A DNA stretch of 33,398 nt, from positions 1 through 33,398 of the forward strand of contig JAAYZQ010000107.1 of the NCBI GenBank assembly GCA_012514775.1, written 5' to 3'. A program made the translations under genes and the position numbers. This document shows positions 1 to 33,398 of this stretch, in pieces. The stretch is from Anaerolineaceae bacterium. Lineage in GTDB: Bacteria > Chloroflexota > Anaerolineae > JAAYZQ01. How positions within the stretch are numbered: position 1 is the stretch's first letter; every line of letters starts with the position of its first letter. The notes beneath the pieces are model-generated. The model worked only from the letters and a program-made list of their open reading frames with translations, made no database searches and was not told the DNA's origin.

Positions 1-476
1 GCGCCGTACACGGCGATCTGGGCCTGCTTGGCGGGTGAAGCATAGGCCGGAACATAGATTTCGGCCTTCATGCCGGCGCGCGCCGCAAAGGCGGCTACCG
101 ATGCGCCCGCATTGCCCGAGGAATCATCCGCCACACGGGTTACGTGCTGGTGGGCCAGGACATTGATCATCACTTCTGTGCCCCGGTCCTTGAAGGACGC
201 AGTAGGAGCAAAGTACTCGAGCTTGAGCAGGACCTCACGCCCGGCCAGATTGGCTGCCAGGAGGGGAGTGTTCCCGGTCCCCATGCGCACCACGGGCTCG
301 GCGAAATCAAGCTCGTAGAGCCGGTGGTAGCGCCAAAGAGAAGGGTCAGATTGGCGGACAAGATCGGGGTCGAACCGGGCCAACTCAAGGGGCTCCCAGG
401 CAGCGCCGCAGGAGCAGCGCCACTTCTCCGGCGACAAGAGCGTTCTGGAACCACACTCAGGGCAAAAAACGTTCAT
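1..476 (-). CDS. thrC: Threonine synthase, N-terminal part (cut by window edge)
   Basis: This is the first 158 codons of a PLP-dependent threonine synthase, which converts O-phosphohomoserine to threonine in the cytosol; the rest lies beyond base 1. The N-terminus carries a small zinc-ribbon (C5-P-E-C8 and C21-S-C23), a usual extension in many bacterial ThrC proteins. The PLP-lysine motif PTASFKDRG places the Schiff-base lysine at about K96, and SSGNAGAS is the phosphate/substrate loop. The stretch VPAYASPAKQAQ is also typical of this family. The start is ATG at 476-474, preceded by an AAGGGGA-type ribosome binding site about 11 bases upstream. Threonine synthase is much more likely than threonine dehydratase or cysteate synthase because of the SFKDRG motif plus the zinc ribbon, but the missing C-terminus prevents a full check. 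It is divergent from the DHFR-like gene at 1002. Confidence 0.9.
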   Translation of the reverse strand, partial: MNVFCPECGSRTLLSPEKWRCSCGAAWEPLELARFDPDLVRQSDPSLWRYHRLYELDFAEPVVRMGTGNTPLLAANLAGREVLLKLEYFAPTASFKDRGTEVMINVLAHQHVTRVADDSSGNAGASVAAFAARAGMKAEIYVPAYASPAKQAQIAVYG

Positions 477-908
477 AGTACACTGTTCCCCTTACAAGTT
501 CAAGAATGCCGGCAACCCACAAAGGGCTGTGGCATCCGATGGGCAGAAAAACGACTGACCACCACGAGTAATGGGTGCTCTCTCGGCACGCTATCGTTTT
601 GTGGCCCAGATCCACCAGGGTACTCGACTGTGGTCGAGCGACATTCAGTAGCCATCATACATCCCTTTGCCCCGAAACGCAAGTCACGTCCCGTAGGGCC
701 TCCAAGTAGACCTGGATGACGGCCGCGTTGGGGACAGGCATCCCATAAGCCTGCAGATCCCGGTTGTTCTGCAGATGCTGAAAACCGGATCGCCCTGGCT
801 TCTAGCGTCGCCGCCCCCCGCACCTCCCTGTTTTGCCCAGGCTTACCCGCCGCCCAGGCGGTCGCATGCCCTCCCCCGGCCTGCCTGCCGGTCCCACGGT
901 CCTGCCGG
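477..908. other. Divergent intergenic region without a recognisable gene
   Basis: This region separates the divergently transcribed threonine synthase and DHFR-like genes. The open frames here lack ribosome binding sites and resemble no family I know. The only small structure seen is CTCGAC-TGTG-GTCGAG near 623-638, a 6-bp inverted repeat too short to interpret. The right end runs into the ECF-type promoter element at 909-938. Confidence 0.5.
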
Positions 909-938
909 CGTCGATTTTCCCCGTTCCCAAACGACCAT
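909..938 (+). promoter_or_regulatory. Putative ECF42-type promoter of the DHFR-like gene
   Basis: CGTCGA at 909-914 and CGACCAT at 932-938 are separated by 17 bases ending in AAA. The layout matches the element at 23963-23992 in front of the DGPF genes (TGTCGA, 17 bases ending in AAA, CGACTAT). As I recall the literature, ECF42 sigma factors use a TGTCGA -35 with a CGA(T/C)C-type -10. The expected start is about 55-60 bases before the ATG at 1002. The assignment rests on two sites and one remembered motif. Confidence 0.55.
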
Positions 939-1001
939 AGGATGAACACGGATCACGCTGGAGACCGCCAGCAACCAGAACCAAGTGAGAGGAGTGTAGT
1001 C

Positions 1002-1556
1002 ATGAGGCAAGTAACCGCGGCGCTGTTCATCTCGCTCGACGGTGTGGTGGAAGCGCCCGACCAGTGGCAGTTCGACCTGTTTGATCAAGACATGGCGTCG
1101 GCCATGGCCGAGGCCATTGCCCAGGAGGATGCCGTCCTCATGGGCAGGGTGACCTACCAGGAGTGGGCAGGCTACTGGCCGACGGCCACGGATGAGCCGT
1201 ACGCCAGCCACATCAACAACGTGCCCAAGTACGTGGTCTCGACGACCCTAAACAGCGTCGACTGGAACAACTCGACCCTGATCAAGGGTTCGCTGGCGGA
1301 GGCAGTCGACAGGCTGAAGCGGCAACCCGGAAAGAACATCGGCGTCGCCGGCAGCCCCACCCTGGTCAGGAACATGCTACGGGAGGGCCTCCTGGACGTG
1401 CTGACCCTCAGCGTCCACCCGGTCATCGCGGCCCGGGGCAGGCGGCTTTTTGAGGACTGGCGCGATGTGCAGAGGCTCGACCTGGTAGGCTCCCAAACGA
1501 CCCGCAGCGGCATCGCCATCCTTACCTACCGGCCGGCAGGGAGATCGCGGGCATGA
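1002..1556 (+). CDS. Dihydrofolate reductase family protein (RibD C-terminal fold)
   Basis: This 184-residue protein has the fold of the RibD C-terminal/DHFR-like NADPH reductases. The N-terminal strand with FISLDGVVEAP, then VLMGRVTYQEW, then IGVAGSPTLVRNML and LSVHPVIAARGRRLF follow the order seen in this family. These small stand-alone members rarely act as true folate reductases and their substrates are mostly unknown; many sit beside ECF sigma/DGPF genes. ATG 1002 is preferred over an earlier in-frame start at 942 because GAGAGGAG lies at 987-994 and homology begins at residue 1. Its stop overlaps the start of the next gene (ATGA at 1553-1556), so the two are translationally coupled. The promoter element at 909-938 suggests control by the ECF-type sigma encoded at 24072-25322. 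A paralogue is at 20626-21198. Confidence 0.88.
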   Translation: MRQVTAALFISLDGVVEAPDQWQFDLFDQDMASAMAEAIAQEDAVLMGRVTYQEWAGYWPTATDEPYASHINNVPKYVVSTTLNSVDWNNSTLIKGSLAEAVDRLKRQPGKNIGVAGSPTLVRNMLREGLLDVLTLSVHPVIAARGRRLFEDWRDVQRLDLVGSQTTRSGIAILTYRPAGRSRA

Positions 1557-1774
1557 AACCGCAAGAGCAGCCCGAAACGAACTTTCCGGCCGGCCTGGCC
1601 AGCCCGGCGCGACAGGCCCTGGCTGCGGCCGGTTACCGGCGGCTGGAACAGCTCGCCGGGGTCAGCGAGGCCCGGCTCTTGCAGCTCCACGGCATGGGAC
1701 CAAAAGCCATAGAGCAACTTCGCCGCGCCCTCGCCGCCGAGGGACTGTCGTTCGCGGCCGACGAACAGGGCTAG
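1553..1774 (+). CDS. Small helix-hairpin-helix protein
   Basis: This 73-residue protein has residues about 18-65 resembling the helix-hairpin-helix fold of the RNA polymerase alpha C-terminal domain: PARQALAAAGYRRLEQLAG, then LLQLHGMGPKAIEQLRRAL. The G-M-G-P-K hairpin is the expected DNA-backbone contact. Proteins of this size are annotated simply as HhH DNA-binding proteins; the role is unknown. It starts within the stop of the DHFR-like gene, with which it probably forms one transcript. It is convergent with the kinase at 1850-5068, and I saw no clear terminator in the 75 bases between them. Confidence 0.75.
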   Translation: MKPQEQPETNFPAGLASPARQALAAAGYRRLEQLAGVSEARLLQLHGMGPKAIEQLRRALAAEGLSFAADEQG

Positions 1775-1849
1775 CAGGAAGGGCACCAGGGTCCAAGAGC
1801 CACGGGGGAGGACCTACGAGGGGAGCGGCACTGCCGCCGATCCTCTCGA

Positions 1850-4800
1850 TCAGCCCCGCGGCAGCCAGACGCTGAAAACCGTCCCGCCCTTCTCGCCAGG
1901 CTGCGCCTCGATGCGACCGCTGTGCTTTTGCACGATGCCGTGGCTGATGAACAGGCCCAGCCCCAACCCTTCGGACTTGGTCGTGTGGAAGGGCTCGAAC
2001 AGGTGCTCCCGGGCCTCGTCGGACAGGCCCCGCCCCGTGTCGGCAAAGCGAATCCACACCCCCTCCGGCTCGACCGTCGGCTCGAGGCCGACCCGCAGGT
2101 CGCCGCCTTCGGGCATGGCGTCAATGGCGTTGAGCACCAGGTTGAGAAACACTTGTTGCAGAGCGTTGGGCATCAACGACAGGGGAGGCAGGTCGTCCCC
2201 AAACTCCTCGTACACCTGGATGCCCTGGCTGGCACATTGCTTCCGGCTCAGAAGCAGGACGTTGTGCAGCAAATCGTGCAGATTGACCTGCCGGCTCTCC
2301 TCCCGGAGGGCGTCGCGGTGCAAGGAGCGCAACTGGGAAACCACCCAGGCGGCCCGCTCCAGCGCCTCGCAGCTCACCTCCAGGAAACGCGACGGGTCCC
2401 GCCCCTCGTCCATGGCCTCGCGCGCCAGGTCGAGGCAGCCGATGGCCGACTGCAGGGGGTTGTTGATCTCGTGGCCCAACGAAGCGGCCAACCGGCCGGC
2501 GGTGCTCATTCTCTCGGCCTGGATCAGGGCGGCCTGGGCGTCCTTCTCGGCGGTAATGTCCTGGATGATGCCGGCCACGCGCCGGCACTGTCCTTCGCTG
2601 TCCTGGACGGGAAAGGCGCGCCCGCGAACCCAACGCACCTCGCCATCGGTCTCCAGAATGCGGAACTCGCGGTCGAACCTCGCTCCGTCGGCCTGCCAGG
2701 CGGCGATGAGCTGCTCGCGGTCTTCGGGATGGGCCGCTGCCTCAAAGAGGGCGGGCCAACCGCGGACGTCCTCGCCAGACCGGCCCCACAGCTCTTGCCA
2801 CATGGGGTTCACGTACAGGAACCTGCCGCTATCGGGCTCCAGCAGCCAGAATGCTTCGTCGATGTTTTCCGCGAGCTGGCGGAAGCGCAGCTCGCTCTCG
2901 CGCAGCTCCTCTTCCTTCTGGCGGCGCATGGCAATCTCGGCCTGGAGCACCTCGTTGATGCCCAACAGATCCGCCGTCCGCTCCTCCACACGCCTTTCCA
3001 TCTCGTCGCGTGCCTGCCGGACCTCCTCCAGCAGGCGCTCGCGATCCTGGGCAGCGCGCTCGCGCTCGGTTTGGTCGCTAACGAGGACATAGTAGCCCTG
3101 CACGCGTCCCTCACTGTCGCGGCTGGGCACGTAGGCTGAATCGACGTAGCGAAGGCCCGCTCCCTGGTATGGCACCCACTGTTCGAAGCGGACCGCATCG
3201 CCTTCCAGCGCGCACTGCATGTAGGGCCGAACGATCGGGTACGCCTCACTGCCAAGAAGGTCCGCCAGGTGCTTTCCTACAATTTCCTGCGGCGGCTGAC
3301 CGAACCAGGCTTCGTACTGCTTGTTGGCAAAGCGATAGCGCTCCTCGCGATCGACGTAGGCGATCAAGACGGGCACCGAATCGGTGATGACCCGCAGTTG
3401 TTCCTCGCGCTGCCGCAGCTCCTCCTCCGCCCGCTTGCGCTCGCTGATATCGTGCCCCTGGGCGATGGTTGCCAGAGGCGTCACACCGTCCGCTTCGTAC
3501 ACCGTCGCCGAGTTCCAGAGGACCGTGCGCACAGTGCCGTCGACATGCAGGATGGGAATCTCGACCGCCTCCCAGCGCTCTCCGGTGGTCGCCCGCTGGA
3601 TCTGCACCATGGCCTCTTCCTTCTGCTCCTCGGGGAAGAGAATATCCAGCGTCTGGCCCACCACGGAGCTGGCCGCCCTGCCGGTGATCCGTTCGAACGC
3701 GGTGTTAAAGCGCGTGATCCGCAAGGCCGGATCCCAGACGGCGATGGGGGCGTTGGCATACGTCAGCAGCTTTTCCAGGTAGTCGCGCGTTTCGGCCAGC
3801 TCCGCGTTGGAGTGGGTCAGCGCCGCGGTGCGCTCCCCCACGCGGCGCTCCAGCATCTCGTTGGCTTCTTGCAGCGCCCTCTCCGCCTGCACGCGCTCGG
3901 TGACGTCGATGCCCATCTCCAGGATGAGGGTCGATCCGTCGGAATCGACGAAGGGAAAGTCACAGACGTCATAGTTGCGGCCATCGGGCCCGATCCAATT
4001 CCACTGGTGGCGCTCTCCCGTCTTGAGGACGGTGTAGGTCTCGCACGTCTCGCAGGGCTCGTCTCGCCCGAACAGGTACTCGTAGCAGCGCCTGCCGTGG
4101 GCCTCGCCAAAACGCTCGCGGAAGACGCGGTTCGCCACGGGCACGTGATAGTCCGGGGTCAACAGGACGACGTAGGCGGGCAGAATCTCCAGGATGTCGT
4201 TGAAGCGCTGGCGCTCGTTCCGGGCCAGGGCTTCGGCCCGCTTGCGGTCGACCATCTCGGTCTGGAGCTCCGCATAGGCGCTGGCGAGCTCGGCCGTGCG
4301 GCCCTGCACCCGCTGCTCCAGGTGTTCGGTCAACTGCCGCAGCTCATCGGCCTGATGCCGGAGCATCTCTTCCGCCCGCACGCGCTCGGTGACGTCGCGA
4401 ATCAGCCAGCGAAGGCCAATTGGCACGCCCCCCGCACCCCCGACCGGGGCGACGGCCAGGCCGGCGGCGAAGGGCGCGCCCTCCAGCGAGTGCATCGACG
4501 TCTCCCAGCGCAGAGATTGGCCGGCATCGTCCCGCCGCAACATCTCGAGGTTCCGCCGCAGTTGCTCTTGTTCCTCGCTGTCCACGAAGAGAGAAAGCGG
4601 CTTGCCGACGAGAAAGCAACGCTCCACACCGAGCAGGTTGGCGGCAGCGCGGTTGGCCTCTTGCACGACACCGGAAAAATCGGTGACCAGGTATCCATCG
4701 GGGGCAAAGTCAAAGAGCTCCTGGTAGCGCTGCCGTTCCGCATCCACGGCCTGTTGAGTCTGGAGCAACTCGTCGTTCTGGACACGCAGCTCCTCTTCGG

Positions 4801-5068
4801 CCAGTTGCAGCTCCTCGAAGGCGAGCTCGATGTCCAGGTCCGACACCGGCCCCGGGGATAGCAACGGCGGGCCGCTCACCTGGCGCAAGAGCATGCCCGC
4901 CATAGCCCGGACATCGCGCAGCAAAGCGCTCAGCTCGCCCTCGGAGTCCACGCTGGCATCCCATCCGGCGCTGACTCCTTGCTGGGCATGGTCCTTGACC
5001 GCAGCCAGGTGTCGTTTCAGCTCCGAAACCACGTCACCACACGGCACTTCCTCGGCACGCTCGTCCAT
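1850..5068 (-). CDS. Soluble multi-PAS sensor histidine kinase
   Basis: This 1072-residue kinase has no membrane segment, so it probably senses an intracellular signal. After a coiled N-terminal region, five PAS domains can be read: about 112-235, 285-392, 430-545, 553-670 and 725-845. Several are joined by coiled helices, and most end in a D-x-T/S-E/A linker such as DVTERV or DISERK. The HisKA H-box has the phosphorylated histidine at H866 (GHEINNPLQ). The HATPase_c domain has the N-box NLVLNAIDAM, DTGRG at about 1010, FEPFHTTK and GLGLGLF near 1034. PAS2 carries a cysteine cluster (C328, C339, C342, possibly C369). No receiver domain or partner regulator is adjacent, so it is an orphan kinase. 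ATG 5068 is chosen over an in-frame start at 5173 because GAGGAAGGGG lies just upstream of it. Confidence 0.88.
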   Translation of the reverse strand: MDERAEEVPCGDVVSELKRHLAAVKDHAQQGVSAGWDASVDSEGELSALLRDVRAMAGMLLRQVSGPPLLSPGPVSDLDIELAFEELQLAEEELRVQNDELLQTQQAVDAERQRYQELFDFAPDGYLVTDFSGVVQEANRAAANLLGVERCFLVGKPLSLFVDSEEQEQLRRNLEMLRRDDAGQSLRWETSMHSLEGAPFAAGLAVAPVGGAGGVPIGLRWLIRDVTERVRAEEMLRHQADELRQLTEHLEQRVQGRTAELASAYAELQTEMVDRKRAEALARNERQRFNDILEILPAYVVLLTPDYHVPVANRVFRERFGEAHGRRCYEYLFGRDEPCETCETYTVLKTGERHQWNWIGPDGRNYDVCDFPFVDSDGSTLILEMGIDVTERVQAERALQEANEMLERRVGERTAALTHSNAELAETRDYLEKLLTYANAPIAVWDPALRITRFNTAFERITGRAASSVVGQTLDILFPEEQKEEAMVQIQRATTGERWEAVEIPILHVDGTVRTVLWNSATVYEADGVTPLATIAQGHDISERKRAEEELRQREEQLRVITDSVPVLIAYVDREERYRFANKQYEAWFGQPPQEIVGKHLADLLGSEAYPIVRPYMQCALEGDAVRFEQWVPYQGAGLRYVDSAYVPSRDSEGRVQGYYVLVSDQTERERAAQDRERLLEEVRQARDEMERRVEERTADLLGINEVLQAEIAMRRQKEEELRESELRFRQLAENIDEAFWLLEPDSGRFLYVNPMWQELWGRSGEDVRGWPALFEAAAHPEDREQLIAAWQADGARFDREFRILETDGEVRWVRGRAFPVQDSEGQCRRVAGIIQDITAEKDAQAALIQAERMSTAGRLAASLGHEINNPLQSAIGCLDLAREAMDEGRDPSRFLEVSCEALERAAWVVSQLRSLHRDALREESRQVNLHDLLHNVLLLSRKQCASQGIQVYEEFGDDLPPLSLMPNALQQVFLNLVLNAIDAMPEGGDLRVGLEPTVEPEGVWIRFADTGRGLSDEAREHLFEPFHTTKSEGLGLGLFISHGIVQKHSGRIEAQPGEKGGTVFSVWLPRG

Positions 5069-5184
5069 CGGTGTAGAACCCCTTCCTCGCCCGGCGCTGC
5101 GCCATCGCAGCCTGCTTACCTTGCCCGCCCGTTGGGCATCAGGGGCAGACGGGCCAGGCGCTTGCGGCAACATTGTGCAAGACC

Positions 5185-5213
5185 AGTATACCCCAAGACT
5201 GTTTCCCTGGCAA
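5185..5213 (-). promoter_or_regulatory. Sigma70-type promoter for the multi-PAS kinase
   Basis: On the minus strand, TTGCCA (5213-5208) and TATACT (5190-5185) are exactly 17 bases apart, each matching five of six consensus positions. This leaves a leader of about 110 bases before the ATG at 5068. Confidence 0.6.
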
Positions 5214-5312
5214 ACCGTTGCGGGGACGGACCATGCAGTGTTGTGATAGTGTGTTGTTTATGACCCTTTGGGGGCTCCAAATATGTTCGCCCGTGGCCGG
5301 CTGGAGCGGCGT

Positions 5313-5341
5313 TTGATCTTCTTCCCGGACGATGGTATAAT
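5313..5341 (+). promoter_or_regulatory. Sigma70-type promoter for hutH
   Basis: TTGATC (5313-5318) and a perfect TATAAT (5336-5341) are separated by 17 bases. Transcription would start near 5348, about 36 bases before the hutH ATG. It is divergent from the kinase promoter at 5185-5213. Confidence 0.6.
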
Positions 5342-5383
5342 CGGTCGCCGTTTACGAGTATTCAGCTTGGAGCAAATCCGAAG

Positions 5384-7060
5384 ATGACGAACGTAATCCT
5401 TGACGGTGAAAGCCTCAGCATTCACCAGGTGGCCTCCCTGGCCTACGGACCTGAAGAGGGCCGGGACCAGCATGTTACCCTGTCTGACGAGGCGTGGCAA
5501 AAGGTGGCCCGCGCCGAGGAAGCGGTGCAAGGCATCCTGGACCGCGGCGAGGTGGTCTATGGCGTTACGACGGGCTTTGGCGCCTTCAAAGACCGCATCA
5601 TCCCCCTGGACCAGGTGGAGCAATTGCAGCGCAACATCCTGATGAGCCACGCGGTGGGCGTCGGCCCGCTGCTGGACACGGCCACGACCCGGGCCATGAT
5701 GGCCATCCGGGCCAACACGCTGGCCAAGGGACACTCGGGCATCCGCGCCGCGACGCTGCGCCTGCTCCTGGACATGCTCAACCGCGGCGTCTATCCCGCC
5801 GTACCATGCCAGGGCTCCCTGGGCGCCAGCGGAGACCTGGCGCCCCTGGCCCACATGTCGCTGCCCCTCATCGGGCTCGGAGAGGCGTTTTACCGGGGCG
5901 AGCGGATGCCGGCCGCCATGGCCCTGGCCCGCGCCGGGCTGGAGCCGGTCACGCTGGGCGCCAAGGAGGGCCTGGCCCTGACCAACGGCACGACGATGAT
6001 GACCGCCATCGGCGCCCTGACCGCCGTTCAGGCCGAGAACCTGGCCTTTATCGCCGACCTGGCCGGCAGCCTGAGCATGGAGGCGCTGAACGGCACCATC
6101 CGCGCCTTTGACCCCCGCATCCACCAGGCCCGGCCCCACCCCCGCCAGATCGAGTCGGCGGCCATCATCCGCCGGCTGCTGGAGGGCAGCGGCTACCTGC
6201 GCGGCGACGATCCCCGCAACGTGCAGGATGCCTACACCCTGCGCTGCATCCCCCAGGTCCACGGCGCCATCCGCGACGCCATCGTCTATGCCGGCTGGGT
6301 GCTGAACATCGAGCTGAACTCGGCCACCGACAACCCCCTCTTCATGTTCGATGAGGAGAGCGGCGAGGTAACCGTCCTCTCGGGCGGCAACTTTCACGGC
6401 GAGCCGGTGGCCATCGCCATGGACTACCTGAGCCTGGCCCTCACAGAGCTGGGCAACATCTCCGAGCGGCGACTGATGCGCCTGACCGACGAGGCCAGCA
6501 ACCAGGAGACGCTGCCCGCATTCCTGGTGCAGCACGGCGGGCTGAACTCCGGGTTTATGTTAACCCAATACACGGCCGCCTCCCTGGCCTCGGAGAACAA
6601 GGTGCTGGCCCATCCCGCCAGCGCCGATACCATTCCCTCCTCGGCCAACGTGGAGGACCACGTGAGCATGGGCTCCAACGCCGCCCGCCAGGCCCGGCAG
6701 ATCGCCGACAACGTAGAGCGCATCCTGGCCCTGGAGCTGATGGCGGCCGCCCAGGGCATCGACTTTCGCCGCCAGGCCCTGGGCCCCGAAGTCCCCCTGG
6801 GCCGCGGCACGGCGCCGGCCTACCGGCTCATCCGCGAGGAGGTGCCCTTCCTGGAGGAGGACGCCGTCATGTACCCTTACATCGAGGCCGTACGGCACCT
6901 GATCGCCAGCGGCCAGCTCGCCCGGACGGTAGGCGACCTCTCCCCCGACCTCCTGACGCTCCCGACGCCGGACCATCGGGACGGTGCGTCCGCCAGGACA
7001 GGTGCGATCCGGCCAGTTGGGTACTCCTCTGCGAGGGGAGGGGAGTTGCCACGGGCGTAG
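5384..7060 (+). CDS. hutH: Histidine ammonia-lyase with atypical C-terminal tail
   Basis: HutH deaminates L-histidine to urocanate and ammonia, the first step of histidine use, in the cytosol. The self-cyclising A-S-G triad that forms the MIO electrophile is at residues 148-150 (GSLGASGDLAPL). The catalytic tyrosine loop YGVTTGFG starts at Y59, and ELNSATDNPLF, GGNFHGEP and the SSANVEDHVSMG loop are also present. The normal family length is about 500-515 residues; this reading frame has 558. The last 34 residues or so after GDLSPDLL look like translated intergenic repeat (copy A at 6976-7050), so the native stop may have been lost. No hutU, hutI or hutG is present. Tyrosine ammonia-lyase/mutase relatives are possible, but the overall match is to HutH. 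A GGAG site precedes ATG 5384. Confidence 0.9.
   Translation: MTNVILDGESLSIHQVASLAYGPEEGRDQHVTLSDEAWQKVARAEEAVQGILDRGEVVYGVTTGFGAFKDRIIPLDQVEQLQRNILMSHAVGVGPLLDTATTRAMMAIRANTLAKGHSGIRAATLRLLLDMLNRGVYPAVPCQGSLGASGDLAPLAHMSLPLIGLGEAFYRGERMPAAMALARAGLEPVTLGAKEGLALTNGTTMMTAIGALTAVQAENLAFIADLAGSLSMEALNGTIRAFDPRIHQARPHPRQIESAAIIRRLLEGSGYLRGDDPRNVQDAYTLRCIPQVHGAIRDAIVYAGWVLNIELNSATDNPLFMFDEESGEVTVLSGGNFHGEPVAIAMDYLSLALTELGNISERRLMRLTDEASNQETLPAFLVQHGGLNSGFMLTQYTAASLASENKVLAHPASADTIPSSANVEDHVSMGSNAARQARQIADNVERILALELMAAAQGIDFRRQALGPEVPLGRGTAPAYRLIREEVPFLEEDAVMYPYIEAVRHLIASGQLARTVGDLSPDLLTLPTPDHRDGASARTGAIRPVGYSSARGGELPRA
6976..7050 (+). repeat. Imperfect direct repeat, copy A (inside hutH 3' end)
   Basis: It begins TCGGGACGGTGCG and ends GGGGAGTTGCC. 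It shares three blocks with copy B at 7122-7164: TCGGGACGGTGCG, GGACAGGTGC and CTGCGAGGGGAG. Copy A carries about 6-base and 26-base insertions between the blocks. It encodes most of the odd C-terminal tail of HutH. Confidence 0.6.
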
Positions 7061-7121
7061 GCGGCTCTCCCGACCCGGCCCGATCCGGCCCGCCTGCGCT
7101 TGGGCCGCACACCGTCCTGCG

Positions 7122-7164
7122 TCGGGACGGTGCGGGACAGGTGCCTGCGAGGGGAGGAGTTGCC
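7122..7164 (+). repeat. Imperfect direct repeat, copy B
   Basis: This is a shortened copy of 6976-7050, with the same three blocks in the same order. Its left end overlaps a hairpin, ACCGTCC-7-GGACGGT (7111-7131). The string CACCGTCCTGCG at 7110-7121 recurs at 26355-26366 before the alcohol dehydrogenase stop, which suggests a dispersed intergenic element. Confidence 0.5.
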
Positions 7165-7288
7165 CCCAGGAATTCTGAACAGGGCTTGGACGTGGCCCCC
7201 TTGCTCCCGTCAGATCTGGCGGTTGTGGCCTCGATCTGGCGATCCAGGCCGAGCGAATAAGCAGAGTCGGGCTTGCGCCTCGCCATAT

Positions 7289-7361
7289 TCAGAATTGCGG
7301 TCCCGGCCACAGGCATTCTTGACAGCGGTGGCCTTTTGCGTTATCATGCGCGCAATTCTGA
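7289..7361. promoter_or_regulatory. 11-bp inverted repeat flanking the ABC-F promoter
   Basis: TCAGAATTGCG (7289-7299) and its exact complement CGCAATTCTGA (7351-7361) bracket the -35/-10 pair at 7319-7347. A further partial copy, AATTCTGA, is at 7171-7178. Only the right half would be transcribed, so any function is at the DNA level, such as a paired operator. This is inference from symmetry alone. Confidence 0.4.
7319..7347 (+). promoter_or_regulatory. Strong sigma70 promoter of the ABC-F leader
   Basis: A perfect TTGACA (7319-7324) and TATCAT (7342-7347, five of six) are separated by 17 bases. Transcription should start near 7354, ten bases before the leader-ORF ribosome binding site. Confidence 0.85.
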
Positions 7362-7375
7362 CAGGAGGTGAACCG

Positions 7376-7441
7376 ATGACCTACAGCGACAGCGCAACAT
7401 ATCGCGTCTGTAGGCATCGCGTTCCCGGAAGATCTGTCTGA
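7376..7441 (+). CDS. Leader peptide (21 codons) of the ABC-F attenuator
   Basis: This short ORF opens with ATG at 7376, six bases after a perfect AGGAGGTG (7363-7370), and ends with TGA at 7439-7441. The peptide begins MTYSDSATYRVC and ends HRVPGRSV. It lies between a strong promoter and an intrinsic terminator, upstream of an ABC-F gene. That is the layout of leader peptides in which antibiotic-stalled ribosomes change RNA folding, as known for vmlR-, msr- and lmo0919-type ABC-F genes. Codons 15-17 (CGCGTTCCC, 7418-7426) can pair partly with the terminator left arm and loop (CGCGT with ACGCG, CCC with GGG), a possible antiterminator. Translation is strongly suggested by the ribosome binding site; the regulatory role is inferred. 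Confidence 0.72.
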   Translation: MTYSDSATYRVCRHRVPGRSV

Positions 7442-7466
7442 TTCCGTCTGATATCGAGATCGAACC

Positions 7467-7506
7467 AAGCCGTGGGTGCACGCGACGCCCACGGCTTCTT
7501 GTTTGT
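7467..7506 (+). terminator. Intrinsic terminator / attenuator before the ABC-F gene
   Basis: A perfect 10-bp stem AAGCCGTGGG (7467-7476) and CCCACGGCTT (7488-7497) encloses an 11-base loop and is followed by the T-rich tail CTTGTTTGT. It lies 25 bases after the leader-ORF stop and about 80 bases before the ABC-F start, so it must be read through for the gene to be expressed from the promoter at 7319. Confidence 0.8.
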
Positions 7507-7574
7507 GGCGGCCAGCCCTGGAACAAGGCGACGCTGTGGGCGCCTGCTCCCCGGCTCTGAAGGGGAGGGCAACC

Positions 7575-9254
7575 GTGTTAACAGTCAGCAACGTCAGCAA
7601 ATCGTTTGGCGACAACCTGATATTCGAGGATGTCTCGTTCGTGGTCAATGCCGGCGAGCGGGTGGGGCTCATCGGTCCCAACGGCAGCGGCAAGACGACC
7701 CTGCTCAAGATCATCCTGGGCGAAATGGCGCCCGATAGTGGCAGCGCCCGCCTGCTGCGGACCGGGACCCGGGCGGACTACCTGGCCCAGGCGCTGGAGT
7801 ACGCCCCCGACGACACGGTCGGCCGGGTCCTCAAGGCCGCCGTCGCCGGCCTGACCGAGGCCGAGGCGGCCCTGGACGCGGTGGCGGGGCGCATGGCCAC
7901 GGCCCAAGGGACCGTCCTCGAGCAGTTCATGGCCGAGTACGACCGCGCCCTGGAGCAGTTCGAGCGCCTGGGCGGCTACACCGTCCAGGCCCGCTCCGAC
8001 GCCGTTCTGGACGGCCTGGCGCTCCGCGACCTGGACCAGGACACCCCGGTAGAGATCCTGAGCGGCGGCCAGAAGACCCGCCTGGGTCTGGCCCGCCTGC
8101 TCCTGTCGCACCCCGACCTGCTGCTCCTGGACGAGCCCACCAACCACCTGGACATTGACGCCCTGGAGTGGCTGGAGGGCTTCTTGCGGGGCTTTTCCGG
8201 GGCGGTGCTCATCGTATCCCACGACCGGGCCCTCCTGGACCGCACCGCGACCCGCGTCCTGGAGATCGATCCGCTGACCCGCACGCTGGCCGAGTACGCC
8301 GGCAACTACAGCGACTATCTCGAGGCAAAGGAGCGGGAGCGGGAAAAGCAGTGGGCGGCCTACAAGGACCAGCAGGAGTTTGTCGCCCACCTGCAGAGCA
8401 CCATCGCCGCCAGGAAGGGCTACGCGCGCTCCATCGAGCTGGGCACCATCGACTTTGCGCCGCGGGCCATCGCCAAGGGCATCGCCCGCCGGGCAGTGGT
8501 CCAGCAGCGGCGCCTGGAACGCCTCCTGGAGTCGGAGGAGCGGGTGGACAGGCCGCAGCGCTCGTGGCAGATGAAAATAGAGTTCGCCGATGCCCCGCCC
8601 TCGGGCCGCGACGTGCTGTCGCTGGAACGGCTGGCCATGGGGTTCGACAACCGGCCGCTCTTCTCCGGCGTCGACCTGGCCCTCAGCGCCGGGGAGCGCG
8701 TCGCCCTGGTGGGTCCCAACGGCTCGGGCAAGACGACCCTGGCGCGCCTCATCACCGGCGAGATGCAGCCCCAAGCGGGGCGCGTGCGCCTGGGGGCGGG
8801 CGTCAAGCTGGGCTACTATGCCCAGGAGCAAGAGACCCTGGACCCCGAAAGCACGCCCTTCGACCTGGTGCGCCAGGTGGCGGCCATGGATGAAACAGGC
8901 ATCCGGACCTTTCTCCACCAGTTCCTCTTTGCCGGCGACGAGGTCTTTGCCCCGGTGGGCAGCCTTAGCTTTGGCGAGCGGGCACGGCTGGCGCTGGCGC
9001 GCCTGGTGGCCCAGGGCTGCAACTTCTTGCTGCTCGACGAGCCCATCAACCACCTGGACATTCCCTCCCGGAGCCGCTTCGAGCAGGCGCTGGCGGCCTT
9101 CGAGGGGACGGTCCTGGCCATCGTCCACGACCGCTACTTTATCGAGCGCTTTGCCACCGGGCTGTGGTCGGTGGAAGACGGCACGATCCGGGCCTACACG
9201 GGGCTGGACCAGTTGCAGTCGGGGCGGCGGGCACAGCAGGAAGGCCGGGAGTAG
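7575..9254 (+). CDS. ABC-F family ATPase (ribosome-acting, possible antibiotic resistance)
   Basis: This 559-residue protein has two ABC domains and no membrane segment, the ABC-F architecture. These proteins bind the ribosomal E site, and some displace antibiotics. Domain 1: Walker A GPNGSGKT 34-41, LSGGQ 162-166, DEPTNHLD from 186, switch H216. The inter-domain linker (about 250-335) is long, charged and helical, as expected for the P-site tRNA interaction arm. Domain 2: Walker A 380-387, variant signature LSFGE 464-468, DEPINHLD from 488 and H518. Both Walker B glutamates are kept. GTG 7575 is chosen because AGGGGAGGG ends five bases upstream. An earlier in-frame GTG at 7476 lies inside the terminator stem and has no binding site. 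The attenuator upstream favours an inducible protection factor of the Vga/Msr/Lsa kind over a housekeeping Uup/EttA type; the drug specificity cannot be read. Confidence 0.88.
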   Translation: MLTVSNVSKSFGDNLIFEDVSFVVNAGERVGLIGPNGSGKTTLLKIILGEMAPDSGSARLLRTGTRADYLAQALEYAPDDTVGRVLKAAVAGLTEAEAALDAVAGRMATAQGTVLEQFMAEYDRALEQFERLGGYTVQARSDAVLDGLALRDLDQDTPVEILSGGQKTRLGLARLLLSHPDLLLLDEPTNHLDIDALEWLEGFLRGFSGAVLIVSHDRALLDRTATRVLEIDPLTRTLAEYAGNYSDYLEAKEREREKQWAAYKDQQEFVAHLQSTIAARKGYARSIELGTIDFAPRAIAKGIARRAVVQQRRLERLLESEERVDRPQRSWQMKIEFADAPPSGRDVLSLERLAMGFDNRPLFSGVDLALSAGERVALVGPNGSGKTTLARLITGEMQPQAGRVRLGAGVKLGYYAQEQETLDPESTPFDLVRQVAAMDETGIRTFLHQFLFAGDEVFAPVGSLSFGERARLALARLVAQGCNFLLLDEPINHLDIPSRSRFEQALAAFEGTVLAIVHDRYFIERFATGLWSVEDGTIRAYTGLDQLQSGRRAQQEGRE

Positions 9255-9275
9255 GCAGGATGGGGATATTCTGGT

Positions 9276-9316
9276 GGGGCACAGGGGCTGGGCCCGAGCC
9301 TGGCCGCCTGTGCCCC
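9276..9316. terminator. Hairpin between convergent ABC-F and livF genes
   Basis: A perfect 10-bp inverted repeat, GGGGCACAGG (9276-9285) and CCTGTGCCCC (9307-9316), has a GC-rich 21-base loop that can itself pair (GGCT with AGCC). It lies 5 bases beyond the livF stop and 21 bases beyond the ABC-F stop. Neither strand has a following T-run, so any terminator activity would be U-independent. Confidence 0.5.
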
Positions 9317-9321
9317 GCCGG

Positions 9322-10032
<711 letters not shown>

Positions 10033-10058
10033 GTCCCTCTCCCGGTAAAGGCAGGCAG

Positions 10059-10823
10059 CTAGCCGCCGTTGCCCATCAATCGCTCGGCGAGCTTCGGATC
10101 GCCCAGGTAGGCCTCGATGACCTTTGGATTGGATGCCACCTCGGCCGGCGTGCCTTCGGCGATCTGCTGGCCATAGTCCAGCACGATGACCCGATCGGAG
10201 ACGTTCATCAGGGCATGCATCACGTGCTCGATGATCAAGATGGTTACACCGCGCTCGCGGATCTTGAGCACGACCTGGATCATCTCGCCGATCTCGATGC
10301 GGTTCAGGCCGGCCAGCACCTCGTCCAGCAACAACAGGAGGGGGCGGGCAGCCAGGGCCCGGGCCAACTCCAGCCGCTTTTTCTGGGCCACGTTCAGGCT
10401 CGCGGCCAGGGCGTTGCGGCGCTTCTCCAGCCCCACAAAGGCCAGCACCTCATCCGCGATCTCTTGCGCCCTGCCCAGGGAATGCCGCTCGTGGCCAAAG
10501 CAGGCCCCGGCGACGACGTTCTCCAGCACCGTGAGGTCGTTCAGCGGGCGGACGACCTGGTGAGTGCGGGCCAGGCCCAGACGAGCCACGGCGTAGGGCT
10601 GCCAACCGGTGATGGTCCGCCCCCGAAACTGGACCAGCCCCTCTTCCGGCGCATAGACGCCGTTCACGACGTTGAATAGCGTGGTCTTGCCCGCGCCGTT
10701 GGGGCCGATGAGTCCCAGGATCTGTCCCTGGGGCAGGTCGAAGGTGACGTGCGACAGCGCCTGCAGCCCGCCAAAGCGCTTGCAGACGTCCTTTACCTGC
10801 AGGATGTTGGGTGACGCGCTCAT
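10059..10823 (-). CDS. livG: Branched-chain amino acid ABC transporter, ATP-binding protein LivG
   Basis: This 254-residue nucleotide-binding subunit has Walker A GLIGPNGAGKTT, the LivG-typical insertion region GLARTHQVVRPLNDLTVLENV, and Walker B LLLLLDEVLAGLN. The ABC signature is degenerate: LNVAQKKRLELARAL stands where LSYGQQRRLEIARAL is usual, and DEP reads DEV. I have seen similar variants in LivG-like proteins of Gram-positive and Chloroflexota type, so this is probably functional. ATG 10823 overlaps the livM stop by four bases (ATGA), indicating coupled translation. An in-frame start upstream at 11315 lies inside livM and is rejected. Confidence 0.92.
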   Translation of the reverse strand: MSASPNILQVKDVCKRFGGLQALSHVTFDLPQGQILGLIGPNGAGKTTLFNVVNGVYAPEEGLVQFRGRTITGWQPYAVARLGLARTHQVVRPLNDLTVLENVVAGACFGHERHSLGRAQEIADEVLAFVGLEKRRNALAASLNVAQKKRLELARALAARPLLLLLDEVLAGLNRIEIGEMIQVVLKIRERGVTILIIEHVMHALMNVSDRVIVLDYGQQIAEGTPAEVASNPKVIEAYLGDPKLAERLMGNGG

Positions 10824-11788
10824 TCTAGCACCCTCCGCAGCCTCGGAAAGCGCCCCCGCAGCCAGCCGATCAGTCCCGCGGGGACGAACAGGATGATGAT
10901 CAGGAGCAGGAGCCCGGCAAAGGCCAGGTGCAGGTTCTTGAACAGGGGGCTGGTCAAGAGGTAGCCGCGCAGGCGCTCGTAGGCCGCCGAGCCCACCAGG
11001 GGCCCCAGGACCGTCCCCTGCCCGCCCAACATGACCATCACGATGGTCTCGATGGACATCTGCAGGCGAAAGGCGTCTCCGGGCTCCACGTTGCCGTTCT
11101 TGAAAAAGAACAACGCGCCAACGATGCCCGGGAAAAAGGCCGACAACACAAAGGCCCAGGTCTTGGTCCACGGAGTGTGCACGCCCATCACCATGGCCGC
11201 GTCCTCGTCTTCGCGAATGACCATCAGCCCCAGCCCAAAGCGCGAGAACTTGACCAGGTAGCTGACGACCAGGACGAGGAGGGTGAGCCCGAACATGGCG
11301 GCAAAGGTGAGCCACAGGGCGCTGGCCGGGCCGCCATAGGCATCGTAGGTCGAGAAGTTGAGGGACATGCCCGTGGGCCCGCCAAAGGGCGTGAAGCTGT
11401 TGATAAAGGCACGCACCGCCTCATTCACGCCGATGGTGGCCAGGGCAAAGTAGGCGCCCCGCAACCTCAGGACGGCGGCGCCGAGGAGCAGGGCCAGCAG
11501 CCCCGCGGCCGCTCCCCCGGCCAGCGCCGCCCACCACAGTGGCCAGCCGTGCTGGCTCAGGAAGTAGAACCCGACGTATCCTCCCAGGCCGAAAAAGACA
11601 ATGTGCCCGAAGTTCACGTACCCGGTGAAGCCCAGCAGGATGTTGAGGCTGGTGGCCAGGGCCACGTACATGAGCAGAAGAAACATCTCTTCGCGGAGCG
11701 TGGCCGATTGGGTGATCCACACCGCCAGGCCGGCGGCGACGACCAGTGCGAGGGTTAACCAGAAGGCAGGGTATTTCAACGCTTTCAT
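10820..11788 (-). CDS. livM: Branched-chain amino acid ABC transporter, permease LivM
   Basis: This 322-residue inner-membrane permease has about eight to nine hydrophobic helices, beginning with PAFWLTLALVVAAGLAVW. It carries the LivM hallmarks GYVNFGHIVFFGLGGYVG, LRLRGAYFALATIG and the cytoplasmic EAA-like loop with REDEDAAMVMGV. The C-terminal helix contains LLLLIIILFVPAGLIG. It pairs with LivH to form the channel. The start directly abuts the livH stop, and the gene overlaps livG by four bases, so H, M and G are tightly coupled. Confidence 0.92.
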   Translation of the reverse strand: MKALKYPAFWLTLALVVAAGLAVWITQSATLREEMFLLLMYVALATSLNILLGFTGYVNFGHIVFFGLGGYVGFYFLSQHGWPLWWAALAGGAAAGLLALLLGAAVLRLRGAYFALATIGVNEAVRAFINSFTPFGGPTGMSLNFSTYDAYGGPASALWLTFAAMFGLTLLVLVVSYLVKFSRFGLGLMVIREDEDAAMVMGVHTPWTKTWAFVLSAFFPGIVGALFFFKNGNVEPGDAFRLQMSIETIVMVMLGGQGTVLGPLVGSAAYERLRGYLLTSPLFKNLHLAFAGLLLLIIILFVPAGLIGWLRGRFPRLRRVLE

Positions 11789-12646
11789 CTAGCGCTCTCC
11801 AAACAGGCCACTGGGCCGGACCAGCAGAATGAGCACAAAGAGCACAAACTCGATGACCGGCACCCAGTTGACCGGCAAGAAGACGGGGATCAGGCCCTCC
11901 ATGGCCCCCAGGATGAGGCCACCGATCAGCGCCCCGGTCGGGTTGCCCAGCCCGCCCAGGACGCCGATAACAAACCCCTTGGTCTGGTAGCCGGCTCCCG
12001 AGAGGATTGTAAAGGGGAAAAAGGTTGCGATGAGGCCGCCGGCCAGGGCGGCGAGCATCGTGCCGACACCAAAGGCCAGGGCCAGGGTCGACGACGTCGG
12101 CACCCCCATCAGGCTGGCTGCCGCCCTGTTGTTGGCCACGGCCCGGATCGACTTGCCCGGCCGTGTTCTGTAGAGAAAAACATAGAGGCCCGCCGTGGCC
12201 ACCAGGGAGATCAGGGCTGCCACCAGCCGGGTGCCCAGGAGGGTCACCGGGCCAAGCTGCACCCGCCCCATGTCGAAATCCACGGTGCGTGGCGTGGTGG
12301 TAAAGACCGCCGTTCCGGCGCCGATGATGATCATGTTCACAGCAAAGGTGGCCAGCAGAGTCGAGAGGTAGGGCGCGTTGATTACCCGGTGGACCGAAAC
12401 GGCATACACCGCGTACCCGAACAGCAGGCCCAGCAGGACGACGAGCAGGAGGGCCAGGTAGGGATGAAGGTTCAACCGGCTAAAGAGGATAAAGACGACA
12501 AACATGCCCAGGGCCATGGTCGCCCCATGGGCCAGGTTGATCACCTTCATGACGCCCCAGATGAGGGTCAAGCCCATCGCTGCCAGGCCGTACACAAAGC
12601 CGAGCAGCAGTCCATCGCTCAACGAAGCCGTGAGTTGTTCAGCCAT
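11789..12646 (-). CDS. livH: Branched-chain amino acid ABC transporter, permease LivH
   Basis: This 285-residue inner-membrane permease is the LivH partner of LivM. It shows the family signatures GLLLGFVYGLAAMGLTLIWGVM, read in two halves, and INLAHGATMALGMF near the N-terminus. Further markers are RAVANNRAAASLMGV (the cytoplasmic coupling loop) and KGFVIGVLGGLGNPTGALIGG near the C-terminus. About eight transmembrane helices are evident. The start is ATG 12646 with AAAGGATC upstream. It is 104 bases downstream of the binding-protein gene, and that gap contains a strong hairpin. Confidence 0.92.
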   Translation of the reverse strand: MAEQLTASLSDGLLLGFVYGLAAMGLTLIWGVMKVINLAHGATMALGMFVVFILFSRLNLHPYLALLLVVLLGLLFGYAVYAVSVHRVINAPYLSTLLATFAVNMIIIGAGTAVFTTTPRTVDFDMGRVQLGPVTLLGTRLVAALISLVATAGLYVFLYRTRPGKSIRAVANNRAAASLMGVPTSSTLALAFGVGTMLAALAGGLIATFFPFTILSGAGYQTKGFVIGVLGGLGNPTGALIGGLILGAMEGLIPVFLPVNWVPVIEFVLFVLILLVRPSGLFGER

Positions 12647-12683
12647 GCGCGATCCTTTCTGCTCGCAGGCGAGATCCGAACGC

Positions 12684-12722
12684 GGAAGGCTGGAAGGGTC
12701 GCGAGGCCTCTTCCAGCCTTCC
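12684..12722 (-). other. Intercistronic hairpin between binding protein and livH
   Basis: A perfect 13-bp inverted repeat, GGAAGGCTGGAAG (12684-12696) and CTTCCAGCCTTCC (12710-12722), has a 13-base loop whose ends can add two more pairs. There is no U-tract. Hairpins in this place commonly protect the 3' end of the binding-protein message and lower permease expression, which would give the usual binding-protein excess; here that is inferred from position. Confidence 0.6.
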
Positions 12723-12750
12723 TCCCTATTCGGCCATCAGTCCGGCGACG

Positions 12751-14079
12751 CTAGCGATCCAAGGGATAGATGGCATCGGCCGACTTGCCGTCGGCCGGCC
12801 ACACGACCTCCTTGACCAGGTTCCCACCGGCGTCTTTCGTCCACTGGATGTAGACCATTTCGTGGGCCGTCTGCAGCCCATGGTTCTCGGGCGTCGTGTC
12901 GAACTTGACGTGCCCGTAAAAGGTCAGCACGTCCATCGCCTCCAGCGCTGCCCGTACCCCGTCCGGATCGACGGACCCGGCCACCTCGATGGCCTTTTGC
13001 AAGATGAGGCCGGCCGCATAGCCCCCCGCGGCGTGATAGGCCGGCTCTTCGCCATGCTTGGCCTTGTAGGCGGCGACGAAATCGGCGACGCTAGGCCCGT
13101 ACCACTCGATGCCGGCCGCCTGGGCCGATTCCGGGCTGTAGGCGGCCTGCGGCTCCCACTGGCTGGGGCCAATGACCCCCCCCGCGGCGTCGCCGATGTC
13201 GGCGAACTGCAGCTCCGGGGGCGCCACGAGCAAGGCGATGAATTTGGCGGGCACCTGTTTCTCGTACAGTTGCTTGGCAAAGGTGCTGCCGTCGGCAAAG
13301 TGGCCGCCGCCCATGATGGCGTCGGGCCCCAGGCCGCTGATCTTGTTGATAAAGGGCGCAAAGTCGGCCGTGCCGCTGTCATAGCCCTCAAACAACACGA
13401 TCTCGTAGCCCTTGCCCTCGGCATAGGTCTTGGCCGCGTTCACCACGTCGGTCGAGAACTTGTCATTTTCGTACACGAAGGCGATCTTTTTGACTGTGGC
13501 GTCAAGGTCGCCCAGCAGGTCGACGGCGCCGGTCAGGTAGCGGCTGGCCGGCGTGTAGAGCTGAAAGACGGACTTGTAGCCCTTCTGATAGGTCGCGTCG
13601 GAGGCGGCGCCCGTCGTCACCATCACCTGGTTGTACTGCTCGGCAATGACCGCAGCCGCGTCGGTCAACCCGCTGCTATAGGGGCTGATGAGAAAGTTGG
13701 TCTCGTCGTCGTTGATCAGCTTGGTGTAGAGCTGCTGGACGCGCTCCTTGTTGCTCTCGTCGTCGTAGGTCTTGAATGCGAACTTGACCACCGTCCCGTC
13801 GGCCAACTCGATGCCCGTCGCGTTCACCTCTTCCAGCCACAGTTCAAGTCCCCGGGTCTGGCCGGTGGAGGGCACCTCCTGGGCGCCGGTCCTGGACGCG
13901 GTAAAGCCCAGGACGACGACCTGCTCCTGCGCCGCGGGTTCCCCGGCTTGCTCGGGCTCGGCCGGCCCCGCGGCTTGCGTGGGCCCTGCCGGCGGTTCGG
14001 CTGGTGCGGGTGTGGCGCCACAGGCCGCCAGCAAGGTGCCGCACAATGCCAGGATCACGATCCAACCTATGACTTTCAT
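12751..14079 (-). CDS. livK: Branched-chain amino acid-type ABC transporter substrate-binding lipoprotein
   Basis: This 442-residue extracytoplasmic binding protein belongs to the Leu/Ile/Val-binding (Peripla_BP_6) family. It has a lipoprotein signal with lipobox LLAAC (lipidated cysteine about C20), then a low-complexity Ala/Pro/Glu linker. The mature domain reads VVLGFTASRTGAQEVPSTGQ, followed by WLEEVNATGI, then YSSGLTDAAAVIAEQYNQV and VTTGAASD, which are ligand-pocket positions in this family. The true ligand could be an amino acid, amide or other small solute. ATG 14079 has GAGGAGGAAAG immediately upstream, so the longer in-frame start at 14220 is rejected. The gene is 137 bases downstream of the receiver gene; a small GACCGGC/GCCGGTC hairpin (14161-14183) lies in that gap. 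Confidence 0.9.
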   Translation of the reverse strand: MKVIGWIVILALCGTLLAACGATPAPAEPPAGPTQAAGPAEPEQAGEPAAQEQVVVLGFTASRTGAQEVPSTGQTRGLELWLEEVNATGIELADGTVVKFAFKTYDDESNKERVQQLYTKLINDDETNFLISPYSSGLTDAAAVIAEQYNQVMVTTGAASDATYQKGYKSVFQLYTPASRYLTGAVDLLGDLDATVKKIAFVYENDKFSTDVVNAAKTYAEGKGYEIVLFEGYDSGTADFAPFINKISGLGPDAIMGGGHFADGSTFAKQLYEKQVPAKFIALLVAPPELQFADIGDAAGGVIGPSQWEPQAAYSPESAQAAGIEWYGPSVADFVAAYKAKHGEEPAYHAAGGYAAGLILQKAIEVAGSVDPDGVRAALEAMDVLTFYGHVKFDTTPENHGLQTAHEMVYIQWTKDAGGNLVKEVVWPADGKSADAIYPLDR

Positions 14080-14216
14080 CTTTCCTCCTCTGGATAGGTT
14101 TCTCGCTCGAAAGACGGCCGGTTCGTCGATGGTTCCCCCCTCCTTCCTGTTCTGCCCCCTGACCGGCCGGGCACGCGCCGGTCGTCCTCTCCGCACGACG
14201 GGGCCCGAACTGCCCC

Positions 14217-14594
14217 TCATTCCACCGGCTGGGCCGGGCGACGGATGGCTGCCAGAAGCTCTTCCACGGGGCCGCCTTTGAGCAGATACCCGTCAGCCCC
14301 GGCATCGGCGGCGGCGGCCAGATAGCGGTCGTACACCGAGAGCAAGATGAGGCGCGTCGCCGGCCGCTGCCCCTTGATCCGCCGGGCCGACTCCAGGCCC
14401 CCGGCATCGGGATCGATGAGCACGACGTCGGGCGCCAGGGCCTCGGCCAGGGCGACGGCTTCCGACCCGCTGCCCGAGGTCATCACCGCGGCATAGTATT
14501 CGCTCAGGACCATCTGCAATCCCTCGCGAAAGACCACGTCATCGTCCACAATCAGAATCTGGTGCGCCTCCACAGGCCTCCCCCGGCTGCCCAC
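14217..14594 (-). CDS. Stand-alone response-regulator receiver domain protein
   Basis: This is a CheY-like receiver of up to 125 residues with no output domain. The acidic pocket is IVDDD (about 15-19), the phosphoacceptor is D61 (VVLID), the switch serine is S86 (LILLS) and the conserved lysine is K106 (GYLLK). The loop after D61 is PDAGGLES, lacking the usual M-P, but all catalytic positions are kept. It is the first gene downstream of a promoter at 14615-14643 and leads into the liv transport operon, so it may be co-transcribed with it. The nearest kinase is encoded at 15501-18236. The start is uncertain: GTG 14594, or GTG 14573, which has GGGGGAGG only three bases upstream. Confidence 0.78.
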   Translation of the reverse strand: MGSRGRPVEAHQILIVDDDVVFREGLQMVLSEYYAAVMTSGSGSEAVALAEALAPDVVLIDPDAGGLESARRIKGQRPATRLILLSVYDRYLAAAADAGADGYLLKGGPVEELLAAIRRPAQPVE

Positions 14595-14614
14595 ATGGAA
14601 ACATCTCCAGGTGG

Positions 14615-14643
14615 ATTATAGCAGGGTGACGCGGGCCTGTCAT
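14615..14643 (-). promoter_or_regulatory. Sigma70-type promoter of the receiver/liv operon
   Basis: On the minus strand, ATGACA (14643-14638) and a perfect TATAAT (14620-14615) are 17 bases apart. The predicted start near 14608 gives a very short leader to GTG 14594 or about 35 bases to GTG 14573. Confidence 0.65.
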
Positions 14644-14713
14644 CGATCGCAAGGGACGTCCGGGCAGGACGAAAGGCCTATTTTGCGGGAAGGGATCTAG
14701 TGCTTTTGGACAG

Positions 14714-14746
14714 AAAAAAGGGCTTTCCAGGCCGTCCGAAAAGCCC
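14714..14746 (-). terminator. Intrinsic terminator of the CBS-kinase-regulator operon
   Basis: Read on the minus strand, GGGCTTTTC and GGAAAGCCC form a 9-bp stem with one G-U pair around a 9-base loop, followed by TTTTTT. It lies 24 bases after the stop of the NarL-type regulator, just before the liv operon promoter. Confidence 0.85.
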
Positions 14747-14770
14747 CTGGGGAAGAGCGGTGTGGGTCGT

Positions 14771-15463
14771 TCAGTAGCGATCGGGCTCCAGCAGGCCAAG
14801 CTTGATGGCGCGTGCCACGGCCTCGCTCCGTGTCCTCGCCTCCAGCTTGTCCATCAGGTTGGCGATGTGCACCTTGACTGTTCGCTCCGAAATGTACAGC
14901 TTCTCGGCCAGGTCGCGGTTGCGGGCGCCCGCCGCCAACAGTCCCAGGATCTCCAGCTCGCGGGCGGTCAACTGCGGGATGTCCTCTGCCGTTCCCGCCA
15001 GCCCGCCCTTTTCCTCTCCGCCCATCAGGGCCGTCAGCTTGTCCATCACCTTGGCCGCCACTGCCGGCTGCAGCAGCGAGCCGCCCCGGGCCACGATGCG
15101 GATGGCCCTTACCAGCTCGTCAGGCAGGGCGTCCTTGAGCAAGTAGCCCCGGGCGCCGGCCTGGATGCCAGCCAGGATGTACTCGTCGTCGGCATAGGTC
15201 GTGAGGATGAGGACATGGGTGCCGGGCAGGGCCGCCCTGATCGCCTCGATGGCCTTCACGCCGTCGAGCTGGGGCATTACCAGGTCCATGAGCACCACGT
15301 CGGGGCCGAGCTGATGCGCCAGGCGCACGGCTTCCAGGCCGTCGGCCGCCTGGCCCACCACCTGGATGTCGTCCTCCAGGTCGACGATGGCGCTGAACCC
15401 TTCGCGTACCACCGGATGGTCGTCGGCCACCAGGACTCGAATCACGCTCTCCCCTTCTTTCAT
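14771..15463 (-). CDS. NarL/FixJ-family response regulator
   Basis: This 230-residue two-component regulator has a receiver domain with acidic pair D14-D15 (VADDH), phosphoacceptor D60 (VVLMDLVMP), T88 and K110. It also has a C-terminal LuxR-type helix-turn-helix: LTARELEILGLLAAGARNRD, then ISERTVKVHIANLMDKL. It should bind DNA as a phosphorylated dimer. It lies 37 bases downstream of the HisKA_3 kinase, its evident partner, with the stop-to-start gap holding the GGAGGA binding site. ATG 15463 is chosen over GTG 15484 because GGAGG lies five bases before it. Targets are not visible, but the adjacent liv operon is an obvious candidate. Confidence 0.92.
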   Translation of the reverse strand: MKEGESVIRVLVADDHPVVREGFSAIVDLEDDIQVVGQAADGLEAVRLAHQLGPDVVLMDLVMPQLDGVKAIEAIRAALPGTHVLILTTYADDEYILAGIQAGARGYLLKDALPDELVRAIRIVARGGSLLQPAVAAKVMDKLTALMGGEEKGGLAGTAEDIPQLTARELEILGLLAAGARNRDLAEKLYISERTVKVHIANLMDKLEARTRSEAVARAIKLGLLEPDRY

Positions 15464-15500
15464 CTCGTCCTCCGTTGTCCTCACCCGGGCCCTCCGGCGG

Positions 15501-18236
15501 CTATCCGGGCACGATCACCTCGACGCGCGTGCCCTCGCCCAACTGGCTGGTGATGGTCAACTGGCCTCCCAGGAGCATGGCCCGCTCTCTCATGCCGATG
15601 AGGCCGAACGCACGCCGGGCCTCGTCGCTATGCTCCCCGGCCGGCGCACCCTCTTCGAATCCGACGCCGTCATCCTCCACCACCAGGCGCAGATGGGCCT
15701 GACCATAGTCCAGTTGGACGTGCACCGTCTGGGCCCGGGCGTGCCGCTGGAGGTTGGCCAGCGCCTCCTGAGCAATGCGAAACAGGTTCAGCTCCACGTC
15801 GGGAGAAAGAATGCGGCGCGCGCCCGAGACGCCAAAGCTGGCGTGCAGCGCCTGCTCGCTGCGCAGTGCCTCGACGCGCGCCCGCAGGGCTTCCACCAGG
15901 GTCATATCCTCCAGGCTGCGAGGCCGCAGGCCCCACACCGAACGCCGGGCCTCCTGCAGGCTTTTTCGTGCCAGGTCCTTGGCCCGGTGCAAGCTGGCCA
16001 GGGCCTGGTCGGGGCGCCGCGGGGCCAGGCGCTCCATCACCTCCAACTGCACGATGATCCCCGTGAGACCCTGGGCCAGGGCGTCGTGGATCTCGCGGGC
16101 CAGCCGGTTTCGCTCTTCCAGGATGGCTACCTGGCGGCTGTACTGGTAGAGGCGGGCGTTCTCCACGGCAATGCCCACCGGGCCGCCGATGGCCGAGAGC
16201 AGCGCAACCTCGTCTTCGGACAGGGAGCGGCCCGCGCACGTGGCAGCCCCGAGCACGCCCACGACGGCCTCCTTTGCGCGCAGGGGCGTGCCGGCCATGC
16301 ACGAGAAGCCTTCTTCGACCGCGACCCGCAAATCCTCTTCTCCATCCAGGCTCTCCTCACGAAGGGTCTGGCCCGTTTGGGCCACCCGGCCGACCAGGCC
16401 AAAACCGAGGGGCAGCTCGTCGAGCAGCGCGGCCAGCCGGGGCCGGAGCCCCCGCTGCGCGCGCAGTTGCAGCCTGGGCTCGTCCGCGGCGAGCAGGTGG
16501 ATCCAGGCCGCGTCGGCTCCGGTCACGTCCATGACCGCGTCCAGGGCATTGGTCAGCACGTCGTCCAGCACAAGCGACTGGCTGGCCGTGAGCATGACCC
16601 GATTCAGGATGGTCAGGGAGTGCACCTGCTTTTGCAGTTCCTTGTCGGTCTGGCTGAACAGGGTGGCATTCTCCAGGGCCATGGCCGCCTGGTTGGCAAA
16701 GGTAACCGCCAGGTTCACCTCCTCCGTGCCAAACACGTGCACGTCGGCCCGGTAGACGACCAGCACCGCCGGTGGTCCGTGCAAGGTGATGAGGGGAACG
16801 ACGAGGAGCGCGCGGTAGCCCTCAGGTCGGATGAGGAGCAACAGGCTAGCCATGGCCGGATCTTTTTCCACGTCGGCGATCTGCACCGGCTGGCCGCTGT
16901 CGATGGCCCGCCAGGCAGGCAGCTCTCGAGGTGAGGGCTCGAGGCGCAGCTCCTGCACGTAGTGGTCGCTCAGACCGCGGCTGGAGTGTACCCGAAGCTG
17001 CTGGGTTGCCTGGTCGACGAGGAGAACGGCGCACGTGTCGACGTCCAGCAGGCGTTGCACCTGCTCCAGGATGCTGTCGATGACTTGCTCGGTATCCAGG
17101 CTAGAAACCACAGCAGTGCTAGTCTCCAGCAGGGTTTCCAACTCGTGCAGGCGCCGCTCCAAGGTCCGGGCCAGGTCGCCCACCTGATCTTGCCGCCGCC
17201 GCAAAGCTTCCAGTTCTCTGCCTGCCCCCGCCTCGTCCCGGCTGCGGCCGGGTGCCGACCTGCCGGCCCGGCTAAAGCGGGTAAGCTGTTCCAGGGGGCG
17301 GATCACCCGGTGCGACAACCCCCACCAGAACAGCGCGGCGCCCAGGGCAATGATGCCAATGGCCAGCAGCAGGCCACGGTGAAAGGCCCGGGAAGTGGCA
17401 AAGGCGATCTCCACGGGGCGTTGGACGATGACTCCCCAGCCGGCGCTCGGGATCGACGCGTAGGAATAGAGCCATTCTCGCCCGCCGGCGCTCTCGCCCG
17501 TAAAAGAACCCTCCTGGCCCGCCAGCGCCTGGGAGGCGCCGGGCAGGGTGTCGAGGACGCTGTGCAACAGGCTCTCCTGCGACTGCGAGTGGGCAACCAC
17601 CTGGCCGGCCGCGTCCACCATGGTCACCTGCACGCCGCGCTCCAGGTCCTGGCCGAGAACGGCCAGGGTCTCGCTGAGCCGTTGCAGCTCGAGGTTGGCG
17701 GCCACAACGCCGTCAAAGCGGCCCCCGGCGATGCGCACGGGAGCCACGACGGTCGCGACCGGCCGCTGCGTGGTAGGCGAGACGCGGCCTACGGAAAAGA
17801 CCGGCCGGCCGCCGGCCTGCGCCTCCTGAAAGTATTCGCGATACGAAAAATCCACGCCCACGGTGCTGCCCGGGCCCGTGGGATAGTGAAACACCATGAT
17901 CCCCCGGGCGTCCAGCCGGTAAAAGAGGTTGATGTCCTGCCGGGCCAGGGTGGCATCGCCGAAGGATTCTTCCATGCCGGCAAGGTCCATGGCGATGACC
18001 TCGGGTCTGTGGGCAAAGGCCTCGACCGCCTGGCGCGCCTTTACCAGGAGGGCGTCGGTCTCCAGGGCGATGGCCTGGGCCAGGCGCAGGTCGGCCGCCG
18101 CCACGTCGGCCCGCAGGCGCTGGCTGGCCAGCGCGTCGAAAAAAAGGGCGGCGATGAGGATGGGCGCGACGAAAAGGAGATAAAGCGCCAGTAGTTGCAG
18201 GGCCAGGTTGTGATGCGGCCACCGCAGTCGAGACAA
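15501..18236 (-). CDS. Membrane sensor histidine kinase (dCache-GAF-GAF-HisKA_3)
   Basis: This kinase has about 911 residues. TM1 is at about 11-33 (LALQLLALYLLFVAPILIAA). It is followed by a large extracytoplasmic double-Cache sensor (YREYFQEAQAG and PVFSVGRVSPTTQRPV are Cache hallmarks), then TM2 (LLLAIGIIALGAALFWW), a HAMP-like stretch, a coiled coil and two GAF domains. HisKA_3 has phosphorylated H717 (LAREIHDALAQGL), and the HATPase has FRIAQEALANLQRHA and DDGVGF. Cache domains usually bind amino acids or carboxylates, which fits the neighbouring liv transporter. The start chosen is TTG 18236, whose GGAGGG site overlaps the stop of the CBS gene; GTG 18305 would overlap that gene by 62 bases and lacks a clear site. 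Confidence 0.88.
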   Translation of the reverse strand: MSRLRWPHHNLALQLLALYLLFVAPILIAALFFDALASQRLRADVAAADLRLAQAIALETDALLVKARQAVEAFAHRPEVIAMDLAGMEESFGDATLARQDINLFYRLDARGIMVFHYPTGPGSTVGVDFSYREYFQEAQAGGRPVFSVGRVSPTTQRPVATVVAPVRIAGGRFDGVVAANLELQRLSETLAVLGQDLERGVQVTMVDAAGQVVAHSQSQESLLHSVLDTLPGASQALAGQEGSFTGESAGGREWLYSYASIPSAGWGVIVQRPVEIAFATSRAFHRGLLLAIGIIALGAALFWWGLSHRVIRPLEQLTRFSRAGRSAPGRSRDEAGAGRELEALRRRQDQVGDLARTLERRLHELETLLETSTAVVSSLDTEQVIDSILEQVQRLLDVDTCAVLLVDQATQQLRVHSSRGLSDHYVQELRLEPSPRELPAWRAIDSGQPVQIADVEKDPAMASLLLLIRPEGYRALLVVPLITLHGPPAVLVVYRADVHVFGTEEVNLAVTFANQAAMALENATLFSQTDKELQKQVHSLTILNRVMLTASQSLVLDDVLTNALDAVMDVTGADAAWIHLLAADEPRLQLRAQRGLRPRLAALLDELPLGFGLVGRVAQTGQTLREESLDGEEDLRVAVEEGFSCMAGTPLRAKEAVVGVLGAATCAGRSLSEDEVALLSAIGGPVGIAVENARLYQYSRQVAILEERNRLAREIHDALAQGLTGIIVQLEVMERLAPRRPDQALASLHRAKDLARKSLQEARRSVWGLRPRSLEDMTLVEALRARVEALRSEQALHASFGVSGARRILSPDVELNLFRIAQEALANLQRHARAQTVHVQLDYGQAHLRLVVEDDGVGFEEGAPAGEHSDEARRAFGLIGMRERAMLLGGQLTITSQLGEGTRVEVIVPG

Positions 18237-18243
18237 CCCCGGA

Positions 18244-18936
18244 TTATCCCTCCACCCTCCAGTAATGGGGCGCAAAGCCCTCGGTGCCCCAGGCCGGCGT
18301 CTCACGTACGTCCAGGATCTCGATCCCGTCTCCCGACAGGGCCTCGACCAACGCCGCCGCCTCGGCGTCCCGGACCCGCAGCGTGACCACCTGGTACGCT
18401 GGATCCCTGGCCGGCAGCGTTGTCAGCCGGATAATGTTGCCCCCCACGCCGGCGATGCGCGCCGCCATGCGCGACAGCTCGCCCCTGGTGTCGCGAATCG
18501 CCAGCGTCAGCCGCACACCGGAATGGCGAGCACCCAACTGCTCGGTCAGGACGTTAAAGAGGTCCGTCTCGGTGAGGATGCCGGCCAGGCGGCGGCCACG
18601 AACCACGGGCAGACACCCGATCCTGTGCTCGGCCATGACCAGGGCCGCCTCTTCCAGGGGGCACTCCTCGTCGACGACGATGACCTTCGAGGTCATGACC
18701 TGGCCCACCTGCATCTTGGACAGAAGAAAGCTGCGCTCCCAGGCGCTGAGGGAGGTATTCGAAGAGGGTGAGGCTTGCAACAGGTCGCTCTGACTCACGA
18801 TGCCCACCAGCTCGCCGTCCTGGACGACGGGCAGGTGCCGGACCCGGTGTTGGCCCATGGTCCACAGCGCCTCTGCCACCGACGTCGCGGGTGTCACCAC
18901 CAGCGGATTGTGTGCCATCCAGTCTCGCACCCACAT
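18244..18936 (-). CDS. CBS-pair plus ACT domain protein
   Basis: This 230-residue cytosolic protein has two CBS motifs (about 7-55 and 77-130: MGQHRVRHLPVVQDGELVG and MAEHRIGCLPVVRGRRLAG) and an ACT domain (about 138-210, LTLAIRDTRGELSRMAARIA). The architecture resembles AcuB-like proteins. CBS pairs bind adenine nucleotides and ACT domains bind amino acids, so it could report energy and amino-acid status. It is the first gene of an operon with the sensor kinase and NarL regulator, whose binding site overlaps its stop codon. A promoter is visible at 18979-19007. No enzymatic domain is present. Confidence 0.85.
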   Translation of the reverse strand: MWVRDWMAHNPLVVTPATSVAEALWTMGQHRVRHLPVVQDGELVGIVSQSDLLQASPSSNTSLSAWERSFLLSKMQVGQVMTSKVIVVDEECPLEEAALVMAEHRIGCLPVVRGRRLAGILTETDLFNVLTEQLGARHSGVRLTLAIRDTRGELSRMAARIAGVGGNIIRLTTLPARDPAYQVVTLRVRDAEAAALVEALSGDGIEILDVRETPAWGTEGFAPHYWRVEG

Positions 18937-18978
18937 CAGCGTCCTCGCTATCGATCCTCAACGTACAAGGTGGTGGGT

Positions 18979-19007
18979 ATGATAGCACAAAACCTCTATT
19001 TTGTCAC
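18979..19007 (-). promoter_or_regulatory. Sigma70-type promoter of the CBS-kinase-regulator operon
   Basis: On the minus strand, GTGACA (19007-19002) and TATCAT (18984-18979) are 17 bases apart, each matching five of six consensus positions. It gives a leader of about 36 bases. A 21-bp inverted repeat ends 20 bases upstream of the -35. Confidence 0.65.
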
Positions 19008-19026
19008 ACGCGCCGGCGGAAGCCTT

Positions 19027-19101
19027 GTTGTATCAAAAGCACCACATTAGCCCAGGGTCCAAGCCATGGCCCTTGTGGTTATGTGGTGCTTTTGATACAA
19101 C
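19027..19101. repeat. Perfect 21-bp inverted repeat with 33-base spacer
   Basis: The left arm at 19027-19047 (GTTGTATCAAAAGC..., ending ACCACAT) is the exact reverse complement of the right arm at 19081-19101. It lies between the VOC gene end (19195) and the CBS promoter. RNA of either strand would form a long hairpin, but no T-run follows on either side. It could be a terminator-like structure, a paired operator or a remnant of a small mobile repeat; no target duplication was recognised. Confidence 0.7.
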
Positions 19102-19194
19102 CTCTCGAGCTTGCGCTTGCCGGCCGTGCCAGGGACGGCAGGCAGCCGCCACCCTTCGCTGCGCTCAGGACAACGGGCAGCGCCGCCCCCTAAA

Positions 19195-19644
19195 TCAGGA
19201 GCCGCTCTGCTCCCGGGCAAAGGCCTCCTGGCGGCGCGCCAGCTCGTCGGGCGGCACATCCTCCACGTGGGTGGCGATCCACCACTGGTTGCCGTGCCGG
19301 TCCTCCACGCCCGCGCTCCGGTCGCCGTAATAGGTGTCCTCCGGCTCGCGCAGCGAGGTCGCGCCGGACGCCAGGGCCCGGCCGTAGACGGCGTCGACGT
19401 CAGGCACGTAGAGGTGGACCATGGCCGGCCAGGGCCGGCCGTCGAGCGGCGCTTCGCCCAACATCACCATCGAGTCGCCGATGCGAACCTCAGCGTGCAT
19501 GATGGTGCCGTCGGGCCGCTCCGCCCGCCTTGTTTCCACGGCGTCAAAGGCCCTCTCCATGAAGAGGATGAGGGCGGCCGCGTCGGGCACGACCAGGTAG
19601 GGCGTCACCGTGTGATGTCCGGCGGGGATGGGTGAGTTTGCCAT
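19195..19644 (-). CDS. VOC-family protein (PhnB/glyoxalase-like)
   Basis: This 149-residue vicinal-oxygen-chelate protein has two beta-alpha-beta-beta-beta modules: TVTPYLVVPDAAALILFMERAF, read in halves, then MVHLYVPDVDAVYGRALASGA. The latter is followed by a typical end, EDTYYGDRSAGVEDRHGNQWWIATH. The E/Q-W-W-I-A end and the YGDR loop are those of the PhnB-like group, often annotated as glyoxalase/bleomycin resistance. The substrate is unknown. AGGAGG lies just before ATG 19644. It is the last gene of the long detoxification-type run. Confidence 0.88.
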   Translation of the reverse strand: MANSPIPAGHHTVTPYLVVPDAAALILFMERAFDAVETRRAERPDGTIMHAEVRIGDSMVMLGEAPLDGRPWPAMVHLYVPDVDAVYGRALASGATSLREPEDTYYGDRSAGVEDRHGNQWWIATHVEDVPPDELARRQEAFAREQSGS

Positions 19645-19716
19645 TGTTTCCTCCTGAACAGGTAATGGCGGGTATCCGGGTATGCCCCCAAGGGGTGCTG
19701 CCCGGCAAGGTCCCGG

Positions 19717-20178
19717 TCACGCGGCGGTGCCTTCCGAGCGGAGCACCTGCCGCAGCTCCTCTGTCAGCTCGTCGCGCAGGTTGGGCCGGCCGTGATAGGC
19801 GGCCGGCGTGTTCTGATAGACGGCGATGCGCCACTGGCCACCCCGCTTGACGGCGACGAGCGTGTGCACGACATTGACCGCGGGATTGAGGTCGCTCTGC
19901 CCGGGCGGCGCCATGCCGGCGACGGCCCGCAGGACGGCCACTTCGGGGGTGAGCAAGCGGACATCGCGCACCTTGGCCACGTACCTCGCCGTGACGTGAT
20001 CCGCAAAGATGCTGCCGACCTCCGACTCGATGTTCTCCGCGCCAATGTGTTGGCTGCCATCAAAGCCGACGATATAGCCGTCCACGTCAAAGAGGGCGGC
20101 CATGTCGCCAGCGCTTTGTCGGTTCCAGGCGCCCAGCAGCCGGCGATAAAGGGAAACAACCTCCCGTTCCTCATCCAT
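19717..20178 (-). CDS. SnoaL-like (SgcJ/EcaC family) protein
   Basis: This 153-residue NTF2-like protein reads VVSLYRRLLGAWNRQSAGDMAALF near the N-terminus (in two parts), then GYIVGFDGSQHIGAENI and a conserved VAVKRGGQWRIAVYQNTPAAYHG end. This matches the SgcJ/EcaC group of SnoaL-like cone-shaped proteins, generally small cyclase/isomerase-like or ligand-binding proteins of unknown substrate. Related folds occur fused or next to ECF41 sigma factors, so the company of an ECF sigma is natural. GAGAGGAGGG lies upstream of ATG 20178. The gene is 72 bases upstream of the VOC gene on the same strand. Confidence 0.82.
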   Translation of the reverse strand: MDEEREVVSLYRRLLGAWNRQSAGDMAALFDVDGYIVGFDGSQHIGAENIESEVGSIFADHVTARYVAKVRDVRLLTPEVAVLRAVAGMAPPGQSDLNPAVNVVHTLVAVKRGGQWRIAVYQNTPAAYHGRPNLRDELTEELRQVLRSEGTAA

Positions 20179-20208
20179 TGGACCCTCCTCTCACCGTCTT
20201 CGGAACTG

Positions 20209-20242
20209 CTGCGCCCGCTCCGCCATGGCGGAGCGGGCGCAG
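20209..20242. repeat. 34-bp perfect palindrome
   Basis: The sequence reads CTGCGCCCGCTCCGCCA, then its exact complement, with no spacer, between the SnoaL-like gene start and the VOC remnant. As RNA it would be a 15-16 bp GC hairpin with a minimal loop. No T-run follows on either strand. Confidence 0.75.
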
Positions 20243-20254
20243 ACCAGGGGTCGG

Positions 20255-20332
20255 TTAGCCCCGATGATACTCCCGGTGATGGTTGTGCAAATCCTCACTC
20301 CAGATTGTCAAGCCCGAAAACTCGTTGATCAT
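20255..20332 (-). pseudogene. N-terminal remnant of a VOC-family gene
   Basis: A 25-codon frame starting at ATG 20332 reads MINEFSGLTIWSEDLHN before turning unrelated and stopping. The opening is a textbook first strand of a glyoxalase/VOC protein, where DL would be followed by a helix leading to FYRDVLG. It is 17 bases downstream of the DUF2277 stop, in the position of a next operon gene. The rest of the gene has been replaced by the palindrome region. It could instead be a chance short ORF, but the family resemblance and operon spacing argue for decay. Confidence 0.45.
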
Positions 20333-20349
20333 CCCGGTCTTCACATAGG

Positions 20350-20622
20350 TCACGCTTTGCCGAACCGCGCCGCCGCCCGCACCCTGGCGCGGGCGGCTTC
20401 TGCCTCCCGATTCCGGGGCGGGGCGGCGGTTTCGAGGGAAGCGAGAAGCTCGCTCGAAATCCTTGTTATCTCGTCGACTGCCGCGTAGAACGCTGCCTCG
20501 TTCGCCCTGGACGGTTTGCCAAAGCCGCTGATCTTGCGGACGAACTGGAGCGCCGCGTCCCGGATCTCGTCCTCGGTGACGGGCGGCTCGTAGTTGTACA
20601 GGGTCCGGATGTTTCGGCACAT
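20350..20622 (-). CDS. DUF2277 family protein
   Basis: This 90-residue protein begins MCRNIRTLYNYEPPVTEDEI and continues with AALQFVRKISGFGKPS, the invariant features of the DUF2277 family, whose function is unknown. The C-terminal third is an Ala/Arg-rich helix. Start ATG 20622 follows the DHFR-like stop by three bases, with GGGAG as a likely binding site inside the upstream gene, so translation is coupled. In many genomes DUF2277 genes accompany small stress/detoxification genes as here. Confidence 0.85.
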   Translation of the reverse strand: MCRNIRTLYNYEPPVTEDEIRDAALQFVRKISGFGKPSRANEAAFYAAVDEITRISSELLASLETAAPPRNREAEAARARVRAAARFGKA

Positions 20623-20625
20623 CGC

Positions 20626-21198
20626 TCACTCCCGGTCCTGGGCATTCTCGTAGCAGAGGTGGACCACCCCGGAGTCAAAGGTGTGCGTCGACACGAGCCG
20701 CAGGTGGCGGGGCTGCTCCAACGATCGGAACATGGGCTTGCCGCCGCCCAGGAGGACGGGATGCACGTAGAGTTCGATTTGATCCACCAGGCCGTGCCGC
20801 ATGAAGGTGGCAGCGAGTTCTGCGCCGGCGACGGCCATGTCCTTGCCGGGCTGCTCCTTCAGCCTCCGAATCTCGTCGGGGCGGAACTCGGGCACCAGCC
20901 GGGCGTTCCCCTCCACATGGTCCAGGGTCCTGGAAAAGACGAGCTTGTCCATCCCTATCCAGATGCGAGCGTACTCGGCTTCAAAGTCGGGGAGCGTCGG
21001 ATCCTCGCCGGCCGTTGGCCAGAACTCGGACATGACCTCCCAGGTACGCCGCCCGTAGAGGTGGGTGTCGACGTTGCGCTCCTGGTCGTTGACGTACTCG
21101 TGCAGTTCGCGGTCGACGGTGGCCCAGTCGAGCTCCCCGTCCGGCCCGGCGATGTAACCGTCCAGCGACACCATCAGGGAGTAGATGATCTTTCTCAT
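20626..21198 (-). CDS. Dihydrofolate reductase family protein (RibD C-terminal fold)
   Basis: This 190-residue paralogue of the protein at 1002-1556 reads MRKIIYSLMVSLDGYIAGPD, then LYGRRTWEVMSEFWP, MAVAGAELAATFMRHGLVDQ and YVHPVLLGGGKPMF, in the order expected for stand-alone RibD-C/DHFR-like reductases. NADPH binding is expected; the substrate is unknown. ATG 21198 overlaps the stop of the FAD oxidoreductase (ATGA), so it is translationally coupled to it. An earlier in-frame start at 21402 lies wholly inside that gene and is rejected. Confidence 0.9.
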   Translation of the reverse strand: MRKIIYSLMVSLDGYIAGPDGELDWATVDRELHEYVNDQERNVDTHLYGRRTWEVMSEFWPTAGEDPTLPDFEAEYARIWIGMDKLVFSRTLDHVEGNARLVPEFRPDEIRRLKEQPGKDMAVAGAELAATFMRHGLVDQIELYVHPVLLGGGKPMFRSLEQPRHLRLVSTHTFDSGVVHLCYENAQDRE

Positions 21199-22601
21199 CC
21201 GGGTATCCTCTCTCCCGGCGGGATATTCTGGTTCAGGCGGAAGAGGTTGTCCGGGTCGTAGCGGGCCTTGATGGCCCGGAGCCGGTCCCAGGTCTCGCCC
21301 GGGTAAGCATCGCGCACCCGCGCCCGGCCCTCGTCGCCCATAAAGTTGACGTAGGCGGCGCTGCTGCCCTGCCGCAGGGCCTCGCCAAAGGCATCCACCC
21401 ACGCCTGGCGCACTGCCCGCTCCTCGGGACCGTCGTAGAAGGCGGCGAGGTTGACCATGATGGGCGCCTGGCGGTGGGCAAAGGCGGTGGCCTCCACCGG
21501 CACGCGGGCCACGGCCCCGCCGAGGACCCGGAGCTGGGCCACGCGCATTGACGCGTCGGAGGAGCGCAGGTACTCGACGATGGTCTCGGCCGCGGTGCGG
21601 TCGATGCGGTCGACGAACATGGTGTGGCTGACAGCCGTCGGATGATAGTCTCCCTCCTCGGGCTGGTAGAGCTCCGGGTAGCGCATCGGCTGGAGCATGT
21701 CGGCCAGGGGTGCGGCCAGCGACCGGAACGGGGCGAGGGCGCGCTCGCCCGCCTCGGGCGCGCCGGCGTAGAGCATGATGGCCATGACGATGAGCTGGCC
21801 GTGCAGCTCGGCCGGCAAGAAGGGCATGGGGGGCGCGGCATCCGCCTCGGCGATGAAGGAGGCAATGACCTCCGGCGTGGCAGGCAGGATAAGCATGCCG
21901 CCGTAGGCACGGTCCAGCTCGTGCAGCCGGAACCGGAACCGGGTTGCCACCCCAAAGTTCCCCCCGCCTCCCCGGATGGCCCAGAAGAGGTCAGGATCGG
22001 TCTCGGCGTCCACGTGCCGGATCTGGCCGTCGGCGGTCACCACCTCGGCGGACAGCAGGTCGTCGATGGTCAGCCCGTACTTGCGGACCAGGTAGCCGAC
22101 GCCACCGCCGAGGGTGATGCCCCCGATGCCGACCGAGCCGGTGTCGCCGAACCCGGTGGCGAGGCCGTGGGCGCCGGCCGCGTCGGTGTACTCGCCCGCC
22201 GTCAGCCCCGTCTCGGCCCAGGCCGTGCGGCCATCGACGTCGATCCGCAGCTCCTTCATGTCGCCCAGATCCAGGACGATACCCCCGTCGCTGACGCTGT
22301 GGCCGGCGGTGCTGTGGCCGCCGCTGCGGATGGCCAGCTCCAGCCCGTTATCGCGGGCGAGCGACACAACCAGCGCGACGTCCTCCGCGTTCCTCACGCG
22401 GACAATGGCACCGGGCCGCCGGTCAAAGCCGCCGTAGAACAGGGTGCGTGCCTCGTCGTACTCGGCGTCGCCGGGCGCGATCACCCGGCCCTGTACCATG
22501 CTCCGGAGCTGCGGGATGGTGATCCCCGCCCGCTCCAGGCCGCCGCCATTGTGCGTGCTCTCCCGCTCAAAGCGCGATGTTTTGTCGTTGATACGTCCCA
22601 T
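21195..22601 (-). CDS. FAD-binding oxidoreductase, BBE/vanillyl-alcohol-oxidase type
   Basis: This 468-residue flavoprotein has a PCMH-type FAD domain (about 55-230) and a C-terminal berberine-bridge-like segment ending YDPDNLFRLNQNIPP, the usual BBE tail. H96 in RSGGHSTAGHS is the expected histidine for 8-alpha covalent FAD attachment. The second attachment site, a cysteine in a C-x-x-V-G loop, is absent: the loop reads DTGSVGIGG with T154 in that place, so the flavin is probably singly linked. Such enzymes oxidise alcohols, sugars or alkaloid-like compounds; the substrate is unknown. ATG 22601 is chosen because GAGGAG lies seven bases before it; homology starts after it, not at the longer frame start 22946. 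It heads a coupled cluster with the DHFR-like and DUF2277 genes. Confidence 0.88.
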   Translation of the reverse strand: MGRINDKTSRFERESTHNGGGLERAGITIPQLRSMVQGRVIAPGDAEYDEARTLFYGGFDRRPGAIVRVRNAEDVALVVSLARDNGLELAIRSGGHSTAGHSVSDGGIVLDLGDMKELRIDVDGRTAWAETGLTAGEYTDAAGAHGLATGFGDTGSVGIGGITLGGGVGYLVRKYGLTIDDLLSAEVVTADGQIRHVDAETDPDLFWAIRGGGGNFGVATRFRFRLHELDRAYGGMLILPATPEVIASFIAEADAAPPMPFLPAELHGQLIVMAIMLYAGAPEAGERALAPFRSLAAPLADMLQPMRYPELYQPEEGDYHPTAVSHTMFVDRIDRTAAETIVEYLRSSDASMRVAQLRVLGGAVARVPVEATAFAHRQAPIMVNLAAFYDGPEERAVRQAWVDAFGEALRQGSSAAYVNFMGDEGRARVRDAYPGETWDRLRAIKARYDPDNLFRLNQNIPPGERIPG

Positions 22602-22637
22602 TTCATTGCTCCTCATCAGGTGCCTTCTAGCCATACA

Positions 22638-22677
22638 GGTGCATTGCACGTGCAAGCACCAGCACGTGCAATGCACC
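22638..22677. repeat. Perfect 16-bp inverted repeat (8-base loop)
   Basis: GGTGCATTGCACGTGC (22638-22653) pairs exactly with 22662-22677. A further CCACGTGG palindrome and another ATGCACCA follow to 22694. It lies in the 124-base gap between the third DGPF gene and the FAD oxidoreductase. There is no T-run on either strand, so it may be a U-less terminator, an mRNA stabiliser or an operator. Confidence 0.7.
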
Positions 22678-22725
22678 ACGTGGTCGATGCACCACCTTGG
22701 GCTACGTGCCCTCCTCGAACCGGAC

Positions 22726-23151
22726 CTACTTCCAGCCCGCTTCGCGCAGCGCCTGCTCGCGGGCGGCTTCTTCGGGGGGCAGGAGGTCGGGCGGAAAGTC
22801 GGACAGCTCGCCCACCTGCCGGATCTCGATCTCGCTTTCCACCCCTTCATCCCCGTCGGGCATGCGCATGACCCAGTCGATGGCGTCTTGCAGCGAATCG
22901 ACCTGGATGATCCAGAAACCGGCGACCAGCTCCTTGGTCTCGGCAAAGGGTCCGTCGGTCACGGTGCGCCGGCCGCCCGAGAAGTGAACGCGCGCTCCCT
23001 TCGAGCTGGGGAGGAGGCCCTCGGCGGCGAGCAGCACGCCCGCCCTGGCCATTTCCTCGTTAAACTTGCCCATTGCCTCAATCAGCTCGCGGCTGGGCAT
23101 CACGCCCGCCTCCGAGTCCTGGTCAGCCTTGATGATTATCATGAACCGCAT
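22726..23151 (-). CDS. YCII/DGPF-domain protein
   Basis: This 141-residue protein of the YCII-related (DGPF) family begins MRFMIIIKAD and carries the signature VTDGPFAETKELVAGFWIIQ, read in two parts. DGPF proteins are small ferredoxin-like-fold proteins of unknown biochemical role. They are the standard genomic partners, and in studied cases the targets, of ECF42 sigma factors. It is the third of three in a row and differs most, with a longer C-terminus (PPDLLPPEEAAREQALREAG). AAAGGA lies about ten bases before ATG 23151. The gap to the preceding gene is 19 bases. Confidence 0.88.
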   Translation of the reverse strand: MRFMIIIKADQDSEAGVMPSRELIEAMGKFNEEMARAGVLLAAEGLLPSSKGARVHFSGGRRTVTDGPFAETKELVAGFWIIQVDSLQDAIDWVMRMPDGDEGVESEIEIRQVGELSDFPPDLLPPEEAAREQALREAGWK

Positions 23152-23170
23152 GATCGTATGTCCTTTCTAT

Positions 23171-23572
23171 CTAAACGTCCTGATTTTGTTCCGCCTCGCG
23201 CCCGGGGTCCTGGCGCCCCGCGCCGGTCAGCTCGCGGATGGGCCGCACTTCCAGGCAGCCCACCCGGGCCGGCACCATCCTGGAGGCCACCAGGATCGCT
23301 TCGTTCAGGTCCCTGGCGTTGATGAGAAAAAAACCGCCCAGTTGTTCTTTGGTCTCGACAAAGGGGCCATCGGTCACCGAGAGCCTGCCGTCGCGCACCC
23401 GCAGGATGACGGCGGTCCGCACGCCCTGCAAGGCTTCCGCGGCGATCAGGTGGCCGCTCCTCCGAAGCTCCTCATTGTAGGCCAGGGTCTCCTCGATGAG
23501 CGCGTCCATTTCTTCCCTGGACAGGGCGTCAAGCCGCTGCTCATCCTGGTAGGCCAGGCACAGGTACTTCAT
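23171..23572 (-). CDS. YCII/DGPF-domain protein
   Basis: This 133-residue second DGPF-family protein begins MKYLCLAYQDEQRLDALSRE and carries VTDGPFVETKEQLGGFFLI. It ends with the usual ARVGCLEVRPIREL strand, followed by a charged, probably disordered tail of about 20 residues. ATG 23572 overlaps the stop of the preceding DGPF gene by four bases, so the two are translationally coupled. Function is inferred only from association with the ECF-type sigma gene upstream. Confidence 0.9.
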   Translation of the reverse strand: MKYLCLAYQDEQRLDALSREEMDALIEETLAYNEELRRSGHLIAAEALQGVRTAVILRVRDGRLSVTDGPFVETKEQLGGFFLINARDLNEAILVASRMVPARVGCLEVRPIRELTGAGRQDPGREAEQNQDV

Positions 23573-23922
23573 GTCCTCATGTCCCGGATGGGCCGCACCT
23601 CGACCCCTCCCAGCCTGGCGGGAGGGACCCTGGCAGCCAGGCCCAGGGCCTCGTCCAGATCCCGGGCCTCCACGAGGATATAGCCTCCCAGTTGCTCCTT
23701 GGTCTCGACGTAGGGGCCATCGGTGATGGCCGGCTTCCCGCCCTGGACGCGCACCGTCGTGGCGGTGGCAACCGAGTCCAGAGGGTCCCCGGCCAGGCCG
23801 TGGCCCTGACGGACCAGGTGGTCATAGTACTCGTACGCCTCCCTGTACAGGGCGAGTCGCTCGTCTTCGGGAAGGCCGTCCAGTTTGCTCTCGTCGTAAT
23901 AGATCATGAACAGGTACTTCAT
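23569..23922 (-). CDS. YCII/DGPF-domain protein (promoter-proximal)
   Basis: This 117-residue DGPF-family protein begins MKYLFMIYYDESKLDGLPED and carries the variant signature ITDGPYVETKEQLGGYILVE (Tyr for Phe in DGPF). It ends in ARLGGVEVRPIRDM. It is the first gene after the ECF-type promoter element at 23963-23992, at a distance of about 40 bases. ATG 23922 with GGAGGGAGTG upstream is preferred to the in-frame start at 24006, which lies before the promoter. It is closely similar to the protein at 23171-23572, suggesting a tandem duplication. Confidence 0.9.
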   Translation of the reverse strand: MKYLFMIYYDESKLDGLPEDERLALYREAYEYYDHLVRQGHGLAGDPLDSVATATTVRVQGGKPAITDGPYVETKEQLGGYILVEARDLDEALGLAARVPPARLGGVEVRPIRDMRT

Positions 23923-23962
23923 CACTCCCTCCAGGTACTCGTTCAGTTTGCTCGTACATGGA

Positions 23963-23992
23963 ATAGTCGTTTGATGGAGGCCAAGATCGACA
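23963..23992 (-). promoter_or_regulatory. Putative ECF42-type promoter of the DGPF genes
   Basis: On the minus strand, TGTCGA (23992-23987) and CGACTAT (23969-23963) are separated by 17 bases ending in AAA. It lies between the sigma gene (ends 24072) and the first DGPF gene (starts 23922), where an ECF42-controlled promoter is expected. A twin is at 909-938. Confidence 0.65.
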
Positions 23993-24071
23993 ATCAGGAA
24001 CGTCAATTTGCCCGGGGGGAGGATTGGGGGGAGCGGCGCGCCCCCCTTCGCGGTCCCCTTTCGTACCGCTC

Positions 24072-25322
24072 TTACGACAGCTCCCTCAACCGCCGCTCGA
24101 GAAAGCGCCGCTCCTGTTCCTGCTGCGTAAGCCTGAGGGCCCGCGCGTACGAGTCCCTGGCCTTGTCATGCTCCCGCAGGCGCCTGTAGAGGTCGGCACG
24201 GGCCGCGTGGGCCAGGTGATAGTCGGCCAGGTCCCCGCGCTCCAGGATGGCGTCGATGAGGTGCAGCCCGGCCCGGGGCCCATCGCGCATGGCCACGGCC
24301 ACGGCGCGGTTCAACTCAACCACGGGTGAGGGCTGCAGGCGCAGCAGCAGGTCGTACAGGGCGACGATCTCGTCCCAATCGGTCTCGGCGGCGCTGGGAG
24401 CGTTGGCGTGCACCGCGGCGATGGCTGCCTGAACCGTGTAGGGACCCAGGTTGCGCGAGGACAGGACCCGCTCTACCAGAGCCGTGCCCTCGTCAATCTG
24501 CTCCCGGTCCCACAGCGAGCGGTCCTGATCCTGGAGGAGCACCAGCTCTCCCTCCGGCGTCGTGCGCGCCCGGCGCCGCGATTCGTGCAGCAGCATCAGG
24601 GCCAACAGGCCCAGGACCTCCGGCTCGGGCATCAGCCGGGCGAGGGTGCGCCCCAGGCGGATGGCCTCACGGGAGAGGTCGGGCCGCGTGAGCGACGCTC
24701 CGGACGAAGCCGAGTAACCCTCGTTAAAGACGAGATAGATCACCTGCAGGACGGCATCCAGCCGGTCGGGCAGGTCCGCCCGGGTCGGCAGCTCGTAGGG
24801 GATGCGGGCGTTGCGGATCTTGGCCTTGGCACGGACGATGCGCTGGGCCACGGTGGGGGTGGCCGTGAGAAAGGCGTGGGCGATCTCTTCGGTCGTGAGG
24901 CCGCAGACCTCGCGCAGGGTGAGAGCCACCCTGGCATCGGGCGACAGGGCGGGGTGGCAGCAAACAAAGATCAACCGCAGTTGATCGTCGGCGACGGCTT
25001 CCTCGACCGGTTCCCCGGCGTCGCCGCCACGCAACTCCAGCTCCTCGGCGAGGACCTTGAGGGAGGCGTCGAACCGCGCCCGACGGCGCAGGCGATCGAT
25101 GGCCTTGAAGCGGCCGGCGGATACGAGCCACGCCCGGGGATTATGGGGCATGCCGTCACGTGGCCATTGGGTCACCGCGGCCATGAAGGCGTCGTGCAGC
25201 GCGTCCTCGGCCAGCTCAAAGTCGCCCAGGAGGCGAATGAGCGTGGCAAGGACGCGGCGCGACTCGGTGCGATAGATCTCGTCTATCTCCTCGCGGAGAG
25301 CTTGGTCAACATTCGCAGTCAT
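24072..25322 (-). CDS. ECF42-type RNA polymerase sigma factor with C-terminal TPR-like extension
   Basis: This 416-residue sigma factor has sigma region 2 at about 15-82 (LATLIRLLGDFELAEDALHDAF, read in parts, and NPRAWLVSAGRFKAIDRLRR). Region 4 is at about 112-172 (LTLREVCGLTTEEIAHAFLT, then TVAQRIVRAKAKIR). A roughly 240-residue alpha-helical extension with LVFNEGY, LLALMLLHESRR and VELNRAVAVAMRDGP marks the ECF42/SigJ-like group rather than short ECFs with an anti-sigma. The extension is thought to control activity in place of an anti-sigma factor, and none is encoded here. The gene is followed by three DGPF genes, the classic partners, though here the sigma gene is upstream of them. ATG 25322 gives the family N-terminus; an AGGA site lies about ten bases upstream. 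Confidence 0.92.
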   Translation of the reverse strand: MTANVDQALREEIDEIYRTESRRVLATLIRLLGDFELAEDALHDAFMAAVTQWPRDGMPHNPRAWLVSAGRFKAIDRLRRRARFDASLKVLAEELELRGGDAGEPVEEAVADDQLRLIFVCCHPALSPDARVALTLREVCGLTTEEIAHAFLTATPTVAQRIVRAKAKIRNARIPYELPTRADLPDRLDAVLQVIYLVFNEGYSASSGASLTRPDLSREAIRLGRTLARLMPEPEVLGLLALMLLHESRRRARTTPEGELVLLQDQDRSLWDREQIDEGTALVERVLSSRNLGPYTVQAAIAAVHANAPSAAETDWDEIVALYDLLLRLQPSPVVELNRAVAVAMRDGPRAGLHLIDAILERGDLADYHLAHAARADLYRRLREHDKARDSYARALRLTQQEQERRFLERRLRELS

Positions 25323-25376
25323 GGCAGATCATCCTGGCGCACACCGCTCCCGGGGAAGCGGTCTCCCCCCGCCAGG

Positions 25377-25754
25377 CTAGGCCTGGTGGAGCTGGATCAG
25401 GTTCCCGCACGTATCTTCCAACAGGGCCAAAGTTCCGTAATCGGTCCTGGTCGGCTCTTGCCGGAACTCGACGCCCAGCCGCGTCAATCTCTCGTATTCC
25501 TCTTGAATGTCGTCGACGCCAAACACCATGATGGGCATCCCGGCGCCATAGATGCCCTGCTGGTACTGCCTGGCCACGGGGTGGTCATTTGGCTCGAGCA
25601 GCAGCCCCGTTCCGTCCGGGTCTTCGGGCGAAGCAACAATGGCCAGGTTGGCTTCCGGGACGTGGGTCCGGCTCAGAAAGCCAAGGACCTCGGTGTAAAA
25701 CTTGTGGGCTTCCATTGGATCGTTAACGGGTAGGCTTACAAGTGTAATCTTCAT
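25377..25754 (-). CDS. VOC-family protein (glyoxalase/bleomycin resistance-like)
   Basis: This 125-residue protein begins MKITLVSLPVNDPMEAHKFY and continues TEVLGF, the first VOC module. The second module reads PIMVFGVDDIQEEYERL, then a conserved C-terminal E-D-x-C-G-N-L-I-Q-L metal/substrate strand. VOC proteins of this size bind a divalent metal as dimers and act as glyoxalases, dioxygenases or drug-binding proteins; which applies here is unknown. ATG 25754 has GAGGAGAAG directly upstream; the longer frame from 25847 is unsupported. It ends 54 bases before the sigma gene on the same strand and may be co-transcribed with it. Confidence 0.88.
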   Translation of the reverse strand: MKITLVSLPVNDPMEAHKFYTEVLGFLSRTHVPEANLAIVASPEDPDGTGLLLEPNDHPVARQYQQGIYGAGMPIMVFGVDDIQEEYERLTRLGVEFRQEPTRTDYGTLALLEDTCGNLIQLHQA

Positions 25755-25782
25755 GCTTCTCCTCTCGACGCAACGAATTGGA

Positions 25783-25818
25783 GTGCGACGCACCCGGCTA
25801 TCGATGGGCGCGTCGCAC
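25783..25818. repeat. 9-bp inverted repeat upstream of the VOC gene
   Basis: GTGCGACGC (25783-25791) and GCGTCGCAC (25810-25818) form a perfect 9-bp inverted repeat, with a further CCC/GGG pair inside after one mismatch. It lies about 30 bases before the VOC start, suitable for an operator or leader hairpin. Confidence 0.5.
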
Positions 25819-25835
25819 CCTTGAATGGCGAATCC

Positions 25836-25863
25836 GTAGGCGCGCACGGCCGTGCGTGCCTAC
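25836..25863. repeat. 28-bp near-perfect palindrome after the SRPBCC gene
   Basis: This palindrome begins GTAGGCGCGCACGG and its second half is the complement except for one G-T pair (a G-U wobble in RNA). It starts immediately at the stop of the SRPBCC gene (25864), where a terminator would sit, but no U-tract follows on the minus strand. Confidence 0.65.
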
Positions 25864-26325
25864 CTACCTGGCAGTCAGCCGGCTCACGTCCCCTTCCGCG
25901 AACTTCTTGAAGTTGTTCAGGTCTTCCATCACGCGCTCTTCGGGGTTGGCGAACACCTTGGCCACGACCTCGCCCACCGCGCCGGCCGGCGCAACGTATT
26001 GCATCGTGACCGTCACTTCGGTCTGGTTTGTGCCCAGCTCGGCAAAGGTCACCTGGCCGCTGGTGGTAATGCCCGAGTCGCTTTTGCGGTCCTTGGTGCT
26101 CCACCCGATGCGCCGGTTTGGCTCGAACCTGGTGACCTCGGCTTCCCACTCGACTTCCTTGCCCAGGGGGCCTTCTACCACCCAGCGACTTGCCTGGTCG
26201 GTCAAGGGGACGACTGATTTGACGTAGTGCATAAAGTGGGGAAAGTTCTGGATGTTGGCCCACAGGTTGAACACGTCCGAAACGTTCCCGTCGACGATGA
26301 TGCTCTTGGTGATTTGATCGGCCAT
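25864..26325 (-). CDS. SRPBCC-family (polyketide cyclase/dehydrase-like) protein
   Basis: This 153-residue START/Bet v1-like protein begins MADQITKSIIVDGNVSDVFN, then WANIQNFPHFMHYVKSVVPL and a mid-region VEGPLGKEVEWEAEVTRFEP. It ends with a helix NPEERVMEDLNNFKKFAE. This is the group annotated as SRPBCC/cyclase-dehydrase, with a hydrophobic pocket and unknown ligand. It resembles the SRPBCC part of the protein at 27611-28459. The start has AGGAGAGAAA immediately upstream. It is downstream of the alcohol dehydrogenase in the same direction. Confidence 0.87.
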   Translation of the reverse strand: MADQITKSIIVDGNVSDVFNLWANIQNFPHFMHYVKSVVPLTDQASRWVVEGPLGKEVEWEAEVTRFEPNRRIGWSTKDRKSDSGITTSGQVTFAELGTNQTEVTVTMQYVAPAGAVGEVVAKVFANPEERVMEDLNNFKKFAEGDVSRLTAR

Positions 26326-26406
26326 TTTTCTCTCCTGTATCCTGATTCTTGTCGCACCGTCCTGCGCCGGTCCGCCGTTCGGGTGCCGGCTCCTGCCTTC
26401 CAGCCG

Positions 26407-27588
26407 TTATGGCCGGAGGACGACCTTGATGCAGTTGTCCTCCTTGTCGCGAAACATGCGGTAGGCCTCCGGCGCCGCGTCCAGGGGCAGGCGGTGGGTG
26501 ATGACGAAGGTCGGATCGATCTCCCCCTGCTGGATACGCTCCAATAGGGGGCGCATGTACTTTTGCACGTGGGTCTGGCCCATGCGCAGGGTCAACCCCT
26601 TGTTAAAGGCCGCGCCAATGGGGATCTTGTCCACGAAACCGCCGTACACGCCCGCCAGCGACACGGTGCCGCCCTTGCGGCAGGCCTGGATCGTCTCGCG
26701 CAGCACGTGGGGGCGGCCGGTCTCCAGCCGCACCGACTGCTTGACCTTGTCATAGATGGCGTCGAGACTGGAGGCACCGTGGGCCTCCATGCCGACGGCG
26801 TCGATGCACACGTCTGGGCCGCGCCCGCCGGTCATCTCGCGCAGCACCTCCACCACGTCCCACTGCGAGAAGTCGATGACCTCGGCCTTGCCCTCGCGCT
26901 CGGCCAGTTCCAGGCGCTCGGGCACGTGGTCGATGGCGATGACCCGCTCCGCGCCCAGCAAGTAGGCGCTCTTGATGGTGAACAGGCCCACCGGGCCGCA
27001 GCCCCACACGGCCACGACGTCTCCCGGCTGGATGTTCCCGTTTTCGGCGGCCATGTAGCCCGTCGGGAAGATATCTGACAGAAACAGGACCTGCTCGTCA
27101 GACAGGCCGTCGCCGTTGCCGTTGACCACCAGCGGGCCGCTGTCGGCAAAGGGCACGCGGGCGTATTGCGCCTGGCCGCCGGCATAGCCGCCCACCAGGT
27201 GCGAGTAGCCGTAAAAGCCGGCGGGCGAGTGGCCCCACATGGCCTCGGCCATCCAGGCGTTGGGGTTCGAGTTGTCGCACAGGGCCCGCTGGTCGCGCTC
27301 GCAATAATAGCAGCGCCCGCAGGCGATGGTGAACGGCACCACCACCCGGTCGCCGACCTTCAGGTTCTTGACCTCGCTGCCCAGCTCCACCACCCGCCCC
27401 ATGAACTCGTGCCCCAGGATATCGCCGGGCTGCATGGTGGGGATATAGCCATCGTACAGGTGCAAGTCCGAGCCGCAGATGGCCGTGGCCGTGATCTCGA
27501 CGATGGCGTCGCGGGGATTGAGCAGCTGGGGATCCGGCACCCTTTCCACCCGGACGTCGTGCACCCCGTTCCAGCAAACTGCTTTCAT
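26407..27588 (-). CDS. Zinc-dependent alcohol dehydrogenase, formaldehyde-dehydrogenase-like
   Basis: This 393-residue medium-chain dehydrogenase has catalytic zinc ligands C38, H60 and E61 ([17 protein letters not shown]) and four structural-zinc cysteines at C90, C93, C96 and C104. The Rossmann motif [12 protein letters not shown] has the acidic residue [16 protein letters not shown] typical of NAD(H) preference. Family markers [13 protein letters not shown] and [20 protein letters not shown] place it with the glutathione-independent FDH-like or threonine-dehydrogenase-like ADHs often annotated "zinc-dependent alcohol dehydrogenase". The substrate may be formaldehyde or another alcohol/aldehyde. 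The stop is followed by a 81-base gap that holds a copy of CACCGTCCTGCG. It lies 22 bases after the SRPBCC membrane protein gene. Confidence 0.9.
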
Positions 27589-27610
27589 CGGCTCTCTCCC
27601 ATCCCTCGTC

Positions 27611-28459
27611 TTATCTTGCCACCCAGGCGGGAGGATCGCTGGCGGGAAACGATTCCCGCGATGCCTCGGTTACCACATCTCTCCACTGTTGTTGCCGGCC
27701 GCCGTTCCCGGCCTGGCGCCCTTCGCGACCGGCCCGCTCCCGGCCCGACGTCTGCCCGTCGTTTGTGGGGACCTCGCCAGCCTCCAGCATCTGCTTGTAG
27801 TGGCGCAGGTCCTCGCGGACTTGCGTGCCCGGCTCCTCGCCCATGAGCTTGGCCACCGCGGCGCCCAGCGAGCCACCCAGGGGGTTGTAGGTAAACGACA
27901 CGTGCACCTCGGTACCGCGCCCGCCGGGGGCATCCTGGAAGCGCACACGGCCGCTGTTGCGCACGGCCGCGCCCGCCACCGACTGCCAACGGATCAGCTC
28001 GTTCTCGCGGTCCTCCACAATCTCCCCGTCCCACTCGACCGTACGGCCCAGGGGCACCCTGGCCACCCAGTGCCATCGCCCGTCGCCGGTCGCCTGGACG
28101 GATTCCAGGTGCGACATGAAGCGCGGCAGGTCTTCCAGGTTCCGCCACGTACGATAGATCTCGTCCCGCGGCCGGTTGATGGTCACCGCGCGGTCGACCT
28201 GGATGCCGGCATCCTTTCCGTCCTCCTCGGCCCGCTTGATGTTTTGCACGTCGTAGCTGAGGCAATAGCCGGTGGCTCCCCGGAACAGGAGATAGCCACT
28301 GCCCAGGGCCACCAGCGGCCAGGCAAATCTGGGCCGGAGGGTCAAAGCCCCGGCCAGCAGTCCCAAACCACCTACCATCGATGCGATCCGCTCCCCCCGC
28401 CCGACGTTCGTCGCGCTCCACCCGCGACGAGCCGATTGGGGCAGATCCACGTTGGTCAT
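27611..28459 (-). CDS. Membrane-anchored SRPBCC protein (DUF2892-type N-terminus)
   Basis: This 282-residue protein has an N-terminal DUF2892-like hairpin of two short helices ([20 protein letters not shown] and [20 protein letters not shown]) and then an SRPBCC domain (about 90-225). The latter reads [24 protein letters not shown] (in parts), [18 protein letters not shown] and [12 protein letters not shown]. The C-terminal 50 residues are low-complexity ([16 protein letters not shown]...) ending [12 protein letters not shown], a short motif shared by many stress proteins in several phyla. The architecture is common in Chloroflexota and Proteobacteria; its function is unknown. AAGGAGAAA precedes ATG 28459; the longer frame from 28666 overlaps the neighbouring gene and is rejected. 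Confidence 0.87.
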
Positions 28460-28515
28460 GATTTCTCCTTCCCAAGCCCTGGCATGCTGCCGATGCCGTC
28501 GCTTTCCGGCTTGCC

Positions 28516-28980
28516 TTACCTGCGGCTGGCGGCGAACAGCAGCCCCAACCCCGCGCCCCACACCACATGGGCCGCGATCATCAAAGCGTTCCGGCGCACC
28601 GGATACTCGGTCGCCGGCCGGTAAATGCCTGTCAGCGGCAGCAACCCCAGGTAGCTGCCGGCCCACACGGCCAGGCCAAAGACAATGCCCTTTAGCACTG
28701 CCGGGCCGGGCAAGCGGCGGGCAATGGCCCCGTAGAGGCCGCCCTGGGCCGCGCCGTAGCCGAAATGCCCGACGGCGGCCGCCACGGAGCGGGCCCCGGG
28801 CCCCAACTTTTCTCCGGCACCCACCTTCTCGGCAATGTCGGCGGTGATCTGGTGCGGGGGCAGGGGATACCGTTCCCGCCGGGGCAGCAGTCCCTTCATG
28901 GCGCCCATGGCCAGCGACATGGGCGCCGTCGCCACCAGGCCGGCCAAGACGCCGCGCAAAATGCTATCCCACACTCCCAT
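28516..28980 (-). CDS. Small membrane protein, DUF1440/DUF6789-like
   Basis: This 154-residue protein has about four hydrophobic segments: ILRGVLAGLVATAPMSLAMG, AVGHFGYGAAQGGLYGAIA, GIVFGLAVWAGSYLGLLPL and ALMIAAHVVWGAGLGLLFAA. The pattern GLVATAPMS, PLPPHQIT, HFGYGAAQGGLYG resembles the DUF1440/DUF6789 group of small membrane proteins of unknown function. ATG 28980 has AGGAGGGGAGG upstream. It is the first gene of the minus-strand run toward the SRPBCC and alcohol dehydrogenase genes, and is divergent from the BtrH-like gene. Confidence 0.72.
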   Translation of the reverse strand: MGVWDSILRGVLAGLVATAPMSLAMGAMKGLLPRRERYPLPPHQITADIAEKVGAGEKLGPGARSVAAAVGHFGYGAAQGGLYGAIARRLPGPAVLKGIVFGLAVWAGSYLGLLPLTGIYRPATEYPVRRNALMIAAHVVWGAGLGLLFAASRR

Positions 28981-29268
28981 GACCCGGGCCTCCCCTCCTT
29001 GCCTGCCAGATCCCACCGCCGTGCCACGGGCAAAGCTGCGGACCGTGCCATAGACGGCATCAGTTTCGTGGCCAGAGGTGTTTTGGAATCGGATCGGGCA
29101 ACTCCGGCCTTCCGCAATCCAGCGCCACGACACTCGCCCGAAAGCGTTGGGGAATGTGGGCGCTCGCGACTGGTCTTCGAGTCTAGCACAGAACGGAAGC
29201 CGGGTCTATATATCTGGGTACAGGCAAGGGATACATGTTGGGATATATCTTGGCGTTGCAAAGTAGGC
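28981..29268. other. Divergent intergenic region with a 12-bp tandem imperfect repeat
   Basis: This region lies between the small membrane protein (minus) and the BtrH-like gene (plus). No gene is recognised. Near its right end GGGATACATGTT (29228-29239) is followed at once by GGGATATATCTT (29240-29251), two 12-base units with nine or ten identities, in a locally AT-rich patch that ends 17 bases before the -35 of the BtrH promoter. Tandem units there could be activator sites. No convincing promoter was found for the minus-strand gene. Confidence 0.45.
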
Positions 29269-29297
29269 TTGACATCCCCCTGGCCCAGGCCTATAAT
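29269..29297 (+). promoter_or_regulatory. Full-consensus sigma70 promoter of the BtrH-like gene
   Basis: TTGACA (29269-29274), a 17-base spacer and TATAAT (29292-29297) are identical to consensus. The predicted start is near 29304, leaving about 48 bases to ATG 29352. It is the strongest promoter match in the window. Confidence 0.88.
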
Positions 29298-29351
29298 GAC
29301 CTTGCCAGAGCAGCCACAGAGAAGAGCCTGCCTGGAAAAGGAGGTTGCAGA

Positions 29352-30380
29352 ATGACACTTGAACCGTTGCCCGGATTCCAGTCGTTGCAGACACACCACT
29401 GCGTCACCGGATCGATGCGCCATATCTATCTGTATAACCAGCACGACATTAGCGAGGAGATGCTCCTGGGCATCGGTGCCGGGGTCAGCTTCAGTTACTG
29501 GCACTTCAAAGGGCAGGCGCCCTTCATGGGCGGGCGGGGCAACGTGGGCATGCCCAGCCAGGAGGGCCTCGAAAAGACCGCCGGCCGGCGCACTGGCGTC
29601 GTCGTGGAAAAGCATCACACGGGCAGTGCCAAAAAGGCCGAAGAAGCGCTGCTCGGCATGTTGGCCGAGGGCAAGCCGGTGATGCTCACCCTGGACATGG
29701 GCTTTCTACCCTATTTCGACTTTGGCGGCGAGGAGTACCACTTTGGCGCGCACGCCGTCGTGGCTTGCGGCCATGACCTCAGCAGCCGGGAGGTACTCGT
29801 GGCCGATCGCGATGGACTACACCCGGTGCCGATGGCGACGCTCGCCCAGGCGCGCGGCTCGAAGCACCGCCCTTTTCCGCCCAGAAACCAGTGGCACACC
29901 TTTGATTTCAGCGAGAAGCGGCAGCCCACTGCCGGGGAGGTGTGCCAGGCAATCCTGGAACAGGCTGTGCCCATGCTCGAGCCGCCCATCAGCAACATTG
30001 GCGTGAAGGGCATCCGCAAGGCGGGCCAGGCCGTGCCGCGCTGGGGAGAGTCGATGGCCGGCGAGGAGTTGCGCTGGGCGCTGGTCAACAGCTATATCAT
30101 GCTCACCGCCGCGGGCGGCACCGGCGGCGGAGCCTTCCGCGCCATGTTCAGCCGCTTCCTGGACGAGGCAGTGGGCATCACGGGCGATGCTCGCTTTGCG
30201 GACAGCGCCGCCGAGTTCCGGCGCATCGGCGATGCCTGGGAGGCGCTGGGCGAGTGGTTCCGCCGCACGTCGGAGGCGCCTGACCCGGCATCGCACCTGG
30301 GCGAGTGCGCCGGTTTCTTTCACGACGTCGCCGAGCAGGAGCAGGCGGCCTGGACCCGCCTTCGGGAATTGGCCGATTGA
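29352..30380 (+). CDS. BtrH-like protein (butirosin biosynthesis protein H N-terminal domain)
   Basis: This 342-residue protein has residues 10-160 reading as the BtrH_N domain, a papain-like/C39-type fold: THHCVTGS with candidate nucleophile C17, then DISEEMLLGIGAGVSF, then FGAHAVVACGHD with candidate H134 and a downstream VADRD. The C-terminal half (about 180-340) is alpha-helical and resembles DUF4872. BtrH itself moves an acyl group from an acyl carrier protein to an aminoglycoside; most relatives are of unknown role. No aminoglycoside or ACP genes are nearby, so it is an orphan. AAAAGGAGG lies eight to ten bases before ATG 29352; an in-frame start at 29235 precedes the promoter and is rejected. 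There is no signal peptide. Confidence 0.8.
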   Translation: MTLEPLPGFQSLQTHHCVTGSMRHIYLYNQHDISEEMLLGIGAGVSFSYWHFKGQAPFMGGRGNVGMPSQEGLEKTAGRRTGVVVEKHHTGSAKKAEEALLGMLAEGKPVMLTLDMGFLPYFDFGGEEYHFGAHAVVACGHDLSSREVLVADRDGLHPVPMATLAQARGSKHRPFPPRNQWHTFDFSEKRQPTAGEVCQAILEQAVPMLEPPISNIGVKGIRKAGQAVPRWGESMAGEELRWALVNSYIMLTAAGGTGGGAFRAMFSRFLDEAVGITGDARFADSAAEFRRIGDAWEALGEWFRRTSEAPDPASHLGECAGFFHDVAEQEQAAWTRLRELAD

Positions 30381-30434
30381 CGGCCAGTTTGTGCTTTTCA
30401 GGGTGTTTCAATACTGGCAACCATGGAGGCTTGT

Positions 30435-30878
30435 ATGAGAAAGTGGCAGAGCCCGGGCAACTTGATCCTTCTCGCGACGTGCGGCGTGCTGCTCGTCGCC
30501 GGTTGTGTCCCCGGCGTACCTCAGCTCGAGGGGGCCGAGCGCGAGGCCGTGCTGGCCTACGCCGAGCCAGCGACGGATAACTTGCTCGCCGGCCTGGAAG
30601 CGGGCGACTATGCCCAGTTCAGCCGTGATATGAGCCCCGAGATGCTGGCGGCCATGACCGAGTCGCAGTTTTCGGCGCTGCGCGCCACGCTGGAGGACAA
30701 GGTGGGGGCCTATGTCTCACGCCAGGTGACGGGCGTAGAAGAGGGCGACGATTTCATTGCCGTCAACTATGACGCCCGGTACGAGGACGAGGAACACGTC
30801 AGCATGCGCGTGGTGTTCGACCAGGACAGGCAGATCTCCGGGCTGTGGCTAGACTCGCCAAAGCTGCGACAGCAGTAG
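30435..30878 (+). CDS. Small lipoprotein with DUF3887-like domain
   Basis: This 147-residue protein has a lipoprotein signal (hydrophobic ILLATCGVLL, lipobox VAGC, lipidated cysteine about C24). A DUF3887-like cystatin/NTF2-like domain follows: DNLLAGLEAGDYAQFSRDMS, then LRATLEDKVGAYVSRQVTGV and a strand-rich end. Such lipoproteins are common in Firmicutes, archaea and Chloroflexota; function is unknown. ATG 30435 is preferred over 30423 because GGAGG lies between the two, five bases before 30435. The gene is 54 bases after the BtrH-like stop, and its end overlaps the DUF72 gene by 34 bases. Confidence 0.75.
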   Translation: MRKWQSPGNLILLATCGVLLVAGCVPGVPQLEGAEREAVLAYAEPATDNLLAGLEAGDYAQFSRDMSPEMLAAMTESQFSALRATLEDKVGAYVSRQVTGVEEGDDFIAVNYDARYEDEEHVSMRVVFDQDRQISGLWLDSPKLRQQ

Positions 30879-31636
30879 TCGGCACCTCGGGCTGGGTCTA
30901 CCGCCACTGGGCCGAGGGCGTCTTTTACCCGGCCGGCCTGCCAACGTCGCGCTGGTTCGCGCACTATGCCAGCGTTTTCGACACGGTCGAGATCAACAAT
31001 ACGTTCTATCGCCTGCCATCGGAGGGCGCCTTCGACCGCTGGCGCGAACAGGCGCCAGCGGGCTTCCTGTACGCCGTCAAGGCCAACCGCTACCTGACAC
31101 ACATCCGGCGTCTGGGCGACTGCGAGGAGCCCCTGCAGCGCTTCCTGGAGCGCGCCCGGCGCCTGGGCCCCGCCCTGGGGCCAATCCTCTACCAGCTCCC
31201 GCCGCGCTGGAAGGCCAACCCCGAGCGCCTGGAGGAGTTTGCCTCGCTCCTGGACGGCATGCAAGTGGCCCAAGGCATGCAGTACGCCTTCGAGTTCCGC
31301 GATCCGCGCTGGTTTGTAGAGCCCGTGCGCGAAGTGCTAGAGAGACACCGGTTCTCCTTCTGCATCTATCACCTGCCCGACGTGCCGTGCCCCCTCTGGG
31401 TGACGGGGCCCATCGTCTACGTCCGGTTTCACGGCGCGGGCACGCGCTACGGCGGCCGCTACAGCGGTGAGGACCTGGCCGATTGGGCGGGCCGGCTGCG
31501 CGACCTGGCCGCCGGCTTGGCTCCGGAGACAGGGGACGGCGTTCGGCGGCCCCTGTACGTCTATTTCAACAACGACGCCCACGGCCATGCGGTGGCCAAC
31601 GCCCTTGAGCTGCGGGCGATGCTCGGCGAAGCGTGA
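30845..31636 (+). CDS. DUF72 (YecE-like) family protein
   Basis: This 263-residue TIM-barrel-like protein shows the full DUF72 signature: VGTSGWVYRHWAEGVFYP, FDTVEINNTFYRLPS, FLYAVKANRYLTHIRR, FRDPRWF and a C-terminal YVYFNNDAHGHAVANALEL. Its role is unknown; members have been discussed as nuclease- or hydrolase-like, but I do not claim activity. The start is GTG 30845, inside the 3' end of the lipoprotein gene, without a strong ribosome binding site, which suggests translational coupling. The in-frame sequence has no later start before the conserved VGTSG strand, so GTG is the best choice. Confidence 0.9.
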   Translation: MARLAKAATAVVGTSGWVYRHWAEGVFYPAGLPTSRWFAHYASVFDTVEINNTFYRLPSEGAFDRWREQAPAGFLYAVKANRYLTHIRRLGDCEEPLQRFLERARRLGPALGPILYQLPPRWKANPERLEEFASLLDGMQVAQGMQYAFEFRDPRWFVEPVREVLERHRFSFCIYHLPDVPCPLWVTGPIVYVRFHGAGTRYGGRYSGEDLADWAGRLRDLAAGLAPETGDGVRRPLYVYFNNDAHGHAVANALELRAMLGEA

Positions 31637-31759
31637 TTACGCCCGAGATTGGCCTCTCGCTGTTCTTCATGCCTCAGCGCATCGGATGGCTCGTCCTCGA
31701 CTTGTTGAGATGAAAAGGGTTATGTTATACTGGAGCGGGTTTTGAGACGGCTGCTGTAG

Positions 31760-32209
31760 GCGAAGCGAAAGAGGGAAGACCATTGGCAGCCGGCCGTGGA
31801 GCTGGCCCTGACCTTTCACCCCTACGCCGAGCGCCAGGGCTCCTGGTATGATTAGGAGCAGACCCTGCAGGTCAGCCTGTCGGCCAGCCGCCAGCAGGAG
31901 AACCGGGTGGCGGAAGCAGCTCTGTTGCGCGCCCTGGGCGAGCTGAAGCGGTATCAGTGGGATTGGCCCGCCGCGGCCACTTTCCAGGAGTCCGCCTGCC
32001 GGCTGTATGCCGGGCTTGGCGACGCGCGCGGAGAGGCGGGGGCGCGGGCCCACCCGGGCGACGTGTATCGCCTGCAGGGCAAGCTCGACGAGGCCCGGAA
32101 GGCGCTGGAACTGGCCCTGGGCGCCTATCAGGCGCGTGGAGACTCTGAGAATGAGGTCTCTCTAAATCGAGAGTATAGCCACTCCAGACCTTTTTGTTGC
32201 ACCTGTTGA
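31760..32209 (+). pseudogene. Degraded TPR-repeat protein (STAND-type fragment)
   Basis: One frame reads HWQPAVELALTFHPYAERQG, then SWYD-stop-EQTLQVSLSASRQQ, then LLRALGELKRYQWDWPAAAT and FQESACRLYAGLGDARGEAG, and ends after LDEARKALELALGAYQARGD. This is the tetratricopeptide region of large Chloroflexota STAND/regulator proteins. The TAG at 31853-31855 stands where tryptophan is expected (WYDW), a one-base change from TGG. There is no N-terminal domain upstream and no further repeats downstream, so both ends are lost. No start codon with a binding site is visible; a short in-frame ATG-less ORF after the stop (from 31907) should not be taken as a gene. Confidence 0.65.
32154..32195 (+). terminator. 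Possible terminator before the toxin-antitoxin module
   Basis: AGGTCT (32154-32159) pairs with AGACCT (32186-32191), enclosing an inner CTC/GAG pairing, and is followed by TTTTTG. The outer stem is only 6 bp, so this is tentative. Confidence 0.35.
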
Positions 32210-32225
32210 GCACTTGTGGTATAAT
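32197..32225 (+). promoter_or_regulatory. Probable promoter of the AbrB/PIN module
   Basis: A perfect TATAAT (32220-32225) is preceded at 17 bases by TTGCAC (32197-32202), a weak -35. Transcription would start near 32232, 26 bases before ATG 32258. The region GGTATAAT...TTGTACC has weak dyad character that could serve as the antitoxin operator. Confidence 0.5.
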
Positions 32226-32257
32226 AAACTCATAACTGTTGTACCTAGGAGGGCGGA

Positions 32258-32506
32258 ATGCATACTACCACAATCTCAGCCAAAGGTTGGGTGGTGATTC
32301 CCAAGTCCATTCGCGAAAAACACGGTCTCAAGAAAGGTTCCCGTGTGCAGGTCTTGGACTATGGCCAATTACTTGCTATTGTGCCTCTGCCGGACGATCC
32401 GATCGAGGCCCTGCACGGCATGTTCGAGGGAGGGCCTTCGCTGACCGGGGACCTCCTTGCAGAACGAGAACAGGAGCGAGCCAGGGAGGACCGGATTGGT
32501 GACTAA
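32258..32506 (+). CDS. vapB: AbrB/MazE/SpoVT-type antitoxin
   Basis: This 82-residue protein has an N-terminal swapped-hairpin AbrB DNA-binding domain (TTISAKGWVVIPKSIREKHG, then LKKGSRVQVLDYGQLLAIV). Its C-terminal tail is acidic and helical (LLAEREQERAREDR), which would wrap the toxin. It should repress its own promoter and neutralise the PIN-domain toxin of the next gene. ATG 32258 is preceded by AGGAGGGCGGA. The stop overlaps the toxin start (GGTGACTAA), the usual coupling in VapBC modules. Confidence 0.88.
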   Translation: MHTTTISAKGWVVIPKSIREKHGLKKGSRVQVLDYGQLLAIVPLPDDPIEALHGMFEGGPSLTGDLLAEREQERAREDRIGD

Positions 32507-32915
32507 AACCTTTGTCCTGGACAGCTTTGCTGTATTGGCTCTCTTGGGCAAGGAGCCGGGCAGTCAAGAGGTGGTCGACCTGCTACGGAAAGCGCAAGAA
32601 GGAGAAATCCGTGCACTGATGACCTGGGTGAATGCCGGGGAGGTGGCCTACATCTTGGAGCGGCGGTGGGGGGTGGAACGACTGTATGCAGCCCTGGCCG
32701 TGATGGAAGCCACAGCCTTGGAGATTGTATCGGTGGAACGGGAGCTGACCCTGATGGCTGCTCACATCAAAGCGAAGCATGCCATCGCCTATGCCGATAC
32801 ATTCGCCGCCGCCCTGGCTCAGCAGTGCGCGGCAACGTTGGTCACCGGTGATCCGGAGTTTGAGCTGCTGGAAGGGGTTCTGGACATACACTGGCTTCCA
32901 CAACACAAGTCATAA
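32499..32915 (+). CDS. vapC: PIN-domain toxin (VapC-like)
   Basis: This 138-residue PIN-domain ribonuclease has all four acidic metal-binding residues intact: D8 (FVLDSFAVLALL), E48 (NAGEVAY), D100 (AYADTFAAALA) and D118 (LVTGDPEF). VapC toxins cleave tRNA or rRNA when free of antitoxin. The start is GTG 32499, eight bases inside the antitoxin gene, with GGGAGGA about nine bases upstream; TTG 32496 is an alternative. It lies beside a decayed TPR gene, and modules of this kind are readily acquired and lost. Confidence 0.88.
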   Translation: MTKTFVLDSFAVLALLGKEPGSQEVVDLLRKAQEGEIRALMTWVNAGEVAYILERRWGVERLYAALAVMEATALEIVSVERELTLMAAHIKAKHAIAYADTFAAALAQQCAATLVTGDPEFELLEGVLDIHWLPQHKS

Positions 32916-32926
32916 TACACCTTACA

Positions 32927-32949
32927 AACCTGAGGCGCATCGCCAGGTT
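32927..32949 (+). terminator. Hairpin after the PIN toxin gene
   Basis: AACCT-GA-GGCG-CAT-CGCC-AGGTT forms a 9-bp stem with a two-base bulge, 11 bases after the toxin stop. No T-run follows, so termination is uncertain. Confidence 0.35.
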
Positions 32950-32975
32950 GCACAGGTACCAGCCCCGCGCCGATA

Positions 32976-33004
32976 TGGACATCCCCTGGGAAAGGTGGTA
33001 TAAT
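32976..33004 (+). promoter_or_regulatory. Sigma70-type promoter of the zinc-ribbon membrane protein
   Basis: TGGACA (32976-32981, five of six) and a perfect TATAAT (32999-33004) are 17 bases apart. Transcription would start near 33011, about 29 bases before ATG 33040. Confidence 0.65.
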
Positions 33005-33039
33005 GCCCCCCAACTTGACAAAGGGAGTCGAACGATAGG

Positions 33040-33398
33040 ATGGATTTCGAGAGCATTCTAAGCACGATCCAGCCATTCGTGATCCTGTTCGCGGCCCTGT
33101 TTGCTGCGTTTCTTACGGCAACCTGGATCAGTGTGGTGATCTGGACCTTTCGCGACATTCGAGCCCGCTCCCGCGACATCTTTGCGCAGATCCTGGCCAC
33201 CCTCATGGTGTTGGTCTTCTTCCCGCTCTTTCCCCTGCCCGGTTGGGTGCTCTACCTCATCCTGCGGCCCCGTGAGACGTTGGCCGAGGCCTACGAGCGG
33301 TCGCTGGAAGAAGAGGCTCTGCTGCAAGGCATCGAAGAGCGCATGGCTTGCCCGGGCTGCAACCGGCGCATCGAGGAAGAGTTCATGATCTGCCCCAC
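33040..33398 (+). CDS. Membrane protein with C-terminal zinc ribbon (cut by window edge)
   Basis: The first 119 codons are present. Two hydrophobic helices (FVILFAALFAAFLTATWISV and LATLMVLVFFPLFPLPGWVL) are separated by a basic RDIRARSRDI loop. They are followed by a helix and the first half of a zinc ribbon (ACPGCNRRIEEEFMICP), whose remaining cysteines lie beyond the window. Proteins with this layout are frequent in Chloroflexota and annotated only as zinc-ribbon membrane proteins. ATG 33040 is supported by the promoter at 32976-33004 and a GGGAG site at about 33023, somewhat distant; GATAGG also lies directly before the ATG. Confidence 0.75.
   Translation, partial: MDFESILSTIQPFVILFAALFAAFLTATWISVVIWTFRDIRARSRDIFAQILATLMVLVFFPLFPLPGWVLYLILRPRETLAEAYERSLEEEALLQGIEERMACPGCNRRIEEEFMICP

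Follow-up and report, generated by a model that had tools for sequence, protein, structure and literature searches.

In the accounts available to us, attenuators that sense the ribosome and control ABC-F genes come largely from pathogens and antibiotic producers, with the vmlR, cplR, and are5 attenuators belonging to the Bacillota and Actinomycetota (PMC9226507, PMC10201436, PMC8546547, PMC12421871). As described there, vmlR is induced by initiation-stage inhibitors (PMC9226507), while the cplR leader carries a uORF reading MR[I/M] and combines transcription with translation attenuation (PMC10201436). For are5sc and tiaA, lincosamide, streptogramin A, and pleuromutilin drugs are reported to stall ribosomes at the start codon (PMC8546547, PMC12421871), and +X+ is presented as a known macrolide arrest motif (PMC10314930).

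Here, we analyzed a 33,398-nucleotide stretch of Anaerolineaceae DNA (the window), in which a uORF with its own ribosome-binding site lies upstream of an ABC-F gene. We consider it probable, at roughly three chances in four, that the leader of this gene is a ribosome-sensing transcription attenuator. The features on which this reading is built are as follows.

7319..7347, + strand: sigma-70 type promoter, TTGACA-17-TATCAT, 28 nt upstream of the uORF start
7363..7370, + strand: Shine-Dalgarno site of the uORF, AGGAGGTG, read in the sequence
7376..7441, + strand: leader uORF MTYSDSATYRVCRHRVPGRSV, 21 codons plus TGA, with its ATG at 7376
7367..7386, + strand: predicted 5' strand of the anti-antiterminator (uORF Shine-Dalgarno, start codon, and codons 2 to 4), from the fold and the swap test
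7408..7426, + strand: predicted 3' strand of the anti-antiterminator (codons 11 to 17), pairing with 7367-7386
7413..7428, + strand: predicted leader strand of the antiterminator (codons 13 to 18), pairing with 7470-7489
7467..7497, + strand: intrinsic terminator hairpin AAGCCGTGGGTGCACGCGACGCCCACGGCTT, of which 7470-7489 doubles as the distal strand of the antiterminator
7498..7505, + strand: T-rich tail of the terminator, CTTGTTTG, read in the sequence
7562..7569, + strand: Shine-Dalgarno site of the ABC-F gene, GGGGAGGG, preceding the GTG at 7575
7575..9254, + strand: ABC-F ATPase of 559 amino acids with two ABC domains, from its NF000355 match and the identity of its relatives

The layout of promoter, uORF, and terminator before the ABC-F gene is real, and the elements that an earlier, sequence-only reading had named were largely recovered. 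The TTGACA-17-TATCAT promoter it claimed is the sole promoter-like site between 6500 and 9800, where shuffled sequences held 0.3 on average, and the 21-codon ORF with its Shine-Dalgarno site and the separate site and GTG of the ABC-F gene are all in place. The terminator is also present, but its helix comprises 12 pairs, including 8 G-C pairs, rather than the 10 bp described, and its T-rich tail is modest, with no strong T-run. It begins 25 nt past the uORF stop and ends 77 nt before the ABC-F start. The fold of the 157-nt leader has a z score of -3.95, and no Rfam family matched in the window at the gathering score. A profile of 15 relatives' leaders, made by removing the window's row from an alignment built with the window included, found the window leader at E = 3.8e-8, with the next window match at E = 0.27; thus, the window leader is not a chance arrangement.

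Related loci (numbered with an L) placed this leader in a family. The 80 closest loci (the best 80 of 514 candidates) all carry a Chloroflexota label, and their ABC-F proteins are 49 to 65% identical to that of the window. Leaders of the window's kind (type A) number 21, the window and 20 others, all from Chloroflexota. The set consists of 16 aligned leaders plus L028, L020, L122, L164, and L166; left outside it are L160, which nearly duplicates L018 and lies at the end of a contig, and two lower-scoring profile matches, L026 (35.5 bits) and L053 (28.2 bits). Orthologues devoid of a uORF or terminator had been named as evidence that would count against an attenuator; what we found is that the Shine-Dalgarno site, uORF, and terminator recur across the 21 leaders. 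GGAG lies shortly 5' of the uORF start in all 21, and 19 have a promoter-like site 28 to 77 nt before the uORF (matching 10 or more of the 12 consensus bases, a count that has no chance control), the exceptions being L005 and L012. The T-tail is poor in L012, L017, and L028. The uORFs span 6 to 28 codons, and neither peptide nor frame is conserved: by our reading of the sequences, the second segment is read in a different frame in L007 and L009, and the uORF stops ahead of it in L017, L028, and L033, indicating that the RNA has been kept although the frame has been lost. Rfam matches in 20 other loci searched were limited to a tRNA and a molybdenum riboswitch, neither of them inside a leader. 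In a scan across the phylum, the leader model scored E ≤ 0.001 in 9 genomes out of 400, only one of these matches being strong; scans within single orders matched 13/48 in one and 3/3 in another. Leaders of other architectures also precede ABC-F in Chloroflexota relatives.

The strongest alternative helix in the window leader, which the sequence-only reading had overlooked, joins 7367-7386 to 7408-7426, and the fold of 7360-7430 that contains this anti-antiterminator reaches -29.7 kcal/mol. Because the uORF region is poorly aligned, RNAalifold on a MAFFT alignment recovered the terminator alone; co-variation was therefore tested through own-versus-swapped duplex energies, in tests that take related sequences as independent. 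The anti-antiterminator gave p = 0.0002 (n = 20, without L028, a near copy of L017) and p = 0.0023 in a thinned set (n = 16, additionally without L018, L068, L032, and L122), and the eight members whose start strand is unlike AGGGATG gave p = 0.023. Its z score was negative in 17 of 18 leaders (mean, -1.84), and three of its pairs in the window, as read in the sequences, differ at both bases from the consensus of the family; L032 and L012 form the helix only weakly, and by z score L122 lacks it. For the antiterminator, formed between the leader and the terminator apex, the same test gave p = 0.006 (n = 20) and p = 0.0077 (n = 16), with a negative z score in 18 of 18 (mean, -2.0), while the own apex was the single best partner of the leader in only 1 of 18. 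By these sequence comparisons, the two alternative helices co-vary, the antiterminator more modestly than the anti-antiterminator. In the type B alignment, pair counting gave 94.2% paired cells for the P1 helix, with both bases changed in 3 of its 7 pairs, and misplaced the columns of the terminator helix; the whole structure had 5 doubly changed pairs against 4 in controls slid by -1 and +2, and its covariation score of 0.125 was below those of the same controls (0.157 and 0.155). A rigid uORF-hairpin-terminator detector allowing no bulges found 17 of 81 loci, many with the wrong uORF, and was abandoned.

Folding clarified how the helices could compete. Codons 15 to 17 had been proposed to pair partly with the left arm and loop of the terminator; the pairing held, but its extent is greater, since with the start masked and the transcript ending at 7490, codons 13 to 18 (7413-7428) pair with a stretch running from the left arm through the loop into the right arm (7470-7489). 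The antiterminator thus forms in the fold of the shortened transcript; after transcription of the right arm, the terminator prevails even with a ribosome placed, and the full-length fold retains it. In a footprint simulation of the window, 0.09 antiterminator pairs were expected without a ribosome, 7.1 with one at codon 1, and 7.6 at codon 4, falling to 0.09 at codon 8 and 0.11 at codon 15. Across 18 leaders, masking the start raised antiterminator pairing by a mean of 3.77, compared to 2.70 (standard deviation, 0.68) in shuffles; it altered the pairing little in 4 of the 18, and for the window alone 12% of shuffles matched the response. The pairing level with a ribosome, 8.75, barely exceeded the highest value among 40 shuffle sets (8.74). 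As most of the effect is generic by this control, we set the simulation aside as support, and together with the full-length fold it implies that any switch must be kinetic.

The recurring layout and the two co-varying helices nevertheless support the earlier proposal that an early stall on the uORF permits read-through into the ABC-F gene. In the mechanism we favor, RNA would begin at the 7319-7347 promoter. On a ribosome-free uORF, the start strand would pair with codons 11 to 17, leaving the terminator free to stop transcription; the pairing is backed by sequence and co-variation, and termination would be its expected consequence. A ribosome translating the entire uORF would cover codons 11 to 17, with the same outcome. 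A ribosome halted at about the first four codons would instead mask the start strand, and the freed codons 13 to 18 could capture the left arm and loop of the terminator as they emerge, so that polymerase reads into the ABC-F gene. To the earlier reading this adds a probable place of sensing, the first codons, and the finding that the peptide is not conserved. With sensing set by position and not by peptide, induction would most likely come from inhibitors that trap ribosomes during initiation or formation of the first peptide bonds; by analogy with VmlR, CplR, and ARE5, these may be pleuromutilin-, lincosamide-, and streptogramin A-like drugs, which the ABC-F protein would dislodge.

This mechanism presumes that the uORF and the ABC-F gene share a transcript, whereas the terminator might instead close a separate short transcript, from a gene for a small peptide or an RNA, with the ABC-F gene served by its own promoter past 7497. 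The 77-nt gap would leave space for one, and a hairpin with a T-tail is by itself no proof of read-through. We searched for same-strand terminators within 250 nt of ABC-F starts in 114 loci: 81 (the window and L001 to L080, the best 80 of 514 candidates) and 33 that remained of 60 regions after copies were removed with an 80-nt probe, 4 further regions being left out. After 10 loci with less than 250 nt upstream were dropped, 57 of 104 had a terminator, compared to 11 of 120 starts of other genes, most of them intergenic; the ABC-F count includes doubtful cases (e.g., L080, L137, and L158), and the detector misses leaders with a wrong ABC-F start or poor tail, scoring L009, L012, L017, L028, and L122 as terminator-less. 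For 22 of the 57, at most 35 nt separate the end of the terminator from the ABC-F match (which in L019, L045, and L079 begins upstream of the first ATG), so that a second promoter would hardly fit, and in the window none was seen between 6500 and 9800. Among loci with a GNAT or HAD-like gene preceding ABC-F, L020, L029, L035, L120, and L126 have a leader or terminator ahead of that gene or run. Separate transcription is therefore very improbable, and the single promoter and close-set terminators of relatives suggest that the uORF and ABC-F gene are carried on one transcript. Arrest by a specific peptide, with a macrolide stalling the ribosome at the Arg-His-Arg of codons 13 to 15 as in ErmDL or MefAL, is very improbable: this +X+ motif does occur in the window uORF, but it is not a conserved feature, being found in just 3 of 21 leader peptides, and a ribosome there would cover codons 11 to 17 and block the antiterminator (0.11 pairs at codon 15). 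We also rejected the idea that a ribosome at the uORF stop blocks the terminator directly, given the positions of the stop (7441) and the terminator (7467).

The window ABC-F starts at GTG 7575, where the match of most relatives starts at an ATG, and passes NF000355, the NCBI model for ribosomal protection-like ABC-F proteins (437.9 bits; cut-off, 380). It passes none of the models for named resistance groups (Msr, Vga, Lsa, Sal, OptrA, CplR, and TlrC/CarA/OleB), the best score being 357.7 bits against a cut-off of 800 for the TlrC/CarA/OleB/SrmB model. Among solved structures, EttA, YbiT, and YheS come nearest in sequence, and resistance ABC-Fs rank lower. A housekeeping translation factor, whose leader senses slow or failed translation in general (amino acid shortage or ribosome damage), would fit these rankings, and sensing at the start codon would answer any initiation-stage block. 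Against this, NF000355 is passed, and in one pairwise alignment, over the aligned stretch, the inter-domain linker exceeds that of EttA in PDB 7msc by about 24 residues, the direction reported for ARE1-5 in a source that lists Chloroflexi under ARE4 (PMC6723617). The uORF also lacks a run of any one codon; for this reason, and with no biosynthetic gene present, we rejected amino acid attenuation. We regard a housekeeping role as unlikely, though worth keeping in mind, and retain drug-responsive attenuation as the preferred reading.

Beyond this locus, the case is evenly balanced for a broader picture in which one orthologous ABC-F gene of Anaerolineae and related Chloroflexota commonly has ribosome-sensing leaders of several unrelated architectures: a long uORF with a start-codon anti-antiterminator, 7- to 8-codon uORFs followed by a co-varying domain, and 3- to 6-codon uORFs whose end sequesters the ABC-F start. 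All that these would have in common is that a ribosome on the uORF sits over the switch. Leaders of this sort may also be present ahead of second ABC-F genes, DrrA-like ABC transporters, and GNAT-ABC-F operons, which would amount to an attenuator-controlled antibiotic response network convergent with those of Bacillota and Actinomycetota. Recurrence in Chloroflexota, which are for the most part uncultured, suggests that ordinary environmental bacteria may have had drug-inducible ribosome protection for a long time or have evolved it more than once, and the variety of leaders before one gene is a natural experiment in how such switches originate. The favored mechanism predicts that induction is set by where the ribosome stops and not by the leader peptide. 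Bellilinea caldifistulae GOMI-1 (L045), a cultured relative, has a leader of a different type, with a mini-uORF, making the leader class directly testable.

Most likely, the logic of vmlR, cplR, and are5 is found here in a third phylum, Chloroflexota, as a system of the same kind by mechanism and not by descent. Bacillus subtilis vmlR, as described in PMC9226507, resembles the window in having the uORF start inside an anti-antiterminator stem and an antiterminator opposing an intrinsic terminator before an ABC-F gene; it differs in its 3-codon uORF (MIN) and a fourth hairpin that sequesters the Shine-Dalgarno site, whereas the window has 21 codons, no sequestration was seen, and the phylum is another, so that the two are likened by mechanism rather than homology. 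Clostridioides difficile cplR shares a 5' hairpin with a uORF and a terminator and is similar in type to the mini-uORF leaders found in other Chloroflexota, but it differs from the window in phylum, sequence, and uORF length, and its terminator hairpin sequesters the gene's Shine-Dalgarno site, while those of the window do not overlap (PMC10201436). The msrD/MsrDL and macrolide +X+ leaders likewise set a uORF and terminator before an ABC-F gene, but the account of MsrDL is of peptide-dependent arrest, whereas the window peptide is not conserved and its uORF stop is too distant for direct blocking (PMC10314930). Among the ARE5 leaders, all from Streptomyces and thus another phylum, the key uORF of lmrC partly overlaps the terminator and its loss gives constitutive expression, unlike the window with its 25-nt gap; the likeness to the window lies in are5sc and tiaA, whose uORF ribosome-binding sites share sequence with anti-terminator hairpins (PMC8546547, PMC12421871).

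The ABC-F protein of the window passed the NCBIfam model for ribosomal protection-like ABC-F proteins (437.9 bits; cut-off, 380) and passed none of the NCBIfam models for named resistance groups. Because its 80 best relatives in one-per-species genomes (loci L001 to L080, of 514 candidates; higher numbers denote further fetched loci) all carry Chloroflexota labels, we refer to the genome as Chloroflexota-like; 33 of these labels read only Chloroflexi or Chloroflexota bacterium, and the remaining 47 mostly mention Anaerolineae or a group within it. On the minus strand, a cluster for a branched-chain amino acid ABC transporter (9322-14220) converges with the ABC-F gene; this assignment (Liv-type) reflects best NCBIfam matches below cut-off.

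Features of the ABC-F locus, all on the strand of the ABC-F gene
5384-7060, histidine ammonia-lyase gene, upstream of ABC-F
7319-7347, near-consensus sigma-70 promoter, the sole one found in 6500-9800
7363-7370, Shine-Dalgarno sequence (SD) AGGAGGTG of the short leader reading frame (uORF)
7376-7441, leader uORF of 21 codons
7467-7497, intrinsic terminator with a modest T-tail
7575, GTG start of the ABC-F gene

The combination of a short uORF and a terminator, picked out by the sequence-only reading, recurs in upstream regions of ABC-F relatives; after these regions had been read, 16 leaders of this type (type A), including the window's, were aligned. Most share an SD and uORF start cAGGGATG, followed about 40 nt 3' by GGGC-n-GCATCCCTG and by a terminator of the form GCCGTGGG(T/A)GC...GCCCCACGGC. 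A profile of the 15 other leaders, taken from an alignment originally built with the window's leader included, found window positions 7371-7497 at E = 3.8e-8, with a runner-up in the 33 kb at 0.27. With the covariance model R1, 17 of 81 sources scored at least 52 bits, 16 of them its training set and the last (L028) a near copy of a training member. Outside that set the model scored L164 (77.1 bits) and L122 (32.3 bits), both immediately upstream of ABC-F, L020 (32.5 bits), upstream of a run of HAD-like (by reading), GNAT, and ABC-F genes, and L166 (61.7 bits), where the stretch examined is without ABC-F. The strong type A leader of L166 (1501-1642) is followed by short tandem repeats and is perhaps a remnant. 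In four whole genomes (G001 to G004, all in the training set), the ABC-F leader scored 84 to 98 bits, versus at most 34 for everything else. A promoter matching the consensus at 10 or more of 12 bases lies 28 to 77 nt 5' of the uORF in 19 of the 21 type A leaders, a count without a chance control.

The conserved element of type A leaders is RNA, not peptide. Across the 21 leaders, peptide length ranges from 6 to 28 residues, and any +X+ motif occurs in only three, the window's being Arg-His-Arg. The second segment, which in the window is the leader strand at uORF codons 11 to 17 (7408-7426), is read in another frame in L007 and L009, and the uORF stop precedes it in L017, L028, and L033 (all by reading). 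Three leaders (L008, L032, and L122) have DVGR-x-AP in common, overlapping the GGGCG segment.

Two helices would compete for the second segment. In helix 1, it pairs with the SD/start region of the uORF (7367-7386 with 7408-7426 in the window, where the fold of 7360-7430 has -29.7 kcal/mol). The strands are AGGGATG/CATCCCT in most leaders, and they have changed together to AGGAATG/CATTCCT in L166 and to GAACCGATG/CATCG-CGTTC in the window. Helix 1 z scores against shuffled leaders were negative in 17 of 18 members (mean, -1.84), and pairing of leaders with their own start strands was stronger than with strands exchanged among members (P = 0.0002 for 20 members; P = 0.0023 for the 16 left after thinning of close relatives; P = 0.023 for the eight departing from AGGGATG). 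Complementarity also links the second segment to the terminator apex, a pairing that would form the antiterminator (z negative in 18/18; mean, -2.0). Here, too, own strands exceeded swapped ones (P = 0.006 for 20 members and 0.0077 for 16), by a modest margin (mean, -17.3 versus -15.9 kcal/mol), and the leader's own apex was the top-ranked partner in only 1 of 18.

Most likely, switching between these helices is governed by the position of a ribosome on the uORF. Helix 1 would sequester the second segment, so that the terminator forms and transcription halts. A ribosome at the first codons would mask helix 1 and let the second segment meet the emerging terminator arm, and transcription would proceed; a ribosome farther along would cover the second segment and block read-through again. 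In simulations of the window, antiterminator pairs numbered 0.09 for the free leader; placing a ribosome on the uORF gave 7.1 (codon 1), 7.6 (codon 4), 0.09 (codon 8), and 0.11 (codon 15). Among 18 members, a rise of more than 0.5 occurred in 14 and a fall that large in none. This result is to be discounted because shuffled leaders rise nearly as much on masking (2.70 [SD, 0.68] versus 3.77 observed). In line with the earlier suggestion that a stalled ribosome frees leader bases to pair with the terminator arm, 7413-7428 pairs with 7470-7489 as the antiterminator in a fold with the start masked and the transcript ending at 7490. Once the full terminator is transcribed, the minimum-free-energy fold keeps the terminator even with the ribosome placed. 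Thus, the switch, if real, must be kinetic. What supports this putative switch is co-variation and conservation, not energies.

Terminators are common before these genes. Among the 104 loci with 250 nt of upstream sequence, 57 have a same-strand terminator within that distance of the ABC-F match. The opposite strand gave 5 of 104, and random windows gave 17 of 509. Upstream of other genes in L001 to L080 and the window, the count was 17 of 219, or 11 of 120 where the upstream sequence is mostly intergenic. The terminator ends at most 35 nt before the match in 22 of the 57; in L019, L045, and L079, the match begins upstream of the first ATG. A HAD-like or GNAT gene lies immediately 5' of ABC-F in L020, L027, L029, L031, L035, L049, L120, L126, L142, and L150, as assigned with Pfam for L027 (HAD) and for L020, L049, and L126 (GNAT) and by resemblance only for the others. 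Those of L049 and L126 (Acetyltransf_9; about 450 amino acids) we take to be Eis-like. In L020, L029, L035, L120, and L126, a leader or terminator sits 5' of the preceding gene or run.

Other architectures were also seen. Type B leaders have uORFs of 7 to 8 codons (MTEKIAA, MTNTITV, MLNPVAV, and others), directly followed by a strand whose pairing partner lies farther 3'. Their conserved RNA domain contains a TCCCGC/GCGGGA helix with both-side changes and matching insertions, and then come a terminator and ABC-F. The helix formed by the strand next to the uORF is 94.2% paired over nine sequences, with three of seven pairs changed on both sides, although whole-structure slid controls come close. 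Rfam gave no match in the five type B loci searched, and the leader is a candidate new RNA family.

Type B leaders (locus coordinates)
L016, 795-1007
L021, 1295-1492
L030, 245-440
L107, 97-320
L114, 149-382
L118, 2326-2529
Also L025, L103, L011, and L043

Long insertions occur within the leaders of L025, L043, and L103; those of L043 and L103 include a hairpin-like repeat, CTCGGTCGG...CCGGCCTGAGC, with several copies in L043.

In type C leaders (upstream of ABC-F in L037, L039, L044, L045, L048, L055, L074, L078, L079, L146, and L147), the end of a uORF of 3 to 6 codons is complementary to 8 to 12 nt just 5' of the ABC-F start (GTGAACTTA/TAAGTTCAC, GGAATGAACTTA/TAAGTTCATTCC, and ACAGGTTGC/GCAACCTGT), with compensatory changes. 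L045 belongs to a strain in culture, Bellilinea caldifistulae GOMI-1. At least 8 pairs to start-proximal bases of ABC-F were found in 17 of 104 loci, the partner being the uORF end in 11 and near the uORF SD in 2 more (by reading). No terminator was found upstream of ABC-F in L037, L048, L055, L078, and L146, which suggests purely translational attenuation there. Two more groups with uORFs of 7 to 9 codons lie upstream of GCGCCGCA- and AGCCGCGGGCG-type terminators (by reading): L042, L047, L051, L062, L069, L072, L077, and L152, and L040, L041, L052, L053, L063, and L135. The ABC-F start region of L042 and L062 is complementary to the SD region of the uORF itself.

Weak leader-model matches (26.7 to 36.8 bits) at 13 loci (L085 to L089 and L091 to L098) possibly mark a wider attenuator-controlled set. 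Three precede second ABC-F genes (L086, L088, and L089; 31 to 35% identical), and four precede ABC transporter ATPases (L085 and L093 to L095; both of those scanned matched DrrA best, at a score below cut-off). The gene after the L091 match is, by reading, an ABC exporter, and five matches precede other or unclear genes (L087, L092, and L096 to L098).

Titles and abstract openings of the top-listed open-access PMC articles described no such leader in Chloroflexi, Chloroflexota, or Anaerolineae. In excerpts, a paper on leader peptides names Chloroflexi once, without ABC genes (PMC4833913), and another lists Chloroflexi among ARE4 proteins (PMC6723617). The same attenuator logic is reported, again in excerpts, for vmlR (PMC9226507), cplR (PMC10201436), lmrC (PMC8546547, which terms such attenuation common in Firmicutes), and are5sc/tiaA (PMC12421871). 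By analogy, we infer that the type A leader may sense drugs. It would work like a vmlR-type attenuator, a likeness in mechanism with no claim of descent.
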